Assembly (NCBI GenBank): GCA_027064085.1
Contig: JAMOQH010000022.1
Span: 1 to 62,846, forward strand
Source of the DNA: a bacterium
GTDB lineage: Bacteria > UBP6 > JAFGXH01
Length of the DNA: 62,846 nt
Direction of reading: 5' to 3'
The notes below the pieces were generated by a model that saw only the letters and a program-made list of their open reading frames with translations, was not told the DNA's origin and ran no database searches. Positions 1-62,846 of this stretch are shown piece after piece. Numbering within the stretch: position 1 is the first letter of the stretch; each line of letters opens with the position of its first letter. The position numbers and the translations under genes are program-made.

Positions 1-157
1 AAAATATTTCTTTAGTAATTCCTAATTTCACAAGCCACCTCCACAAATAAGCACATATATAGTTTTAGTTATTTTGAAGTTTTTAGCAAGTTATTCTCTT
101 ATTTTTAAGATAAAATATCAAATAATAAAAAATAAATACTAATTTTTGAAAATAGAA

Positions 158-186
158 TTGACAATAACTTAGTTTTTAATTATAAT
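158..186 (+). promoter_or_regulatory. Sigma-70-type promoter for the yfgM-like/bamB-like pair
   Basis: A consensus -35 TTGACA (158-163) and -10 TATAAT (181-186) are separated by 17 bp, so transcription should begin near 193. The -10 box contains the first ATG of the downstream frame (185), which therefore cannot be the start on this transcript. Upstream, 1-157 is AT-rich and shows no gene. Confidence 0.75.
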
Positions 187-214
187 GGCGTCCTATTGTT
201 TTAAGAGGTACATA

Positions 215-961
215 GTGGGACACAAAATTAAACATAAGCCAAAAGTAAAAAAAGGAGTTGTTGAAAATTTAGTTGAAGAAGAAGTTGAATACAGTGATGA
301 ATTTGTTGATATTGCAAATAAAGCATTAGATACATCTATAAAATATAAATATGTTGTTTTTGCTATGATATTTGTAGCTATTGCAATTGCAGGAACATTA
401 GCTTTTATGGATTCTAGTAAAAAGAAAAAAATAAACACTCTTTCTCAAGAATTCTCAAAAGCATTATCAGTGTACAACGCAGAAGTTATTCCTAATTCGC
501 AAGCAGAAGGTCAATTTAAATCAACAAAAGAAAAACTCAATAAAGCAATAGAAGAATTTAATTCATTTATTGCAGCACACCCAAATACAAAACTATCAAA
601 CATCATGAATATGTACATAGGAAATGCTTATTATCAATTAAATGATTTTGATAACGCAATTAAATCTTATGATTTATTTTTATCAAGTAATGATGATAAT
701 AATTTAAAAGAATTAATTTCTCTTAAGAAAGCTGAAATACTAAATGATAACAAAAAAAATACAGATAAGGCCATTGAAGTTTATAAGTCTCTTAAAGACT
801 CAAAAAATGAATATATCGCTTCAATATCTCTATATAAATTAGCAAATATATTTAAAACTAAAAAAGATAATAAATCTTCTAAAAAGTTTATTGACGAATT
901 AAATAAAAAGTTCCCTAAAAGCTATTATGCATTAAAATTAAATCAAGACAATAAACTTTAA
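215..961 (+). CDS. YfgM-like membrane-anchored TPR protein
   Basis: A 248-residue protein. It has a basic N-terminal cytoplasmic part, one membrane helix near residues 46-65 (VVFAMIFVAIAIAGTLAF) and a periplasmic helical region with tetratricopeptide-type repeats such as NAYYQLNDFDNAIKSYDLFL. This is the architecture of YfgM (TPR_21 family), which in E. coli binds the Sec translocon and periplasmic chaperones and sits next to bamB, exactly as here. The start is taken as GTG at 215: AAGAGG (203-208) lies 6 bp upstream, while an ATG at 185 falls inside the promoter -10 box. It ends 1 bp before the next gene, so the two are co-transcribed. Family assignment is by architecture and synteny; sequence divergence from YfgM is large. 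Confidence 0.75.
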   Translation: MGHKIKHKPKVKKGVVENLVEEEVEYSDEFVDIANKALDTSIKYKYVVFAMIFVAIAIAGTLAFMDSSKKKKINTLSQEFSKALSVYNAEVIPNSQAEGQFKSTKEKLNKAIEEFNSFIAAHPNTKLSNIMNMYIGNAYYQLNDFDNAIKSYDLFLSSNDDNNLKELISLKKAEILNDNKKNTDKAIEVYKSLKDSKNEYIASISLYKLANIFKTKKDNKSSKKFIDELNKKFPKSYYALKLNQDNKL

Positions 962-962
962 T

Positions 963-2105
963 ATGAATATTAAGAATAAATATATACTACTAATACTATC
1001 AATAATTCTTTTTACATCTTGCAATATAGTCCAAACAAATAGGATAAATAATTACAATAATTCCTTTTTAAAACACAGTAATAAAAGTTTGATTACATTA
1101 TTTAAATTAGATCTTTCTCATTCAATATTTAATAGTAGAGAAAAAATTGAAACATCTAGACCATTAATATTAAATGATAAAATCTTATTGGTAAGTGGTC
1201 TAAACTATTTTTATAGAGTTAATTACCAAAAAGGTTTTATTACCTATAAAAAGAAATTATCCTTTTCAATATTTGGAAATATAAATTTAGTTGATAATAA
1301 TAAAATTATTTTTTATGCTTCTGATGGTAATATATACCTTACTGATTTAAATTTAAATACCATCTATTGGAAATATCACTTAAGCAATGAATCTGTCATT
1401 GGTGATTATAAAATTATTGGCAATAAGATTATTTTTAAAACATCTAAAGATAGAATTTATTCAATTAATAAAAATGATTCTAGTTTAAATTGGGTGACAA
1501 AATCTTATTTATCAGATTTCATGCCTCTTAATACAGAAGCAGAAATAACAATTAAAAATAATAAAATATTTTCAGGATTTTCTAATGGTAAATTTTCTAT
1601 ATTTGATTTAAATAATGGTAAAACCTTATATGAAGATAGTATTACAACTGATGAAACATTTAATGATATTACCGCCTCAATGGTAATCAAAGACAACACT
1701 GCTTTCATTTCATCTTATAAAAAGGGAATTGTAGCAGTAAACATAAAAACAAAAACAACAAATTGGATAAGTAAGATTCCTGCTATATCCAAGTTGTTTA
1801 TTTTTGATAACATTGGCTATTATTTTTCAGTTGATAACATGATAAAAATATCAATAGAAACAGGAAAAATATTAAATAAATATAAATTGAATATTATTAA
1901 TCCAAGTAATTACTTTCTATTTAATAAAAAGTATATTGCTATATCATCAAAAGATACGGGTATTTATTTAATAGATATTAATAATTTAGACAGTAGTAGT
2001 AAAGTAGGTGTTAGCTCTGGAGTATCTATTAAGCCTATTTTAAAAAATGATAAATTAATTATTTTAACAAATAATTCTACACTATATGTATTAAAAATTA
2101 AATAA
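963..2105 (+). CDS. bamB: BamB-like PQQ-repeat beta-propeller lipoprotein
   Basis: A 380-residue protein with a lipoprotein signal peptide ending in the lipobox FTSC (Cys20). The rest shows repeated beta-propeller blades with the PQQ-like pattern of a short strand, Gly-Asn or Asp-Gly turn, then x-W or x-Y (SDGNIYLTDLN, LNWVTKS, KIFSGFSNGKFSIFDL, GIVAVNIKTKTTNWISKIPA). BamB is the propeller lipoprotein of the BAM outer-membrane assembly complex; its usual length is about 390. The yfgM-bamB order supports the call, but the der GTPase gene that often follows is absent; pal follows instead. No clear ribosome-binding site is visible and the gene is probably translated by coupling. Other PQQ-repeat lipoproteins cannot be excluded. 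Confidence 0.65.
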   Translation: MNIKNKYILLILSIILFTSCNIVQTNRINNYNNSFLKHSNKSLITLFKLDLSHSIFNSREKIETSRPLILNDKILLVSGLNYFYRVNYQKGFITYKKKLSFSIFGNINLVDNNKIIFYASDGNIYLTDLNLNTIYWKYHLSNESVIGDYKIIGNKIIFKTSKDRIYSINKNDSSLNWVTKSYLSDFMPLNTEAEITIKNNKIFSGFSNGKFSIFDLNNGKTLYEDSITTDETFNDITASMVIKDNTAFISSYKKGIVAVNIKTKTTNWISKIPAISKLFIFDNIGYYFSVDNMIKISIETGKILNKYKLNIINPSNYFLFNKKYIAISSKDTGIYLIDINNLDSSSKVGVSSGVSIKPILKNDKLIILTNNSTLYVLKIK

Positions 2106-2166
2106 TTCTTGATTATTATTTGATTTTTTGTTACTAGTTAGGATATTTAAGAGATTGGAGGATTTC

Positions 2167-2943
2167 ATGAAAAAAATTGTAATTTTTACACTTATGTTAC
2201 TAACTATGTTTTTTGTAACCGCTTGTGATAGTGTTAAGTACCCTGCTTGTAAGGAAGATAAGGATTGTAAAGGTAAAAACCCAGAAAATCCAAATGAAGT
2301 TTGTATTCAACAAAAATGTGAAGAGTGTAGAGCCGATTCAGATTGTAAAGATGGTTTACTTTGTAAAGAAAATAAATGTGAGCCTGAATGTACAACTGAT
2401 GCTCAATGTGATAGCCCTAAAATTTGTAAAGAACAAAAATGTGCTTACGAATGTGAAAAAAAAGAAGATTGTGATGAAGGTTATGACTGTAAAGAACACA
2501 AGTGTGAACTTGATGTTGAATGTACAACTGACATGCAATGTGATGCTCCAAAAGTATGCGTAGAAAATGCTTGTGTCGTTAAAGAAGAAAAAATTGCAAA
2601 AGCAGTTGAACTATGCCAACTTCAAAGAGTTAATTTTGATTTCAATGAATATATTTTAACATCAGATGCTCGTTCTATTTTAGAGCAAGATGTTGAGTGT
2701 ATTAAATCAAGACCAGATCAATCAGAAATACTTATTGAAGGACATTGTGATGATAGAGGAACAGAAGAATATAATCTTAACCTTGGAATGAAAAGAGCAA
2801 AAGCTGTTCAAAAATACCTAAAAAGTCTTGGTGTAAAAATAAAAGTAAGAACAGTATCAAAAGGTGAAGAAGAACCTCTAAACCCAGCTGAAAACGAAGA
2901 AGCATGGTCTGAAAATAGAAGATCAGAAGTTAATTTCCAATAA
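2167..2943 (+). CDS. pal: Pal-type OmpA-domain lipoprotein with Cys-rich N-terminal repeats
   Basis: A 258-residue lipoprotein (lipobox VTAC, then Asp). Between residues about 25 and 140 there are about five units of 20-28 residues, each with about four Cys and a D-x-D-C or x-Q-C core (RADSDC, TTDAQC, KKEDC, TTDMQC), resembling the disulfide-rich modules of deltaproteobacterial surface lipoproteins. The C-terminal about 105 residues form an OmpA/Pal peptidoglycan-binding domain: VNFDFNEY, the ligand loop GHCDDRGTEEYN, and the ending SENRRSEV. The start is ATG 2167, 4 bp after GGAGGA (2157-2162), not an in-frame upstream TTG/ATG. Pal tethers the outer membrane to the wall; the Cys-rich insertion is extra. 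TolB and TolA are not in the window. Confidence 0.85.
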   Translation: MKKIVIFTLMLLTMFFVTACDSVKYPACKEDKDCKGKNPENPNEVCIQQKCEECRADSDCKDGLLCKENKCEPECTTDAQCDSPKICKEQKCAYECEKKEDCDEGYDCKEHKCELDVECTTDMQCDAPKVCVENACVVKEEKIAKAVELCQLQRVNFDFNEYILTSDARSILEQDVECIKSRPDQSEILIEGHCDDRGTEEYNLNLGMKRAKAVQKYLKSLGVKIKVRTVSKGEEEPLNPAENEEAWSENRRSEVNFQ

Positions 2944-2954
2944 TAACATATTAA

Positions 2955-3575
2955 ATGAAAGTTAAAAAATTTTATGCACCACCTTTAGAAGAAAATTCTT
3001 ATATATTGTATTCTGAAAATCCTAAAACAGGTTTTATTATAGATCCAGGCTCAAAACCTGATAAAATATTGGATTTTATAAATGATAATCATTTGAGTAT
3101 TAAGGCAATTTTGAATACTCATGGGCATTTTGACCACACTGTTTTTAATCAATATCTCTCTGATAAATTAGACCTGCCCATATTACTTGATGAACAGGAT
3201 ATAATCTACACCCAAAGAATAAAAGATTTTACTTATCTATTTAACAGAAAAATTATTTTACCAAAAGAATTTATTAAATACACTGATAGATTACATTTGA
3301 ATAGCGAGGAAATACAGATAATTAAAACTCCTGGACATACTCCAGGTGGTTACTCCTACTATATTCCGTCTCAATCAATGATATTTACAGGAGATACTCT
3401 TTTTAAAGGTGCTTTTGGTAGATACGACTTACCAAAAGGTAATTTTGAGGATTTAAAAATATCTATCAAAAAACTTTTTGAACTTCCAGATAATACAATA
3501 GTATATTCTGGCCATGGTGCAGAAACAACAATAGGTCAAGAAAAGAAAACAAATTATATTTTAAATTTTTTTTAG
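2955..3575 (+). CDS. Metallo-beta-lactamase-fold hydrolase, glyoxalase II-like
   Basis: A 206-residue protein with the complete zinc-site set of the family: THGHFDH (H56, H58, D60, H61), TPGHTPGG, FTGDTLF and YSGHGAETTIGQE. The length matches the short YcbL-type branch, which lacks the C-terminal substrate domain of classical hydroxyacylglutathione hydrolase, so thioester hydrolysis is likely but the substrate is unknown. It begins 11 bp after pal with no obvious ribosome-binding site, suggesting read-through and coupling. No signal peptide, so cytoplasmic. Confidence 0.85.
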   Translation: MKVKKFYAPPLEENSYILYSENPKTGFIIDPGSKPDKILDFINDNHLSIKAILNTHGHFDHTVFNQYLSDKLDLPILLDEQDIIYTQRIKDFTYLFNRKIILPKEFIKYTDRLHLNSEEIQIIKTPGHTPGGYSYYIPSQSMIFTGDTLFKGAFGRYDLPKGNFEDLKISIKKLFELPDNTIVYSGHGAETTIGQEKKTNYILNFF

Positions 3576-3585
3576 TAATTATTAC

Positions 3586-3614
3586 TTGATTTTCAATAAA
3601 TAAAGGCTTATTAT
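3586..3614 (+). promoter_or_regulatory. Promoter for the ychJ-like gene
   Basis: TTGATT (3586-3591), 17 bp spacer, TATTAT (3609-3614), about 22 bp before the ATG at 3637. Confidence 0.5.
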
Positions 3615-3636
3615 TGATTTTTTATGGGTATTAACT

Positions 3637-4053
3637 ATGAAAATATCATCAAATTCACCTTGTCCTTGTAAATCAGGTAAAAAATATAAAAAATGTTGCA
3701 AACCATATCATGATGGAGACTACCCTAAAACAGCATTACTTTTAATGAGGAGTAGATTTTCTGCTTACGCAATAGGCTTAAGTAATTATATAATCAAAAC
3801 AACTTATAAAACACATGAAAATTTTAAAAATCCAAATTGGAAATCTGAAATTGATTTTTTTAGTAATAATACAAAATTTTTAGGATTAAAAATTCTTGAT
3901 GTAAAAAATGGAGAACAAGAAAGTTTTGTAAGTTTTAAAGCAACTCTTTTAAGTAAAAGCAACAATGATATATCTTTTAGTGAAAACAGTAGATTTTTAA
4001 AAGAGAAGGATACTTGGTTTTATGAAAGGGGAAAGATATTAAAAAATAAATAA
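3637..4053 (+). CDS. YchJ-like SEC-C metal-binding protein
   Basis: A 138-residue cytoplasmic protein. It opens with a SEC-C zinc-binding motif (CPCKSGKKYKKCC) followed by the YchJ/UPF0225 middle domain with its typical LMRSRFSAYAIGLSNYIIKTT segment. E. coli YchJ (about 150 residues) carries SEC-C motifs at both ends; only the N-terminal one is present here and the protein stops at YERGKILKNK. SEC-C modules bind zinc and often contact nucleic acid or SecB, but the role of YchJ is not established. It stands alone behind its own promoter. Confidence 0.8.
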   Translation: MKISSNSPCPCKSGKKYKKCCKPYHDGDYPKTALLLMRSRFSAYAIGLSNYIIKTTYKTHENFKNPNWKSEIDFFSNNTKFLGLKILDVKNGEQESFVSFKATLLSKSNNDISFSENSRFLKEKDTWFYERGKILKNK

Positions 4054-4154
4054 CATAAACTAGATAAACTAATACCACGAGAAATTTCCAATAAAAACTA
4101 TTACTTGAATAAACTAATTGTAATATGATACAGTAAGAGATTAAGAGGATTAAA

Positions 4155-5996
4155 GTGGATATGGATAAAAACAACTATCATTTATTTGATATCATAAACA
4201 AAAATATTGCAATTTATGAAACTATTGATGGTAAAAATTTTATTTTTAAAGATTTAAATAAATTTGCAGAAATCACGGAAAATGTGAAAAGAGAAAATAT
4301 TATAGGAAAGAATGTTATAGATGTGTTCCCAGGAGTAATTGATTTTGGTTTATTAGAAGTTTTTAAAAGAGTTTATCAAACAGGTATTTCAGAAAATTTT
4401 CCATTAAAAATGTATTCTGATAATAGAATTACTGGTTGGCGAGAAAATTATGTCCATAAATTACCTGATGGTAAAATAGTTGCGATTTATGATGATTTAA
4501 CAAAAATGAAGCAACTAGAAGAGTCTCTTAAACAAAGCGAAGAACAATTTAGGGCTTTTTTTGAAAATAATAGGGCTGTTATACTAAAAATAAACACTAA
4601 AAATAAACAAATAATAGACTGTAATAAAACTGCAGTGAATTACTATGGTTATACTAAAGAAGAACTAACTTCTAAAACAATAGATGAATTAAATACGCTC
4701 TCAATAAAAGAAATTAATATAAAAATGTCAAAAGCAATAAAAGAAAAATCTAATAGATTTCATTTTCAACATAAACTAGCAAATGGAGAAATAAGAGATA
4801 TTGAACTATACTCATCTCCAATAAAAGTAAAAAATGAAATTTATTTATTTACTATTATACATGATATAACAGATAGAATAAAAGCCGAAAAAGCTTATAT
4901 TGAAAACCAGAGGCTTAGTGCTGTAGGAGAAATGGCCGCAGCTATTGCACATGATTTTAATAATTCACTACAAGGAATTGGTGGAAATATTGAACTATGC
5001 TTATATGAACACAATAACATGGATACTGAATTATATAGGAAATTAAAAATAATAGAATCGGAAATTAATGATGCATCAAATAGAGTAAAATCATTATTAA
5101 AGTTTTCTGGACATAAAAATCAAGAAACGGATAAAGAAGTGATTAGCATTAACTCTATTTTAGATGATATTATATTTCAAGCTAGACCATTATGGAAAAC
5201 AAAAGTAAATAAAGAAGGCTTAAATATTGATATTATTAAAGATTATAAAGATTTTTTTTACATTAAAGGAAATAAAGGATTAATAAGTTCTGCACTTTTT
5301 AATTTATTAAAAAACTCTATTGAAGCAATGCCTAAAGGCGGAACTATTACATTTTCAATAACGAAAATAGATAATAAAATACATTTAATTATTAAAGATA
5401 CAGGAATTGGAATGAATGAAGATACAAAAATAAGAATATTTCAACCATTTTTCTCTACAAAAGGTTTAGAAATTGGTAGAGGTTTGGGAATGAGTGGAGT
5501 TTATAGTATAATAAAAGAACATAATGGTAGTATCAAAGTAAAAGAAACTAAAATTAATTATGGAACAAGTATAGAAATTATTTTACCTATTGCTAAAAAA
5601 AATGAAAATGAAAATATAAAAAAAGAAAATAATAAATTAGCCAATAAGAACTCAAGAATTTTATGGGTTGATGATGATAAAATAATTTCTTTACTCGCAA
5701 AAAGATATTTAAATGCCCTTCAGTATGCAGGTGATGCGGTAACAAACGGTTTTGATGCTTTAGAATTATTAAAAATAAATAAATACGATATATTAATTAC
5801 AGATATTGGTATGCCTGAAATGAATGGTTGGCAACTTATTGATAAAATTAGAAATGAACTTAAAAATACTGAAATAAAAATTATATTATTAAGTGGTTGG
5901 GAAACAAATGAAGAAGAGCTATTAAAGAAATATAATATTTCAAATATATTACAAAAACCTATTATGATAAATGATTTAAAAGAACTTTTAAATTAA
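4155..5996 (+). CDS. Cytosolic hybrid sensor histidine kinase, PAS-PAS-kinase-receiver
   Basis: A 613-residue protein without membrane segments. A first PAS-like domain covers about 1-115, a second PAS with PAC end (TIIHDITDRIKAEK) about 125-245. The phosphoacceptor is His266 in AAAIAHDFNNSLQGI, the DFNN-type H-box of group 4 kinases. The ATPase domain has the N-box LLKNSIEAMPKGG, DTGIGM and GRGLGMSG. A C-terminal receiver (about 500-613) has acidic DDD, phosphoacceptor Asp550 in ITDIGMP, and KPI. Autophosphorylation followed by internal phosphotransfer is expected; a downstream phosphotransfer protein is not in the window. The GTG at 4155 is chosen because AAGAGGA (4143-4149) is 5 bp upstream; an ATG six bases later is spaced too far. 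Confidence 0.9.
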   Translation: MDMDKNNYHLFDIINKNIAIYETIDGKNFIFKDLNKFAEITENVKRENIIGKNVIDVFPGVIDFGLLEVFKRVYQTGISENFPLKMYSDNRITGWRENYVHKLPDGKIVAIYDDLTKMKQLEESLKQSEEQFRAFFENNRAVILKINTKNKQIIDCNKTAVNYYGYTKEELTSKTIDELNTLSIKEINIKMSKAIKEKSNRFHFQHKLANGEIRDIELYSSPIKVKNEIYLFTIIHDITDRIKAEKAYIENQRLSAVGEMAAAIAHDFNNSLQGIGGNIELCLYEHNNMDTELYRKLKIIESEINDASNRVKSLLKFSGHKNQETDKEVISINSILDDIIFQARPLWKTKVNKEGLNIDIIKDYKDFFYIKGNKGLISSALFNLLKNSIEAMPKGGTITFSITKIDNKIHLIIKDTGIGMNEDTKIRIFQPFFSTKGLEIGRGLGMSGVYSIIKEHNGSIKVKETKINYGTSIEIILPIAKKNENENIKKENNKLANKNSRILWVDDDKIISLLAKRYLNALQYAGDAVTNGFDALELLKINKYDILITDIGMPEMNGWQLIDKIRNELKNTEIKIILLSGWETNEEELLKKYNISNILQKPIMINDLKELLN

Positions 5997-6000
5997 AATA

Positions 6001-6029
6001 TTGAAAATATAATAAAATAAGGCTATATT
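6001..6029 (+). promoter_or_regulatory. Promoter for the OmpA-lipoprotein-hinT operon
   Basis: TTGAAA (6001-6006), 17 bp spacer, TATATT (6024-6029), followed by the ribosome-binding site GGAGG before ATG 6055. Confidence 0.5.
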
Positions 6030-6054
6030 AATACTAGTTGTTTTTGGAGGCATT

Positions 6055-7068
6055 ATGAGATATTTATTGATAATATCATTTTTTATAAGCACATTAGTCT
6101 TTGCTAAACTAGAATACTCAATACAAGAATTTTCAGATTATAATAAAGGCTATCCTTCTTTTAGTTTTACTCCAGACAAAAGAGTAGGTAATTTAACTCT
6201 TACTATTAAAAAAAATGGAAAATTATTTATAAAAAAGAAATATAAAAATATAACAAGGGGAGTGAAAAAAACAATAAAATTAAAACAAAAAGAAGGTGAA
6301 GTTAAATATACAGTTTCCCTTAAAGGAAGTCATTTTGACGATGAAACAATAGAAGATAGCTTTGAAATGAAGGGAGTAAGAGTAAAACCAATAAAACTCT
6401 TCTTTAAAGCAAGTGATGTTGATGTTGAAAATAGAGATGTTAAATTTGATGCAAGCAGGAAAATAACAAAAGTTGAAGTTACAATTTACAATACTCAAAA
6501 AAAAGTTATTTACAAAAAAGAAAATATAATAAATCCTCCTACTAAAAAAGGAATATCAATAACTTGGGATAAATTAAATGATGAAATATTAACAATTAAT
6601 GTCAATGCCTATGATAAATGGAATTACTGGAGTGGAATGAATATAAATCCTTTTTCAGTAAATATTCCTCATAAGGAAATTGAATTTGATTCGGGTAAAT
6701 GGAATGTAAAAAAAGAGGAAATGCCTAAAATGAAAGATTCCTATAAGAAAGTTCGTGGTGCTATTAATAAATATGGTAAAGCTCTCAAATTAAAGTTATA
6801 TATTGCAGGATATACGGATACAGTGGGAGATAAAAACTCAAATTTAAAATTATCTGAAAAAAGAGCCAAAGCAATTGCAAAAGCATTTAAAAAGCTTGGG
6901 CTTAATATACCAATTTATTATCAGGGATTTGGAGAATCTGTATTAAGAAAAAAAACAAAAGATGAAGTTGACGAAGCAATGAATCGTAGGGCAATTTATG
7001 TTCTCTCTAGTCAATCTCCTGCAGTAAGTAAAACAATTCCTTACATTCATTGGAAAAGAATTAAATGA
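6055..7068 (+). CDS. Exported OmpA-domain protein
   Basis: A 337-residue protein with a cleavable signal peptide (MRYLLIISFFISTLVFA). The N-terminal 200 residues are rich in beta-strand and Lys, with alternating patterns suggestive of an Ig-like or small beta-sandwich module. The C-terminal about 100 residues are an OmpA peptidoglycan-binding domain: FDSGKWNV, the ligand loop GYTDTVGDKNSNLKLSEKRA, and EAMNRRAIYVL near the end. It should be periplasmic or outer-membrane associated and grip the wall. It overlaps the next gene by 4 bp (ATGA). Distinct from the Pal protein at 2167: no lipobox, no Cys-rich region. Confidence 0.8.
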   Translation: MRYLLIISFFISTLVFAKLEYSIQEFSDYNKGYPSFSFTPDKRVGNLTLTIKKNGKLFIKKKYKNITRGVKKTIKLKQKEGEVKYTVSLKGSHFDDETIEDSFEMKGVRVKPIKLFFKASDVDVENRDVKFDASRKITKVEVTIYNTQKKVIYKKENIINPPTKKGISITWDKLNDEILTINVNAYDKWNYWSGMNINPFSVNIPHKEIEFDSGKWNVKKEEMPKMKDSYKKVRGAINKYGKALKLKLYIAGYTDTVGDKNSNLKLSEKRAKAIAKAFKKLGLNIPIYYQGFGESVLRKKTKDEVDEAMNRRAIYVLSSQSPAVSKTIPYIHWKRIK

Positions 7069-8057
7069 TAAAAAGCCTTTTATTCACTTTAATAGTATTA
7101 TCAATATTTTCATGTAGTACTGAAAAAAAGCTTAGAAAAATAGAAAAAAAGTTAGAAAAAAGAAATATTGAGGAGTATATTCCTAGAAATTCAGAATTTG
7201 TTATAAAAAATAATAAATTTAATAGAAATCTTTTTAACAAAAATTACTCTCCATCTGTTAAATACGAATTTTACTATAATAAGCATAGTCATTTACTTTC
7301 TAACCAAAAAACAAGTAATAATACTATGAAATTAAATTATTACTATCTTACACCTATTACTTATTATCATGTTAACAAATTTAACTATCATATTAAAAAC
7401 TTTGATTTTTTATATTATAAAAATTTATTCAGAATAATATCTCTAACCAACTCCCAACTTGTATTGTTTTCAACAGGAAATGATAATATTATAGGAGAAA
7501 TCCCTAAAGAAATAAATATTTTTAAAAATAAAAAATTAGAAATCTTGATTCATGAAGAAAATCCATTGTTTTATAATTATTTTATCAATTTTATAAACTT
7601 TAAATATAAATTTAAAACAATAAAATCATATATAATGCTAAAATACTCCAAAAGATTTATAAAAAATAAATATGGTAAAGAAATCATTAAAAATCCATAT
7701 ATTTTAATTGTCAGCTTAAAAGATTTTGAAGAAATAAGTCAGTTCAAGAAAATAATTTCTAAAACTTACTTTCATTACACTGTAAATTTAAAAGATATAT
7801 ATTCAACTAAAGATAAAAGTTTATACATGTTTTTTAATGGAGATAAAATAATTTTTGCTAAAAACATGAATGTACTAAAAGTATTGGATAAAATTAATAA
7901 AATTCCACTAACAAAATTAAAAAAAAATAACAAAAATAACGGATACATAATGGTAGAAAATAAAGAATATTTAGAAAATATTTTCCCCGTATTTAAAAAA
8001 ATTAAATTTAAAGGGAAAATTGTTTATTATTTTTTTGATTATAGGAGAAAAAAATGA
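7065..8057 (+). CDS. Unknown lipoprotein
   Basis: A 330-residue protein that I do not recognise. The first 18 residues form a lipoprotein signal peptide with lipobox IFSC, followed by a charged helical stretch (KKLRKIEKKLEKRN). The rest is very rich in Lys, Asn, Phe and Tyr without repeats or a known motif. It is translationally coupled to the OmpA-domain gene upstream by a 4 bp overlap, and hinT starts 4 bp inside its end with the ribosome-binding site embedded in its last codons. The neighbourhood suggests an envelope lipoprotein working with the OmpA protein; that is inference. Confidence 0.65.
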   Translation: MIKSLLFTLIVLSIFSCSTEKKLRKIEKKLEKRNIEEYIPRNSEFVIKNNKFNRNLFNKNYSPSVKYEFYYNKHSHLLSNQKTSNNTMKLNYYYLTPITYYHVNKFNYHIKNFDFLYYKNLFRIISLTNSQLVLFSTGNDNIIGEIPKEINIFKNKKLEILIHEENPLFYNYFINFINFKYKFKTIKSYIMLKYSKRFIKNKYGKEIIKNPYILIVSLKDFEEISQFKKIISKTYFHYTVNLKDIYSTKDKSLYMFFNGDKIIFAKNMNVLKVLDKINKIPLTKLKKNNKNNGYIMVENKEYLENIFPVFKKIKFKGKIVYYFFDYRRKK

Positions 8058-8392
8058 GTGATTGCTTATTTTGTAAATTTGTAAATAAAGAATTTGAGAC
8101 TAAAATAGTTTATGAAAATGATTTTGTTTTGGCATTTAATGATATTGACCCACAAGCTCCAATACATATTTTAATTATCCCTAAAAAACATATTTCATCT
8201 TTAAATGAACAAACTAATAAAGATAAACTTCTTATGGGCGAATTAATGCTTGCAGTAAAAACAATAGCACAACAATTAAACTTAGAAAGCTATAGAACAG
8301 TTATTAACACAGGAAAAGATGCGGGGCAATCAGTATTTCATATTCATGTTCATTTAATGGCAGGCAGACCATTTTCATGGCCTGCGGGGTAA
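8054..8392 (+). CDS. hinT: HinT-type histidine-triad purine nucleoside phosphoramidase
   Basis: A 112-residue HIT protein, the usual length. It contains CLFCKFV at the N-terminus (zinc Cys pair), the conserved DIDPQAPIHILIIPKKHI block, and the triad HIHVH (H96, H98, H100) followed by LMAGRPFSWPAG, the characteristic HinT tail. HinT hydrolyses adenosine-phosphoramidates and aminoacyl-adenylates. It is the last gene of the OmpA-lipoprotein operon (4 bp overlap; AGGAG just before the ATG) and converges on the lipase gene with only 6 bp between. Confidence 0.93.
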   Translation: MSDCLFCKFVNKEFETKIVYENDFVLAFNDIDPQAPIHILIIPKKHISSLNEQTNKDKLLMGELMLAVKTIAQQLNLESYRTVINTGKDAGQSVFHIHVHLMAGRPFSWPAG

Positions 8393-8398
8393 TGATAT

Positions 8399-11300
8399 CT
8401 ACTGAACATTCTCAAAGAAATTAATAATATCATTTCTTGCTTCATCTGTTACATTAGTATCTAGTAAAATAAACGAATGCACATATTCAGAGTATGCATT
8501 TACAAAATATGATTTATAATTATTAGGTTTAATTATTGTTGCATCTAAAGGATTTACACTTCCCTCAACTACCCCTAAATCTCTTGTTATGCTATTAGTA
8601 ATCACAGGATCATGTAGAGCCTCTTGTATTAACAAGTTATCAGTATTATCCCTTTTGAAATTTAAACTTTCTCCTCTTTCTATAGCAGTTTGAGTTAAAT
8701 ATAAAAATTGTTCAAATCCTGGAGTACCTTCTTCAAGACCTAAAGCTTTTAATTGCTCAACTATTGGAGTTTTTATATCTTCAGATGTTGACATTAATAA
8801 TTTAGTAAAATTTGCCCCTGCAGCATTTAAAACAGTAGCTTTAATTGAGTCTTCTACTGAAAATAAAATATTCCCAACCATTGTTCCCATTGAGTGGCCA
8901 ATATAATAAATTTCATTAGGATTAACGGTTGAGTATTCAATTTGATTAGTAGTATCTATACCACTAAAATCAATAGTTTTTAAAGTTTTAATTAATTCAA
9001 CTTGTTCCAAAACTGATTGTCTAATATTATCTCTTGATGCAAAAGGATTTAAAGAAATAAAACCATCTCCACTTTTATCAGGAATACCATCTGCACCAAC
9101 CTCATGTGTTCTGTTGCTAAAATTATCTGTTTGTTCAACACTTCTTTCTCCATGAAAAGGCATATCATAAGAAATAACAATATACCCTTCTCCAGTCAAG
9201 ATATTTAATAAAGGAAGAACATCTTCTTTACTTCTTGTAAATCCATGTTGAAAAATTATTATTTTATTTGTAGCAACTGGTTTTACCGCTCCGTCTGCGG
9301 GTTTTGGAAATGCAACTAAAAATGGTAGCTTTTCTATTTGAGCATTAACTGTAGGTGGAGTAGTATCATTAGCAGGAAATTTATTAGGATCAAATGCTCC
9401 CATATACGGAGATTCAAGTTCTGATAAAAATATTGGAGCTTTAAATTTACCATAAGCAATCACAGAAACATTAGTTAAATCAAATCCAGAAAATATAGTT
9501 GGAAATAATGAACTTGGTATCGTTTTACTTGGATCTAACTCCATATAAGTAGGAAATGCGGGATTTACAGAAACAAAATTTCTCATGTCTTGCATTTCTT
9601 TTGTTACAGATTGAGTTGTTATTGTCCACATCATTGCAACTTTATCTCTTGTTATGCCCATTGTGGCAAGACCAGCATAAGCTTGTGAAAATTGTAATCT
9701 TGCAGCTTCTAAAGCAGTTGCTTCATCTGTTGATAAAGCAGCATACTTAGAGCTTCCATCTTCATTTAATAATGATTCCTCTTCACTCATCAAAGAGAAA
9801 GTAATAGGTTTAACTAATTTTTCTCCAGTTACTCCTGTTACGCCATTAGTTAAAACAACTAAATAAGTAGAACTTTCATCCCATTTCCTCATTACAGGAG
9901 TAATGTTTAGTTGTTTCCAATCACTATTAAAGTTTGCAATTGTTCCAATAGGTTGAGGTGTAGCTAAAGGACCATTTTTGTCAGCAATTTTCAGTACCAT
10001 TAAAGTTGGATTATTAGTAAAATCGGTACTTAATGTACTTGAATCAATATTTCCACTCAATGTCAAATTAAAACCTTTTGTTGTACTCCAACCATCTAAA
10101 GTGTTTATTGCACCAAGCATTCCCTTCATCATATCCGAAGAATTATCAGATATTGGTAAATCTAAATGATGAGTACCATCTTCATTATAGGCCATTATAA
10201 AATCAGAAGGTAACGGTGCAGCATCAGCATTCTCACAACCGACAATACTAGATGAATTAAAACATGGAATAATAATATCTTCTGGAATTGTTGCTGTCCA
10301 AATCATTAATAAATCTTTTTTTTCTAAAACACCCAATGTTTCAACTAAAGTAATTAATGGAGCATTAAACAATCTTAATCCTTCTAATAATTTAAGAGTT
10401 GCAATATCTTCAGGATTATCTTTATCAAAAAGAGCAGCTATTGAACTAAGGATTACTCCATTTTCATCAATTAAAGGTGTTTCTAAAGTTGAAAAGAAAA
10501 ATGCTAATGAAGGCAAAAATTCTACATTAGTTGAACTAGTAATACCTTTTTTTAGATAAATTATATATGAGTATCCACTATCCCATTTATTATTTTTATT
10601 AGAAATCAATAACTTTTTATGATTCTTTCCATCAAATTCAACAAGTATATCACTAGATGAAATAACTTCGGGGGTATCTTGTGTGGTTAATGATTTTTTA
10701 ATTATCACTAAATTATCAATAAAGCTTTGTAAATTAACATCATCACTTAAATTTATTGAAAATTTATCATTTTGCGAAATATTTAAATTTGTATTTGCCG
10801 GTAAAACCATACTCATAAAATCAGATGGCATTGGAATGGGGGTTTCTTCACAATTTTTTATATCTGTTGATTGAAAGCATACTGTTTGATTATTAAAAGT
10901 AAATGTCCATAAAAAAGTTACATCAAATTTTGTTTTATGCAATAACATATCAATTAATTGATATGGAGCATCTAATTCTGCCCTCATTCCTAAAAGGACT
11001 TGTACTGTTGCAGCTGCTGCTTCATCACTCATTGTTGGGTCTAAAGCTTTTACTATGTCTGGAGTAATCTCAAAAGTACTAGATGCCATAAAAAATGCAG
11101 CTGGACTAGCATATTTATCTCCATTTATATCTTGCAATTCTTTTGTCATAACAACAATATATGTATATCCTTCATCCCATTTACTTGGCCCATTATCATC
11201 TATAGGAATAATATTTAAAAATGTTTTATCATCACTAAACTGAAATGTTGTAGTATCTAATTCTCCAAATTGAAAGATATAATTAGAGGGCTCAACTTTT

Positions 11301-11614
11301 TCATAAACCCCATTTCCTGCTTTTAATACAAATAAACCATCTTTTAATGTTTTTTCATCAACAGGAGAACTTAGTCTAATATTTAATGGATAATTTAATG
11401 GAAAACTTAAAGAAATTGGCAAGCCACTTGGTAGCACTGCAGCAGCATAATCAGAAGGCAATGGAGCGGCATACTTTCCCGTACACTTATCAAATGAAAG
11501 TCCATTCTGAAAACATGGTTCTGGATGTTTTGTATTCTCAAATTTATCAGGAGTCTGCATAATACAGCCTGAAACTGAAAATACTACTATTATAAATATC
11601 AATATATTCTTCAT
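8399..11614 (-). CDS. Giant surface-type lipoprotein lipase with triplicated N-terminal module
   Basis: A 1071-residue lipoprotein (lipobox VSGC). The C-terminal part (about 780-1071) is an alpha/beta hydrolase: oxyanion region IIIFQHGFTRSKED, nucleophile elbow GHSMG (Ser908) and a late His candidate in the segment YVHSFILL. The N-terminal about 650 residues contain three diverged copies of one module of about 200 residues, recognisable by a pair of Cys, PLPSD, then WDEGYTYIVV / WDSGYSYIIY / WDESSTYLVV, an alanine-rich helical part and x-W-T near the end. This matches the bacterial virulence-factor lipase N-terminal domain arrangement (VolA-like surface lysophospholipases), with more copies than usual. 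It follows the TonB-dependent receptor by 10 bp, so receptor and lipase are one operon, suggesting uptake of a lipid-derived or lipid-associated nutrient. Substrate unknown. Confidence 0.8.
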   Translation of the reverse strand: MKNILIFIIVVFSVSGCIMQTPDKFENTKHPEPCFQNGLSFDKCTGKYAAPLPSDYAAAVLPSGLPISLSFPLNYPLNIRLSSPVDEKTLKDGLFVLKAGNGVYEKVEPSNYIFQFGELDTTTFQFSDDKTFLNIIPIDDNGPSKWDEGYTYIVVMTKELQDINGDKYASPAAFFMASSTFEITPDIVKALDPTMSDEAAAATVQVLLGMRAELDAPYQLIDMLLHKTKFDVTFLWTFTFNNQTVCFQSTDIKNCEETPIPMPSDFMSMVLPANTNLNISQNDKFSINLSDDVNLQSFIDNLVIIKKSLTTQDTPEVISSSDILVEFDGKNHKKLLISNKNNKWDSGYSYIIYLKKGITSSTNVEFLPSLAFFFSTLETPLIDENGVILSSIAALFDKDNPEDIATLKLLEGLRLFNAPLITLVETLGVLEKKDLLMIWTATIPEDIIIPCFNSSSIVGCENADAAPLPSDFIMAYNEDGTHHLDLPISDNSSDMMKGMLGAINTLDGWSTTKGFNLTLSGNIDSSTLSTDFTNNPTLMVLKIADKNGPLATPQPIGTIANFNSDWKQLNITPVMRKWDESSTYLVVLTNGVTGVTGEKLVKPITFSLMSEEESLLNEDGSSKYAALSTDEATALEAARLQFSQAYAGLATMGITRDKVAMMWTITTQSVTKEMQDMRNFVSVNPAFPTYMELDPSKTIPSSLFPTIFSGFDLTNVSVIAYGKFKAPIFLSELESPYMGAFDPNKFPANDTTPPTVNAQIEKLPFLVAFPKPADGAVKPVATNKIIIFQHGFTRSKEDVLPLLNILTGEGYIVISYDMPFHGERSVEQTDNFSNRTHEVGADGIPDKSGDGFISLNPFASRDNIRQSVLEQVELIKTLKTIDFSGIDTTNQIEYSTVNPNEIYYIGHSMGTMVGNILFSVEDSIKATVLNAAGANFTKLLMSTSEDIKTPIVEQLKALGLEEGTPGFEQFLYLTQTAIERGESLNFKRDNTDNLLIQEALHDPVITNSITRDLGVVEGSVNPLDATIIKPNNYKSYFVNAYSEYVHSFILLDTNVTDEARNDIINFFENVQ

Positions 11615-11624
11615 AAAAACTCCT

Positions 11625-14156
11625 TTAATAATTTATATTTGCACCAATAAGATATAATCCTCCAATCTCATCAGCATAACCGAATTCACGACTTTTATTA
11701 TTTAAAATATTCCTTCCATCAAAATATAATGAAAATTTATCAGTTAAATTATACTCTATTTTAGCATTTAAAATAAATTTACTATCAACATCTATTGTTC
11801 CAAGGTTATGCATAAACACTTGTGAACTATAGTAGTATGGATTTATATTAAAATTTAGATTTTTTGTAGCTTTAATATTTAAATAAGCTCCACCATAAAA
11901 TCTAGGAGTATTTTTATGTTCTAAGTCTTTTAAATCTTGGTTATTAGGATTCATTAAAAAGCTATCATTGTATTTTTCAATATTAGTTTTTTGAATTGTA
12001 GCAAATAACTTTAAATTTACTATACTAATGTTTAAGTCTAAATTTGCCGTAATCCCCATCTGCTTTGCGATTAAATCCATATTTTGAAACCCGACTTTTG
12101 CTCTTGATACTCCATCAATAACCACAATTTCTCCAGTAAATGTAATATCATCATAGTTTTTAGATGTTGTATAAAATGCTTCTAAATCAAACGAAGCCGT
12201 CTTTCCAAATTTTAATCTTAAACCCAGTTCAGCCATATCCATAGTTAACGGGTCTAAATCAGTATTACCAATAAAAACTCTTGGTTCATCAACATTTAAG
12301 TTTCTAACTCTATAAAAGGTATCAGATAAAAAAGGATTACGATTAGCCCTTGAATAAACAGCTCTCAATAATGCAATATTTTTAATATTTACTGTTGTTG
12401 CTAATTGAAATGTAAAAATATATTTATCATTATGAGCATATTTATCTACACGACCTGCTGCAATTAAACGAAGAGTTTTTAATAAGGTATAATCAAAACG
12501 AATTGATGCAGCAACATCTTCCATTGTAGCATTTGCAACTTTTTCTCCACCAAAGCCCTTTCCATCATAACTAATTCTATTATAATTCAACAAAGGTCTA
12601 ATACTTAAACCATATAAATCAAAATCATATTTAAGTATCATATTTAGCACATTAGAATCATAACTAAAGCTAGGATAATTATATGCCTTTTCTGACTCAG
12701 ATTTATAAGCTAAGTGAAATTCCCCATTCCAAAAATTTGTTTTAAAGTTAGCATATTGAGAGCCTAATCTTACCCCACTCAAAAAGCTATCTAGTGTCTC
12801 TAAAAAAGCTTTTTGAGCATCGTCATACTGAGCACCTAAATCTAAACTAAATTTTATATCTTTACTTAAATCATAATTTGTAAATAAGTTTACTCCATAT
12901 CTTCTTAATGCTAAAGTTTGATTAGGAAATTGATTATCTAAGAGATCAGCCTCTTTCATAGTTTGATCTTGATAATCAACAGCTTTTAAATCACTAGCGT
13001 CATCAACCCAAGCACCTTCAGGATTACCATTTTCATCTAATTCTCCATTTCTCCAACCCCAATATTTAGTATAAGGTCTTCTTCTTTCAACATAATTACC
13101 TGAAAGTAAAATATTTAGTTTTTTTCTTCTAATACCCATTACAGCATTTACCCCAGTTACATCTCCTTTTTTAGTATCAGTGATATCTGTAGTATCTCCT
13201 TTAATCATATTCACATCAAGAAAACTATTTTCTTTTCTTTTTTTAGCAAAACGCTTAGTTATAATATTTATAACACCAGTTGCAGCATTTGGTCCATACA
13301 TAGCAGAAGCAGCTCCTCTTACTATTTCTATTCTTTCAACATCATTGATATCAATAGGTAAGGCTTCCCAGTAAATACCACCATTTATATAGTTATAAAT
13401 AATTCTGTTATCAATCATAAGTAAAGTAGCTGAATTCGTTGAAAATGGTAAATATGCTTTAGGAGGAACATAATCAAAACCTCTTATGTGAATATCATAA
13501 TTACCAGATGTTTGTTCTCTAACAATAACACCAGGAATAAGCCTTAATGCTTCTGGTATCGAAACAGAACCTGCTCTTTTAATTTCTTCTTTTGTTAAAA
13601 CACTAGCAGATAAAGGAGAATCAAATAAACTTTCTTCTTTACCTGAAGCTAGTTTAACTTTTACTTCATCTTCATCAATAAATACCTCAAATTCATCATG
13701 AAAGAATTCGGCTTCCGAATCTTCTTCGGTTTTTTCTGTATTTAAAGATGTGGTATTTTGGGTATTATTGTCAGCTTGAAACTTATTCTTTTCCCCTTTT
13801 TCTAATTTAATTACTTGTGGATTATTTTTATTTTTAAAAATATCAATAGTCTTTTCATCTAAATCAAGAGCCGTAAAATAATAATATAAAGCATCCCCTT
13901 TGATTTCATTTCCATTAATAGTTGCACTAAACTTACCATTTTTAGGTAACATTTCTATTGTTTTCCAAGAACCATTATCTAGTTTATAATTTAAGTAAAT
14001 AGCATTTGCTAAGTATGAGTTTTTGATATTAGTAGTAATATTAAACTCCTGATATTCAACACCATTGGTTATAGGGATATGAATAACTTCTATTTTTTCT
14101 TGGGCATATATCCCCAACGCAAATAGAAACATTGTTAAAGAAATTAAAAACTTCAT
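11625..14156 (-). CDS. TonB-dependent outer-membrane receptor
   Basis: An 843-residue protein with a signal peptide (MKFLISLTMFLFALGIYAQ). Residues about 20-105 form an extra beta-rich domain (YLNYKLDNGSWKTI, GDALYYYFTALD) followed by an acidic linker. The plug (about 165-300) has the family signatures SASVLTKEEIKRAG, IPEALRLIPGVIV, IHIRGFDY, VERIEIVRGAASAMYGPNA and GVINIITKR. The rest is the 22-strand barrel, ending in aromatic NY as barrels do. AGG-rich ribosome-binding site GGAGG precedes the ATG. Being first in an operon with a surface lipase and divergent from a Fur-box gene, it may import iron chelates or a hydrophobic nutrient; the ligand cannot be read from sequence. Confidence 0.92.
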   Translation of the reverse strand: MKFLISLTMFLFALGIYAQEKIEVIHIPITNGVEYQEFNITTNIKNSYLANAIYLNYKLDNGSWKTIEMLPKNGKFSATINGNEIKGDALYYYFTALDLDEKTIDIFKNKNNPQVIKLEKGEKNKFQADNNTQNTTSLNTEKTEEDSEAEFFHDEFEVFIDEDEVKVKLASGKEESLFDSPLSASVLTKEEIKRAGSVSIPEALRLIPGVIVREQTSGNYDIHIRGFDYVPPKAYLPFSTNSATLLMIDNRIIYNYINGGIYWEALPIDINDVERIEIVRGAASAMYGPNAATGVINIITKRFAKKRKENSFLDVNMIKGDTTDITDTKKGDVTGVNAVMGIRRKKLNILLSGNYVERRRPYTKYWGWRNGELDENGNPEGAWVDDASDLKAVDYQDQTMKEADLLDNQFPNQTLALRRYGVNLFTNYDLSKDIKFSLDLGAQYDDAQKAFLETLDSFLSGVRLGSQYANFKTNFWNGEFHLAYKSESEKAYNYPSFSYDSNVLNMILKYDFDLYGLSIRPLLNYNRISYDGKGFGGEKVANATMEDVAASIRFDYTLLKTLRLIAAGRVDKYAHNDKYIFTFQLATTVNIKNIALLRAVYSRANRNPFLSDTFYRVRNLNVDEPRVFIGNTDLDPLTMDMAELGLRLKFGKTASFDLEAFYTTSKNYDDITFTGEIVVIDGVSRAKVGFQNMDLIAKQMGITANLDLNISIVNLKLFATIQKTNIEKYNDSFLMNPNNQDLKDLEHKNTPRFYGGAYLNIKATKNLNFNINPYYYSSQVFMHNLGTIDVDSKFILNAKIEYNLTDKFSLYFDGRNILNNKSREFGYADEIGGLYLIGANINY

Positions 14157-14197
14157 AAAACCTCCATTATAGAATAAGATTGCAAACCACTGTTATC

Positions 14198-14226
14198 ATT
14201 TTATATAAATCGTCATCATTATACAA
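14198..14226 (-). promoter_or_regulatory. Putative promoter for the receptor-lipase operon
   Basis: On the minus strand TTGTAT (14226-14221), 17 bp, TAAAAT (14203-14198). The region around it carries several ATGAT/ATCAT-type hexamers that could be a degenerate Fur site, but no clean palindrome. Confidence 0.35.
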
Positions 14227-14254
14227 ATAAATTAGCTATATTTTATAAATTTTC

Positions 14255-14282
14255 TTGCTTTTTTCTCAACATGCACTATAAT
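14255..14282 (+). promoter_or_regulatory. Promoter of the FeoB-associated mini-gene
   Basis: TTGCTT (14255-14260), 16 bp spacer, TATAAT (14277-14282). The -10 box overlaps the Fur palindrome that starts at 14280, so repressor and RNA polymerase would exclude each other. Confidence 0.65.
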
Positions 14283-14298
14283 GAAAATGATTTTCATT
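14280..14298. promoter_or_regulatory. Fur box (perfect 9-1-9 palindrome)
   Basis: AATGAAAATGATTTTCATT is a perfect inverted repeat with one central base and matches the classical Fur consensus (ATGATAATCAT-type hexamers) closely. It overlaps a -10 box and lies about 18 bp upstream of the start of a small FeoB-associated protein, as expected of iron-repressed genes. Confidence 0.8.
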
Positions 14299-14316
14299 GT
14301 CTGGAGGCGGAAAATA

Positions 14317-14529
14317 ATGGAAGAAATGGTTAGGTATTTAATTATTGGACTTGGTATAGCTTATACTGTTTATAAAATAAAATCAATTACTTGGGATAAA
14401 AAATATGGATGTGATACTTGCAATATGAAAAATAGTTGTAATAAAAAAGAGTGTAAAACTGATAATGTAGATTTAACGGTTTTAGAGAAGGAGAAAATAA
14501 AAAAAATAAAATTAGCTTATAAAAATTAA
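14317..14529 (+). CDS. FeoB-associated Cys-rich membrane mini-protein
   Basis: A 70-residue protein: one membrane helix (MVRYLIIGLGIAYTVYKI), then a Cys cluster GCDTCNMKNSCNKKEC (C-x2-C-x5-C-x4-C) and a charged tail. This is the layout of the FeoB-associated Cys-rich membrane protein family, small proteins usually found with the ferrous iron transporter and thought to bind metal at the inner membrane. Start at ATG 14317, 9 bp behind GGAGG (14303-14307); a longer frame from 14281 would begin inside the promoter and Fur box. feoA/feoB are not in this window, so it is a solitary copy under Fur control. Confidence 0.75.
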   Translation: MEEMVRYLIIGLGIAYTVYKIKSITWDKKYGCDTCNMKNSCNKKECKTDNVDLTVLEKEKIKKIKLAYKN

Positions 14530-14583
14530 TATTCTCCAATCACCATACTAAATTATAAAAAATAAATCTATAAATTGAACTTA

Positions 14584-14868
14584 TTATATCTTATCTAAAG
14601 ACCTTTCAATAGAACCAACAATAGACTTTTTCATCATTTTTAGTGCAAAAGGAATTTTCATTTCAATTGTAAGAGTAGAACCTTTAATTACAACATCTCC
14701 AACCACTCCCATAATTTTAAACTTTCCTGATTTATTTGTTTCATTCCAATCAAATTCTGGATTATATTTAGCAAGTTTTTCATTTATTTTTCTTTCTAAC
14801 TCAGCCTTTGCTTTAGTATATAAAGTACTTTCATCATAATCATAAGTTCTAGTTAATTTTTCGGCCAT
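14584..14868 (-). CDS. Polyhydroxyalkanoic-acid-system family protein
   Basis: A 94-residue protein with the pattern of the PHA_gran_rgn family: N-terminal helix with KAKAELERKINEKLAKYN, the strand pair FDWNE and GKFKIMGVVGDVVIKGSTLTIEMKIP, and a C-terminal helix. Members occur near PHA granule genes, but no PHA synthase is in the window and the biochemical role is unknown. ATG 14868 is chosen because AGGAG (14880-14876) lies 7 bp upstream; a longer frame starting at 14910 lacks such a site. It lies 50 bp downstream of the sugar transferase gene on the same strand. Confidence 0.7.
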   Translation of the reverse strand: MAEKLTRTYDYDESTLYTKAKAELERKINEKLAKYNPEFDWNETNKSGKFKIMGVVGDVVIKGSTLTIEMKIPFALKMMKKSIVGSIERSLDKI

Positions 14869-14918
14869 TTTTTTTCTCCTATAAATAATAAAGCAGATAT
14901 CAATCTGCATTTCAAATT

Positions 14919-16271
14919 TTATCTACCTGCAAAGTTAAAAACTACCTTAATCGTTTTAAACATGATAGATAAATCCAATATTAATGATTGATGCTTAATA
15001 TAGAAAAGATCATATTGTAACTTTTCAAAAGTATCGTTTAAATTTGCACCATATCTATATTCAACTTGAGCCCAACCCGTTATTCCAGGTTTAATTAGAT
15101 TTCTTATATGATAATAAGATATTTCTTTTATATATTCATCTACTAATTTATCCCACTCAGCTCTTGGCCCAATAACAGACATATCCCCTTTTAATACATT
15201 GATGAACTGAGGTATTTCATCTATTCTTGTTTTTCTTAGAAACCCACCAAACTTAGTAATTCTATTATCATTTTCTTGTGTATATTTATTGCCTTTCTCA
15301 GAACCCATCTTCATTGTTCTAAATTTTATTATTTTAAAAACTTTACCCGCAGCCCCTACTCTATTTTGCAAAAAAAATATACTTCCTCTATCCTCTAGTT
15401 TAATGAGTAACATCACCAATAATAATAATGGGAATGCCACTATTAAACCTATTAAGGAAAGAAAAATATCTTGTAATCTTTTAATAACTAAATAAAACCT
15501 ATTGTAAATTGCATAAAAATCAGAATTTATAAACCAATTGTTATTTATATAGCGAATAGGAACTTTTCCTGTTAATATTTCATAAAAATTAGCCATATAA
15601 GTCACATTGTAACCTAGTAATTTCATATCAACAACATTTTTTAATAAATTATCATCTTCCTTTAATTCATCTGCTAGTATAATTAAATCAACACTATTGC
15701 TTTTTAAAATCGATTCAATTGAATCGATATCCCTATATACTTTTGTAGGGTCTAAATCTTCATAATTAGACTTTTCATAGTCAATATATCCTTTAAAGTC
15801 ATACTCTTTGTTATGTTTGTTTATTTCATCAGATAAAAACTTGGCTTCTTTACCCGTACCAATAATCATAATATTTAACCTACTCTTGGTTGTGAAATGA
15901 AATAAGAATATTTTATATATATAAGAAAATATAAAAATCATTATTGTAGAATATAGTAATGCTCTTGGCATAAATCTATATCCATAAAGATAATAATAAA
16001 AGGTAGATGATAATACCCAAGCACCACCTAATGAAAACATATATTTAAGAAATATAATTAAATTTAATGGATTTTTTAAATTTGATGTCAACATTACTGT
16101 CGTGTAGATTGATATAATTAAAAGCGTTGCTCCAGTGTAAGTGATAAAAATATTTTTTAGTATCCAACCATACGCAATGTAATGACCAATATATAGTGAA
16201 ATGACTATAATTATTGAATAAGCAATAAAATCATAGATATTAAAATTATCTTTATTGGTAAAGTTATACAT
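14919..16271 (-). CDS. Undecaprenyl-phosphate sugar-1-phosphate transferase (WbaP/WcaJ family)
   Basis: A 450-residue membrane protein. Four to five N-terminal helices (about 10-125) precede a soluble nucleotide-binding-like domain (IMIIGTGKEAKFL) and another helix (about 270-293). The C-terminal catalytic domain is typical of bacterial sugar transferases: KRLQDIFLSLIGL, GSIFFLQNRVG, FKIIKFRTMK, KTRIDEIPQFINVLKGDMSVIGPRAE and LIKPGITGWAQV. It should load the first sugar phosphate on undecaprenyl phosphate for an exopolysaccharide or capsule. The start follows the stop of the cNMP-binding gene by 3 bp, so cyclic-nucleotide sensing and polysaccharide initiation are co-expressed. No other glycan genes are adjacent. 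Confidence 0.92.
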   Translation of the reverse strand: MYNFTNKDNFNIYDFIAYSIIIVISLYIGHYIAYGWILKNIFITYTGATLLIISIYTTVMLTSNLKNPLNLIIFLKYMFSLGGAWVLSSTFYYYLYGYRFMPRALLYSTIMIFIFSYIYKIFLFHFTTKSRLNIMIIGTGKEAKFLSDEINKHNKEYDFKGYIDYEKSNYEDLDPTKVYRDIDSIESILKSNSVDLIILADELKEDDNLLKNVVDMKLLGYNVTYMANFYEILTGKVPIRYINNNWFINSDFYAIYNRFYLVIKRLQDIFLSLIGLIVAFPLLLLVMLLIKLEDRGSIFFLQNRVGAAGKVFKIIKFRTMKMGSEKGNKYTQENDNRITKFGGFLRKTRIDEIPQFINVLKGDMSVIGPRAEWDKLVDEYIKEISYYHIRNLIKPGITGWAQVEYRYGANLNDTFEKLQYDLFYIKHQSLILDLSIMFKTIKVVFNFAGR

Positions 16272-16274
16272 TAA

Positions 16275-16721
16275 TTATTCATCATCGCTTATTAATTTAC
16301 TAATTGTTTCTTCTGCTCTTGCTTCAATAACACTTTGGAAGCGTTCTTTTAAAGAATCATATCTCTTTGTTAATTCAATCAAGGCGTCTTTATGAAAAAA
16401 TATTACTTTTGAGTCTTCGGAGGCTGTTATTGTAGCTGTTCTTTTTGCTCCAGTAAGTGCTGCAACTTCTCCTATTATTGCCCCAACTTTTAAATGAGCT
16501 AATTCAGTAGGGATCCCATCTTTTAAAGTACTAACAGTTACAGAACCATCAACAATCATTGAGAACCTGTCACCACTATCCCCTTCTTTAATAATTACAT
16601 CACCTAACTTATATGTTCTTATTACTGCATTCTTAAATAAAATTTTAAATCCATCATTTTTTAATTCTCTAAACATAAAATTTTTTAACACTATCTTTAT
16701 ATATTGCTTCTGATCAGACAT
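16275..16721 (-). CDS. Cyclic-nucleotide-binding domain protein
   Basis: A 148-residue single-domain cNMP-binding protein: YKLGDVIIKEGDSGDRFSMIVDGSVTV followed by the phosphate-binding cassette region GAIIGEVAALTGAKRTATITA. There is no DNA-binding helix-turn-helix, so it is not a Crp-type regulator but a stand-alone sensor like those in Myxococcota and spirochaetes. AAGGAG precedes the ATG. It is directly upstream of the sugar transferase in one operon with its own strong promoter; which nucleotide it binds is not determinable here. Confidence 0.88.
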   Translation of the reverse strand: MSDQKQYIKIVLKNFMFRELKNDGFKILFKNAVIRTYKLGDVIIKEGDSGDRFSMIVDGSVTVSTLKDGIPTELAHLKVGAIIGEVAALTGAKRTATITASEDSKVIFFHKDALIELTKRYDSLKERFQSVIEARAEETISKLISDDE

Positions 16722-16745
16722 GACATCTCCTTACAATTTTACTAA

Positions 16746-16773
16746 ATTATAATTATTTATTAATTTCTGTCAA
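16746..16773 (-). promoter_or_regulatory. Strong promoter for the cNMP-binding/sugar transferase operon
   Basis: Minus strand TTGACA (16773-16768), 16 bp, TATAAT (16751-16746): both consensus. It is back to back with the promoter at 16821-16850. Confidence 0.75.
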
Positions 16774-16820
16774 ATATTTTAACATAATTTTTAAAAAAAA
16801 ATTAATAAAAAAATTAATTT

Positions 16821-16850
16821 TTGACATAATCTATGACGATAGGTTATTAT
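16821..16850 (+). promoter_or_regulatory. Promoter for the HD-GYP/SPOR/kinase operon
   Basis: TTGACA (16821-16826), 18 bp, TATTAT (16845-16850). The predicted transcript would begin only about 10 bp before the ATG at 16868, leaving just enough leader for the GAGG site (16859-16862). Confidence 0.6.
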
Positions 16851-16867
16851 CACATTTTGAGGTTTTG

Positions 16868-18418
16868 ATGAATAAAACATCTATTTTAGCTTTAGTTAAC
16901 TCATCTGAGCTACCAACAAAAGATGAATTAATAAAAAAAATATTAATATTTGTAGAAACAGAATTTGAAGTAGCCGTATCTTTTCTAGAGTATGAAGAAC
17001 TATTTCCAACATTATATTACCTTGATGATGACATGGTAATGCAAATATATCAATATAAATTACTTCCGGAAAGAAGTGATAAACTTGAAATAATTATCGA
17101 CATCACACCTTTTCAGGGGAATAATTATTTTAATAAGGCTTTTACATATGCAAAAATACCAATTAAGGTTTCGGAAAAGCAAATCGGTGAAGTTATTTTT
17201 AAAGTTGATAATATGGAAGAATTTTCTAAAAATAAAGATTTAATTAACAGACTTGCTTTAGAAATAGCATTTTTACTTGATTATTATGAATTAAAATTAT
17301 TGAAAAATGATGCTGTAGAGTCTTTAATAAAAGAGACTCAAGTAACACAAAAACAAGAAGAAATATTAAAAAAAATTAAATCCGAAAATCATTTTCTTAA
17401 AAATGAAAGTGATTTTGGAGTTATTGTTATCGATCTAGAACTAAATATCATTGAATCCAATAATTACTTAAAAAACATATTAGGCATCACTAATCAAAAA
17501 TCAAATATCACTAATTTTTTAACACAAAATGAAATTTCTAACCATAATTTTTTTAAATATTTAAAAAAATTAAACATAAATGAAAAAAATAGTATTACAA
17601 ATGTATCATTAATTTCAATAAATGGTAAGGAGCTAAACTTTAAAGTTTCTGGTAATATTTTAAAATCAAATGGTTATTTCTTTTTAAAACTATTTAATAT
17701 AACATCTGAAGTGCTCATTACTAAAAAATTTGCAAATTTAAAAAGTAAATTTGATCAATTATTAAAAATAGAAATAGATGAAACAATAAAAACTTCTGAT
17801 TTAGTAATGCTTGAAACACTAAAATTTTTCGAAAATAAGGATGAAGATTTTGGTAATCATTTAGAAAGGATAGCTGAGTACTCCTTTATTATTGCTGAAT
17901 ATATATTTAAGAACAACTTAAATGAAGATATTGACTTAGATTACCTAAAAGTATTTCCTCGAGCAGCTGCATTACATGATATAGGAATGCTTTCCATAAA
18001 AGAAAGTATTCTATTTAAAGATTCTAAGTTTACAAAAGAAGAATTTTTAACAGTTAAAAATCACACTATTATCGCGGCAAGCATGATTGATAAGTTAATA
18101 GAATTGTATCCTAATTCCACTTTTTTAAGACTCCTAAAAGAAATAACTCTAGGTCATCACGAAAGATATAATGGTGGAGGATACCCTTATGGTTTAAAAG
18201 GGAAGCAAATACCTTTATCCGCAAGAATAGTTGCATTAGCTGATATTTTTGATGGTTTAACAACTGATAGAATTTATAAGAAAGGGCTAGATTTAGATAT
18301 TGCAAGAATGATGATTGTGGACTATAAGGGAAAATTACTTGATCCCGATCTAGTAGAGATATACTTAAAAAATGAAGAATATTTCATAAAAACACATAAA
18401 AAGTATAAATTACTATAA
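16868..18418 (+). CDS. HD-GYP domain c-di-GMP phosphodiesterase
   Basis: A 516-residue cytosolic protein. Residues about 1-150 look like a GAF-type sensor, about 175-280 like a PAS domain (FGVIVIDLELNIIESNNYLKNILG). The C-terminal about 210 residues are a complete HD-GYP domain: NHLERIAEY, LHDIGML (H370, D371), KNHTIIAASMI, GHHERYNGGGYPYGL (GYP at 438-440) and ARIVALADIFDGLTTDR. All metal ligands appear present, so hydrolysis of cyclic di-GMP (or cGAMP) is likely. Start ATG 16868 lies 5 bp after GAGG. It leads a run with a SPOR-domain protein and a Ser/Thr kinase. Confidence 0.88.
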   Translation: MNKTSILALVNSSELPTKDELIKKILIFVETEFEVAVSFLEYEELFPTLYYLDDDMVMQIYQYKLLPERSDKLEIIIDITPFQGNNYFNKAFTYAKIPIKVSEKQIGEVIFKVDNMEEFSKNKDLINRLALEIAFLLDYYELKLLKNDAVESLIKETQVTQKQEEILKKIKSENHFLKNESDFGVIVIDLELNIIESNNYLKNILGITNQKSNITNFLTQNEISNHNFFKYLKKLNINEKNSITNVSLISINGKELNFKVSGNILKSNGYFFLKLFNITSEVLITKKFANLKSKFDQLLKIEIDETIKTSDLVMLETLKFFENKDEDFGNHLERIAEYSFIIAEYIFKNNLNEDIDLDYLKVFPRAAALHDIGMLSIKESILFKDSKFTKEEFLTVKNHTIIAASMIDKLIELYPNSTFLRLLKEITLGHHERYNGGGYPYGLKGKQIPLSARIVALADIFDGLTTDRIYKKGLDLDIARMMIVDYKGKLLDPDLVEIYLKNEEYFIKTHKKYKLL

Positions 18419-18476
18419 AATATTGAGAAAATACTTTAATTATGTTATTATACAACCGAATGTTTTTTGGGATTTG

Positions 18477-19223
18477 ATGAGAAATATAAATAAAATAAAA
18501 GAACTTAAGGATGATAGATACACCTTTAGTCTTGATAATAAACAGATAGTATCAATAATTATCTCAACGATATCATTAGGTATAGTATTATTCTCTACAG
18601 GTTATTTTATTGGTAAAGAAAGAGTTAATAAAAAGACTATTAACAACGAAATAAAAACTAAAAATATTGCAATAATAAACACAAATACTCCAAATAAAAA
18701 GAAAAAAGATATACAAAGTAATACATCCACCAATAAAAGTAAGCTTATTGCTAGTAATAAAAATATTGTAAAAACAAAAAGCATCACTGAAATCAATGTT
18801 GCAAATAAAAAAAATGAAATACTAACTAACTCGAAAAAAATAGAGGATAAGACTAAAGTAAATATTGTATCAAAAGCTACTGTTGATTCTACAATAAATA
18901 TTCCTCCTAAGTTACTAAAAAAAACAAATCATAACAAAGGAACAGGAGATAAACCATTTAAAACGATTTTAAACTCTAATGAAAAAGGAAAATACATAAT
19001 ACAAGTACTCGCCACCCCTAAAGCAAAAGAAGCCAAAGAGTTAAAAAATCGTTTAATTGAATCAGGCTATAAAGCATTCATAGAGCAAGTAGACTCCAAT
19101 GGAGTTCTTTATAATAGAGTGAGAATTGGATTTTTTAAAAATTCAGAAGAAGCAAAACTATTTAAAAATAGTTTTGAAAAAGAAAGCGGAATCAAAAAAA
19201 CCTTTATTACAATTAAAAAGTAG
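18477..19223 (+). CDS. SPOR-domain membrane protein
   Basis: A 248-residue protein with a short cytoplasmic N-terminus, one membrane helix at about 23-45 (IVSIIISTISLGIVLFSTGYF), a long Lys/Asn/Thr-rich periplasmic linker, and a C-terminal SPOR domain (GKYIIQVLATPKAKEAKELK to FITIKK, about 175-248). SPOR domains bind septal peptidoglycan lacking stem peptides, and this FtsN-like layout suggests a division or wall role. ATG 18477 is preceded by GGGA at 18469-18472; an upstream TTG at 18423 would add a hydrophilic stretch without a ribosome-binding site. It ends 3 bp before the kinase gene. Confidence 0.82.
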   Translation: MRNINKIKELKDDRYTFSLDNKQIVSIIISTISLGIVLFSTGYFIGKERVNKKTINNEIKTKNIAIINTNTPNKKKKDIQSNTSTNKSKLIASNKNIVKTKSITEINVANKKNEILTNSKKIEDKTKVNIVSKATVDSTINIPPKLLKKTNHNKGTGDKPFKTILNSNEKGKYIIQVLATPKAKEAKELKNRLIESGYKAFIEQVDSNGVLYNRVRIGFFKNSEEAKLFKNSFEKESGIKKTFITIKK

Positions 19224-19226
19224 CTT

Positions 19227-21287
19227 ATGAATTATATTGAAGGATTTGAACCTATACCATTTGGGAAATACCTCTTAATTGAGAAAATTGGTGTTGGAGG
19301 TATGGCTGAAATATTCAAAGCAAAAACATTTGGAGTCAGTGGCTTTGAAAAAGTTTTAGTTATTAAAAAAATACTCCCTAAATATAGTGATGATGAAGAA
19401 TTTAGAGAAATGTTTATTAATGAAGCAAAACTTACTGCAGGATTATTACATAATAATATAGTTCAAATTTATGAATTAGGTGAAATAAATAAAAATTACT
19501 TTATTGCAATGGAATATATTTTCGGAAAAGATTTATTACAATTATTAAGAAAAAGTAGTAAAAGAAGAGAATATATTCCAACCAATATAATAATTTTTAT
19601 CTTAAAAGAAATTTTCATTGGCTTAGGCTATGCACATCAAGCAACAGATGAATTTAATAATTCCTTAAACATCATACATAGAGATGTTTCACCTTCAAAT
19701 ATCTTAATCTCTTATAATGGTGTTGTTAAGGTATCTGACTTTGGTATTGCTAAGACTCAAATTAAAGGAGCAAACGAAACTAAAACGGGACAATTTAAGG
19801 GAAAGCTTGGATACATGTCTCCCGAGCAAGTATTAGGCTCAGAAATCGATTCAAGATCGGATCTATTTGCAGGTGGAATAATTGCTTTTGAATTATTGAC
19901 TTTAACTAGGTTGTTTCAGGGTTCTAGTGATATAGAAATATTAAATAAAATTACAAACAATGAAAAACTAGATATTTTAAAAATAAATCCAAGTATTCCA
20001 AAAGATTTGGCTAATGTAATTAACAAAATACTTGAAAAAAATCCTGATAACAGATATCAAACAGCGGAAGACATAGTTGAAGCTTTAGATGAAATTGCAT
20101 ATACTAATAATCTTAGAATGACTAGGTCTAAATTTTCTGAATTTTTAAATAATATATTTAAAGAAGAAATAGAGAAAGCTCAACAAAAAATAAAAACAGG
20201 AAAAACAAATTATCTTTATGCAAAAGAAAAATATAAATCAAATCAATCAGGAAAAGTTGTTTCGGGTTATGTTACTTATATACCTAAAGTAGAAAAGAAA
20301 GGCCAAGATGATAGTAAAATCTATTTAGAACAAGGTCGTTATGTTGTTACAGATGTAAATGATGCTTATTATATCAATGATGGGGTAAACCCCATTATCG
20401 GTCCTATAACATTAGGAATTCTTGTAAAAAAAATAAAAGAAAACGGTATATCGGGAAAAGAATTTTTTTCTAGAGATGGTATTGATTTTAAAGTTGTAGA
20501 TTATTTTCCAGAAATAAAAGCACTAATATCAATGCATAGTACAATTACAAAAGAAGAAGGAAAACCTATTTATAGTGCTAACCTATCTACAACATCCTTT
20601 GTAAGACTTTTATATAAATTTTATATAAAAAAAATGACAGGCCTTGTTAAATTAGAAAATCAAAAAGGTATTAAAAAAGAAATTATTTTTAAAAAAGGTC
20701 TTCCTGTTTTTATAAAATCAAATAAAAAATCGGAATTACTGGGAAATTTTTTATTAAAAAGCGGACATATAAAAAAAGAACAACTTGATAAAGCACTTAG
20801 AGTTATGGGAAACCACAACAATAAACTTGGGGAAGCCTTGATTGCCCAGAAAATACTTCAACCTTTTGAAGTATTTGAGTTATTATCCAAACAGGTAAAA
20901 GAGAAAATATATGAAATTTTTACATGGATGGATGGTAATTTTGATTATTATAATGAATTTAATATGGTTTCAATTGTTGTTCCAATTACAATAAATTTTT
21001 ATGAAACAATACTAAATGGATTAATTGATTACTACCCTAAAAATAAATTAATATTTATTTTTAGTAAAAAATCTAATTTTAAAATTGTAAAAAAAGATAA
21101 TCATAATATAGACTTATCAAAATTTAAATTTCCTCCTAGTTACTACAAAGTATTTAAGGGGATTGAATACAATAAAACAATTTCTCAAAATCTAGAAAAA
21201 TTGAACTATAATGAAAAGCAAAAAGAAATACTTTATCAAATTCTTTATTTATTATATGAAATTGAAACAATTTCTCTTGTTCAGTAA
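19227..21287 (+). CDS. Ser/Thr protein kinase with C-terminal DUF4388 domain
   Basis: A 686-residue cytosolic protein. The N-terminal Hanks-type kinase (about 12-300) has the glycine loop GVGGMAEIFKA, Lys47 in VLVIKK, the catalytic loop HRDVSPSN (Asp153), SDFGIA and GYMSPEQ, so it should be active. HRDVSPSN rather than HRDLKPEN is the form common in Myxococcota kinases. A middle domain about 370-440 (AYYINDGVNPIIGPITLGIL) resembles a GYF_2-like module. Residues about 455-570 match DUF4388/PATAN (TTSFVRLLYKFYIKKMTG, GLPVFIKSN). No membrane helix. It is the third gene of the HD-GYP operon; its substrates could include FHA proteins such as the one at 42368 (speculative). Confidence 0.9.
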   Translation: MNYIEGFEPIPFGKYLLIEKIGVGGMAEIFKAKTFGVSGFEKVLVIKKILPKYSDDEEFREMFINEAKLTAGLLHNNIVQIYELGEINKNYFIAMEYIFGKDLLQLLRKSSKRREYIPTNIIIFILKEIFIGLGYAHQATDEFNNSLNIIHRDVSPSNILISYNGVVKVSDFGIAKTQIKGANETKTGQFKGKLGYMSPEQVLGSEIDSRSDLFAGGIIAFELLTLTRLFQGSSDIEILNKITNNEKLDILKINPSIPKDLANVINKILEKNPDNRYQTAEDIVEALDEIAYTNNLRMTRSKFSEFLNNIFKEEIEKAQQKIKTGKTNYLYAKEKYKSNQSGKVVSGYVTYIPKVEKKGQDDSKIYLEQGRYVVTDVNDAYYINDGVNPIIGPITLGILVKKIKENGISGKEFFSRDGIDFKVVDYFPEIKALISMHSTITKEEGKPIYSANLSTTSFVRLLYKFYIKKMTGLVKLENQKGIKKEIIFKKGLPVFIKSNKKSELLGNFLLKSGHIKKEQLDKALRVMGNHNNKLGEALIAQKILQPFEVFELLSKQVKEKIYEIFTWMDGNFDYYNEFNMVSIVVPITINFYETILNGLIDYYPKNKLIFIFSKKSNFKIVKKDNHNIDLSKFKFPPSYYKVFKGIEYNKTISQNLEKLNYNEKQKEILYQILYLLYEIETISLVQ

Positions 21288-21293
21288 TAATAT

Positions 21294-21321
21294 TTGACAT
21301 TTAACCAATAAAATGTATAAT
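21294..21321 (+). promoter_or_regulatory. Strong promoter for rpsD
   Basis: TTGACA (21294-21299), 16 bp, TATAAT (21316-21321). It leaves an 85-90 nt leader before the rpsD ATG. Confidence 0.75.
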
Positions 21322-21335
21322 TTACAAGTTTTTGC

Positions 21336-21369
21336 TTGAATAGATTATTTGAGGATAATTTTTATTCAA
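21336..21369 (+). promoter_or_regulatory. Inverted repeat in the rpsD leader
   Basis: TTGAAT (21336-21341) and ATTCAA (21364-21369) could pair in the leader RNA of this solo S4 gene. S4 represses its own operon in other bacteria by binding leader RNA, so an autoregulatory structure is conceivable, but the stem is short and AT-rich. Confidence 0.25.
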
Positions 21370-21415
21370 TGCTTAATTGATTATTATCAAGGATTTTTTT
21401 AAAAGGAGTTATCTT

Positions 21416-22033
21416 ATGGCAAGATACAGAGGACCAAGATTAAAAGTTGCAAGAGCATTAGGAGTTAATGTTATTTATCATTCTAGATTAGAAGGCGAAA
21501 GAAGTCGTTTAATGACACCTCCAGGAGAACACGGTAAAAAGAGAAAGAAACTTTCTGATTATGCTGTTCGTTTAAAAGAAAAACAAAAATTAAGAGCATA
21601 TTATGGATTATTAGAAAAACAATTTCGTAAATATGTTGAAAAAGCTTTTAAACAAAAAGGTGTTACTGGTGACAACTTAGTTATTGCATTAGAAACTAGA
21701 TTAGATAATTTAGTATTTAGATTAGGCTTTGGTTCATCACTTCGTCAATCAAGACAAATGGTTAATCATGGACATATCCTAGTAAATGGTAAAAAAGTTG
21801 ATATTGCATCTTATGCTTGTAAACCAGGTGATGTGATCGCGCTAAAAGAAAAATCTAAAAAAATTGAAATGTTTATAGAAAATTTTACAGTAAACTCAAA
21901 TTTTAAACTTGATTATTTAGAAAGAGATACTGATAAATTAGTTGGAAAACTAGCAGAATGGCCAACAAGAGATGCTATTCCTGTTGAAATACATGATAGC
22001 TATATCATTGAATTTTATGCAAGAATGATGTAA
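21416..22033 (+). CDS. rpsD: 30S ribosomal protein S4
   Basis: A 205-residue S4, the usual length. MARYRGPRLKVARALG opens the N-terminal domain, LSDYAVRLKEKQKLRAYYG follows, and the S4 RNA-binding domain is clear in LETRLDNLVFRLGFGSS, RQSRQMVNHGHILVNGKKV. The N-terminal domain lacks the zinc Cys set of the C+ form. ATG 21416 follows AAGGAG; a longer frame from 21377 has no support. In many bacteria rpsD lies in the alpha operon with rpsM, rpsK, rpoA and rplQ; here it is monocistronic with its own strong promoter and terminator. Confidence 0.97.
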   Translation: MARYRGPRLKVARALGVNVIYHSRLEGERSRLMTPPGEHGKKRKKLSDYAVRLKEKQKLRAYYGLLEKQFRKYVEKAFKQKGVTGDNLVIALETRLDNLVFRLGFGSSLRQSRQMVNHGHILVNGKKVDIASYACKPGDVIALKEKSKKIEMFIENFTVNSNFKLDYLERDTDKLVGKLAEWPTRDAIPVEIHDSYIIEFYARMM

Positions 22034-22054
22034 ATCATAAAACATTTAATATTT

Positions 22055-22077
22055 AAAGGGGCTTAGGCCCCTTTTTT
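22055..22077 (+). terminator. Rho-independent terminator of rpsD
   Basis: An 8 bp GC-rich stem AAAGGGGC (22055-22062) / GCCCCTTT (22067-22074) with loop TTAG runs into six T residues. It is the clearest terminator in the window. Confidence 0.9.
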
Positions 22078-22130
22078 ATTGCTTTATTTTTAAAAATCTG
22101 TTAAAAATACCACAAGTTATAGGGGGTTAA

Positions 22131-22748
22131 ATGGCTAAAGGCGATTTTAAGAAAGATTTATTAACAATACCTAATTTATTAACATTAATGAGAATTATTG
22201 CAATTCCTTTTTTAGTTTGGTTTATATATCTTTCACCGGCAGAAGCTCCTTCACAATACCACTTTTGGGCTCCATGGATTTTTACAATTATAGCATTTAC
22301 AGATGTTCTTGATGGATATCTAGCAAGAAAATGGAATCAAACAACAGTTATGGGTCAATTATTAGATCCACTTGCAGACAAACTTCTAATAACTTCTATG
22401 CTGATTGCATTCGTCGATCAAGGAAGAATTCTTGGTCTTATTGCAATACTATTAATTGTAAGGGATTTTGCAATGAGTGGCTTAAGAAGTATTGCTTCAT
22501 CAAGAAATATAATTATACAAGCAAGATGGTGGGGAAAAGTAAAAACTTTATTTCAGATGATAGGGTTAATGTTTTTACTTGTACAAGGAAAGTATGTTTG
22601 GCACCTTGGATTTGCATCCCCTTTAGTTAACTTTAATCAAATAGGAAATTATTCACTATATCTTGCTGTAGTCTTATCTTATATTGGTTTTTTTATATAC
22701 TTAATAAATTTTATAAGAAAAGTTTTTGAGGATGAAGAAAAATCTTAA
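22131..22748 (+). CDS. pgsA: CDP-diacylglycerol-glycerol-3-phosphate phosphatidyltransferase
   Basis: A 205-residue inner-membrane enzyme of the CDP-alcohol phosphatidyltransferase family, with the full signature DGYLARKWNQTTVMGQLLDPLADKL (D-G-x2-A-R-x8-G-x3-D-x3-D). Several membrane helices surround it (LTLMRIIAIPFLVWFIYL, FTIIAFTDVL, ILGLIAILLIVRDF, SLYLAVVLSYIGFFIYLI). It commits CDP-diacylglycerol to phosphatidylglycerol. AGGGGG precedes the ATG. The NLLTLMRI start and IVRDFAMSGLRS segment are typical of PgsA rather than PssA. It converges on the SurA-like gene with 1 bp between. Confidence 0.93.
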   Translation: MAKGDFKKDLLTIPNLLTLMRIIAIPFLVWFIYLSPAEAPSQYHFWAPWIFTIIAFTDVLDGYLARKWNQTTVMGQLLDPLADKLLITSMLIAFVDQGRILGLIAILLIVRDFAMSGLRSIASSRNIIIQARWWGKVKTLFQMIGLMFLLVQGKYVWHLGFASPLVNFNQIGNYSLYLAVVLSYIGFFIYLINFIRKVFEDEEKS

Positions 22749-22749
22749 G

Positions 22750-23889
22750 TTATTTTAAGAACACCTTAACTTGGTATTTAGTTCTCAACATTCTTTGAAA
22801 TGATTTAGTATTTTCTCTAATTTTACTTCTTTTTAACCTATCTTCAATTCTTTTTTTAGCCTCATCAAAAGATAGTTGCTTTGCTACTTTTTTATCTTCA
22901 ACTTTAATTATATGATATCCGAAACTAGTTTTTACAAGATTAGATATTTCACCTTTTTTAAGTTTAAAAGCAGCATTTGCAAATTCTTTAACCATTCTTT
23001 TTTGTGTAAACCAACCTAACTCTCCACCTTTTTTAGCAGAAGGACCTTCTGATTTTTCTTTTGCTAATTTAGCAAAATCAACTTTAGGATTTTTCTTAAT
23101 TTCAGCTAGTAATTTTTCAGCTTTTTCTTTTGCTAATTTATCCTTTGCTTCATAATCTTTCTTTTGCTCTGGCGTTGCATTTTTAGGCAATACGCGAGGT
23201 GTTTTAAATAGAATGTGCTTAGCTTTAACTTGTGCTTCTTGTAAAAATTCTTTTTTATGTTCATCATAATATTTTTGAACATCTTTTTCGTCAATTTTAA
23301 TTTTATCAACAACTTCTTTAGTCATTATAGCCTCTCTCAAAGCTCTTTGATTAAGAGTTGTAACTAACTTTTCTTCAGTTAAATCATGTTTTTTAAGAAA
23401 TTTTTGTAAATCTTCTTCTTTTTTAAAGCTCTTTTTAAATGTTTCAAGTTGTTTTTTTACCTTTTTTTCATCAGGTTTAAAATCACCCTCTTTTGCATAA
23501 ATTAATATAAGTTTTTTGTCAATTAATTTATTTAAAATATCTTTTGCAATTTTTTGCTTTTGCTTTAAATTAAGTTTTTGACCAAATTGCTTATAGATTT
23601 TTTCCATTTTTTGAATTTCTTTCTCAACTTCTTCTTTTTTAATCTTTTCACCTTTAATATCAGCTAAAATAGCTGGTAAAACAAGCGGCTCATCTTTAAC
23701 TTCTTTTTTCTTTTCTGCTTTAGAATTAGCTTTAGCAACTTTTTTAGATGTTGTTTTAGCATCCTTCTTCACTTCTTTTTTAGTTACTGATTTTTCTGTT
23801 TTGTTCGAATTACCTTGTTCTGCATCTTGCTTGACACAAGATGATACAACAAAAGCACCTGCAAGTAAAAGAATAATTAGTTTTTTCAT
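22750..23889 (-). CDS. SurA/PpiC-type peptidyl-prolyl isomerase lipoprotein
   Basis: A 379-residue lipoprotein (lipobox VSSC) with a Lys/Ala-rich linker, a SurA-N-like helical chaperone domain (about 70-210) and one parvulin domain (about 215-330): VKAKHILFKTP, DFAKLAKEKSEGPSAKKGGELGWF, FANAAFKLKKGEISNLVKTSFGYHIIKV. The parvulin segment has the usual length with a short insertion rich in Lys after KTPRVLPKNATP. It should assist folding of outer-membrane or exported proteins. ATG 23889 is preceded by TGGAG; a longer frame starting at 23949 has no ribosome-binding site and would spoil the signal peptide. The basic composition is striking for a periplasmic protein. Confidence 0.9.
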   Translation of the reverse strand: MKKLIILLLAGAFVVSSCVKQDAEQGNSNKTEKSVTKKEVKKDAKTTSKKVAKANSKAEKKKEVKDEPLVLPAILADIKGEKIKKEEVEKEIQKMEKIYKQFGQKLNLKQKQKIAKDILNKLIDKKLILIYAKEGDFKPDEKKVKKQLETFKKSFKKEEDLQKFLKKHDLTEEKLVTTLNQRALREAIMTKEVVDKIKIDEKDVQKYYDEHKKEFLQEAQVKAKHILFKTPRVLPKNATPEQKKDYEAKDKLAKEKAEKLLAEIKKNPKVDFAKLAKEKSEGPSAKKGGELGWFTQKRMVKEFANAAFKLKKGEISNLVKTSFGYHIIKVEDKKVAKQLSFDEAKKRIEDRLKRSKIRENTKSFQRMLRTKYQVKVFLK

Positions 23890-23917
23890 ATAAAACTCCA
23901 AATAAAAAATAAAATGA

Positions 23918-23946
23918 ATAATAACAAAATCAAAACAATTAATCAA
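23918..23946 (-). promoter_or_regulatory. Promoter for the SurA/PpiC-like gene
   Basis: Minus strand TTGATT (23946-23941), 17 bp, TATTAT (23923-23918). Confidence 0.5.
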
Positions 23947-24020
23947 CACTCTTTTTAAGTTTTTATTTCAAAAAAATTAACCTTTTCAATATATTAAAGT
24001 CATACTCTAGAGTTTAGTGC

Positions 24021-24050
24021 TTGAATACGGCTTTGTTTTTGTCATATAAT
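24021..24050 (+). promoter_or_regulatory. Promoter for the RND efflux operon
   Basis: TTGAAT (24021-24026), 18 bp, TATAAT (24045-24050), 33 bp before the ATG at 24083. No repressor gene of the TetR or MarR type is adjacent. Confidence 0.65.
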
Positions 24051-24082
24051 GCACTATTAAGAGATTGTTGAGGAGAAAAAAT

Positions 24083-25222
24083 ATGAAAATAATTAAAAAA
24101 ATATTATTGAATGTAATAATACCTATTTTAATACTTGGAGTTGGATTCTTCTTATTTAAAAAAATGAAGGCAGCCAAAAAAGCACCTAAAAAAGTAAAAA
24201 TAGAAAAAAGAATCCCATCTGTAAAAATCGAAAAATTTAAAAAACTTAATGAAAATATTATAATAAGGGAAACAGGAATAATATATTTTCCAGATGAAGT
24301 AAATATTATTCCAAGAGTCAGTGGAAATATTGTAAAATTATCTCCTAAGTTATTTATTGGTGGTTTTGTTAAAAAAGATGAACTTCTTGCTGTAATTGAA
24401 CAGTCTGACTATAAGCTTAACATAGAAACAGCTGAAGCTGAAGTCTTAAATAGACAAACATTGCTCGAAAAAGAAGAAGAAGAAGCTAAATTAGCCAAAA
24501 TTGAATGGGATATTTATAAAAAAACACACCCCAATGCCACTCCATCAAAACTTAGACTTAGAATTCCACAAGTTAATTCTGCAAAAGCAAATTTAAAAGC
24601 CGCAAAAGCAAATCTCAAAAGAGCTAAACTAAATTTATCAAGAACATATATAAAAGCTCCATTTGATTCAAAAGTTAAATTTAAAGGAGTTTCAAAAGGA
24701 CAGTTTGTTGCTCCTGGAAATATAATTGCAAAATTACAGGATATAGAAAAAGCTTATGCAAAAGTTTACCTTAAAGACGAAGATATTAAATTTATTGACG
24801 ATGTGTTTAATAACAAGTCAGATGTAGAAATATCTTTTATTCAGGGCGGTAAAATTATCAAGAGAAAAGGAAAAATCATATCATATGCAACAGAACTTGA
24901 CCCAAGAACAAAAATGCTTGAAGTAATAATAGAAATAAAACATCCCTATAAAGATAAATCCACTCCTATTATTTCGGGAACTTATATAACAGCTACAATA
25001 AAAGGTAAAAAAGAAAATGGAGTTTTTAAGTTACCCGAAGATGCCATTTTTGAAAATCATATATATATCTACAACAATGGATTCTTAAAAATAAAAAAAA
25101 TAAAATATCTTAAGCAGGAAGGAAAATTTGTTATCATAAAAGGTATTACAGAAAACGACAAAATTATAATAACTCCGGTTGTTGATGTTGTTGACAACAT
25201 GAAAATAAAGCTGGAGGAATAA
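24083..25222 (+). CDS. RND efflux periplasmic adaptor (MFP/HlyD family)
   Basis: A 379-residue protein with an N-terminal membrane anchor (ILLNVIIPILILGVGFFLF), a biotinyl-lipoyl-like half (VNIIPRVSGNIVKLSPKLFIGGFVKKDELLAVIEQSDY), an alpha-hairpin (about 115-190, ETAEAEVLNRQTLLEKEEEE to KANLKRAKLNLSRT), the second lipoyl half (YIKAPFDSKVKFKGVSKGQFV) and beta-barrel and membrane-proximal domains. It links the inner-membrane pump to the outer-membrane channel. ATG 24083 follows AGGAG. Its stop overlaps the pump start by 1 bp. Substrate unknown. Confidence 0.92.
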   Translation: MKIIKKILLNVIIPILILGVGFFLFKKMKAAKKAPKKVKIEKRIPSVKIEKFKKLNENIIIRETGIIYFPDEVNIIPRVSGNIVKLSPKLFIGGFVKKDELLAVIEQSDYKLNIETAEAEVLNRQTLLEKEEEEAKLAKIEWDIYKKTHPNATPSKLRLRIPQVNSAKANLKAAKANLKRAKLNLSRTYIKAPFDSKVKFKGVSKGQFVAPGNIIAKLQDIEKAYAKVYLKDEDIKFIDDVFNNKSDVEISFIQGGKIIKRKGKIISYATELDPRTKMLEVIIEIKHPYKDKSTPIISGTYITATIKGKKENGVFKLPEDAIFENHIYIYNNGFLKIKKIKYLKQEGKFVIIKGITENDKIIITPVVDVVDNMKIKLEE

Positions 25223-28200
25223 TGAAAAAAGCTATAGAATGGATGATAGACAACCATGTTACAGTAAATCTTGTGATGCTTCTAATTATATTTTCAGGAG
25301 TTGTTGCAAGTTTAAAAATAAATCAAGAAATATTTCCTGAAATAAAAGTTGATCTTATTTCAATACAGGTTGTTTACAGAGGAGCAACACCTGAAGACAT
25401 AGAAAACTCTGTTGTTACTAAAATAGAAGAAGCCATATCAAATGTAAATGGTATAGAACAAATTACTTCAAGCTCCTCTGAGGGAATTGGAGTTGTAAAT
25501 GCAGAAGTTAAACTAGGAGAAAATGTTAACGAAGTTAAAGATAAAATAGAAACAGAAGTAAACAGAATATTAACATTTCCTGTTGATGCTGAAAAACCTG
25601 TAATTACAATCGCAGAAAGAAACACATCTGTAATACAAATAGGAATTTCAGGAAATTTAACCTATGACGAAATGAATAAAATCTCCAGAAGAATAAAAGA
25701 TGACTTAACTGCAATAGATGGAATTTCACAAGTAGGCATAACAGGCACCAAAAATTATGAAATAAACATAGAAGTAAGCGAAGAAAAACTACATAAATAC
25801 GGTTTAAGACTGACAGATATCTCAAATGCAATAAAAATGGAAAGCTTTGATATGCCAGCAGGTAAAATTAAAAGAAAAAATGATGAAATACTGCTCAGAA
25901 CCCAAGGAATAAGATATAATGCTGATGATTACAAAAATATTATACTTAAAGTAAATTTTAATGGAGCGACTTTAAGATTAAAAGATGTTGCAACAATAAA
26001 AGATAGTTATGAAGAAAGTGATCTTTACTCATATTTTAATGGAAAACCCGCTGTAATGCTTAATGTTTACAGAACAGGCAACCAATCGGCCCTAAAAATT
26101 GCAGAACTTGTATATACCTATACTGATTCTATTAAATCACAACTTCCCAAAGGCGTTAAAATTTTAACATGGAATGATAAATCTAAATTACTTAAAGCAA
26201 GACTTGACTTAATGCTTAGAAATGCAGCGATGGGCTTTTTACTGGTTTTAATTACTTTAACTTTATTCCTAGATTTACGACTGGCTCTTTGGGTATCAAG
26301 TGGTATTATTATATCTTTTTTAGGTGTTTTCGTTATTATGTATATAATGGGAGTTACAATAAATTTAATTTCTCTTTTTGCTTTTATACTTGTACTAGGT
26401 ATTGTCGTCGATGACGCAATTGTAATAGGAGAGGAAATTTATTCAAATCGGGAAAAAGGAATGACTCCCAAAGCTGCTTCCAAGGCAGGAGCCAAAAGAA
26501 TTGCAGTACCTGTTATATTTTCAGTATTAACAACTGTTGCAACATTTTCACCATTATTATTTGTTGACGGAAGAATGGGACAGGTTATGTATGCAGTTCC
26601 TGTTATTGTTATTTCAATATTGTTCCTATCACTTTTTGAATCAATTTTTATTCTTCCTGCTCATTTATCAACAATAAAGTTACAATCAGATACTCTTTTA
26701 ACTAAAGCATCTTCTTGGATAACATTACATATTGACAGAGGACTTAGATTTTTTCTTAAAAAAGCTCTGGAACCAAGCATAAGAAAAGTTTTACAATATA
26801 AATATATTTCTCTTGCAGGATTTTTTTCATTACTCATAGTTTCCTTGGGGCTAATGGCTGGAGGTTTTGTAAAATTTGAGTTCTTTCCTGAAGTTGAAGG
26901 AGATAATGCTATTGTTTATTTAAGTATGCCACAAGGAACAACAATAAATGCAACCAAAAAGATTATATCAAGAGTTGAAAATGCAGCTTATAAAACAATA
27001 AATGAATTTGAAAAAAAATATCCCGAATCAAAAGGTAAATTATTAAAAAATATTTATGTAACAATAGGAACACAACCTGATGCAAACAGCCGTCACAGTG
27101 GTAGCAATAAGTCAAGTATTGCAGATCCATCTAAAGCAGAAATAAGCCTCGAACTACTATCTTCCGAGCACAGAAGTTTTACAACAAAAGAGTTTATCAG
27201 GGTTTGGAAAAATCATGTTGGAAATATTGCAGGTATAGAAAATATACAGTATCAATCAATACTCATGAGTGTTGGAGATGCAATTGCAATTGAAATAAAT
27301 GGAGATGATTTTAAAAGTCTTAATCTTGCTGTTGAAGATATAAAAAATAAACTCTCCACATACAGTGGTGTTTATAATATAAAAGACGATTTTCTTGAGG
27401 GAAAGTATGAAATTAAATTTAAACTAAAAGAAAAAGGCCGAATTTTAGGTGTAAGATTAATTGATATTGCTTCTGAAATCAAAAATTCATTTTTTGGTGA
27501 TGAAGTTATGAGAATACAAAGAGGTCAAGATGAAGTAAAAATAAGAGTTCAGTATCCCGAAAAAAATAGAAAATCCATAAATGATATTAAAAATATGAGG
27601 ATAAGAACAAAAACAGGTCTTGAAATACCTCTTTCAGAAATAGCAACCTTCAAAATGGGTAGAGGGTACTCAACCATTACCCACAGTAACCAAAAGAGAA
27701 CAATAAAGGTTACTGCTTCTGTTGATGAAACAGCAGGCAACTCAAATGACATAAATAATAATATAAAAAAATATCTCAACAAAGACATAAAAAACAAATA
27801 TTATGGAGTTAGTTTTAACTTTGAAGGATCTCAAAAAGAGAGAAAAAAATCAATGGGTAGTCTTTTATCAGGTTTTTTAATTGCGATATTTATTGTTTAC
27901 ATGCTTCTTGCGATACCATTTAAATCATATATTCAACCTTTTATTATTATGCTTTCTATTCCTTTTGGTATAATAGGTGCAATATGGGCTCATTACTTTT
28001 TAGGTTTTATGTTTACTTTTATGAGTGCAATAGGTGTTGTTGCCCTTTCAGGAGTTGTTGTCAATGATGCTTTGGTTCTGGTAGATTACATAAATGAACT
28101 TTTTAGAGATTCCGATGAAGAACTTACAAACAAAAAGAAAACAGAACTGATTATAATTGCAGTATTGCGAAGATTCAGGCCAATTCTCCTTACTTCAATA

Positions 28201-28389
28201 ACAACATTTTTGGGCCTTGTTCCAATGATTTTTGAAAAAAGTATTCAGGCCCAATTTTTAATTCCTATGGCAATTTCTTTGGGTTTTGGTATTATATTTG
28301 CAACAGTAATTACCCTTTATTTGATTCCAAGCGGGGTTTTGGTTGTAGAGGATATAAAAGAATTTTTTAAAGGAGCTAGCCATGAATAA
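25222..28389 (+). CDS. RND multidrug/solute efflux pump, inner-membrane subunit
   Basis: A 1055-residue AcrB/MexB-superfamily transporter with 12 predicted helices in two homologous halves. Helix 1 (VNLVMLLIIFSGVVASLKI) is followed by IFPEI and VYRGATPEDIENSVVTKIE; helix 4 holds the proton-relay pair in VLGIVVDDAIVIGEEIY; the second half has VVALSGVVVNDALVLVDYIN and the late RFRPILLTSITTFLGLVPM. Length and motifs are complete. The central gene of a three-gene pump operon, it overlaps the adaptor by 1 bp and the outer-membrane gene by 8 bp. It belongs to the broad efflux group rather than the heavy-metal one judging by VDDA in helix 4; substrate unknown. Confidence 0.95.
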   Translation: MKKAIEWMIDNHVTVNLVMLLIIFSGVVASLKINQEIFPEIKVDLISIQVVYRGATPEDIENSVVTKIEEAISNVNGIEQITSSSSEGIGVVNAEVKLGENVNEVKDKIETEVNRILTFPVDAEKPVITIAERNTSVIQIGISGNLTYDEMNKISRRIKDDLTAIDGISQVGITGTKNYEINIEVSEEKLHKYGLRLTDISNAIKMESFDMPAGKIKRKNDEILLRTQGIRYNADDYKNIILKVNFNGATLRLKDVATIKDSYEESDLYSYFNGKPAVMLNVYRTGNQSALKIAELVYTYTDSIKSQLPKGVKILTWNDKSKLLKARLDLMLRNAAMGFLLVLITLTLFLDLRLALWVSSGIIISFLGVFVIMYIMGVTINLISLFAFILVLGIVVDDAIVIGEEIYSNREKGMTPKAASKAGAKRIAVPVIFSVLTTVATFSPLLFVDGRMGQVMYAVPVIVISILFLSLFESIFILPAHLSTIKLQSDTLLTKASSWITLHIDRGLRFFLKKALEPSIRKVLQYKYISLAGFFSLLIVSLGLMAGGFVKFEFFPEVEGDNAIVYLSMPQGTTINATKKIISRVENAAYKTINEFEKKYPESKGKLLKNIYVTIGTQPDANSRHSGSNKSSIADPSKAEISLELLSSEHRSFTTKEFIRVWKNHVGNIAGIENIQYQSILMSVGDAIAIEINGDDFKSLNLAVEDIKNKLSTYSGVYNIKDDFLEGKYEIKFKLKEKGRILGVRLIDIASEIKNSFFGDEVMRIQRGQDEVKIRVQYPEKNRKSINDIKNMRIRTKTGLEIPLSEIATFKMGRGYSTITHSNQKRTIKVTASVDETAGNSNDINNNIKKYLNKDIKNKYYGVSFNFEGSQKERKKSMGSLLSGFLIAIFIVYMLLAIPFKSYIQPFIIMLSIPFGIIGAIWAHYFLGFMFTFMSAIGVVALSGVVVNDALVLVDYINELFRDSDEELTNKKKTELIIIAVLRRFRPILLTSITTFLGLVPMIFEKSIQAQFLIPMAISLGFGIIFATVITLYLIPSGVLVVEDIKEFFKGASHE

Positions 28390-29857
28390 AAAAGATATAT
28401 TTGGCTGTTTCAACCACCAAAGGTGTTTTACACAGAAGAAAGTAACCAATATACTATTGTTTCTTTCTTTTATAATATTCTCTTCTTGTAGTATGACCCC
28501 TGCAAAAAAGAATATTAAATATGAATTTGACATTGCATCAAAATATAATGCGAATTCATTTAAAGGGCATAAACCTACCCGCACTAAATGGTGGAAGAAA
28601 TTTAATGATGAAAAATTAAATAAATTAATAGAAAATGTTATTAAAAACAATTTAGATTTAAAAATGGCTTTGGGAAATATAAACATTTTAAAAGCTCAAT
28701 ATCAAATTTCCAAAGTAAAAAAATTACCAACGGTTAATGCATCAGCAGGTGCAAATGTTGCAAGAGCTCCTATTGCAGGATTTTCTATTGATAGAACAAC
28801 AGGTGCAATGAGTAAAGCTTATGATTCTCAAATAAATGATAATTATAGTTTACAATTAGGAGCAATGTTTGAAATTGATATTTTTGATAAATATGGCTCT
28901 TTAAGTAGGAGTGCATTAAATAATTTAAAAGCTAGTCAAGCAGACTATTATAAGGTATATTTTTTAATTATATCTCAAACTATTATGGCATATTACGATA
29001 TAAAAATGATTAAACAGAGTATTAATTTAAATGAAGATATAATAAAATCATATAAAGAAGAATTAGATATAGAAAAACAGAAATATGAAGCGGGAATAGG
29101 TATAAGTTTTAATGTTAATTCATTAGAACAGATAATTTCATCTCAAAAAGCTCAAATAGAAGAATTAAAAAAACAATTAAAGTTAAGAAAATACAGTTTA
29201 AAGATACTATTGGGACAATACCCTAAAGATGACATGATTTTTGAAGATAATACAAAAGAAGTCCTTAATAAACTTGAAGATTTATCATTAGGAATTCCAT
29301 CAGATTTATTAAAAAATAGATTTGATATTATTTCAGCACATAAAAAACTTGAAAGTGCAAGAGAAATGATAGGTTATAAAAAAGCAGATAGATTTCCATC
29401 AATTTCACTTTCTGCGGCTATTGGTTATATGAATATATTAGACTTATCTAACTTTTTTGATAGTGATTTTATAACTGTAAGTAGTGGAGCAAATATTAAC
29501 TATACTGTATTTTCCTATGGAAGTAAAAAAGTGGCTTATGAACAAGCAGTAGAACAGTATAACCTATCATTATTAAACTATAAAAAAACTATTTTAAATG
29601 CTTTTAATGAAGTAGAAGGGATATTAGTAAAAATAGATTCATTAAAAAAACAAAAAGAAAATATTATTGAATCATTAAATTACTCTAAAAAATCATTAGA
29701 AGAGGCTAAAAGAAGGTTTATTGGTGGAGTTGGTGAATATAAAACAATTTTAGATTTAACTAAAAGTCAATTTTCATTACAAATCAATATAATTAACCTA
29801 GAAAAAGGACTTATATTAACTTATATAGATTTATATAGAGCATTAGGTAAAAAATAG
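28382..29857 (+). CDS. TolC/NodT-family outer-membrane efflux lipoprotein
   Basis: A 491-residue channel subunit. The long lipoprotein signal ends in lipobox FSSC. Two outer-membrane-efflux repeats follow: WWKKFNDEKLNKLIENVIKNNLDLKMALGNI (about 75-105) begins the first, and a second begins near residue 300 (SDLLKNRFDIISAHKKLESAREMIGYKKADRFPSISL is the NodT hallmark region). The gene starts 8 bp inside the pump gene with AGGAG just upstream. The N-terminal region before the hydrophobic core is unusually long and has three Cys or Phe-rich turns, so an internal start cannot be ruled out, but no later ATG precedes the lipobox. Confidence 0.92.
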   Translation: MNKKDIFGCFNHQRCFTQKKVTNILLFLSFIIFSSCSMTPAKKNIKYEFDIASKYNANSFKGHKPTRTKWWKKFNDEKLNKLIENVIKNNLDLKMALGNINILKAQYQISKVKKLPTVNASAGANVARAPIAGFSIDRTTGAMSKAYDSQINDNYSLQLGAMFEIDIFDKYGSLSRSALNNLKASQADYYKVYFLIISQTIMAYYDIKMIKQSINLNEDIIKSYKEELDIEKQKYEAGIGISFNVNSLEQIISSQKAQIEELKKQLKLRKYSLKILLGQYPKDDMIFEDNTKEVLNKLEDLSLGIPSDLLKNRFDIISAHKKLESAREMIGYKKADRFPSISLSAAIGYMNILDLSNFFDSDFITVSSGANINYTVFSYGSKKVAYEQAVEQYNLSLLNYKKTILNAFNEVEGILVKIDSLKKQKENIIESLNYSKKSLEEAKRRFIGGVGEYKTILDLTKSQFSLQINIINLEKGLILTYIDLYRALGKK

Positions 29858-29876
29858 TTATATCAAACTAAAATTA

Positions 29877-30800
29877 TTACTTTCTCTTCTTAGATTTCTT
29901 TTTATAATTTATTTTTCTTTCTTTTTTAGCAGATGATTCTTGTACAGAATCAGTAAGATTTTCTTCTTTATCTTCATAAATTGTTCCAGGCCCTGTTGGT
30001 AATGGAACTTCTTCTGGTAATAACTGATAATATTTTCTTACAAAAAGAATATATAAGCCTACTAAAATCAATGGAATAGACAATAATTGCCCCATAGTTA
30101 ATGGAAATGATTTTGACAAAAATTGATATTCTTTAAAGTATTCAAGAAAGAATCTTGTAGTAAAATACATTACAATAAACATAGTTGTAATTGTTCCATT
30201 TTTAATTCTTCTGTAATTTTTTTTATAAAATGTAAATATAATAAAAAATATAATTAACCCTACAATCATTTCATATATTTGTGATGGGTGTCTTGGAATA
30301 TTATCCCTTCTTAAAAAAGTTACAGCCCAAGGAACATCTGTTGCTCGTCCATATATTTCAGAATTAAAAAAATTTCCTGTTCTTACAAATGCGGGAAAAA
30401 CAGAACCTCCAACAAATAAAATATCAGCATATTTCATATAAGGGATATTATATTCCTTATGTACCCTCATAAATATCCATAATCCTAGTAAACCACCTAA
30501 AAAGCCTCCATGAGAAGCCAAGCCCTGCCCTACTTCATATATCCTGTGCCATCTTGATGGATCGGTAAAAGCAGACGGTTCATAAAAAACCAAATGTACT
30601 AAATGAGCCATTAAAACAATTGCCACAACTAAATAAATTAATAATTTATCAGGTATATCATCTTTATATCCCCATTTTCTAAAGAAATGCCTATAAATAA
30701 AATATGCAGTCAGAATACCTGTACCAAATAATATACCATAATATCTTAACTGTAATGGTCCCAGCCTTAAAATAATTGGATCTATATTTTGTGTTATCAT
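29877..30800 (-). CDS. lgt: Prolipoprotein diacylglyceryl transferase
   Basis: A 307-residue polytopic inner-membrane enzyme. It shows LRYYGILFGTGILTAYF, the loop GQGLASHGGFLGGLLGLWIF and the Lgt signature VRTGNFFNSEIYGRAT followed by RHPSQIYE. It transfers diacylglycerol to the lipobox Cys, the first step needed by all the lipoproteins in this window. ATG 30800 follows AGAGGT; a longer frame from 30857 lacks a site. The last about 40 residues are an acidic then strongly basic tail (ERKINYKKKSKKRK), an extension beyond the usual C-terminus. It is convergent with the TolC-like gene with 19 bp between and no visible terminator. Confidence 0.95.
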   Translation of the reverse strand: MITQNIDPIILRLGPLQLRYYGILFGTGILTAYFIYRHFFRKWGYKDDIPDKLLIYLVVAIVLMAHLVHLVFYEPSAFTDPSRWHRIYEVGQGLASHGGFLGGLLGLWIFMRVHKEYNIPYMKYADILFVGGSVFPAFVRTGNFFNSEIYGRATDVPWAVTFLRRDNIPRHPSQIYEMIVGLIIFFIIFTFYKKNYRRIKNGTITTMFIVMYFTTRFFLEYFKEYQFLSKSFPLTMGQLLSIPLILVGLYILFVRKYYQLLPEEVPLPTGPGTIYEDKEENLTDSVQESSAKKERKINYKKKSKKRK

Positions 30801-30903
30801 ATTACCTCTAAAAAATGACTTAGTATTATATGTATAAACTTCTTTTTTGTAAAGCAATAAATCACACTTAAAACATTTTTTATTACTTATTATTTCAAAT
30901 TAA

Positions 30904-31719
30904 TTAAAAATTCCATTTAAACAATACATATTTAAAATTAGGTGTTATAATTGGAGAAATTTTAAAGTTTTTTGATTGAATGACACCTATATTAGAAGCA
31001 TTATAATAAACAATAGCATCAATTGTAGCATAAAGATAAATTGCCCCAAACATATAAAAAGATATATTATTCATTATTTTAGTATTATATGCTAAATCTT
31101 TATTGCTAAAAGTATAATCATCTTTTTGGTAATATTTTAATAAAGCATAGCTTGTAACACTTGTTACAATAAAAAATGTTTCTAAGCCTAATAACATATA
31201 GCCTTTATATTTATGTCCATTTTGGAATTGTCCAACTCCAAAAGGTATAAAATTTTTATAAAAATATTTTTTAGTATTTATATTTCCATATTTTTCGGGA
31301 TTCTTTTTTCTTAAAAGCTCTGCTAAATCATTTTTATTCTTAATAATTTCTTTTTCATATTTATGATATATTTTATTTGCAAAATCAATAAACTTAGGAT
31401 TAACAAAAACAGGGTCAAAATGATAATCAGATTTAAATAAATACAACATTTTAAGATAAAACTCAGAATAATCTAAATTTTTATTATAATATTCAGATCT
31501 TGCGATAAGTTGATAAATATTTAATAAAGAGGATGGGTTTAGTTTTGTTTTATCTTTTAATAATTTCTCTAATATTTTTATGCTTTCTTTATAATTACCA
31601 TATTCAAAATATGATTTTGCTCTATTGATATTATTACGAATACTTAATTCTTGTTTAGTTGTATCATTTGCTAACAAACAAATACTTGTAAAAAATAATA
31701 CTAAGATAAGTTTAATCAT
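30904..31719 (-). CDS. Exported TPR-type protein with C-terminal membrane part
   Basis: A 271-residue protein with a signal peptide (MIKLILVLFFTSICLLA). Residues about 25-100 carry TPR-like helices (RAKSYFEYGNYKESIKILEKLL). A segment FIPFGVGQFQNGHKYKGYMLLGLE leads into two or three membrane helices (about 175-245), the pattern of DUF5683-like proteins found in Bacteroidota and Deltaproteobacteria. Function unknown. GGGAGAG precedes the ATG. It follows the DUF2804 gene by 51 bp and precedes lgt by 103 bp on the same strand. Confidence 0.6.
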   Translation of the reverse strand: MIKLILVLFFTSICLLANDTTKQELSIRNNINRAKSYFEYGNYKESIKILEKLLKDKTKLNPSSLLNIYQLIARSEYYNKNLDYSEFYLKMLYLFKSDYHFDPVFVNPKFIDFANKIYHKYEKEIIKNKNDLAELLRKKNPEKYGNINTKKYFYKNFIPFGVGQFQNGHKYKGYMLLGLETFFIVTSVTSYALLKYYQKDDYTFSNKDLAYNTKIMNNISFYMFGAIYLYATIDAIVYYNASNIGVIQSKNFKISPIITPNFKYVLFKWNF

Positions 31720-31772
31720 TTCTAGTCTCTCCCAGTCTTACCTCTTGCGAAATTCCTATTCATTTCTAGTCT
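31717..31772 (-). repeat. Pair of 12-bp direct repeats around a gene start
   Basis: CATTTCTAGTCT occurs at 31717-31728 and again at 31761-31772. On the minus strand each copy ends in ATG, and the downstream copy supplies the start codon of the TPR-type gene, while the other overlaps the stop of the DUF2804 gene. It looks like a local duplication across the intergenic gap. Confidence 0.6.
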
Positions 31773-32790
31773 ACCATAATGCTTTATGGATTTCAGCTAC
31801 TCCTGTTATGTTTTTAAACTTAACTTTTTTGCTATTTTCATCTAAAAAATATCCACTAAACTTACCCATAAATTGCCTAAATGAATTTTTGACAAGTAAA
31901 ACATTGGTATTATCATTAATTTCATCTTTTGGAAAAAATTCAATTTGAATTGTTTTATTCTTATTACTAATTATCCAAGAATTGTAAAGAGCAGTTTTGT
32001 CATAATTAAAAAGAATAACACCTTCTTTAAATGATTTCTTATTTATCCAATAAATGTTTTCAGTTTCATAAGTTTCATTCACCATAGCAGCAAAATTAGC
32101 AGCAATAGAATGATTACCTGCCATACCTGAAAATGAAACCCATACCCAATTGGTTTCTCTTTTTAAATATCCACCACTCCAATCATAAATTAAAGAAGCA
32201 TTAGTAAAGTCAAGGTTTTCACCTTTATAATTAACATAAATTTCATTAAAATCATTTATATTTGAACATTTCTCTGTAAAAGTCCAGCCATTGTGTCCAG
32301 CTGGAGTAATCACTTTTAAAGGAGTGTTTTTAATACCGTAGTTTATATTAAAATTAAATGTTAAATTTTTAAACTGGCCACTAACTGATAACAAATTATC
32401 AAAAAAATCCTTTGCTACTACTAAAAAATCCTTTTTATTTTTATATTTTATAGTATGATTATCAGGATTTATAGGAAAATCTAATTTTTTTGATAATGGT
32501 AATATCTTTTTTTCTGTTTTTATTAAAAATTTACCATTAAAATCATATAAATATATAAAAAAACTTTTTATATATCCTAAATCAACAACAGCAAAGGCTA
32601 AAATATACTTATCACTTAAAAAACCATAATAATTAAAATGATGAAACTTAAATCTTTTCTTTAGGCCTTTAAGCTCTTTATCAAAAAAATTCAATAACTT
32701 ATAATCCTTATAGTTAAAATTAATTTTCTTATCTTTTATAATTCCATTTATAGGATTTCCATTTTTATCAATAATATTTATAGTATCCAT
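31771..32790 (-). CDS. DUF2804 family protein
   Basis: A 339-residue cytoplasmic protein. It matches the DUF2804 pattern: an early YYGFLSDKYILAFAVVDLGY, central IYDWSGGYLKRETNWVWVSF, NHSIAANFAAMVNE, then ENIYWIN and, at the end, FRQFMGKFSGYF with TGVAEIHKALW. The family is widespread and lacks an assigned reaction, although the fold is thought to be a beta-barrel related to lipid-binding proteins. AGGA precedes the ATG, 16 bp after topA, so it is probably in the topA transcript. Confidence 0.8.
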   Translation of the reverse strand: MDTINIIDKNGNPINGIIKDKKINFNYKDYKLLNFFDKELKGLKKRFKFHHFNYYGFLSDKYILAFAVVDLGYIKSFFIYLYDFNGKFLIKTEKKILPLSKKLDFPINPDNHTIKYKNKKDFLVVAKDFFDNLLSVSGQFKNLTFNFNINYGIKNTPLKVITPAGHNGWTFTEKCSNINDFNEIYVNYKGENLDFTNASLIYDWSGGYLKRETNWVWVSFSGMAGNHSIAANFAAMVNETYETENIYWINKKSFKEGVILFNYDKTALYNSWIISNKNKTIQIEFFPKDEINDNTNVLLVKNSFRQFMGKFSGYFLDENSKKVKFKNITGVAEIHKALW

Positions 32791-32806
32791 AAGTTCCTAC
32801 TTATTT

Positions 32807-35047
32807 CTAGTTTTCCTTATACTTACATTCTTTATTTGGACATGCAACATATCTATGCTTTGTTTTAAAATCATACTTTTCAACTAGATAATTACTTTTA
32901 CATTCTGGACATTCTTTATTTATTGGCTTATACCATGATATAAACTTACAGTCGGGATAATTTGAGCAACTATAAAATACTTTACCTTTCTTCCCTCTTT
33001 TTTCAGCTATTTTACCATCTTTACAATCAGGGCAATCAATATCAAGTGTTACAGGAGCGGTTGTTTTACATTTAGGATAATCCTCACAAGCGTAATAATC
33101 CCCATATCTGCCTGTTTTAAAAACCATTCTTTTTCCACAGTTTTTACATGGCTTATCACTATAAACCAACACTTTTTCAACTATAACAACTTTATTGTTT
33201 TCATCTCTTTTAAAATCTTTGATATTTTTACATGCAGGATAATTACTGCAACCTAAAAACTGACCTCTTTTTGTTGTTTTAACAACCATCATTGAACCAC
33301 ATTTATCACAAACCAAATCAGTTTCTTCATCTTTAGGTTTTAATGAAGGCATATTTTCTATTGCATTATTTAAATCCTTTTCAAAACCAGAATAAAACTC
33401 TTTTAGCACAGTTAAACTATCATCTTTTGCTTCTTCAATTAAATCCAACCTATCTTCAAGCTTAGCTGTAAATTCAATATTTAAAATATCAGGAAAAAAT
33501 TTAACAAGTTGTTCTGTAACAATTTTACCAGTATCAGTGGGGTGAAATTTCTTATCAATTTTTTCAACATACTCTCTATTTACAATAGTCGTTACAATAG
33601 TTGCATAAGTTGAAGGCCTTCCTATCCCCTCATCTTCAAGTTTTTTTATAAGAGATGCCTCAGTGTATCTTGCAGGCGGCTGTGTAAATTTTTGCTCACT
33701 AGTAATATCTTTTGCAGCCAACTTTTCTTTTTCTGAAAGTTCTGGAAGTAAAGTAGCTTCTAGTTTACGATTTGGATATAAAACTAAAAAGCCTTTACTT
33801 TTTAATATTTCACCATTTGCTTTAAATAAATATTTACCAACAGTTAAATCAATTACAGTTTTATCAAATCTTGCTTCTTTCATTTGAGTAGCAACAAATC
33901 GTCTCCAAATAATGGTATAAAGCCTATATTCATCGTTTGTTAAATAATCTTTTGCATAACTTGGTGTTATTTCAACATTTACAGCTCTAATTGCTTCATG
34001 AGCATCTTGTGCACTTTTTTTAGTTTTATAATATCTAGTTTTAGGAATCAATTCAGATTTACTGTAGTTTTTTTCAACATAATCTCTTAAACTATCTATG
34101 GCTTCTTTAGCTATCCTAACGCTATCAGTTCTCATATAAGTAATTAACCCGGTTACTCCAAAATCTCCCACATCTTTACCTTCATATAGTTTTTGAGCAA
34201 CACTCATAGTTTTTTTAGCTGAAAATCCAAGTTGAGAAGCCGCATCTTGTTGTAATTTAGATGTTATATAAGGTGCAGGTGGCTGTTGCTTTCTTTCTTT
34301 TTTCTCAATTTTAGTAATTTCAAATGTATTATTCTTTAAATCACCTAATACTTGCTTAGCTTCGGCTTCATTATTTACTCTAAATTTTTTAACATCTAAC
34401 TTTTTACCATTAATAGAGTATAAAGAAGAAATAAAACTCATTTTTTCTTTTTCAAAAAGAGCCTTGATATTCCAATATTCAACGGGATTAAATGCTTCAA
34501 TTTCTTTTTCTCTATCAACAACTATCATAGTCGCAATAGACTGAACTCTACCCGCACTCAAACCTTTCATTATTTTTTTCCATAATAATGGAGAGATTTT
34601 GTAACCAACTATTCTATCTAAAAATCTTCTAGTTTGTTGTGAGTTAACCAAATTCATATTTAATTGACCAGCGTTTTTTATAGCAGCCTTAACAGAAGTT
34701 TTAGTTATTTCATGAAATAATACTCTTTCTATATTAGGATTTATCTTTTTTAATATTTCTTGCAAATGAAAAGCAATTGCTTCTCCTTCACGGTCGGGGT
34801 CAGTTGCAATATATATAATTTTAACTTTTTTTGCTGCTTCTTTTAAATCTTTTATTATATCTTTCTTATCTCTTAAATTTTGGAATGTTGGCTTAAAGTC
34901 TTCATCAATATTAATTCCAAGCCTTGTTTTAGGTAAATCTCTAATGTGTCCAACAGAAGCTCTTACTAAGAAGGTAGAACCTAAATATTTCTTTATCGTT
35001 TTAGCTTTTGATGGTGATTCAACAATTAAAAGTTTTGTAGCGGCCAA
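32807..35047 (-). CDS. topA: DNA topoisomerase I
   Basis: A 746-residue type IA topoisomerase. The Toprim domain has LLIVESPSKAKTIKKYLG and IYIATDPDREGEAIAFHL; the active-site Tyr304 lies in ITYMRTDSVR; QTRRFLDRIVGYKISPLLW and GRPSTYATIV are also typical. The C-terminus has four zinc-ribbon units (CDKCG to CKN, CKNCG to CKT, CPDCK to CKF, CPECK to CKY), three with the YPxCK pattern. It relaxes negative supercoils. The start is TTG 35047, behind GGAGGA with a 3-4 bp gap; no ATG or GTG fits better. Toprim begins within the first residues, so the start is secure. Confidence 0.97.
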   Translation of the reverse strand: MAATKLLIVESPSKAKTIKKYLGSTFLVRASVGHIRDLPKTRLGINIDEDFKPTFQNLRDKKDIIKDLKEAAKKVKIIYIATDPDREGEAIAFHLQEILKKINPNIERVLFHEITKTSVKAAIKNAGQLNMNLVNSQQTRRFLDRIVGYKISPLLWKKIMKGLSAGRVQSIATMIVVDREKEIEAFNPVEYWNIKALFEKEKMSFISSLYSINGKKLDVKKFRVNNEAEAKQVLGDLKNNTFEITKIEKKERKQQPPAPYITSKLQQDAASQLGFSAKKTMSVAQKLYEGKDVGDFGVTGLITYMRTDSVRIAKEAIDSLRDYVEKNYSKSELIPKTRYYKTKKSAQDAHEAIRAVNVEITPSYAKDYLTNDEYRLYTIIWRRFVATQMKEARFDKTVIDLTVGKYLFKANGEILKSKGFLVLYPNRKLEATLLPELSEKEKLAAKDITSEQKFTQPPARYTEASLIKKLEDEGIGRPSTYATIVTTIVNREYVEKIDKKFHPTDTGKIVTEQLVKFFPDILNIEFTAKLEDRLDLIEEAKDDSLTVLKEFYSGFEKDLNNAIENMPSLKPKDEETDLVCDKCGSMMVVKTTKRGQFLGCSNYPACKNIKDFKRDENNKVVIVEKVLVYSDKPCKNCGKRMVFKTGRYGDYYACEDYPKCKTTAPVTLDIDCPDCKDGKIAEKRGKKGKVFYSCSNYPDCKFISWYKPINKECPECKSNYLVEKYDFKTKHRYVACPNKECKYKEN

Positions 35048-35107
35048 GAGTCCTCCTATTTATTTAATATCTAAATACTTCTTGTTAAAGTTTAAAGAAG
35101 TTTATTA

Positions 35108-35136
35108 TAAATATGTAATATTTTCTATAAAGTCAA
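35108..35136 (-). promoter_or_regulatory. Putative promoter for topA
   Basis: Minus strand TTGACT (35136-35131), 17 bp, TATTTA (35113-35108), about 60 bp before the TTG start. Confidence 0.4.
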
Positions 35137-35226
35137 GATTTTATTTTGATTTTATGCCTTTCCATAAACTTTGAAAGTTGATAAGCAACGGAATAACTCA
35201 ATTAAATTTTAAATATTAAAAAAATA

Positions 35227-35255
35227 TTGCTTTTATCAAGATGATTTGATATCAT
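35227..35255 (+). promoter_or_regulatory. Putative promoter for the Glt-like cluster
   Basis: TTGCTT (35227-35232), 17 bp, TATCAT (35250-35255). The next likely promoter on this strand is not seen until after 50124, so this one may drive about 15 kb. Confidence 0.4.
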
Positions 35256-35283
35256 ATTTAATATTTTTGCTTAGGAGAGGTCT

Positions 35284-35997
35284 GTGAAAATCTATTTATT
35301 GACTTTATTTCTCATAACAACCGTATTATTAGGAAAAAGTAATAAAAAAGAAGATGTCCAAAAAAATGAAAAAAAAGATGTAAAAGTCCAATCTCAAAAA
35401 ATGGAAAAAGAAAAAAACATGGATGCAATTAATGTTATTCAAAAGAAAATAATTCAAAATAAAAATAAAATCGAATTATTTCCTGCCTTTGGGATGTCAG
35501 TAAATGACCAATTCATACAATCTTTTTCATTTTCTGGTGGCTTAGGATTCCATTTACAAGAAACATTTTCTATTGAATTATTTGGTGGATATATCCCTAA
35601 ACCTTATTACAAAGATGCCGCAAGAGACTTGCCAAGAGATGCAAATTTAATGCCCGAACTATCAGCTATTAAATATTTTGCAGATCTTAACTTTCTTTGG
35701 TCTCCCATTTCTGGAAAATTCTCATTTTTGGATTGGACAATTTTGTATTTTGAATTTTACCTAACAACTGGAGCAGGTTATATAGAAACTACTAATAGTA
35801 GTACTATCTCGGCAAATATTGGTATAGGCCAAAAATATTACTTATCAAGTTGGTTAGCATTTAGATTTGAAATAAAAGATCATATCTATACTGAAAACTA
35901 TAACCACATTGTTGTTCCAAATAAAAATGATGAAACATCAAAGAATATAACAAATTTTGTTAATCTTTATATGGGTATTAGTCTCTTTTTTCCATAA
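35284..35997 (+). CDS. Outer-membrane beta-barrel protein, first gene of the Glt-like cluster
   Basis: A 237-residue exported protein. It starts at GTG 35284 behind AGGAGAGG. The signal peptide (MKIYLLTLFLITTVLLG) is followed by a Lys/Glu-rich linker and a barrel with alternating strands (KIELFPAFGMSV, FSGGLGFHLQETFSIELFGGYIP, YYLSSWLAFRFEIKDHIY) ending FVNLYMGISLFFP. This outer-membrane beta-barrel type stands beside gliding genes in Myxococcota, where GltA, GltB and GltH are barrels. The particular orthologue cannot be decided. It is 12 bp from the next gene. Confidence 0.7.
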   Translation: MKIYLLTLFLITTVLLGKSNKKEDVQKNEKKDVKVQSQKMEKEKNMDAINVIQKKIIQNKNKIELFPAFGMSVNDQFIQSFSFSGGLGFHLQETFSIELFGGYIPKPYYKDAARDLPRDANLMPELSAIKYFADLNFLWSPISGKFSFLDWTILYFEFYLTTGAGYIETTNSSTISANIGIGQKYYLSSWLAFRFEIKDHIYTENYNHIVVPNKNDETSKNITNFVNLYMGISLFFP

Positions 35998-36009
35998 GGG
36001 GAATTTATT

Positions 36010-37590
36010 ATGAAAATCATCAAATATAGTTTTTTTATATTATTTATTTCTATTTCTATTTTGGGCATGGACTTTTCAAACAACGAAATGTCTTTTGATT
36101 CTGAAGAAGTTGAAAAAAGTTTAACTGAACAGCCTGAGGCAAGAGAAGCTCTTGATAGAGGTAAAAGAATATATAAAAAGAAAAAAAAGTATCGTACTGC
36201 TGCAAATATCTTTTTTAAGGTAAGCAATAATTCTGAATTTAAAGCAAATTTTGAAGAAGCATATTTTAATTTAGGTAAAGCAACAAGAAAATTAGGATAT
36301 AGTTATTTATCTTTATACTATTTTTCAAAATCAATTGAGAATGGAGATAGCTCACCATATTTTAATCCATCATTAAAATATTTTACTAATTTATCAAAAT
36401 CAATTAAAAATGATAAGTTACTTGAAAATATATCTAAATATGACCCTAAAATCGTTCCTCAAAAATATAAAAATAGTTTATATTATATTGCAGGAAAATA
36501 CAGTTATAAAAAGGGTAAATTTGCAAGAGCTGTTCAATACTTAAAATTACTACCCAAAGATTCAAAATCATATTTAAAATCAAGATATTTACTTGCAATT
36601 CTGTATGCAAGAATAGGTAAGGCCAATGCAGCAATAACCTTAATGAAGGAAATTATAGATTACAATGGTAAAGTAGATAGCACTAATGAGTATTTTAAAC
36701 TAAAAGAAATGTCTATCATTGCTGTAGCAAGAATTTATTATCAAATGAAAGATTATGATAGATCAATACTATATTTCAATAAGGTACCTAGATTTTCAAT
36801 GTATTGGCTTAATGCTGTTTTTGAATCATCTTGGGCCTATTTAATGAAAGGAGACTACGCTAAATCACTTGGTAACTTAGTAACACTTAGATCTCCTTCT
36901 TTTTATAAAGAGTTTTATCCTGAAAAATATTTTATTGAAGCAATTATATATTATAATAACTGTGACTATAAAAAAACAAATAAAATTATAAAAAAATTCT
37001 TAAAAGAGTATAGACCTCTAAGAAAATCACTAACAAAGCTGATTAAAGCTCATCCCGAACCTTTTGAATTTTATAAAGTTATTAAAAAATCTTTAAAAAA
37101 CAATAAAGACCCTAGAATGCAATGGATTTTAAAAATTGCCCTTTCAGATAAAGCAATCGTTAGTAGATTTAATGAAATCAACTCTATTCGTGCAGAAATA
37201 AAAAAAATTAAATCTTCAAAGAAAAACTTTTTAAGAACAGAAATGGCAAGAACATTTCTTAAAATCTTAAATAAAGAAAAGAAAAAAATCGAAACAGGCA
37301 TTGGTAAAATTTCATTACAAAGATTTAAAAGAGTTGTAAATAAAATAAGAAAATTATTAACAGATCTTAGAATTATTAAACAAGCAATTCTTGAAATTAA
37401 AGAAGCGAAAATAACAAAAGAACTAATATCTCTTAAAATTAATAAAGATGAATACTTTGAGTTAGATAAAGAAAAAATTATCATGTCAACTCCTGAAGAT
37501 TATGTTTATTGGCCATTTGAAGGAGAATACTGGAAAGATGAACTTGGTTATTATCTTTATCCAGTCATATCTCAATGTAATAAAAAATAG
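36010..37590 (+). CDS. Exported TPR protein, GltC-like
   Basis: A 526-residue periplasmic protein with a signal peptide ending near LG (residue 19). The mature end begins MDFSNNEMSFDSEEVEKSL, an acidic motif shared with the barrel protein at 44242. TPR helices follow (RGKRIYKKKKKYRTAANIFFKVS, NFEEAYFNLGKATRKLGYSY, RYLLAILYARIGKANAAITL, IAVARIYYQMKDYDRSILYF), then a Lys-rich coiled region and a C-terminus with YVYWPFEGEYWKDELGYY. GltC of Myxococcus is an exported TPR protein adjacent to barrel proteins and part of the gliding complex; the assignment here rests on architecture and neighbours. Confidence 0.65.
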   Translation: MKIIKYSFFILFISISILGMDFSNNEMSFDSEEVEKSLTEQPEAREALDRGKRIYKKKKKYRTAANIFFKVSNNSEFKANFEEAYFNLGKATRKLGYSYLSLYYFSKSIENGDSSPYFNPSLKYFTNLSKSIKNDKLLENISKYDPKIVPQKYKNSLYYIAGKYSYKKGKFARAVQYLKLLPKDSKSYLKSRYLLAILYARIGKANAAITLMKEIIDYNGKVDSTNEYFKLKEMSIIAVARIYYQMKDYDRSILYFNKVPRFSMYWLNAVFESSWAYLMKGDYAKSLGNLVTLRSPSFYKEFYPEKYFIEAIIYYNNCDYKKTNKIIKKFLKEYRPLRKSLTKLIKAHPEPFEFYKVIKKSLKNNKDPRMQWILKIALSDKAIVSRFNEINSIRAEIKKIKSSKKNFLRTEMARTFLKILNKEKKKIETGIGKISLQRFKRVVNKIRKLLTDLRIIKQAILEIKEAKITKELISLKINKDEYFELDKEKIIMSTPEDYVYWPFEGEYWKDELGYYLYPVISQCNKK

Positions 37591-37602
37591 GGGTTTTATA
37601 CT

Positions 37603-40600
37603 ATGAAAGTTGCTTATATTATTCTAATATTATCATTAATGTTTCAATCACTAGCCTTTGCAAAAAAGCTTACAACAAAAGGTAAGGTAAAGCTTTCTAA
37701 ATTTAATGTAGAAGCAAAGGATGTTAAAGTAAATATTAAATCTAAGAAAAGGAAATCAAGAGAATTAAAAGTTATAAAAAGAAATAAAAAGAAAATTAAA
37801 AAAGATGATAAAAAGTTTTCTCAAGAAAAATTTATAAAAAAGAAAGAAATAGAAAAGTTAGAAATAATTAATACTCAAATTGCAAATATTTCGGAAATCA
37901 TTGAAGACATGGATGATGAAAACCAGGATAAACCCAAATATTTATTAAACTTAGCTGAAAAATATAGAAGAAAATCTAAAGGTTTATGGTTAAAAGCTAT
38001 GAGCTATGATGATGTAATTGCAGAAAATGATGGAAATAAGTCAAAAATAAAGAAATTAGAAAAGGAAAAAGATAATTTATTGAAAAAATCAATTGAAGTA
38101 ACTCAAAAATCTGTAGAAATATATAAAGATATATATAAAACATTCCCTAATTATGATAAAATGGATTTTGTTTTATTTTCTTGGGCTCATACTCTAGAAG
38201 ATATTAAACAAAGCTCAAGTGCAATAAAAGTATACAAAAAATTGGCCAAAGATTATCCTAATTCAAGATTTATTCCAGATGCATTTTTAGCACTTGGTGA
38301 ATATTATTTTATGATTGATGATATGGAAACAGCTAAAAAAGCCTATACCAAAGTATTACAGTATAATGATTCTGAATTATATAATTATGCTTTATATAAA
38401 AGGGGTTGGTGTGATTTCAACTTAAAAGATACCAAAACTGCATTTAAAGTTTTTGTAAAAATACTACAAGAAGGTGACCCAAATGAGAAGTTTATAAATC
38501 AGGTTAAGGCTGATTTGGTTTTTGTATTTTCACAGTTTGCAAACCCTGATGCGGCAGAAAAAGTTTTTAAGAAACTATTTGGAGATCCAGGATATTTAGA
38601 GTACCTAGAAAAACTTGCTTATTTGTATAAAGACAAACAGGGTAAATATGAAGAAGCTGTGGTGATACTTAATAGACTTTTAGAGCTAGATGCTGATGAA
38701 ATAAAACTAATGCAATATAGAATAGCGATATTAGATGTTGCTATTTCACTTGGTAAATTAAGAAACTTAATCAGAACTGTCTTAAGAACAAGTAATTACA
38801 TGGTTTCTATAAAACAACAATATAAAGATGATAGTGAATTTAAAAAACTTGAAAATCAACTAGAAGCAATAATAAAAGAACTTGCAACAACTTATCATAA
38901 GCAAGCCAAAACAACATTTAATGATGTATATTTTAAAATTGCTTGGAAATTCTATAAAGAATATCAAAAATTATTTGTAGGTTATGAAGATTACTACCCT
39001 ATGTTATTTCAATATGCACAGCTTTTAGATGAAGATTTACATCGTAAAGAAGATGCTATTGATGTTTATATTCAAATTATAACAGATGATGGCGGAAAAC
39101 AAGCTAAAAACCTTGTAGAAGATGCTGTAAATAATGCTCTCTCAATTTACGCAGAATTAATAAAAGAAGAAAGAGCTAAAAAAGGTGGACAAGGTAATTG
39201 TCATAGAACAAAAAAGAAAAAACCTCAAAAATTAACAAGACGACAAGAACAATTTATAAAATTAGTTAATATTTTTATTGAACACAATCCTAAATCTAAA
39301 GAAATTCCATCTGCAAGGTATAGTGCCGCTAGAGTATACTATCAAACATGTCATTTTGAGAAAGCTGTCCCTGTTTTTGAAGACATAGTAGATAACTATC
39401 AAAACAGCTCAGTTTATGAGCCTGCAGCATCTATTTTATTAGATATGCTTAATAGTAAAAAAGAATATACCGAAATGCATAAAAGAGTTACTCAATTTAT
39501 GAAGTATAAAAATAAGTTTTCAAAGAAATTCAGAAAACAATTACAAGAAAACTTTGAAGCTCTTGCCTTTATGTCTCCAAAAGAACTTGAAGAAAAGAAA
39601 AAATATGTAGAATCAGCCAAAGCCTATTATGCTTACTATAAAAAATATCCAAATTCAAACAATGCTTTTTATTCATTGTATAATGCATCACAAATGTATG
39701 AAAATGCAGGCTTAATGAAAGAAACAATCAAGATTCGTGAAGAAATTATTGCAAACAAAAAATTTGATAACAAAAAAGAAAGAAAAGATGTTTTATTCTT
39801 TTTGGCACAAAATTATCAGGCTCTTGTAAAATTTTATGAATCAGCAAAATTATATACAAGCTTCTTTGAAAAATATCCAAAAGATAAAAGAGCTAAAAAT
39901 GCTTTAGAGGCTGCAATTTCATTTTATGAAATATATGGGTCATTAAAATCTCTTAAAAAAGCAAATAATTTAATTGATACATATGTTTCCAAATATAGAT
40001 TAAGCTTAAAAAAGAAATCAAAATGGTTTTTTAGAAAAGGTGTAAATATTGAAAACACTAAAAAATGGAAAACAGCTTTGAAGTATTGGGCAAAATATGA
40101 AAGAGATTACAAAAGAGTAATTTCAGATGAAAAGACTATTGAAATTCAATTTAGAATTGGAAATATGTATAAAAAGCTAGGTAGCAATAAATCAGCAATT
40201 AAAAAATATAAAGATGGTTATCTGTATTATCAAAAATTATCCTCAAGAAAGAAAAAGAGAATAAAAAAATCAAGAAAGATGTTAGCTAGTTATAAATTTT
40301 ATGAATTAGAAAAAAAATATAAAGAATTTAAGAGAATTAGAATTAAGTTACCTAAATCAGTTATGCTTAGAACTTTAAAACAAAAAATTAAACTTAAAGA
40401 TTTTCTAATGAAGTCTTATATTGATGCATATAAAGAGTTTAAAAACCCAGATTGGTCAATTGCTTATTTTTATAAAATGGCATCATTACTATATGATTTT
40501 TCAAAAGATATTCAAAATGCCCCTATTCCTAAATTTAGAAGAGTTAAGTCAAGTGGAATTACAGTACAAGAACAAATTGATATGTATAAAGATGATTTAT

Positions 40601-40854
40601 ATCAAGCTTATGTATATCCACTTGAACAAGAAGCATTTAAAGCATCACTAAGGTGTTACAATATTGCAATGAAAAATCAAATTTTTAATAAATGGGTTGA
40701 TAAAGCAATGGAAATGATGATAAAAATTGATAGTTCAGCGTTTAAAGTAAATCTAGATGAACAACATCAATCAATTGACTTTTATGATATTATTTTCGCC
40801 AAGAAAGAACCTGTTTTAAAAATAAAAAATAATAAAAAAGTGGGGAACAAATGA
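37603..40854 (+). CDS. Large exported TPR protein of the Glt-like cluster (GltD-type)
   Basis: A 1083-residue periplasmic protein. After the signal peptide (ending near SLAFA) comes an extremely basic segment of about 80 residues (TTKGKVKLSKFNVEAKDVK, KRKSRELKVIKRNKKKIKK). The body is a solenoid of many TPRs with the typical AxxxY-x2-YPxS spacing (FPNYDKMDFVLFSWAHTLED, AIKVYKKLAKDYPNSRFIP, ALGEYYFMIDDMETAKKAYT, ARVYYQTCHFEKAVPVFEDI, NAFYSLYNASQMYENAG). In Myxococcus the glt operon encodes such a large TPR protein (GltD/AgnA) before GltE. It overlaps the next gene by 4 bp. Named orthology is inferred. Confidence 0.7.
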   Translation: MKVAYIILILSLMFQSLAFAKKLTTKGKVKLSKFNVEAKDVKVNIKSKKRKSRELKVIKRNKKKIKKDDKKFSQEKFIKKKEIEKLEIINTQIANISEIIEDMDDENQDKPKYLLNLAEKYRRKSKGLWLKAMSYDDVIAENDGNKSKIKKLEKEKDNLLKKSIEVTQKSVEIYKDIYKTFPNYDKMDFVLFSWAHTLEDIKQSSSAIKVYKKLAKDYPNSRFIPDAFLALGEYYFMIDDMETAKKAYTKVLQYNDSELYNYALYKRGWCDFNLKDTKTAFKVFVKILQEGDPNEKFINQVKADLVFVFSQFANPDAAEKVFKKLFGDPGYLEYLEKLAYLYKDKQGKYEEAVVILNRLLELDADEIKLMQYRIAILDVAISLGKLRNLIRTVLRTSNYMVSIKQQYKDDSEFKKLENQLEAIIKELATTYHKQAKTTFNDVYFKIAWKFYKEYQKLFVGYEDYYPMLFQYAQLLDEDLHRKEDAIDVYIQIITDDGGKQAKNLVEDAVNNALSIYAELIKEERAKKGGQGNCHRTKKKKPQKLTRRQEQFIKLVNIFIEHNPKSKEIPSARYSAARVYYQTCHFEKAVPVFEDIVDNYQNSSVYEPAASILLDMLNSKKEYTEMHKRVTQFMKYKNKFSKKFRKQLQENFEALAFMSPKELEEKKKYVESAKAYYAYYKKYPNSNNAFYSLYNASQMYENAGLMKETIKIREEIIANKKFDNKKERKDVLFFLAQNYQALVKFYESAKLYTSFFEKYPKDKRAKNALEAAISFYEIYGSLKSLKKANNLIDTYVSKYRLSLKKKSKWFFRKGVNIENTKKWKTALKYWAKYERDYKRVISDEKTIEIQFRIGNMYKKLGSNKSAIKKYKDGYLYYQKLSSRKKKRIKKSRKMLASYKFYELEKKYKEFKRIRIKLPKSVMLRTLKQKIKLKDFLMKSYIDAYKEFKNPDWSIAYFYKMASLLYDFSKDIQNAPIPKFRRVKSSGITVQEQIDMYKDDLYQAYVYPLEQEAFKASLRCYNIAMKNQIFNKWVDKAMEMMIKIDSSAFKVNLDEQHQSIDFYDIIFAKKEPVLKIKNNKKVGNK

Positions 40855-42110
40855 AAAAATTGATAGTTAATATAATTATTCTATTAGCATTTTCTGCAAT
40901 CAGTTGTGGTGGAGGAAAGACTGTAAAAAAAGATGATAATGAAAATATAAAAAAAGGAGTAAATAAATCTACTGATACATCTTCTCGTAAGGATAAGGCT
41001 ATGCCTAATCCTACAAATGGAGAGAATAATAAAATAAAAAATACTTCTAAATCAAATGAAGATATTAAAAACGAATTTAACACAATGATGTCAAAATATA
41101 AACTTGATAAAAAAGAAAATAATCTCTCATTTTCAAACTATATTGAAGCTTTTGACGAAATAAGTACAAATTACACTAAATATCCAGAAATAGGCTTTAA
41201 TAAAGGAACATTCTACCTTAAAATAAGTAAATTCAATAAAGCATATAAATATCTACTAACAACATATAAAAAATCCAAATATATTCCTGCCCTTATAAAT
41301 TTAGCGTATGTATCATACCGACTTAATAAAATTGATGAAATTTTACCTTACTTAGAAGAGGCATCTAAACTTAAAAACCTTGATAAAGATAACAAAGAAA
41401 AGCTACTTGCAAATTATTCATTTCTTTTAATTATTAATAAAAAATATGATAAAGCAATCACAGTAATTAGAGAGATATTAGAATATAGACCAAGAAGTAT
41501 TTTAGCATATAAAAACTTAGGAATATTATATACAAATAACAAAAAATTTTCTATTGCAAAAAAGGTTATTGACCTAAGTATAAACTATACACAAGATAAA
41601 AAAGAACAGGCCGAGTTGTATGTAATTAAAGCAAGATTTTATAAAGCTCAGTTTGAATCAGTAAAAATGATTGCTTCTTATAAAAAAGCAATCACTCTTG
41701 ATAAAACTAATATTGACGCGAATTATGCACTTGGATTACTATACATGAAATATGGAGCAGGTAAAAAATCTATTATTTACTTAAAAACTCTTGTTGCAAA
41801 ATATCCAGAAAATATACTTTTTAAAAACTTATATGCTATTTCATTAAGGATGGCTAAAAAATATGAGAAATCATTAGAAGTATACTCCGACTTAATAAAA
41901 CTAGAGCCTAATTATAAAGATGCATATTATAATAGAGCCTTATTATTGCAAAAATATTTAGAAAAACCTGAAAAAGCAATTGAAGACTATAAAAAGTATA
42001 AAGCACTATCAGGAAAACTTGATGTAAATGCAAGAATTAAAATCTGTAAACAAATGATTAAAGATATAGAACAAATGAAAGCTGAAGAAAATAGTGAAAG
42101 CAATAATTAG
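40851..42110 (+). CDS. gltE: TPR lipoprotein, GltE/AglT-like
   Basis: A 419-residue lipoprotein (lipobox AISC then Gly-Gly-Gly). A polar linker of about 60 residues leads into at least seven TPR-like units (EIGFNKGTFYLKISKFNKAYKYLL, ALINLAYVSYRLNKIDEILPYL, AYKNLGILYTNNKKFSIAKKV, ANYALGLLYMKYGAGKKSIIYL, AYYNRALLLQKYLEKPEKAIEDY). GltE (AglT) in Myxococcus is a TPR-repeat outer-membrane lipoprotein of the gliding machine, located between the large TPR gene and GltF/GltG genes as here. Start overlaps the previous stop by 4 bp with GTGGGG upstream; it ends 8 bp before the small gene at 42119. Confidence 0.72.
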   Translation: MKKLIVNIIILLAFSAISCGGGKTVKKDDNENIKKGVNKSTDTSSRKDKAMPNPTNGENNKIKNTSKSNEDIKNEFNTMMSKYKLDKKENNLSFSNYIEAFDEISTNYTKYPEIGFNKGTFYLKISKFNKAYKYLLTTYKKSKYIPALINLAYVSYRLNKIDEILPYLEEASKLKNLDKDNKEKLLANYSFLLIINKKYDKAITVIREILEYRPRSILAYKNLGILYTNNKKFSIAKKVIDLSINYTQDKKEQAELYVIKARFYKAQFESVKMIASYKKAITLDKTNIDANYALGLLYMKYGAGKKSIIYLKTLVAKYPENILFKNLYAISLRMAKKYEKSLEVYSDLIKLEPNYKDAYYNRALLLQKYLEKPEKAIEDYKKYKALSGKLDVNARIKICKQMIKDIEQMKAEENSESNN

Positions 42111-42118
42111 GAGGAGTA

Positions 42119-42358
42119 ATGAAAAAATTATTTTTAGTATTAACGATTTTAGTCCTATCAAATTTTTTATTATTAGCTGCAGAAAAAAAAGAAAAAGAAA
42201 TTAAAACATTTGATTTTGATTCAGCAGACATTACAGGTAATAAAACTAAACCTGCTGGGAGTAACTTAGATGTTTTAAAAAATACTGATATGAAAACAAA
42301 AATAAAACCAAGAGAAAATTTCCTGCCAGAATTATCTAGTTCTGTTGATGAATTATAA
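42119..42358 (+). CDS. Small exported protein between the GltE-like and GltG-like genes
   Basis: A 79-residue protein with a signal peptide (MKKLFLVLTILVLSNFLLLAA) and a 58-residue mature part: KTFDFDSADITGNKTKPAG, SNLDVLKNTDMKTKIKPR, then ENFLPELSSSVDEL. AGGAGG precedes the ATG. The pattern acidic-phenylalanine motif, ADITG, then FLPEL looks like the small protein found at the same place next to FHA/AgmX genes in Myxococcota (the position of GltF). Without a Cys it is not a lipoprotein; likely periplasmic. It is too short for domain-based proof. Confidence 0.6.
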   Translation: MKKLFLVLTILVLSNFLLLAAEKKEKEIKTFDFDSADITGNKTKPAGSNLDVLKNTDMKTKIKPRENFLPELSSSVDEL

Positions 42359-42367
42359 GGGGGATTA

Positions 42368-44233
42368 ATGAGTGATTCATTACTTTCAGTAAAAATTATT
42401 GAATCAGGAAAACTAGTTAATAAATTAGTATTTAATGAAGTTCCTGAGATAGAAAATCAAATCAAGTATATGGGAGTAATAAAAATAGGTAAAATGAGTA
42501 CCTCTCATATAAACCTTAAAGACCCTGCCGTATCCAGAATGCATGCAATCATAGAACATAGTGATGCTGAATTCACTATTACTCTGATGGGGAAAGGAGA
42601 AACTTTTTTAAATGATACAGCTTTAGAGCAGAATCAAAAAGTAAAGTTATCAGATGAAGATGTATTAAAAATTGGAGAAATATCTTTAATATTTTTTATT
42701 GGAATTGATGTAAATACTCTTGAAGAAGAAGAAGAAGAATCTGTTAGAGAAGTTGTTATAAATGAACTAATTAATGATGATAAAGCAAAAGTTGTTTCAG
42801 CAAGTAATATTCTTGAAAATGACACGGGGATAACACCAACAATAACAAGAAGAGCAACCGATAAAGATGTCTTCTTTAATAATACAGTTGAAGACGAAAT
42901 TATGCTTAAACAAAGTATTGGTAAAGGTATAGAAATCAAACATTATTGGAAAGGAAACCTTATTGAATCTAAATTGTTTTCAAATCAAGCAGATATTGCA
43001 ACAATTGGTCCTAATGATGAAGATACCTTTTTTATAGATTCCTCTTTATTACCAAACAAAAAAAGTTTTAAAATAATGGAAAAGATGGGAGAAGTTTATT
43101 TTCTACCTGAAAAAGTAAAATATATTGAAGGTGAAGACATTTATAACTTGGATGAGCTTTTACAAGCTCAAAAAGCTATAATGAAAGGAGATACTGGAGC
43201 TATCAGGTTATTATTTAGAACTAAAATAGCTTTTGAAATTGAAGAAAATAGAATAGAAATATCCCATGTTCCACTATATGCTACAGCAGGGAAGTCTATT
43301 CTTGTACCAATACTAGATGGTTTAAATATTAAATTCAGTACTTTATCCATGATTATTCACTTCTTGTTAGTATTTGTAGTATACCTAATCCCTCCAGAGT
43401 TAGAAACATTTAACTTAGAAAAGTTGAATCAAATTCCAGAAAGATATGCAAAAGTTATTTTAGATGTTCCCAAAATAGAAAAGAAAAAGAAAAAAATCGA
43501 ATTTAAAAATAAGGTTGCCAAAAAAGATGTTCAATTTAATAAAAACAGTAATAATTCTGATTTTGAATTTAAATCTAAAGATGCAGGAAAGCAATTAACT
43601 GCAAAACAAATTGAAACCAAAAAGCTTGTCCACTCTAAAGGTATTCTTGGCTTAAAGAAAGGTCTTGGTTCGGGAATGGGAAGTGGTACCTATTCAGGCC
43701 TTGAAGATGATGACATTAGACTATATAGCAATACTGACATTAGCTCTAGTTCAGGAGGAACTCCAAGTATTAGAGGTGGAGGTAGTGGTCCTGGTGGAGT
43801 TGGAGGCTCTTTAGGCTCAGGTGGCCCATCAACTGGAGGATATAGAGGTGGTCATATTAGAGGTGGCGGTCTTGGTATTAAAGGTGGTAAAAAAAGAAGT
43901 AGAAAACTTAGAATTAAAGTTAAAGATGGAATGATTAGTGGTAATTTAACTAGACAACAAATTCAAAGAGTTGTTAATAGAAATATTGACCAAATAAGAT
44001 ATTGTTATGAGAAACAACTACTAAGAAAACCAAAATTAAAAGGTAATGTTACAGTTCTTTGGAAAATAAATCCACAAGGAAAAGTTGTTTATGTTAAAAT
44101 AGACGGAGCAACATTAAAAGATAAAGCTGTTCAAATGTGTATGAGGGCTAAAATTAAAAGATGGAAATTTCCAGAGCCAAAAGGTGGTGGTTATGCTCAA
44201 GTTAGATATCCATTTAACTTTAGGTCTAATTAG
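42368..44233 (+). CDS. gltG: FHA and AgmX/PglI-domain inner-membrane protein, GltG-like
   Basis: A 621-residue protein. An FHA domain (about 30-110) has IKIGKMSTSHINLKDPAVSRMHAI, SRMHA being the phosphothreonine-binding Ser and neighbours. An acidic stretch and a second FHA-like segment (about 190-300) follow. A single membrane helix is at about 325-343 (SMIIHFLLVFVVYLIPP). The periplasmic part has a basic linker, a long Gly/Ser-rich stretch (about 430-510), and a TonB-like AgmX/PglI C-terminal domain (about 525-621: LTRQQIQRVVNRNIDQIRYCYE, GNVTVLWKINPQGKV). This order is that of PglI/GltG, which joins the cytoplasmic motility complex to the periplasm. AAGGGGG precedes the ATG. The FHA end could read a Ser/Thr kinase signal. 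Confidence 0.82.
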   Translation: MSDSLLSVKIIESGKLVNKLVFNEVPEIENQIKYMGVIKIGKMSTSHINLKDPAVSRMHAIIEHSDAEFTITLMGKGETFLNDTALEQNQKVKLSDEDVLKIGEISLIFFIGIDVNTLEEEEEESVREVVINELINDDKAKVVSASNILENDTGITPTITRRATDKDVFFNNTVEDEIMLKQSIGKGIEIKHYWKGNLIESKLFSNQADIATIGPNDEDTFFIDSSLLPNKKSFKIMEKMGEVYFLPEKVKYIEGEDIYNLDELLQAQKAIMKGDTGAIRLLFRTKIAFEIEENRIEISHVPLYATAGKSILVPILDGLNIKFSTLSMIIHFLLVFVVYLIPPELETFNLEKLNQIPERYAKVILDVPKIEKKKKKIEFKNKVAKKDVQFNKNSNNSDFEFKSKDAGKQLTAKQIETKKLVHSKGILGLKKGLGSGMGSGTYSGLEDDDIRLYSNTDISSSSGGTPSIRGGGSGPGGVGGSLGSGGPSTGGYRGGHIRGGGLGIKGGKKRSRKLRIKVKDGMISGNLTRQQIQRVVNRNIDQIRYCYEKQLLRKPKLKGNVTVLWKINPQGKVVYVKIDGATLKDKAVQMCMRAKIKRWKFPEPKGGGYAQVRYPFNFRSN

Positions 44234-44241
44234 GGGTTAAT

Positions 44242-45249
44242 ATGTTTTTTAGTAAATTTATTGTAGTAGTTTTCTTGTTTTTATTTTCTATTTCAATATT
44301 TGGAATGGATTTTTCAGATGATGGTGGAATGAATTTTGATGATACTCCTAAAGTTCAAACTCATAAAAAAAAGAAAAGTTCTAAGAAAAAACATCATAGA
44401 AAAAAGAAAAAGAATAAAAAGAAAAAAGTTGTTAAAAAAGCTCCTGAAAAAGATACAGGAATGACATTTGGAGAAGAAACGACTACAGAAGCTAAAGAGG
44501 AAAAGAAAGAAAATTCAATAACTAAAGGCCCAAAAGAAACTAAAAGTGATTCAGGAATGAACTTTGGTGACGAAGATTCAGGAATGAACTTTGGTGACGA
44601 AGATGCAGGAATGGTTTTTGGAGATGAAGATGCTAAAGAAGATGGAAAAATTGATCAAAAAGAAATGAATTTTGATATGGCTGAAATAGAAAAAGATGTA
44701 AAATCTAAAAAAGAAGATAAAGTTAAAATAACCAAAAAAAGAAATACTTATGTTGTGAAGGGGCTTTATTTTAAACTTGCAACAGGAACAACTTATTTAC
44801 TATCTCCTAAATTAGCAGAGAAAATTGAACCTAATCAAAAATCATTGTTTGGTTTTAATACTCATTTAACTTTAGGCTATGATTTAAACACCGCTCTTTC
44901 ACTAGAAATGTATGGTGAATTTATATTTAATCAAGCTCAAATTAAAGGTAGTAGTAACATACTCTATAGTAGAGATTTCAATAGCAGAACAATAGGACTT
45001 GGAGTTAACTTTAATGTTTTAAATTCTGAAAGGACCAATTTGCATTTAAATCTACATGGAGGCTTATTAATGATTGACCCATCTTTAGGATTTGATGGCC
45101 TTAAAGTATCTGCAGGTGGATTAGTTGGATTTGAATACTATTTACTATTAAAACATTTTTCTACATCTATATTTGTATCTAGTGATTACATGACCGGATA
45201 TGACACTATGTCTATTTCACTTTCAGCAAGCTTAAAGTATTCGTTTTAA
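44242..45249 (+). CDS. Outer-membrane barrel with acidic GMxFGDE repeats, GltH-like
   Basis: A 335-residue protein with a signal peptide (FKSFIVVVFLFLFSISIFG-type core). The mature N-terminus MDFSDDGGMNFDDTPK matches that of the 36010 protein. A Lys/His-rich block, then acidic repeats DTGMTFGEE, DSGMNFGDE (twice in tandem), DAGMVFGDE, and EMNFDMAEIEKDV (141-153) follow. From about residue 170 a barrel is seen: YFKLATGTTYLLSP, NTHLTLGYDLNTALSLEMYG, RTIGLGVNFNVL, GGLVGFEYYLLL, ending LSASLKYSF. In Myxococcus GltH is an outer-membrane barrel adjacent to GltG; I infer the equivalent. AGGGG precedes the ATG; the sensor kinase starts 1 bp after its stop. Confidence 0.68.
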   Translation: MFFSKFIVVVFLFLFSISIFGMDFSDDGGMNFDDTPKVQTHKKKKSSKKKHHRKKKKNKKKKVVKKAPEKDTGMTFGEETTTEAKEEKKENSITKGPKETKSDSGMNFGDEDSGMNFGDEDAGMVFGDEDAKEDGKIDQKEMNFDMAEIEKDVKSKKEDKVKITKKRNTYVVKGLYFKLATGTTYLLSPKLAEKIEPNQKSLFGFNTHLTLGYDLNTALSLEMYGEFIFNQAQIKGSSNILYSRDFNSRTIGLGVNFNVLNSERTNLHLNLHGGLLMIDPSLGFDGLKVSAGGLVGFEYYLLLKHFSTSIFVSSDYMTGYDTMSISLSASLKYSF

Positions 45250-45250
45250 A

Positions 45251-46627
45251 ATGCTAGAAACAAAAAAAAATCAAGACATTCTAAGTTACATGATTAAAAA
45301 GTTAAACAAGATACATGAAATCCCTAATGATTTAGAACATTTTTCAAAGAATATTGATTATAAAAAATTTTCAAATAAAGAAAAAGAATTTATTGAATTA
45401 ATAAATGATAAATTTAATCTTATAAAATTTTACTATAAAATGGTTTCAAAATCAGAAGCAGAATTTAGAATTATATCAGAAAAGGCTAATGATGGCATAA
45501 TTACAATTGATGAAGATTACACTATTATTTTTATCAATAGAGCTATAGAAAATATTTTTGGATATGAAAAAGAAGAAATAATTAACACTTCATTATTAAG
45601 ATTAATCGCATTTGATAAACATATTGACTTATTAAATAATATCAAAAACTTAAAAGATGAACACGGTATAATAATAGAATCAATAGGTATAAGAAATAAC
45701 AGGAAAAAAATTCCAATTGAAGTATCATTATCTATCAATAAATATAATAACTATATTACATATACAATTATATTTAGGGATATAACAACAAGAAAAGATT
45801 TAGAAAAACAACTAAAACAGTATACCGAAAAATTAGAAGAACTTGTTGAAATAAGAACAAATGAGTTAATAGAACAAAATATTGCTCTTGATGAGGCAAA
45901 TAAGCAATTAAAAAAATTAGATGAATTAAAATCAAGTTTTCTATCTAATGTATCACATGAGTTAAGAACACCACTTACTTCAATTAAATCCTCAGCTAAA
46001 ATTATAAATAAGTATGGCTTAAAAAAGCCAACTTCAATTGATAAATTTTCTTCAATTATAATAGAAGAAGTTGATAGGTTAACAAGACTAATAAATAATG
46101 TATTAGATTTATCTAAAATTGAAGCAGGAGAAATGACATTTAATTTTAAAGAAATAAATTTTTATGATTTACTATATCATATATATGTAGTAACCTCTCC
46201 ATCTGTTTTTGAAAATAAATTAAAATTTCTCATATCAATCCCCAGAAATATACCAAATGTAGTAATTGATAAAGACTCTATTATTCAAGTAATGGTTAAT
46301 TTAATAAGTAATGCCGTAAAATTCACAAAAAATGGTTTTATTAAACTCAATATATTAATGAATGCAAGTAAAACTAAACTTAAAATATCAGTAGAAGATT
46401 CTGGAATAGGTATTATAAAAGAAGATTTAACTACCGTTTTTGATAAATTTAAACAATCAGGAGACACCTTAACAGATAAACCTAAAGGAACAGGCTTGGG
46501 TTTACCTATCTCTAAAGAAATTATACAGAAACATGGTGGTGCAATATGGGTTGAATCCGAAATAAATAAAGGAAGTAAGTTTATATTTACATTACCTATA
46601 CTAAAAAAAGAGGAAGTAAATGGATAA
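45251..46627 (+). CDS. Cytosolic PAS sensor histidine kinase
   Basis: A 458-residue protein without membrane helices. The first 70 residues are helical, a PAS domain with PAC end is at about 75-185 (NDGIITIDEDYTIIFINRAIENIFGYEKEEI, TIIFRDITTRKDLEKQ), then a coiled coil (about 185-220). HisKA has His236 in LSNVSHELRTPLTSIKSS; the ATPase has LISNAVKFTKNGF, DSGIGI and GTGLGLPISKEI. All catalytic elements are present. It follows the GltH-like barrel directly and overlaps the SpoIIE gene by 8 bp, so the three-gene signalling module is coupled to the Glt-like cluster. It could phosphorylate the lone receiver at 48178. Confidence 0.9.
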   Translation: MLETKKNQDILSYMIKKLNKIHEIPNDLEHFSKNIDYKKFSNKEKEFIELINDKFNLIKFYYKMVSKSEAEFRIISEKANDGIITIDEDYTIIFINRAIENIFGYEKEEIINTSLLRLIAFDKHIDLLNNIKNLKDEHGIIIESIGIRNNRKKIPIEVSLSINKYNNYITYTIIFRDITTRKDLEKQLKQYTEKLEELVEIRTNELIEQNIALDEANKQLKKLDELKSSFLSNVSHELRTPLTSIKSSAKIINKYGLKKPTSIDKFSSIIIEEVDRLTRLINNVLDLSKIEAGEMTFNFKEINFYDLLYHIYVVTSPSVFENKLKFLISIPRNIPNVVIDKDSIIQVMVNLISNAVKFTKNGFIKLNILMNASKTKLKISVEDSGIGIIKEDLTTVFDKFKQSGDTLTDKPKGTGLGLPISKEIIQKHGGAIWVESEINKGSKFIFTLPILKKEEVNG

Positions 46628-48188
46628 AAATAAAATTCTAAAATATTTATTTAAAAGACGAGAAGTGATAAAACTATTTAAATTTTTCGAAAACACAGGA
46701 TTTAATATATATATATATCATGATAATAGTTCTTTATATGGAGAAAACCTAACTGCATATCAATTAAAGAAAGATATAATATTAATTGAAGACTTAAAAA
46801 TTACAATTAAAATTTCCTCTAAAACAAAAGAATATGAATCCTATACATCGGAAGTTTTAAAAGTTATTATTTCAACATTAAAAGTATCTGACAACTTACT
46901 AGATATTATTCAAACAATTGCAAGACAATGGAAAATTATAAACTTTCATTCAAAAATAACAGATAGCTTAAATTTTTTATCATCACTAGAAAAAACATGT
47001 AGTTTACTATTAGAACATCTACTTTCAATAATCACAGTAACAAGAGCATCTATATTAGTTAATAAAAACAACAACTTTGTTATTTCTGCTAGTATTGGTT
47101 TGCCTGATAGAATTAAAAATCTAAAATACTTAGAAATTTCTGGAATTTCAGGTTGGGTATTTAATAACAATAGAGTTTTAATTGTTAACTCAGATAATGA
47201 TTTACCTGATGAACTAAAAAGTATATTGATAACTAAAGCAGAAAAGAATCATTCTTTTAAAAAAGAATTTATTTCTGAACCAATAATGATCATTCCATTA
47301 GAGATAGATGATGAAGTTATGGGTGTTTTAAATTTAACAGATAAAGTTGACCATACTCCTTTTAACTCTGAAGACATTAAAATAATTTTATCAATATCAA
47401 AAGAAATATCAATGTTTATTAAATCTATTAAATTAATTGATGAAATTAAAAAAGGAGAGCAATTAAAAAAAGAGTTATCTTTAGCTGCAAAAATCCAAAC
47501 GGATACCCTACCTCAAGAATTTCCAGAAATAGATCATATTGACTTTTATGGAAAGAATATAGCTCCAAACAAAGTTGGGGGAGATTATTTTGGATATTTT
47601 TTAGAGAAAAATAAATTTTTATACTTAGTAATAGCTGATATATCAGGACATAATTTTAGTTCTGCATTACTTGTTAATAATTTTAGATCTTACCTAAAAG
47701 CATTTTTCAAATCAAAACAAGAATTGAAGGACTTAGTTGAAGAAGTAAACCGTTTTATTTGTCAGGAAGTTGGAGATAGTGGGCGATTTATAACGTCTAC
47801 AATAGTTAAAATTAATCTTGACTCCGGTGACATATCATATGTAAATTCTGGTCACAATCCTCCTTTTATAATAAGAGATAATGACAAAATCAGTTATTTA
47901 AAAGTTGGAGGTATGCCTTTAGGATTCTTTGAAGACTTAGAATATAAAGAATTTAATGATAAATTAAATAATAATGATTTATTAATTCTTTTTACTGATG
48001 GTTTTGAAGAAGCTGAAAGCCCTGATAAAGAATTTTTGGGTAAAGAAAACTTTATTAGCATCTGTAAAAATTATAAAACATTAAAAGTAAAGAACTTGAT
48101 AGACAATATCTTTGAAGATGTTAAAGTTTTTACAAACAATAAAATAGAAGATGATTGGACTGCAGTGGGGTTAAGATATGTTAAATGA
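46620..48188 (+). CDS. GAF-SpoIIE (RsbU-type) Ser/Thr phosphatase
   Basis: A 522-residue cytosolic protein. A GAF domain lies at about 120-275 (SLLLEHLLSIITVTRASILV, GISGWVFNNNRVLIV, MIIPLEIDDEVMGVLNLTDK). The PP2C/SpoIIE domain (about 300-522) has AAKIQTDTLPQEFPEIDHID, KVGGDYFGYF, LVIADISGHNFSSALLVNN, YVNSGHNPPFI, LLILFTDGFEEAESP and DDWTAVGLRY, so the metal-binding Asp set is in place. Such enzymes dephosphorylate anti-sigma antagonists or other switch proteins; no STAS or anti-sigma gene is in the window. Starts 8 bp inside the kinase gene and overlaps the receiver gene by 11 bp. Confidence 0.9.
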   Translation: MDKNKILKYLFKRREVIKLFKFFENTGFNIYIYHDNSSLYGENLTAYQLKKDIILIEDLKITIKISSKTKEYESYTSEVLKVIISTLKVSDNLLDIIQTIARQWKIINFHSKITDSLNFLSSLEKTCSLLLEHLLSIITVTRASILVNKNNNFVISASIGLPDRIKNLKYLEISGISGWVFNNNRVLIVNSDNDLPDELKSILITKAEKNHSFKKEFISEPIMIIPLEIDDEVMGVLNLTDKVDHTPFNSEDIKIILSISKEISMFIKSIKLIDEIKKGEQLKKELSLAAKIQTDTLPQEFPEIDHIDFYGKNIAPNKVGGDYFGYFLEKNKFLYLVIADISGHNFSSALLVNNFRSYLKAFFKSKQELKDLVEEVNRFICQEVGDSGRFITSTIVKINLDSGDISYVNSGHNPPFIIRDNDKISYLKVGGMPLGFFEDLEYKEFNDKLNNNDLLILFTDGFEEAESPDKEFLGKENFISICKNYKTLKVKNLIDNIFEDVKVFTNNKIEDDWTAVGLRYVK

Positions 48189-48543
48189 TTTAATTTTAGT
48201 TGTTGATGATGAAGCAAATATAAGAGAAACTATAGCTTTTATATTAGAAATGGAAGGATATGATGTTATTTTAGCATCTAATGGAGAGGAAGCACTAGAG
48301 CAATTAAATAAATATAAGCCTAAGTTTATGATATTAGATGTTATGATGCCTAAAAAAAATGGTTATGAAGTTGCTAAAGATATTAGAAAAGATGATAACT
48401 TTAAAGACTTATATATATTAATATTAACAGCTAAGGGGCAATCAGTAGATGAAGATGATGCCCTTGATGCAGGAGCAAATAATTATATGACAAAACCATT
48501 TGATGATGATAAAATCTTAAAAATTATTAGCGAGAATTTTTAA
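48178..48543 (+). CDS. Single-domain response regulator
   Basis: A 121-residue CheY-like receiver: LILVVDDEANIRE (acidic pair), phosphoacceptor Asp54 in FMILDVMMPKKNGYEV, ILILTAKG (Thr) and NYMTKPF (Lys). There is no output domain. It overlaps the SpoIIE gene by 11 bp and the next gene by 1 bp. The adjacent PAS kinase is the obvious partner; the phosphorylated receiver may act on the phosphatase or on a Glt component by binding. Confidence 0.92.
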   Translation: MLNDLILVVDDEANIRETIAFILEMEGYDVILASNGEEALEQLNKYKPKFMILDVMMPKKNGYEVAKDIRKDDNFKDLYILILTAKGQSVDEDDALDAGANNYMTKPFDDDKILKIISENF

Positions 48544-49136
48544 TGATGGTTTTACTCGTAATTGCTCTAATTATTGTAGCAATTCTTATTTCAAATTTTA
48601 TTGTAAAAATAAAAGAATCTGACAAAAAGGAAGTTGAAGAAAAAAAAATAATGAAATTAAAAGATTTTTTAGCTGTTGTTAGAGATTTAGACCCTGAGGT
48701 AGAATTAGATTTTTTACTTGAATACTGGTTTAATTCATCTTTAGATAAAGAAAATAAAGAAAAAATAGAAATTCGCCTTATCGCTTATGCAACAAATCAC
48801 TCTTATTATATATTAAAAAAAATAATTGAATACGAAAAAACAAGACATGAAAACTTAGATAAAATAAAGTACCTAGAAAATTTAATATTAGAAAATGGTT
48901 TTCCTTCAATAACTGGTTTGAGTGAAATTTATATTGAGTACATAGAGGTTATGGAAATAAGGAACTATATACTTAGTCTTGTTATTAAATTCAAAAAAAT
49001 AAATATATTAAAATTCATAGAATTTGTAGAATCTGATATAATGGAAAATGAGATAGCTATTTTTTCTAAAGATAAAAACACCTTATTAAAGATTTTGGAA
49101 AACAATGAACAAAACAATAAAAATACAGAAAAATAA
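48543..49136 (+). CDS. Unknown single-helix membrane protein
   Basis: A 197-residue protein not recognised. One N-terminal membrane helix (MVLLVIALIIVAILISNFIV) is followed by a charged segment and a cytoplasmic, mostly helical domain (KDFLAVVRDLDPEVELDFLLEYWF, IEIRLIAYATNHSYYILKKII, LVIKFKKINILKFIEFVE) reminiscent of helical-repeat adaptors but without a named motif. ATG 48543 shares one base with the receiver stop; a second ATG is 3 bp later. Its position as the fourth gene of the kinase-phosphatase-receiver module suggests that it anchors or reads out that module. murB overlaps its last 32 bp. Confidence 0.55.
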   Translation: MMVLLVIALIIVAILISNFIVKIKESDKKEVEEKKIMKLKDFLAVVRDLDPEVELDFLLEYWFNSSLDKENKEKIEIRLIAYATNHSYYILKKIIEYEKTRHENLDKIKYLENLILENGFPSITGLSEIYIEYIEVMEIRNYILSLVIKFKKINILKFIEFVESDIMENEIAIFSKDKNTLLKILENNEQNNKNTEK

Positions 49137-50124
49137 ATCATTAAAACAAATAAATGCATTTAAACTAGATGTTTTTGCATCTGAATTTATTGAATTAAAA
49201 ACAATGAATGATTTTCATGAAAATATTGAGTATATTTCTAAAAAAGATAAAAAAATGATTATTGGAGATGCAACAAATATATTATTTTTAAATGATTTTG
49301 ATGGTTTAATTGTTAAAAACTCTATAAAAGGAATTGAAAAGCTCCCCAACTCTTCTCCCTTATTAATAAAAGCTTATTCTGGAGAAATTTGGAATGACTT
49401 TGTTCATTTTTCTGTAAATAATGATTTAGGTGGAGGCATAGAAAATTTAGTTAAAATTCCAGGAAGAGTAGGAAGTGGAATAGTTCAAAATATTGGTGCC
49501 TATGGTGTTGAGATTAAAGATTTATTAGTTAGTGTGGAAGCTTATAGCTTTGAAAATAATAAAATTATCACTTTTAAAAAAGAAGAATTAAATTTTGAAT
49601 ATAGAAATAGCTTTTTTAAGAAAAATAATGGAAAGTATTTTATTATTTCTGCAATCTTTCAACTTCAAAATAAACCTAAAAGTTTTATTTTGGATTATGG
49701 TAATATAAAAAATAACTTAAAAAATATTGATAAATTAACTCCATTAATAATAGCAAATACTATAAGTAAAATAAGGGAAAATAAGTTACCAGATTATAAA
49801 GTTATAGGAAATTGTGGGAGTTTTTTTAAAAATCCTATAATAAATTACTCTCTTTTTAATTTATTAAAAAGTAAATATAAAAATATACCATCATACCCTA
49901 TAAATGAAAACTTAGTCAAAATACCTGCTGCATGGCTAATTGAAAATTCAGGATTTAAAGGCTATGAAATTGGAGGTGCTTCTGTTTATGATAAACACTC
50001 TCTTATAATAATTAATAAAAATAATGCTACACCAAATGATATAAAATCTCTTTCAGAGCAAATAATAACTAAAGTTTTTAAAGACTTTAATGTAAAATTA
50101 CAAACTGAAGTGATTTTTGTATAA
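49105..50124 (+). CDS. murB: UDP-N-acetylenolpyruvoylglucosamine reductase
   Basis: A 339-residue cytosolic FAD enzyme of the long MurB type (E. coli-like, about 340). The FAD-binding part has IIGDATNILFLNDFDGLIV, GGGIENLVKIPGRVGSGIVQNIGAYGVEI; the catalytic region has YRNSFFK, the proton-donor Ser in GNCGSFFKNP, AAWLIENSGFKGYEIGGASV and Glu near the end (LQTEVIFV). It makes UDP-MurNAc for peptidoglycan. The start at 49105 lies 32 bp inside the upstream gene in a different frame, an unusually long overlap; a start after the stop of that gene would lose part of the conserved N-terminal strand. It converges on the metallophosphoesterase gene with no gap. Confidence 0.92.
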   Translation: MNKTIKIQKNKSLKQINAFKLDVFASEFIELKTMNDFHENIEYISKKDKKMIIGDATNILFLNDFDGLIVKNSIKGIEKLPNSSPLLIKAYSGEIWNDFVHFSVNNDLGGGIENLVKIPGRVGSGIVQNIGAYGVEIKDLLVSVEAYSFENNKIITFKKEELNFEYRNSFFKKNNGKYFIISAIFQLQNKPKSFILDYGNIKNNLKNIDKLTPLIIANTISKIRENKLPDYKVIGNCGSFFKNPIINYSLFNLLKSKYKNIPSYPINENLVKIPAAWLIENSGFKGYEIGGASVYDKHSLIIINKNNATPNDIKSLSEQIITKVFKDFNVKLQTEVIFV

Positions 50125-51345
50125 TTACTCATCTCTTTTAAGGGTAATAATTGGTATTTCTGTAGGACAATTAACTCTAAATGGAAACCAATGCCCTGCA
50201 CCTGATGTTGTATAAAGAACAGTTTCATTTATTTGATATTTACCCCATAAAAAGTGTTTAGGATAAAAAGATTCAAATAAACTTTTACCATTAAATCCAA
50301 CTTGCCCTCCATGAGTATGACCTGAAAGTATTAAATCTATATTATATTTATCAGAAATAGATAAAATTTGTGGTCTATGGCTTAAAATTATTTTAAACCC
50401 TTCATCTTTATAGCTTTTTAATGCAGTTTTTAATGAATTTTCCAAAAATGGCTTAATATCTCCTTTTATTTTTTGAGATTCATCTATTCTATATGGATCA
50501 TCAATTCCAGCTATAAATATCTTTTCTCCACTGTTTTCTATACTTAATCCTTGATTTATTAAAAGAGGTAATTTATGATTTTTAAATGCTTTGATAACTG
50601 GCTTAATACCTCTATAATATTCATGATTACCTGCTGATGCAAATATGCCATATTTAGTTTTTACTCTTTTCACAAGTTCAATTGCCTCGTCTAAAAGAAC
50701 ATAATCATCAACAAAATCACCAGTAATTAATAATAAATCTACATTAATTTTATTTAAGTCATCAACTATAGTTTTTAAATCATCAAGCCTTACAAAAAAA
50801 CTTAAATGTAAATCAGATATTTGAGCAATTTTTAGATTATTAAAGTTTTGAGGTAAATTTTTTAAATGAAAAGTCATTTTTTTTAATCTAGTAGATGAAA
50901 ACCCTTCATATAAGCCTACTGACGATATAGTTAATGGAATAACAGGAACAATTAAAATACTTTTTTTAATAAAATCTCTTCTCGTTATAGTATTTTTTCT
51001 ATTTTTATCATTAACTAATGATTTTTTAGCTTTAAAGTTATTAAAAAAAACTTTTAAATAAAAGAAAATTACAATAAAAGAACCTAAAAATGATAAATTA
51101 GATAAAATTAGTATCATATTTAAAACAGCAGTTGGCTTTAAAAGCCATTCTATTTTAAATGATACTCCAATTGTTATTCCTAAAATATCTAAAATAATAG
51201 TTATAAAAAATAAAATAAAATATTTTTTTAAACGAATAAACCTTTTATCAAAGAATCTAAGTATTTTCTTCAATAAAAATAAATTTAAATAAAAAATAGG
51301 AACTAAAATAAGGGTATAAGAAATAATTGGTAAAAATTTTCTCAT
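50125..51345 (-). CDS. Membrane metallophosphoesterase (YkuE/YaeI-like)
   Basis: A 406-residue protein. Three to four membrane helices are in the first 110 residues (ISYTLILVPIFYLNLFLL, YFILFFITIILDILGITI, ILILSNLSFLGSFIVIFFYL) and a further hydrophobic stretch (KKSILIVPVIPLTISSVGLYEG) resembles a Tat-less anchor. The metallophosphoesterase domain (about 160-406) has IAQISDLHLS, LLLITGDFVDD, FASAGNHEYY, IILSHRPQ and LILSGHTHGGQVG, the complete metal ligand set. Members hydrolyse phospholipid-linked pyrophosphates or UDP-sugar substrates; the specificity here is unknown. It lies 19 bp after tpiA. Confidence 0.88.
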   Translation of the reverse strand: MRKFLPIISYTLILVPIFYLNLFLLKKILRFFDKRFIRLKKYFILFFITIILDILGITIGVSFKIEWLLKPTAVLNMILILSNLSFLGSFIVIFFYLKVFFNNFKAKKSLVNDKNRKNTITRRDFIKKSILIVPVIPLTISSVGLYEGFSSTRLKKMTFHLKNLPQNFNNLKIAQISDLHLSFFVRLDDLKTIVDDLNKINVDLLLITGDFVDDYVLLDEAIELVKRVKTKYGIFASAGNHEYYRGIKPVIKAFKNHKLPLLINQGLSIENSGEKIFIAGIDDPYRIDESQKIKGDIKPFLENSLKTALKSYKDEGFKIILSHRPQILSISDKYNIDLILSGHTHGGQVGFNGKSLFESFYPKHFLWGKYQINETVLYTTSGAGHWFPFRVNCPTEIPIITLKRDE

Positions 51346-51364
51346 AAAGAATAAAGTTTAAATC

Positions 51365-52117
51365 TTATTTGAATTTTACAATTTGAATAAAAGATTCTGG
51401 TTTTAAACTTGCTCCACCAACTAATGCTCCATCTATATCATCTTGAGCCATTAATTCTTTAACATTTGCAGGCTTTACGCTTCCACCATATAAAACTCTT
51501 GTGCTTTGAGCAACTTCTTCATTAAATAAACTATTTAATATCTTTCTTATTTCAGCATGAACTTCTTGTGCTTGCTGTGAACTTGCTGTTACACCTGTTC
51601 CTATTGCCCAAATTGGCTCATAAGCTATAGCTATATCTTTCATCATCTCTATAGTAATATCTTTGAGACCTTCTGTAATTTGACTAGTAACCTTTTGTAT
51701 TGTTTTATTTTCCTCTCTTTCAGATAGTGTTTCACCTATACAAAAAATTACTTTTACTCCATTTTTTAAAGCATTATGTAGTCTTTTATTAACTGTTTCA
51801 TTAGTTTCACAAAACATTTGCCTTCTTTCTGAATGCCCTAAAACAGTATAATTAACGCCCATATTTTTTAAGGTTACAGCTGATGTTTCACCTGTAAATG
51901 CTCCATTATCTGCCCAGTGAACATTTTCTGCAGAAAGATTGATATTTGTGCCTTTTACTATATTAACTAAAGGGTAAAGTAAAATATTTGGTGTTGCAAC
52001 TACAATTTCCACATCTTTAACATCTGCAGTAAGCTTTTTAAATTCATTAAAGTAATTAATAGCTTCTGTTACAGTTTTATTCATTTTAAAGTTTGCTGCA
52101 ATTAATGGTGTTCTCAT
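51365..52117 (-). CDS. tpiA: Triosephosphate isomerase
   Basis: A 250-residue TIM of standard length. Conserved elements: IAANFKMNKT (Asn, Lys), LGHSERRQMF (His), the loop AYEPIWAIGTGVTAS (Glu), LYGGSVKPANV and DGALVGGASL. It interconverts dihydroxyacetone phosphate and glyceraldehyde-3-phosphate. TAGGAG precedes the ATG. It is 150 bp behind pgk on the same strand, so it may have its own promoter there (52118-52267 is AT-rich, with no clear consensus pair found by eye). Confidence 0.97.
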   Translation of the reverse strand: MRTPLIAANFKMNKTVTEAINYFNEFKKLTADVKDVEIVVATPNILLYPLVNIVKGTNINLSAENVHWADNGAFTGETSAVTLKNMGVNYTVLGHSERRQMFCETNETVNKRLHNALKNGVKVIFCIGETLSEREENKTIQKVTSQITEGLKDITIEMMKDIAIAYEPIWAIGTGVTASSQQAQEVHAEIRKILNSLFNEEVAQSTRVLYGGSVKPANVKELMAQDDIDGALVGGASLKPESFIQIVKFK

Positions 52118-52267
52118 TTTATTCTCCTAAAATAACAATAAATAAACTTACTATAAACTGAAAAATATAGCAATCTTTTTATCATCTTTAATTATAATAT
52201 ATTCAATAAGTAATCATTATTTTTTTAGTAGGTCTTTTAGAGGGATTAAATAATAAAATTATAACGA

Positions 52268-53464
52268 TTAACTTTTTAATGCCATTAATGCAGGCAAATC
52301 TTTACCTTCAATATATTCTAAACTCGCACCACCACCTGTTGAAACATGTGAAATTTTATCTTCAAGTTTTAAATATTTAATAGCAGCAACACTATCTCCA
52401 CCACCTACAACAGAGTAAGATTCAGACTTAGTTACTGCAACTGCAACTGCAAGAGTACCTTTTGCAAAGTTTTCAAACTCAAAAACTCCCATAGGTCCAT
52501 TCCAAAAAATAGTTTTTGCATACAATACTATCTTTCTATAATTCTCCCTTGTTTCTTCACCTATATCAAGAGCCATTTTATCAGCAGGGAAGTTTTCTGG
52601 TTTATAATTTGCAAAATCTGTATCATTTTTAAATTCACTTGCTCCAACAAAGTCAACAGGAAGATTTAGAGTAACCCCCTTTCTTTCTGCTTTTTCTATA
52701 ATTTGCTTTGCAACTTCAACAGCATCATCTTCTACTAAAGATTTACCCATATTATAGCCCTTAGCAACCATAAAAGTATTAGCCATTGCCCCACCAATTA
52801 TAATAGAATCAACTTTATCCATTAAGTTCGTAATAACACCAATTTTATCACTTACTTTAGCTCCACCTAAAATCGCAACAAAAGGAGCTTCAGGAGCTTC
52901 CAGCATCTGATTAAATTTTTCTAATTCTTTTTTGATTAATAATCCTGCACATTTTTCTTTGATTTCGTGTGCCAATGCTTCTGTAGAAACTTGAGCTCTA
53001 TGAGCAGTACCAAATGCATCATTTACATAAACATCAAAACTTTTTGCTAATCTTGTAGCAAAAAGTTTATCATTTTTCTTTTCAAATGGAGAAAATCTTA
53101 AATTTTCAAGTAAAACAACTTGTCCATCATTTAAATTATCCATTAATTTAGTTAGCCCCTCACTATCGGGGCTGTCAGTTAAAATAACTTCTTTTTTTAA
53201 TGCTGGAACTAAATACTCTCCTATAGCCTTCATTGATAATGCAGGAACAACTTTACCTTTTGGACGGCCTAAATGCGAAGCAAGTGCAACTTTAGCTCCT
53301 TGTTCTAATGCATATAAAATTGTTGGAAGAGCAGCTTCTATTCTTGTTGCATCAGTGATTTTTCCATCTTTTAAAGGAACATTGAAATCACATCTGATAA
53401 AAACTCTTTTATTCCTTAAGTCTACTTCATCTATAAATTTTATTTCATCTAATTTTGTTACCAT
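52268..53464 (-). CDS. pgk: Phosphoglycerate kinase
   Basis: A 398-residue kinase of standard length. [19 protein letters not shown], the substrate loop [59 protein letters not shown], and the nucleotide end [12 protein letters not shown] with [14 protein letters not shown] and [16 protein letters not shown] are all present. It sits between the serA-type gene (12 bp gap) and tpiA; no gap (GAPDH) gene is in the window. AGAGGAG precedes the ATG. Confidence 0.97.
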
Positions 53465-53476
53465 TATGTACTCCTC

Positions 53477-54448
53477 TTACTTATTTAGTATATTTATCAT
53501 TTCACCATCAATGAAATAAGCTTTTAATTGATTATATAAATCAATAGCAACTTGTTTTTGTGCTTCAACTGTAGATGCTGAAATATGTGGTGTACAAGTA
53601 AAATTATCTAATTCTAATAAATTTGATTCTCCTAATGGCTCGGAAGCAAATACATCAAAAGCTACAGAAATTTTATTTTCTTTTAATACTTTGTATAAAT
53701 CATCTTCATTAACAACTCCACCTCTTGAGTTATTAACTAAAACAGAGCTATCTTTAATTAGTGATAATTTATCATAATCTAATAAGTTTCTTGTTTCATT
53801 TGTTAATGGAGTATGTATTGAAATAAAATCAGCCGTTTTTAATAACTTTTCAAGAGTAACAACATTTACTTTAAAATCAACAACTCTTCCATTTGATTTA
53901 ATTTCAAATTGATTATTTTCATCTTTTTTAAGATATGGGTCATAAACAACAATATCCATTCCCATTCCATAACATTTTTGTGCTACAATTTTACCAATAT
54001 TACCCATTCCTATAAGCCCTAATGTTTGACCACCCAATTGCTTACCTTTTAACTGTTTTTTTATCCATTCCTTGTTTTTCAAAGAAGAAGTTCCAAGAGC
54101 AATTTTTCTTGCTGCTGCAAACATCATCGCAATAGCATGTTCTGCTGTACTTTCGGCATTTGCAAGTGGAGTATTCATTACTTTTATACCTAATTCGGTA
54201 GCTGTTTTTATATCTATATTATCAACACCTATTCCACCTCTTCCTGCTAATTTTAATTTTTTAGCTAACTTAAGAACTTCAGCTGGAAGTTTAGTTGCAG
54301 ACCTGATTAAAATAACATCATAATCAGCAATAATTTCTTTTAATTCTTCAGGTGTCATTCCTACTTTTTCATCAATAGTAAAGCCGTCAAGCTCTCTAAG
54401 TTTGAAAATATCTTCTGAAAACTTGTCTGCTAGTAATACTTTTATCAT
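53477..54448 (-). CDS. serA: D-3-phosphoglycerate dehydrogenase-type 2-hydroxyacid dehydrogenase
   Basis: A 323-residue NAD-dependent enzyme: IIRSATKLPAEV, RGGIGVDNIDIKTA, the Rossmann motif GLIGMGNIGKIVAQKCYGMGMDIVVYDPY, SIHTPLTNETRNLLDYDKL, NNSRGGVVNE (Arg), FASEPLGESNL (Glu) and CTPHISASTVEAQ (His). It lacks the C-terminal ACT domain of classical SerA, as in the short forms. Adjacency to pgk suggests 3-phosphoglycerate as substrate, that is, serine synthesis branching from glycolysis. GGAGGAATAA precedes the ATG. Another hydroxyacid specificity is possible. Confidence 0.88.
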   Translation of the reverse strand: MIKVLLADKFSEDIFKLRELDGFTIDEKVGMTPEELKEIIADYDVILIRSATKLPAEVLKLAKKLKLAGRGGIGVDNIDIKTATELGIKVMNTPLANAESTAEHAIAMMFAAARKIALGTSSLKNKEWIKKQLKGKQLGGQTLGLIGMGNIGKIVAQKCYGMGMDIVVYDPYLKKDENNQFEIKSNGRVVDFKVNVVTLEKLLKTADFISIHTPLTNETRNLLDYDKLSLIKDSSVLVNNSRGGVVNEDDLYKVLKENKISVAFDVFASEPLGESNLLELDNFTCTPHISASTVEAQKQVAIDLYNQLKAYFIDGEMINILNK

Positions 54449-54678
54449 TTATTCCTCCTAAAGGCTTCATATAAATGAAGGCCAGATATTAGTAAAAGGT
54501 TACCCTCAAAACATATACTTCATAATATACACTATTGTTATAAGTGCAAGTGTTTTTTGTGAATAAAGTATGATATTTTTTTATTTATCATAGCTCCATT
54601 TGAGAGTTAGTATTAAATCAAGTAGTCATTGAAACTTATTTTAATTATTTTGTAAGCTAGAAAGAGAGTAAAATTAAT

Positions 54679-54727
54679 TACAGAAACAAAATTTTACCAC
54701 TTTACTCCTACAGAAATAAAACTTTAC
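54679..54727 (+). repeat. Two imperfect direct repeats, possible operator, upstream of the radical SAM gene
   Basis: TACAGAAACAAAATTTTAC (54679-54697) and TACAGAAATAAAACTTTAC (54709-54727) match at 17 of 19 positions and are 30 bp apart centre to centre, close to three helical turns. They lie 60-108 bp upstream of the start at 54787. The rest of 54449-54786 is AT-rich with no gene visible. Confidence 0.5.
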
Positions 54728-54741
54728 TTAATATTTAAGTT

Positions 54742-54770
54742 TTGCTATCATACCAATAATAAACTATAGG
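54742..54770 (+). promoter_or_regulatory. Putative promoter for the radical SAM locus
   Basis: TTGCTA (54742-54747), 17 bp, TATAGG (54765-54770). The leader would be only about 10 bases with no ribosome-binding site at a normal distance from ATG 54787, so translation initiation there may be unusual or leaderless. Confidence 0.35.
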
Positions 54771-54786
54771 ATATAAACGGTCACAA

Positions 54787-56601
54787 ATGGAAATAAAAAA
54801 AGCAATTCACCTTTTATATGTACCAACTATGTTTTGTAATATGGCGTGTAAATACTGTTATTTAGGTAATGATACTAATGTAAAACTTAATCAAAATTCA
54901 GCTATTACTACTCTTGAGTATGCAATAAAAAAATTTTTAGATAAAGGATATCTTCCCTTTAATTTATCTTTCCATGGTGGAGAAGTTACTACATTATCTA
55001 CTGAAACGCTAGAAAAACTATTTATATTTACCAAAGATTATTATAAAAAGTATAAAGTGGAAATTACATCTATGGGCTATAAAATAAACCCTATTCATAT
55101 AAAAACAAATTTGTTTAATCTTGAAAAACATATAGAAATACTAAAAAAGTATGAAGTTTCTATTAGTGGAAGTGTTGATTTACCGTTATTTCTTCATAAA
55201 AAATACAGAGTAGATAAAAAAGGTCACTCTACCTTAAAAAAAATAAAAAATAATTTAAAGCTTCTTGCTGATTATCCATTTAATAAAAAGATTTCATGTG
55301 TAGTAACAAAAGAACATCTTAAATATATAGATAAATTTATAGAAGATATAAAATATATACATTATGACATAGGTCTTGATATGACTAAGTTTAATATAAT
55401 GTTTTCTTTTGATTCATCTAAAAATACAGATAAGTTTGAAACTAAAATTCCAGGAACAGAAATGCTTAATCATGATGAACAAGTTATTTTTTATAAAAAA
55501 ATAATGCAAGCATTTAAAGATAGTGAGCTTGATTATGGTTTGAAAACACATTGGTTTAAAGAATTTACCCCAGCTTTTTGTTGTTCTGCTAGTAATTGTG
55601 GTAATAAATTCTTTTTATTGCAATCAGATGGGAATGTTTACTCATGTCCAAGAGGGCAAGCATCTAAAGAATATTATTATGGAAATATTTTTAAAAACGA
55701 TATAGATAAAATAGTTAATAGTGGTTGGAAAATCATAGAAGCTAATGAAAATAAACTTGATATTCATGATGATTGCTTAAAATGCGAATATTTTCCATAT
55801 TGTAATTTGGGTTGTACCTTTGTTAGAACTGAAACTCAAACAAATAAGAGTTATACTTGTAAGTTACAAAAAGAAATTTATAAAAACAATAAAGATTTAT
55901 ATCCACCATTTGAACAAGAATATCTTGATAACTATATAAAATCTTATATCTATAGAAATAAATTTAAAAAACTAAAACAACTTGAAAACTATACAGAAAA
56001 AGTTTTTAACATTACTTCTGAGTTAAACGATGAAAAAAATTCAATACATAAAATAATAGAGGGAGATGAAATATTAAAAAAAATATATTCAAACGAACTA
56101 TTTTCTCTTGAAGTTGATAATCAAATCTATAAATTGTCTAGTCAAATTCTAAAAAATAAAAGTGATATTATTTTTATATCAGAAAAAACAAATATAAATT
56201 TATTAGTAAACAAGGAAGTTTTTGCTATAAATTCTAAAAAAGGAAACGAAGTTAATAATTATTTATTAATTAGTGCTTTAAGAAATACTCAAGTTATTTA
56301 TGGTGATGAAGGCAGAACGAAACAAGAACACCTCTTTGATTATTCTGTATATAAGAATTCATTTATAAGTTTCTCAAAAGAAAATGAAGATTATTATAGT
56401 TTTAACTTAAATAATATATTTAAAATACATAAAAAGCTTTTTTTAAATGATGTTAGAAATAATTTATTCATAACTACAAAAACGATGAGGGAATATCATT
56501 ACTCAAAACATAAAAAAAATGCTTTTTATCATATTCAGGCAATAAATATACCTTTTGCTAACATAGAATTTTATTGGATACACAATGAGGCCCAAAAATG
56601 A
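54787..56601 (+). CDS. Radical SAM/SPASM enzyme, candidate peptide maturase
   Basis: A 604-residue protein. The [4Fe-4S]/SAM motif C17-x3-C21-x2-C24 (FCNMACKYCYLG) and NLSFHGGEVTTLS match the radical SAM core. A full SPASM domain follows: C-x10-G-x4-C (CGNKFFLLQSDGNVYSC), then CLKCEYFPYCNLGC (C-x2-C-x5-C-x3-C) and a late Cys 14 residues on. This is the architecture of anaerobic sulfatase-maturating and ribosomal-peptide-modifying enzymes (HxsB, PqqE). About 215 further residues after the SPASM domain (about 390-604) are unlike a known domain. The gene overlaps by 4 bp a small protein with a poly-Asn tail, and a GIDE-like membrane protein follows. A maturase acting on that tail is my inference. 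Confidence 0.85.
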   Translation: MEIKKAIHLLYVPTMFCNMACKYCYLGNDTNVKLNQNSAITTLEYAIKKFLDKGYLPFNLSFHGGEVTTLSTETLEKLFIFTKDYYKKYKVEITSMGYKINPIHIKTNLFNLEKHIEILKKYEVSISGSVDLPLFLHKKYRVDKKGHSTLKKIKNNLKLLADYPFNKKISCVVTKEHLKYIDKFIEDIKYIHYDIGLDMTKFNIMFSFDSSKNTDKFETKIPGTEMLNHDEQVIFYKKIMQAFKDSELDYGLKTHWFKEFTPAFCCSASNCGNKFFLLQSDGNVYSCPRGQASKEYYYGNIFKNDIDKIVNSGWKIIEANENKLDIHDDCLKCEYFPYCNLGCTFVRTETQTNKSYTCKLQKEIYKNNKDLYPPFEQEYLDNYIKSYIYRNKFKKLKQLENYTEKVFNITSELNDEKNSIHKIIEGDEILKKIYSNELFSLEVDNQIYKLSSQILKNKSDIIFISEKTNINLLVNKEVFAINSKKGNEVNNYLLISALRNTQVIYGDEGRTKQEHLFDYSVYKNSFISFSKENEDYYSFNLNNIFKIHKKLFLNDVRNNLFITTKTMREYHYSKHKKNAFYHIQAINIPFANIEFYWIHNEAQK

Positions 56602-56987
56602 ACAAAAAAATAATAGCTTTTTTAAAAGAAATTGGTTTAACCACGGATGACATAATGGATCTATTAGAAAAATTAGCTTTTTTTCTTGATACTCCAAGTA
56701 AAACTCTCCTATACAGAAATGGACAATTATATCTATTAGAATACGATGAAATTATAGAAATGATAGAAGTAAACACCCAAAATAATTCAGTAATAGAGTT
56801 TAATGGAAATAAAATAAATAGAATTTCTCAAAGTTATTATCTGGGGGCGGGAATACTTCAAGTTAATGATGTTGATTTAAGCAACAACAACAACAACAAT
56901 AACAATAATAATAACAACAATAATAACAATAATAACAATAACAACAATAATAATAACAATAATAATGGAAATAATAATAATGGTTAG
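56598..56987 (+). CDS. Small protein with a 28-Asn C-terminal tail, candidate maturase substrate
   Basis: A 129-residue protein. Residues 1-95 are a soluble, ordered-looking region (helical start MNKKIIAFLKEIGLTTDDIM, then strands KTLLYRNGQLYLLEYDE, NSVIEFNGNKI, SYYLGAGILQVNDVDLS). Residues 96-129 are 28 Asn, Gly, 4 Asn, Gly, then the stop. The Asn codons are mixed irregularly (13 AAC, 15 AAT), so the tract is not a pure trinucleotide expansion. The start overlaps the maturase stop by 4 bp (ATGA) and the next gene starts 9 bp on, so all three are one unit. A leader plus modifiable core layout is typical of ribosomal peptide precursors; a low-complexity linker or surface tail is the alternative. 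Confidence 0.75.
   Translation: MNKKIIAFLKEIGLTTDDIMDLLEKLAFFLDTPSKTLLYRNGQLYLLEYDEIIEMIEVNTQNNSVIEFNGNKINRISQSYYLGAGILQVNDVDLSNNNNNNNNNNNNNNNNNNNNNNNNNNNNGNNNNG
56883..56984 (+). repeat. Poly-asparagine codon tract (AAC/AAT)n
   Basis: Positions 56883-56966 hold 28 consecutive Asn codons, then GGA, four more AAT codons and GGT before the TAG at 56985. Synonymous mixing argues for selection at the protein level, yet replication slippage between related organisms or assemblies is likely, so the exact copy number should be treated with care. Confidence 0.9.
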
Positions 56988-56996
56988 GAGATAGAA

Positions 56997-57866
56997 ATGA
57001 ATATATCAGAAAAAACTAAAAAAGCTATATTTTTAATTATTGTTATTGCATTAATGTATTTTTCTTCAGCTTATGGTTATCGTTTTGGCTACTATATGTT
57101 GGCTTATAATTTACTTATGGGATTTTTAGTTTTAATAAATATCTATTACCTATACTTCTTCTATAAAAAAAGTATGTTTTATTACAAAACTCCATATTAC
57201 AACAAAGCTTTAGTTGGAATGTATGTTAAATTTAAGGGTATAGTCGAAGATTACAATAAACTAAAATCACCTATAGACGGTAAAATCTGTGAATACTATA
57301 AGTTTAAGTTAAAAGCTCTTTGGAGTGTAAAGGCTCCTAGTCCATCAAAGGGATATATAACAGAAACAAAACCATTAAGAATGGGACACTCTCAAAAAAT
57401 GATAAGAGTACATGATGCGAATAGTAAAGTATTAGTAGATTCTGAAATACCCGATGGAAAAATTGGAAAATATAAAATTAGAAAAGTAATTACAGATTAC
57501 AATAATCCAATAGATGGCTTCCCTTCGGCAGCTAAATACAAGACATATAGACATATCAATAACTATATTGAAGCAGGAGATACAATCACTATTTATGGTC
57601 GATTAATTAAAAAGAAAAATGGAGATTATGTTATAACTAATACTAAACATCCTAGAATGCCTTTTGTTATTTATTTAGGAGATATGCTAAAGTTTGCTGC
57701 TTTCTACAAGTATGAATTTATTGATAAATTTGTTACAATTATTATTTTAGCAATGTTGTATTTTTTACCTATGTATAAATTCCTTCCCAATCTAGCATTT
57801 CCGATTATTCAAATATTATCAGTTTTTGGTATTCTTGCTCCATTTAAAAAATTATTTGTAAAATAA
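56997..57866 (+). CDS. GIDE-like-domain membrane protein of the poly-Asn locus
   Basis: A 289-residue protein with two N-terminal helices (about 8-55: AIFLIIVIALMYFSSAYGY, MLAYNLLMGFLVLINIYYLYFF), a globular region (about 75-230) and two or more C-terminal helices (TIIILAMLYFLPMY, AFPIIQILSVFGILAPF). The middle region (YVKFKGIVEDYNKLKSPIDG, KICEYYKFKLKAL, IEAGDTITIYGRLIKKKNGD) resembles the GIDE domain of membrane E3 ligases and their bacterial relatives, which in bacteria have no known role. AGGAG 9 bp behind the poly-Asn gene precedes the ATG. By position it could export, anchor or process the poly-Asn protein. Its end overlaps the convergent ttcA-like gene by 15 bp. Confidence 0.55.
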   Translation: MNISEKTKKAIFLIIVIALMYFSSAYGYRFGYYMLAYNLLMGFLVLINIYYLYFFYKKSMFYYKTPYYNKALVGMYVKFKGIVEDYNKLKSPIDGKICEYYKFKLKALWSVKAPSPSKGYITETKPLRMGHSQKMIRVHDANSKVLVDSEIPDGKIGKYKIRKVITDYNNPIDGFPSAAKYKTYRHINNYIEAGDTITIYGRLIKKKNGDYVITNTKHPRMPFVIYLGDMLKFAAFYKYEFIDKFVTIIILAMLYFLPMYKFLPNLAFPIIQILSVFGILAPFKKLFVK

Positions 57867-58550
57867 TCCCTCAATAGAATGATAAATATTATATTTTTCT
57901 ATGCTAGAAAGAGAATTTAGTAGTTTTTTGGTTTCACTTCTCTTGCTTTTAGTTGTCCCAAAAGGGCAAATTGTGTTTAGTGTTTCAAACTCCATTAAAT
58001 TAAAATATTTTATAATATCTTGCTCTAAAATTGAGTGTAATGGCCTAATTACTATATTATTTTTATCATCTGAAGTAAAAATTGGCTTCATTGTTTCAAG
58101 TTTAGCTTGATAGAATTGATTCATGAAAAAAGTTTCTATAACATCATCTAAATGATGCCCTAAAACGACTTTATTATAATTATTATTTTTTGCATATTCA
58201 TAAATACTACCTCTTCTTATTCTTGAACAAATATGGCAGTAAGAATTATTTTTATCTTTTTTTATATTTTGTGGTTTAAAATCTATAATTTTTAGATTAA
58301 TTTTCTCCATTTTATTATTTATGAATTTAACATTTAAATGAGAATTTCCTATCATAACAGCAGAAAGCTCAAAATTAAAACTCACTTTTCTCTTTATGCT
58401 ATATAAAATATCACTTACAATTATACTATCCTTACCACCAGAAAACGCTATTAATACTCTATCATTAGGCTCAATCATAGAGTGTTTAATCATCGTTTTA
58501 CTAACTTTTTTTCTTATTTTATTTATAAATATTGATTCTTGTTTGTTCAC
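57852..58550 (-). CDS. ttcA: TtcA-like tRNA 2-thiocytidine biosynthesis protein
   Basis: A 232-residue PP-loop enzyme: ATP loop LIAFSGGKDS, the Fe-S Cys pair in CHICSRIRRGSIY, GHHLDDVIETFF, RPLHSI and a third Cys in NTICPFGTTKS. These are the TtcA signatures (E. coli is longer, about 310, with extended ends), so thiolation of cytidine 32 in tRNA is likely; other TtcA/TtuA-family thiolases are possible. The GTG start at 58550 overlaps the stop of the barrel gene upstream by one base (TAGTG), so the two are coupled. Confidence 0.8.
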   Translation of the reverse strand: MNKQESIFINKIRKKVSKTMIKHSMIEPNDRVLIAFSGGKDSIIVSDILYSIKRKVSFNFELSAVMIGNSHLNVKFINNKMEKINLKIIDFKPQNIKKDKNNSYCHICSRIRRGSIYEYAKNNNYNKVVLGHHLDDVIETFFMNQFYQAKLETMKPIFTSDDKNNIVIRPLHSILEQDIIKYFNLMEFETLNTICPFGTTKSKRSETKKLLNSLSSIEKYNIYHSIEGLFYK

Positions 58551-59176
58551 TAAAACTGATACCCTACTGATGTACCTATAAAAAGAGAATTTTTAAAACC
58601 CATATTTAATCTCAAATATATAGGGCTTTTTTGTTTAACTTTATAAACTTCATATTGTAAAGCAATAGCGATCAATAAATGTCCAAAAACAGGAGGTTTT
58701 AAATTATCTTTTTTAAATACTGGATTAGTTGGATCATTTGAATACCCTGCTGTTTTATATTTAGTCATTTCTCCTAAAAAAGTACCAAAACCCAATCCAA
58801 TACTATTTATCATTTCTAATTTTGGAGTAAATGTAAAATACCATTCAAAGTTTATACCTAAATTTAAATACATAGTATCTAAAACAAACCAATCAGGAGC
58901 TTTGTCTTTTTGAGCCCAATATCCAGATTTTGCAGATAGATTCATAAAATCTAAATCAATAGTATAAGCAAAATTACCTGTTCTGAAGCTAGTTTGTAAT
59001 GAAAAGGAGTGCCCATTTACTGATTGAAATTCATCAAAAAAGGGGTCAAGCATAAAATCAGGTATAGCATTATACTTATAAGCAGTATAAACAATTATTT
59101 TATTATCTTTTTTCTCATTTTCAGCAAATAGAGATACTGATAATATCAATAAAAATAAAATTATTATTTTTTTCAT
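58550..59176 (-). CDS. Outer-membrane beta-barrel protein of unknown role
   Basis: A 208-residue exported protein with a signal peptide (MKKIIILFLLILSVSLFAE) and amphipathic strands throughout (SFSLQTSFRTGNFAYTIDLDF, TMYLNLGINFEWYFTFTP, LEMINSIGLGFGTFLGEM, SPIYLRLNMGFKNSLFIGTSVGYQF) ending in an aromatic, as barrel proteins do. No family recognised. AGGAGG precedes the ATG. Confidence 0.65.
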   Translation of the reverse strand: MKKIIILFLLILSVSLFAENEKKDNKIIVYTAYKYNAIPDFMLDPFFDEFQSVNGHSFSLQTSFRTGNFAYTIDLDFMNLSAKSGYWAQKDKAPDWFVLDTMYLNLGINFEWYFTFTPKLEMINSIGLGFGTFLGEMTKYKTAGYSNDPTNPVFKKDNLKPPVFGHLLIAIALQYEVYKVKQKSPIYLRLNMGFKNSLFIGTSVGYQF

Positions 59177-59307
59177 AAAAACCTCCTATAGCAAAACCAA
59201 AGGATATAAGAAATATTTTAATTTGTCAACTTTATTAAATACATGTTAAATAAATAAATATTATTTTTCTAAATATACTCAATCAGGAGAGAGTTTTCTT
59301 AAAAAAT

Positions 59308-59376
59308 AAAAACAAGTTTTTTTCGCCTCGTTGAGATACATAACTGTACATCTCGGCTGTTTCTTGTTTCTTGTTT
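59308..59376. other. Hairpin-prone intergenic element in the 59177-59491 gap
   Basis: AAACAAG (59310-59316) can pair with CTTGTTT (59363-59369 or 59370-59376); inside, GCC (59325-59327) with GGC (59355-59357) and GAGAT (59333-59337) with ATCTC (59350-59354). Three tandem GTTTCTT-type units run 59359-59380. The core is more GC-rich than its surroundings. The remainder of 59177-59491 is AT-rich with a second inverted repeat (59436-59458). Confidence 0.4.
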
Positions 59377-59435
59377 CTTCAAAATAACCTTTATTGTATT
59401 TAGGTTGACTCTATCAAAATTTCAGATTTTAGTCA

Positions 59436-59469
59436 AGAGCTTAAAAAAAGGATAAGCTCCACAAATGTG
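59436..59469 (-). terminator. Possible weak terminator region downstream of ndk
   Basis: GAGCTTA (59436-59442) pairs with TAAGCTC (59452-59458), loop of nine; next to it CCACA (59458-59462) pairs with TGTGG (59465-59469). On the minus strand the small hairpin is followed by a T-rich stretch after about 10 bases, which is not the ideal layout. Confidence 0.3.
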
Positions 59470-59491
59470 GGAGGAGTGAATTCAATAAATA

Positions 59492-59908
59492 TTAATGAAT
59501 TTCCATGAAATTAAAAAAGTGATTAATTTCATATTCTGCAGTTTCAGGTGCATCAGAACCATGAACTGCATTTTCACCAAGGCTTGTTGCAAATCTTTTT
59601 CTTAATGTACCTTCTGCTGCTTCAGCTGGATTTGTGGCACCCATTAATTTTCTATGCTCTGAAATAGCATTTTCACCTTCAAGAACAGAAACAACAACAG
59701 GTCCACTAGTCATAAATTCAACTAATTCACCAAAGAAAGGTCTTTCAGCATGAACAGCATAAAAACCTTCCGCTGTTTTTTTATTCATATGAATCATTTT
59801 TGTAGCAATTATTTTTAATCCGTTATCTTCAAAAGCTTTAAAAATTTCTCCAATAACGCCTTTTTTTACAGCATCTGGTTTTACAATTGACAATGTTCTT
59901 TCTTTCAT
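59492..59908 (-). CDS. ndk: Nucleoside diphosphate kinase
   Basis: A 138-residue enzyme of standard length: [60 protein letters not shown] and the active-site His in [20 protein letters not shown]. It equilibrates nucleoside tri- and diphosphates. AAGGAG precedes the ATG. It is 2 bp behind the DivIVA-like gene and shares its transcript. Confidence 0.97.
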
Positions 59909-59910
59909 TT

Positions 59911-60363
59911 TTACTCCTTACCATGAAAAGTGTTTAATAAATTTAAATGAGAATTTAATAGATTCTCTAATTCTTTCTGAAAAATACTTTTTTGTCTTTT
60001 AAGGTCTTCAATCTCTGTTTGATAATTAATTACCTGTTCTCTTGATTTTGAAATAATTCGATTTGCTTCTAGCTCTGCTTCTGCAATAGTTAAATCATAT
60101 TCTTTTTTAGAACTTCTATGCATATCATCTTTTATTTGTTGAGCAGAAATCATCGTTTGTTTTAGAGTAGATTCAATATCTTTATAAATTTTTAATTCAT
60201 CTTTCAAAGATACTATTTCCGATTTTAATTCTTTATTTTCAGAAATTAATTCTTCTAAAACTGACGCAACATCTTCTTTAAAATCTAAAACTTCTACCTT
60301 AGAATAACCTCTAAAATTTATAGAAAACTCTTTTTGTCTTATATCAAGTGGAACAAGTTTCAT
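59911..60363 (-). CDS. DivIVA-domain coiled-coil protein
   Basis: A 150-residue protein. [30 protein letters not shown] is the DivIVA N-terminal membrane-binding head (KEF and GY are its hallmarks), followed by a continuous coiled coil (about 30-145). DivIVA-like proteins of this kind in Gram-negative Deltaproteobacteria and Myxococcota are polarity or wall-growth markers. ATG 60363 is preceded by GAGG (6 bp). It is upstream of ndk in one operon. Confidence 0.85.
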
Positions 60364-60432
60364 AAAAAACCTCAATTACAAATGGAGTTTTAACATAAAA
60401 ATTCAATTAAATCAATACTTAGTACTATCTAT

Positions 60433-60446
60433 TAATGTATACATTA
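60433..60446. promoter_or_regulatory. 14-bp perfect palindrome between the divIVA-like and tRNA genes
   Basis: TAATGTATACATTA is self-complementary, and with one bulged base the symmetry extends to TCTAT on the left and ATAGA on the right. It may be an operator for the divergent gene on the minus strand, but AT-rich palindromes arise by chance. Confidence 0.35.
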
Positions 60447-60498
60447 TAGATAAATTTATTTTATTAGCAAAAAAATCTAAAAAATCTAAAAAAAAATA

Positions 60499-60527
60499 TT
60501 GACAAAAGAAAAAAAATTATGTATAAA
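60499..60527 (+). promoter_or_regulatory. Strong promoter of the tRNA-tuf cluster
   Basis: TTGACA (60499-60504), 17 bp, TATAAA (60522-60527), predicted start just before the first tRNA. Confidence 0.85.
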
Positions 60528-60537
60528 GTGGCTCAAT

Positions 60538-60609
60538 GCTAGCGTAGCTCAATGGTAGAGCAGTGGTTTTGTAAACCACCGGTTGCGGGTTCGATTCCCA
60601 TCGCTAGCT
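60538..60609 (+). tRNA. tRNA-Thr (anticodon TGT)
   Basis: Acceptor arm GCTAGCG/CGCTAGC, D arm AGCTC/GAGC, anticodon stem GTGGT/ACCAC with loop containing TGT, and T arm GCGGG/CCCAT-type with TTCGATT. No encoded CCA. First of four tRNAs in the order known from the thrU-tyrU-glyT-thrT-tufB cluster of E. coli. Confidence 0.95.
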
Positions 60610-60613
60610 TTTA

Positions 60614-60698
60614 GGTGGGGTTCCCGAGCGGTCAAAGGGATCAGACTGTAAATCTGACGGCAGAGCCTTCGAAGGTTCAAATCCTTCCCCCACCACCA
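60614..60698 (+). tRNA. tRNA-Tyr (anticodon GTA), with encoded CCA
   Basis: Acceptor GGTGGGG/CCCCACC, anticodon stem-loop CAGACTGTAAATCTG with GTA, a long variable arm (class II) and T arm GAAGG-TTCAAAT-CCTTC. It is the only one of the five tRNAs whose 3' CCA (60696-60698) is encoded in DNA. Confidence 0.95.
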
Positions 60699-60699
60699 T

Positions 60700-60772
60700 G
60701 CGGGTGTAGCTCAATTGGTAGAGCATCAGCCTTCCAAGCTGAGGGTCACGGGTTCGAGACCCGTCACCCGCT
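60700..60772 (+). tRNA. tRNA-Gly (anticodon TCC)
   Basis: Acceptor GCGGGTG/CACCCGC, anticodon loop CTTCCAA with TCC, T arm with TTCGAGA. Lies 1 bp after the tRNA-Tyr CCA. No encoded CCA. Confidence 0.95.
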
Positions 60773-60780
60773 TTTTTATT

Positions 60781-60853
60781 GCCTACATAGCTCAGCTGGT
60801 AGAGCACCTTCTTGGTAGGGAGGAGGTCATCAGTTCGACTCTGATTGTAGGCT
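60781..60853 (+). tRNA. tRNA-Thr (anticodon GGT)
   Basis: Acceptor GCCTACA/TGTAGGC, anticodon stem CCTTC/GGAGG (one T-G pair) with loop TTGGTAG carrying GGT, T loop TTCGACT. No encoded CCA. tuf follows 50 bp on. Confidence 0.95.
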
Positions 60854-60902
60854 TTTAAAGTATATATGTGTTATTTGATTTAATTCTAGTTGGGAGATAA
60901 AA

Positions 60903-62096
60903 ATGGCAAAAGAGAAGTTTATTAGAACTAAGCCACATGTAAACATTGGTACAATCGGACACGTTGATCATGGTAAGACAACTCTTACTGCAGCAATTAC
61001 AAAGGTTTTAGCAGAAGCAGGTGGGGCTACTTTTACGGCTTTTGATCAAATCGATAACGCTCCAGAAGAAAAGGAAAGAGGAATTACAATTGCAACTGCT
61101 CATGTTGAATATGAAACAGAAAAAAGACATTATGCTCATGTTGATTGTCCTGGTCATGCTGATTATATTAAAAATATGATTACAGGTGCTGCACAAATGG
61201 ATGGCTCTATTATCGTTGTTGGTGCGAATGATGGTCCTATGGCTCAAACAAGAGAACATATCTTACTTGCTCGTCAGGTTAATGTTCCTGCTCTTGTAGT
61301 TTTCATGAATAAAGTTGACTTAGTTGATGATGAAGAATTGCTAGAATTAGTTGAGATGGAAATGAGAGAACTTCTTGATTTTTATGAATTCCCTGGTGAT
61401 GATATTCCTATTATTCAAGGTTCAGCACTTAAAGCTCTTGAAGCTCCAAATTCAGCTCATCCAGATGCTGCTTGTATCCACGAATTAATGGATGCTGTTG
61501 ATAGTTATATTCCAGAGCCAGTAAGAGAATTAGATAAGCCTTTCTTAATGCCTGTTGAAGATGTTTTTACTATTCAAGGTAGAGGAACTGTTGTTACAGG
61601 AAGAATTGAAAGAGGTGTTATTAAAGTTGGAGAAGAAGTTGAAATAGTTGGTATTAAAGATACTAGAAAGTCTACAGTGACTGGTGTTGAGATGTTTAAA
61701 AAGCTTCTTGATCAGGGTGAAGCTGGTGATAACTGTGGTATTCTTCTTAGAGGCATTAAGCGTCAAGAAGTTGAAAGAGGTATGATTCTTTCTAAACCAG
61801 GTACAGTTAATCCTCATACTAAATTTAAAGCAGAAGTTTATGTTTTAAAGAAAGATGAAGGTGGAAGACATAAGCCTTTCTTTGCTGGATATCGTCCTCA
61901 ATTTTACTTTAGAACAACTGATGTTACTGGAGCTATTACTCTTCCTGAAGGAATTGAAATGGTTATGCCTGGTGATAATGTTACTATAAGTGTAGAATTG
62001 ATTATGCCTATAGGTGTTGAAGTTGGCTTAAGATTTGCTATCCGTGAAGGTGGTAGAACTGTTGGAGCTGGCGTTGTTGTTGAAATTACTGAATAA
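60903..62096 (+). CDS. tuf: Elongation factor Tu
   Basis: A 397-residue EF-Tu: GTPase motifs [41 protein letters not shown] and SALKAL; domains 2 and 3 are complete to [10 protein letters not shown]. It delivers aminoacyl-tRNA to the ribosome. GGGAG precedes the ATG. It lies in the tRNA-tuf-rpmG-tRNA-Trp-secE cluster. Codon choice (GTT, GCT, GGT rich) is more biased than in the neighbours, as expected for a highly expressed gene. Confidence 0.99.
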
Positions 62097-62110
62097 TAAG
62101 AAGAAATAAA

Positions 62111-62284
62111 ATGGCTGCAAAAAAAGGAAAAAAAAGAGAAAAGTTGGGGCTTCAATGTACTAAGTGCAAAATGAAGAATTATACAACTACTAAAAATAAG
62201 AGGACTATGCCTAAAAAGTTTGAAATAAGTAAGCATTGTCCAACTTGCAATGCTCATACCTTACATAAAGAAGTAAAGGTCTGA
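62111..62284 (+). CDS. rpmG: 50S ribosomal protein L33
   Basis: A 57-residue protein: MAAKKGKKREKLGLQCTKCK, NYTTTKNKRTMPKKFEISKH, then CPTCNAHTLHKEVKV. It has both Cys pairs (CTKC and CPTC) of the zinc-binding L33 form. It lies 14 bp after tuf and before tRNA-Trp, its usual position. Confidence 0.95.
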   Translation: MAAKKGKKREKLGLQCTKCKMKNYTTTKNKRTMPKKFEISKHCPTCNAHTLHKEVKV

Positions 62285-62297
62285 GAAATTTATACTA

Positions 62298-62370
62298 AGG
62301 GTACTAGCTCAGTTGGTAGAGCACTGGTTTCCAAAACCAGCGGTCGGGGGTTCGAATCCCTCGTGCCCTG
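62298..62370 (+). tRNA. tRNA-Trp (anticodon CCA)
   Basis: Acceptor AGGGTAC/GTGCCCT, D arm AGCTC/GAGC, anticodon stem CTGGT/ACCAG with loop TTCCAAA, T arm GGGGG-TTCGAAT-CCCTC. No encoded 3' CCA. It sits between rpmG and secE, as in many Proteobacteria. Confidence 0.95.
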
Positions 62371-62388
62371 TTTTTCAAGGTTATCTAT

Positions 62389-62781
62389 ATGGTAAAGAAA
62401 GAATTTTTAAGATACAAAAAATATGTAAGCATATTTTATGTATTTGCTGTATTAATTGTAACATTCTATCTTTCTGAAATGTTATCTGCCTTATTTCAAA
62501 AAATGAGATGGGATGATGTACAGATTGTAGGAGATCAATTACCATTATCAACATTAATTTCAGCAATCATTTCAATATCTATTGCTGCAATCGTGTGGAC
62601 CAATAAAAGATATAATACTGCTAGTTTTGAAACTGCTGATGAATTATTTAAAGTTGATTGGCCAAATGGCGAAGAGACTAAAAACTCAACATTAGTTACA
62701 GTTGTTGTATCTGTTGTTTTATCTATAATGTTAGCTCTTATGGATATGGTATGGTCAGCATTAACAACTTGGCTTATCTAA
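62389..62781 (+). CDS. secE: Preprotein translocase subunit SecE
   Basis: A 130-residue three-helix SecE (E. coli type, about 127). Two N-terminal helices (YVSIFYVFAVLIVTFYLSEML, LISAIISISIAAIVW) precede the conserved amphipathic segment FKVDWPNGEETKNSTLVTVV and the last helix SVVLSIMLALMDMVWSALT. It stabilises SecY. The following 65 bases to the window end are the expected approach to nusG, which is not included. Confidence 0.93.
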   Translation: MVKKEFLRYKKYVSIFYVFAVLIVTFYLSEMLSALFQKMRWDDVQIVGDQLPLSTLISAIISISIAAIVWTNKRYNTASFETADELFKVDWPNGEETKNSTLVTVVVSVVLSIMLALMDMVWSALTTWLI

Positions 62782-62846
62782 ACATCTATTCAATATTTAA
62801 TGCAAATCAAATACAAAAATTCTGTGTATAATGTAAAAAATGGTAA

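Follow-up and report, generated by a model that had tools for sequence, protein, structure and literature searches.

We describe a family of radical SAM/SPASM enzymes whose gene neighbours, in bacterial cells as well as in phages, encode proteins that end in runs of asparagine (Asn), and we consider it likely, with a probability of about 0.7, that this dedicated enzyme acts on the C-terminal Asn run of the neighbouring gene product. The pairing of enzyme and partner is well supported by gene order, by conservation and by the Asn run found in every partner, and we infer that the run is the substrate that becomes modified. Our starting point was a three-gene locus in a bacterial contig of 62,846 nucleotides (hereafter the window, meaning the whole stretch analysed), for which an earlier note had proposed a peptide-modifying enzyme with a poly-Asn core as its substrate. 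The conserved pairing at the heart of that interpretation stood, whereas its restriction to a peptide was too narrow, as the link to an Asn run extends to phage tail fibres.

The three-gene locus

The locus encodes the enzyme, a poly-Asn protein and a membrane protein (Table 1), and its open reading frames lie as first described, with a 4-bp overlap between the enzyme and poly-Asn genes and a 9-bp gap between the latter and the membrane protein gene. The reading frame of the poly-Asn protein spans positions 56598–56987 and encodes 129 aa in full, and its reported make-up of a 95-residue ordered part followed by 28 Asn, Gly, 4 Asn and Gly was verified. The paired repeats reported upstream of the enzyme gene are also there, as two copies of a 19-nt direct repeat that are 89% identical. 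The ‘private promoter’ proposed with them is not supported: promoter-like sites are at chance level (25 compared to 28.4 expected), and promoter and terminator scans at the locus returned nothing above chance.

Table 1 Features of the locus, in window coordinates
Feature	Position	Strand	Remarks
Radical SAM/SPASM enzyme gene, 604 aa	54787..56601	+	
Poly-Asn protein, leader part, 95 aa	56598..56882	+	LLYRNGQLYxL, EFxGxxIxxIxxxYYLG motifs
Poly-Asn protein, Asn-rich C terminus N28-G-N4-G, presumed modified core	56883..56984	+	
Membrane protein gene, 289 aa	56997..57866	+	no assigned family
Direct repeat, 2 × 19 nt, TACAGAAACAAAATTTTAC / TACAGAAATAAAACTTTAC	54679..54727	+	start-to-start spacing 30

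The Asn tract is the sole run of at least ten Asn codons in the 3.65-Mb genome and mixes AAC with AAT. Among 98 relatives from the same phylum, the nearest two genomes included, we found no homologue of the same kind for any of the three genes, and the distribution of the locus is therefore patchy. A PADLOC search for a role in defence gave no match at the locus, and there is no protease gene within the cassette. The earlier note knew of no described system with a poly-Asn core, and the openly licensed papers that we searched report none.

The cassette recurs in three phyla

The three-gene cassette is also present in seven other genomes from two further phyla (G154, G290, G742, G584, G641, G870 and G834). 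The first two, found by a profile search of 386 genomes sampled at one to three per family, have the window's three-gene arrangement in a phylum other than the window's, and their small proteins end NNNNNNNNNNGNNNGNNG. Measured against shuffled sequences, the window's leader is homologous to theirs at z = 10–12 and its membrane protein to their counterparts at z = 23–25. After the hypothesis had been formed, we surveyed 397 genomes of the Campylobacter-containing phylum with the C-terminal domain of the enzyme only, which yielded the full cassette in G742, G584 and G641, with the tails N8GN2G, N12GN2G and N14G, respectively.

A search with the leader only, its tail removed, was then run within the family f238 and gave five strong matches (E < 1e-15), which are these three genomes together with G870 (tail N9GN2GN2G) and G834 (N17GN3G). 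The earlier note had staked its proposal on leader, enzyme and Asn-rich tail going together, and in this search they do: each of the five strong homologues carries a poly-Asn tail and has both the enzyme and the membrane gene beside it. Leader matches in G856, G850 and G615 (E values of 2e-4 to 5e-3) come without the enzyme, a poly-Asn tail or a related membrane gene, and were rejected as chance.

Across the eight cassettes, every small protein (108–143 aa) combines a recognisable leader carrying the YYLG motif with a core of 10–32 Asn that also holds a few Gly and always finishes on one, and both leader motifs listed in Table 1 are conserved in the three phyla. In a tree that took in six of the cassette enzymes (those of G870 and G834, found later, were left out), these form one clade with a support of 100/100, apart from the phage enzymes. 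A leader–core precursor encoded beside a modifying enzyme and kept across genomes, which is a criterion for ribosomally synthesised and post-translationally modified peptides (RiPPs), is thus found in eight cassettes from three phyla. All six loci found after the hypothesis had been formed, five cassettes and one prophage (in G582), fit it.

Phage relatives of the enzyme lie beside Asn-ended tail fibres

Searched with the window enzyme, GTDB genomes yielded two full-length relatives, both from Campylobacter, and viral contigs provided further ones. These phage relatives sit in Mu-like Campylobacter prophages or in phage CAM-P21, in the gene order tail fibre, 211-aa chaperone-like protein and enzyme, and they share the family-specific C-terminal domain with the cassette enzymes. 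All 11 viral contigs with the 211-aa protein also encode the enzyme. A likeness between the leader and the 211-aa protein, noticed by eye (LSDDEVDELFKKA / LTTDDIMDLLEKLA), was discarded on a profile comparison probability of 0.1.

A conserved tail gene that precedes the fibre gene let us compare sister prophages, the flanking genes being the same on both sides, and we counted as an Asn run any NN within the last six residues. All 13 distinct fibres beside the enzyme end in such a run (NNNNY, GNNF, GNNS or CNNNNN) compared to 0 of 19 in sister prophages without it (Fisher P = 2.9e-9 when counted by locus and 1.9e-7 by distinct end, or about 0.004 when only unrelated tip clusters are counted, 5 versus 5). 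The enzyme-free prophages carry a chaperone of 165–170 aa instead of the 211-aa protein. As the fibre bodies adjoining the run are unrelated to each other and fall into five tip clusters, the Asn run is the feature common to these fibres. In the G582 prophage, the fibre closes with NGNNNNNGNNNTK, and the genes for a 124-aa protein and for the enzyme follow in that order.

Two loci deserve separate mention. At the enzyme-bearing locus L052, which counts against our reading, the enzyme is frameshifted and the fibre ends GNNS; on L062, a viral contig of 96 kb that is a looser fit, the enzyme is preceded, at a distance of two genes, by a 34-aa open reading frame ending CTNNSNH.

Experiments on the enzyme-free lineage have established its fibre as the receptor-binding protein and its dependence on the chaperone (PMC7882524), and virulent Campylobacter phages with many radical SAM genes have been discussed in terms of metabolic modules (PMC2853527). 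Among openly licensed papers, we found none that links radical SAM enzymes with tail-fibre modification or CJIE1 with the enzyme.

Could these Asn runs be coincidental, with slippage in AT-rich repeats having made the window's tract and the fibre ends marking a recombination junction for tip exchange? AAY repeats do expand easily, and fibre tips are swapped among related prophages; however, the window's tract is unique in its genome, mixed in codons and matched in genomes of 39–54% GC, and junction homology can neither explain Asn runs in non-homologous precursors of three phyla nor be squared with sister prophages that have the same flanks but no Asn ends. We consider this explanation highly improbable.

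The main functional rival grants the pairing and reads the Asn run as a tail that serves the enzyme or the assembled product for recognition or docking, with the modified residue elsewhere, be it in the leader, the fibre body, the chaperone or another protein. Pairing of an enzyme with its substrate predicts co-occurrence and is silent on which residues change, and the leader with its YYLG motif is conserved too. Yet fibre bodies from five unrelated tip clusters offer no other shared residue as a target, a length range of 2 to 32 Asn is unusual in a docking motif, and the cellular run is terminal, as the core of a RiPP would be. A docking tail is therefore, in our view, unlikely, and we favour modification of the Asn run itself.

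The membrane protein has hydrophobic segments close to its two termini, with a soluble region of about 170 aa between them. It is encoded by the third gene of each of the eight cassettes, whereas no phage module contains it; no homologue was found on plasmids. Its first description as ‘GIDE-like’ does not hold, as it has no match to PF12483 (GIDE/MULAN) at the Pfam gathering score and an HMM search for the family in G000, G154 and G290 was empty at the membrane gene. Because phage modules do without it, it is unneeded for the step that cells and phages share; being confined to the cassettes, it probably handles the cellular product, which it would anchor, export or receive.

An enzyme family with its own C-terminal domain

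The window enzyme scores 39.3 bits for the radical SAM domain (PF04055, cut-off 29.5) and 44.4 bits for the SPASM domain (NCBIfam TIGR04085, cut-off 27). Its cysteines are complete, as the earlier note had it: the CX3CX2C motif (C17, C21 and C24) is invariant across 13 enzymes, and the eight SPASM cysteines (C265, C271, C287, C330, C333, C339, C343 and C358) align one to one with all eight of anSMEcpe. Exactly 11 cysteines are invariant in the family, each of them, by alignment, a ligand of a radical SAM or SPASM cluster.

This core is followed by a family-specific domain of roughly 205 residues (about residues 400–604), predicted to be mainly beta with good confidence (pLDDT of 85). The conservation that stands out most in the family is found here, in the block (R)EYHYxKHxKNAFYHIQAINxPF, and in the window the enzyme terminates in REYHYxKHxKNAFYHIQAINxPFxxIEFxW. 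The region had been called unfamiliar from the outset and still is, having no Pfam family, no sequence match in the PDB and, for the predicted domain, no PDB fold match at E ≤ 0.001.

None of the named NCBIfam radical SAM peptide maturases (DynA, DarE, PapB, HxsB, GrrM, XyeB and others) matches the window enzyme above its cut-off, the best score being 93 of 450 bits for DynA, and its phage and cellular relatives likewise stay under these cut-offs. The family is a previously unnamed member of the radical SAM and SPASM enzymes, outside every named maturase family. Its full-length counterpart is the phage profile phrog_1802, which matches the window enzyme over residues 12–597 (3.8e-47) and a Campylobacter prophage enzyme at 9.3e-122; matches of generic radical SAM proteins to this profile end at position ~400–490 and were left out of our counts. 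Neither the enzyme nor the leader has a Pfam or NCBIfam match to a RiPP recognition element (RRE, PqqD-like), a domain that occurs in many RiPP classes but is missing from some radical SAM RiPPs.

With anSMEcpe as the closest solved structure, the enzyme might be taken for an anaerobic sulfatase maturase that makes formylglycine. It reaches only 86 bits against a family cut-off of 349, however, the Asp after the third SPASM cysteine is replaced by Pro (CPR in the window, CDF in anSMEcpe), the Asn/Gly tails of its partners are free of Ser and Cys, and the cassettes showed no sulfatase. We find such a function barely conceivable.

Proposed chemistry

By HMM score, the nearest maturases are DynA, anSME, PapB and AmcB, all of which perform chemistry at side-chain carbons, and anSME is a two-electron oxidising enzyme. 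In the mechanism that we propose, an enzyme with two auxiliary Fe–S clusters and its own C-terminal domain would oxidatively modify Asn runs at the extreme C terminus of its substrate. In cells, this would be the Asn/Gly core of the small leader–core protein; in phages, it would be the end of the receptor-binding tail fibre, a tip that closes with NNNNY, GNNF or a similar sequence. Oxidation would begin with the abstraction of a hydrogen atom from Asn, probably at C-beta, and could lead to an Asn–Asn cross-link (C–N or C–C) or to dehydro-Asn, repeated along the run. As the cores hold only Asn and Gly, thioether or aryl cross-links are impossible within them. Two-electron oxidation of Asn, probably from C-beta, is a committed guess to which we give not quite an even chance.

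The main chemical rival is epimerisation, in which a PoyD-like enzyme would turn the Asn residues of the run into D-Asn and leave the mass unchanged. A homopolymer would suit such an enzyme, which needs no partner residue and could also work on short NN pairs, and there is a precedent in the proteusins, where Asn-rich cores containing D-Asn are known and PoyD-type enzymes epimerise in polytheonamide. Known radical SAM peptide epimerases, however, rely on a cysteine as hydrogen donor. Since all 11 invariant cysteines of the present family are used as cluster ligands, such a donor of the PoyD/YydG type is missing, and the full set of eight SPASM cysteines is that of the anSME/DynA type. We therefore favour two-electron oxidation of Asn and judge epimerisation improbable, though a serious competitor.

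That one radical SAM chemistry makes a modified Asn polymer, cross-linked or oxidised, in both the cellular leader–core peptide and the phage fibre tips is a tentative reading that we place below even odds. Fibre ends have 2–5 Asn compared to 10–32 in the cellular cores, and the product may therefore differ.

If this picture is correct, the maturases gain a family whose substrate is Asn only and whose chemistry lies beyond the known Cys- or aromatic-based cross-links, and some phages complete their host-recognition tips enzymatically. Such fibres may then lack activity when their radical SAM enzyme is absent, which would bear on the laboratory production of phage adhesins and retargeted pyocins. 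The pairs of prophages with and without the enzyme provide a ready natural experiment.

Comparison with known systems

NCBIfam, Pfam and PADLOC hold no model for the C-terminal domain of the enzyme, the leader or the membrane protein. By analogy, the system would work like a radical SAM/SPASM RiPP maturase with its precursor. As in DynA, DarE, PapB, AmcB, GrrM/OscB, XyeB and HxsB, radical SAM and SPASM domains are combined, with two auxiliary clusters, and as in the maturase–precursor pairs of this group the enzyme gene adjoins that of a small leader–core protein. Unlike these named maturases, the window enzyme carries its own domain of ~205 aa at the C terminus, the core of the window type consists only of Asn and Gly, with no Cys or aromatic residue, and the phage relatives adjoin tail fibres.

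In polytheonamide-type proteusins (PoyD), an Asn-rich core is altered by radical SAM enzymes too, but the cassettes differ from these in having no spare invariant cysteine, and no nitrile-hydratase-like leader, methyltransferase gene or dehydratase gene was seen. The best structural match to the enzyme core is anSMEcpe (PDB 4k37; TM score of 0.72 normalised to the target, E = 1e-13), from which the window enzyme departs by its additional C-terminal domain, by lacking the Asp mentioned above and by having no sulfatase partner. The entry for phrog_1802 (‘radical SAM domain-containing protein’) gives no function, substrate, fibre link or cellular cassette, and its core also matches generic radical SAM proteins; unlike its phage members, the window enzyme belongs to the separate cellular clade.

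We know of no earlier case of a phage virion adhesin modified by a radical SAM enzyme. The closest arrangement among phages is the CJIE1-type H-fibre with its DUF4376 chaperone (C. jejuni CAMSA2147, PMC7882524), which occupies the same tail position of a Mu-like prophage and is matched by the 343-aa fibres that we found in prophages without the enzyme. The prophages with the enzyme differ from this type by a different, Asn-ended tip, by the 211-aa chaperone-like protein and by the enzyme itself.

Enzyme and fibre in the phage relatives

Among the phage relatives, the enzyme gene of L052/L178 is frameshifted within the C-terminal REYHY block, and it is only here that the fibre ends in GNNS, in place of GNNF or NNNNY; this enzyme and fibre are possibly a decaying pair. 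At L053/L175, a frameshift past residue ~150 splits the enzyme, despite which the fibre keeps its GNNF end, and L070/L174 of that strain holds another enzyme copy, which is intact. The protein between fibre and enzyme in the G582 prophage has 124 instead of 211 residues, so the chaperone-like slot is occupied by differing proteins.

Coordinates of the features described
Locus	Positions	Feature
L052	6953-8710	frameshifted enzyme gene
L053	6965-8757	split enzyme gene
L173 (G582 prophage)	4389-4763	intervening protein
L062	4544-5046	tail-like protein
L062	5051-5155	34-residue ORF
G002, contig C231	25390-25419	(AAC)10 repeat
L101	6495-6749	repeated elements
L102	8058-8384	repeated elements
L055	5485-8630	PapB-like genes and 163-residue protein

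AAY runs and repeats

Elsewhere in the window's phylum, AAY triplets (AAC/AAT) run to ten only once, as a pure repeat in genome G002, itself a family member. Both genomes of genus g137 contain short translated elements (LRHSYIDSSDAVGEILL...), repeated and intergenic, which are an interspersed repeat close to the cassette.

Other radical SAM loci on viral contigs

On the 96-kb viral contig L062, the third gene upstream of the family enzyme encodes a tail-like protein with a Cys-rich segment at its end (CALCASCSGCPC). Two genes upstream of the enzyme lies a short ORF (MTTVAVAENLSYVVNTTTTYGTCITTNCTNNSNH), preceded by a good ribosome-binding site, a possible minimal substrate. On L055 (IMGVR_UViG_3300040802_000030), two PapB-like radical SAM genes, with tail-collar-like genes nearby, adjoin the gene for a protein that ends in a dense Cys/Asn repeat (CVCNCNYACTCDCNYCTCNCANECSCQTYYY), possibly a second, unrelated case of a phage protein modified by radical SAM chemistry.
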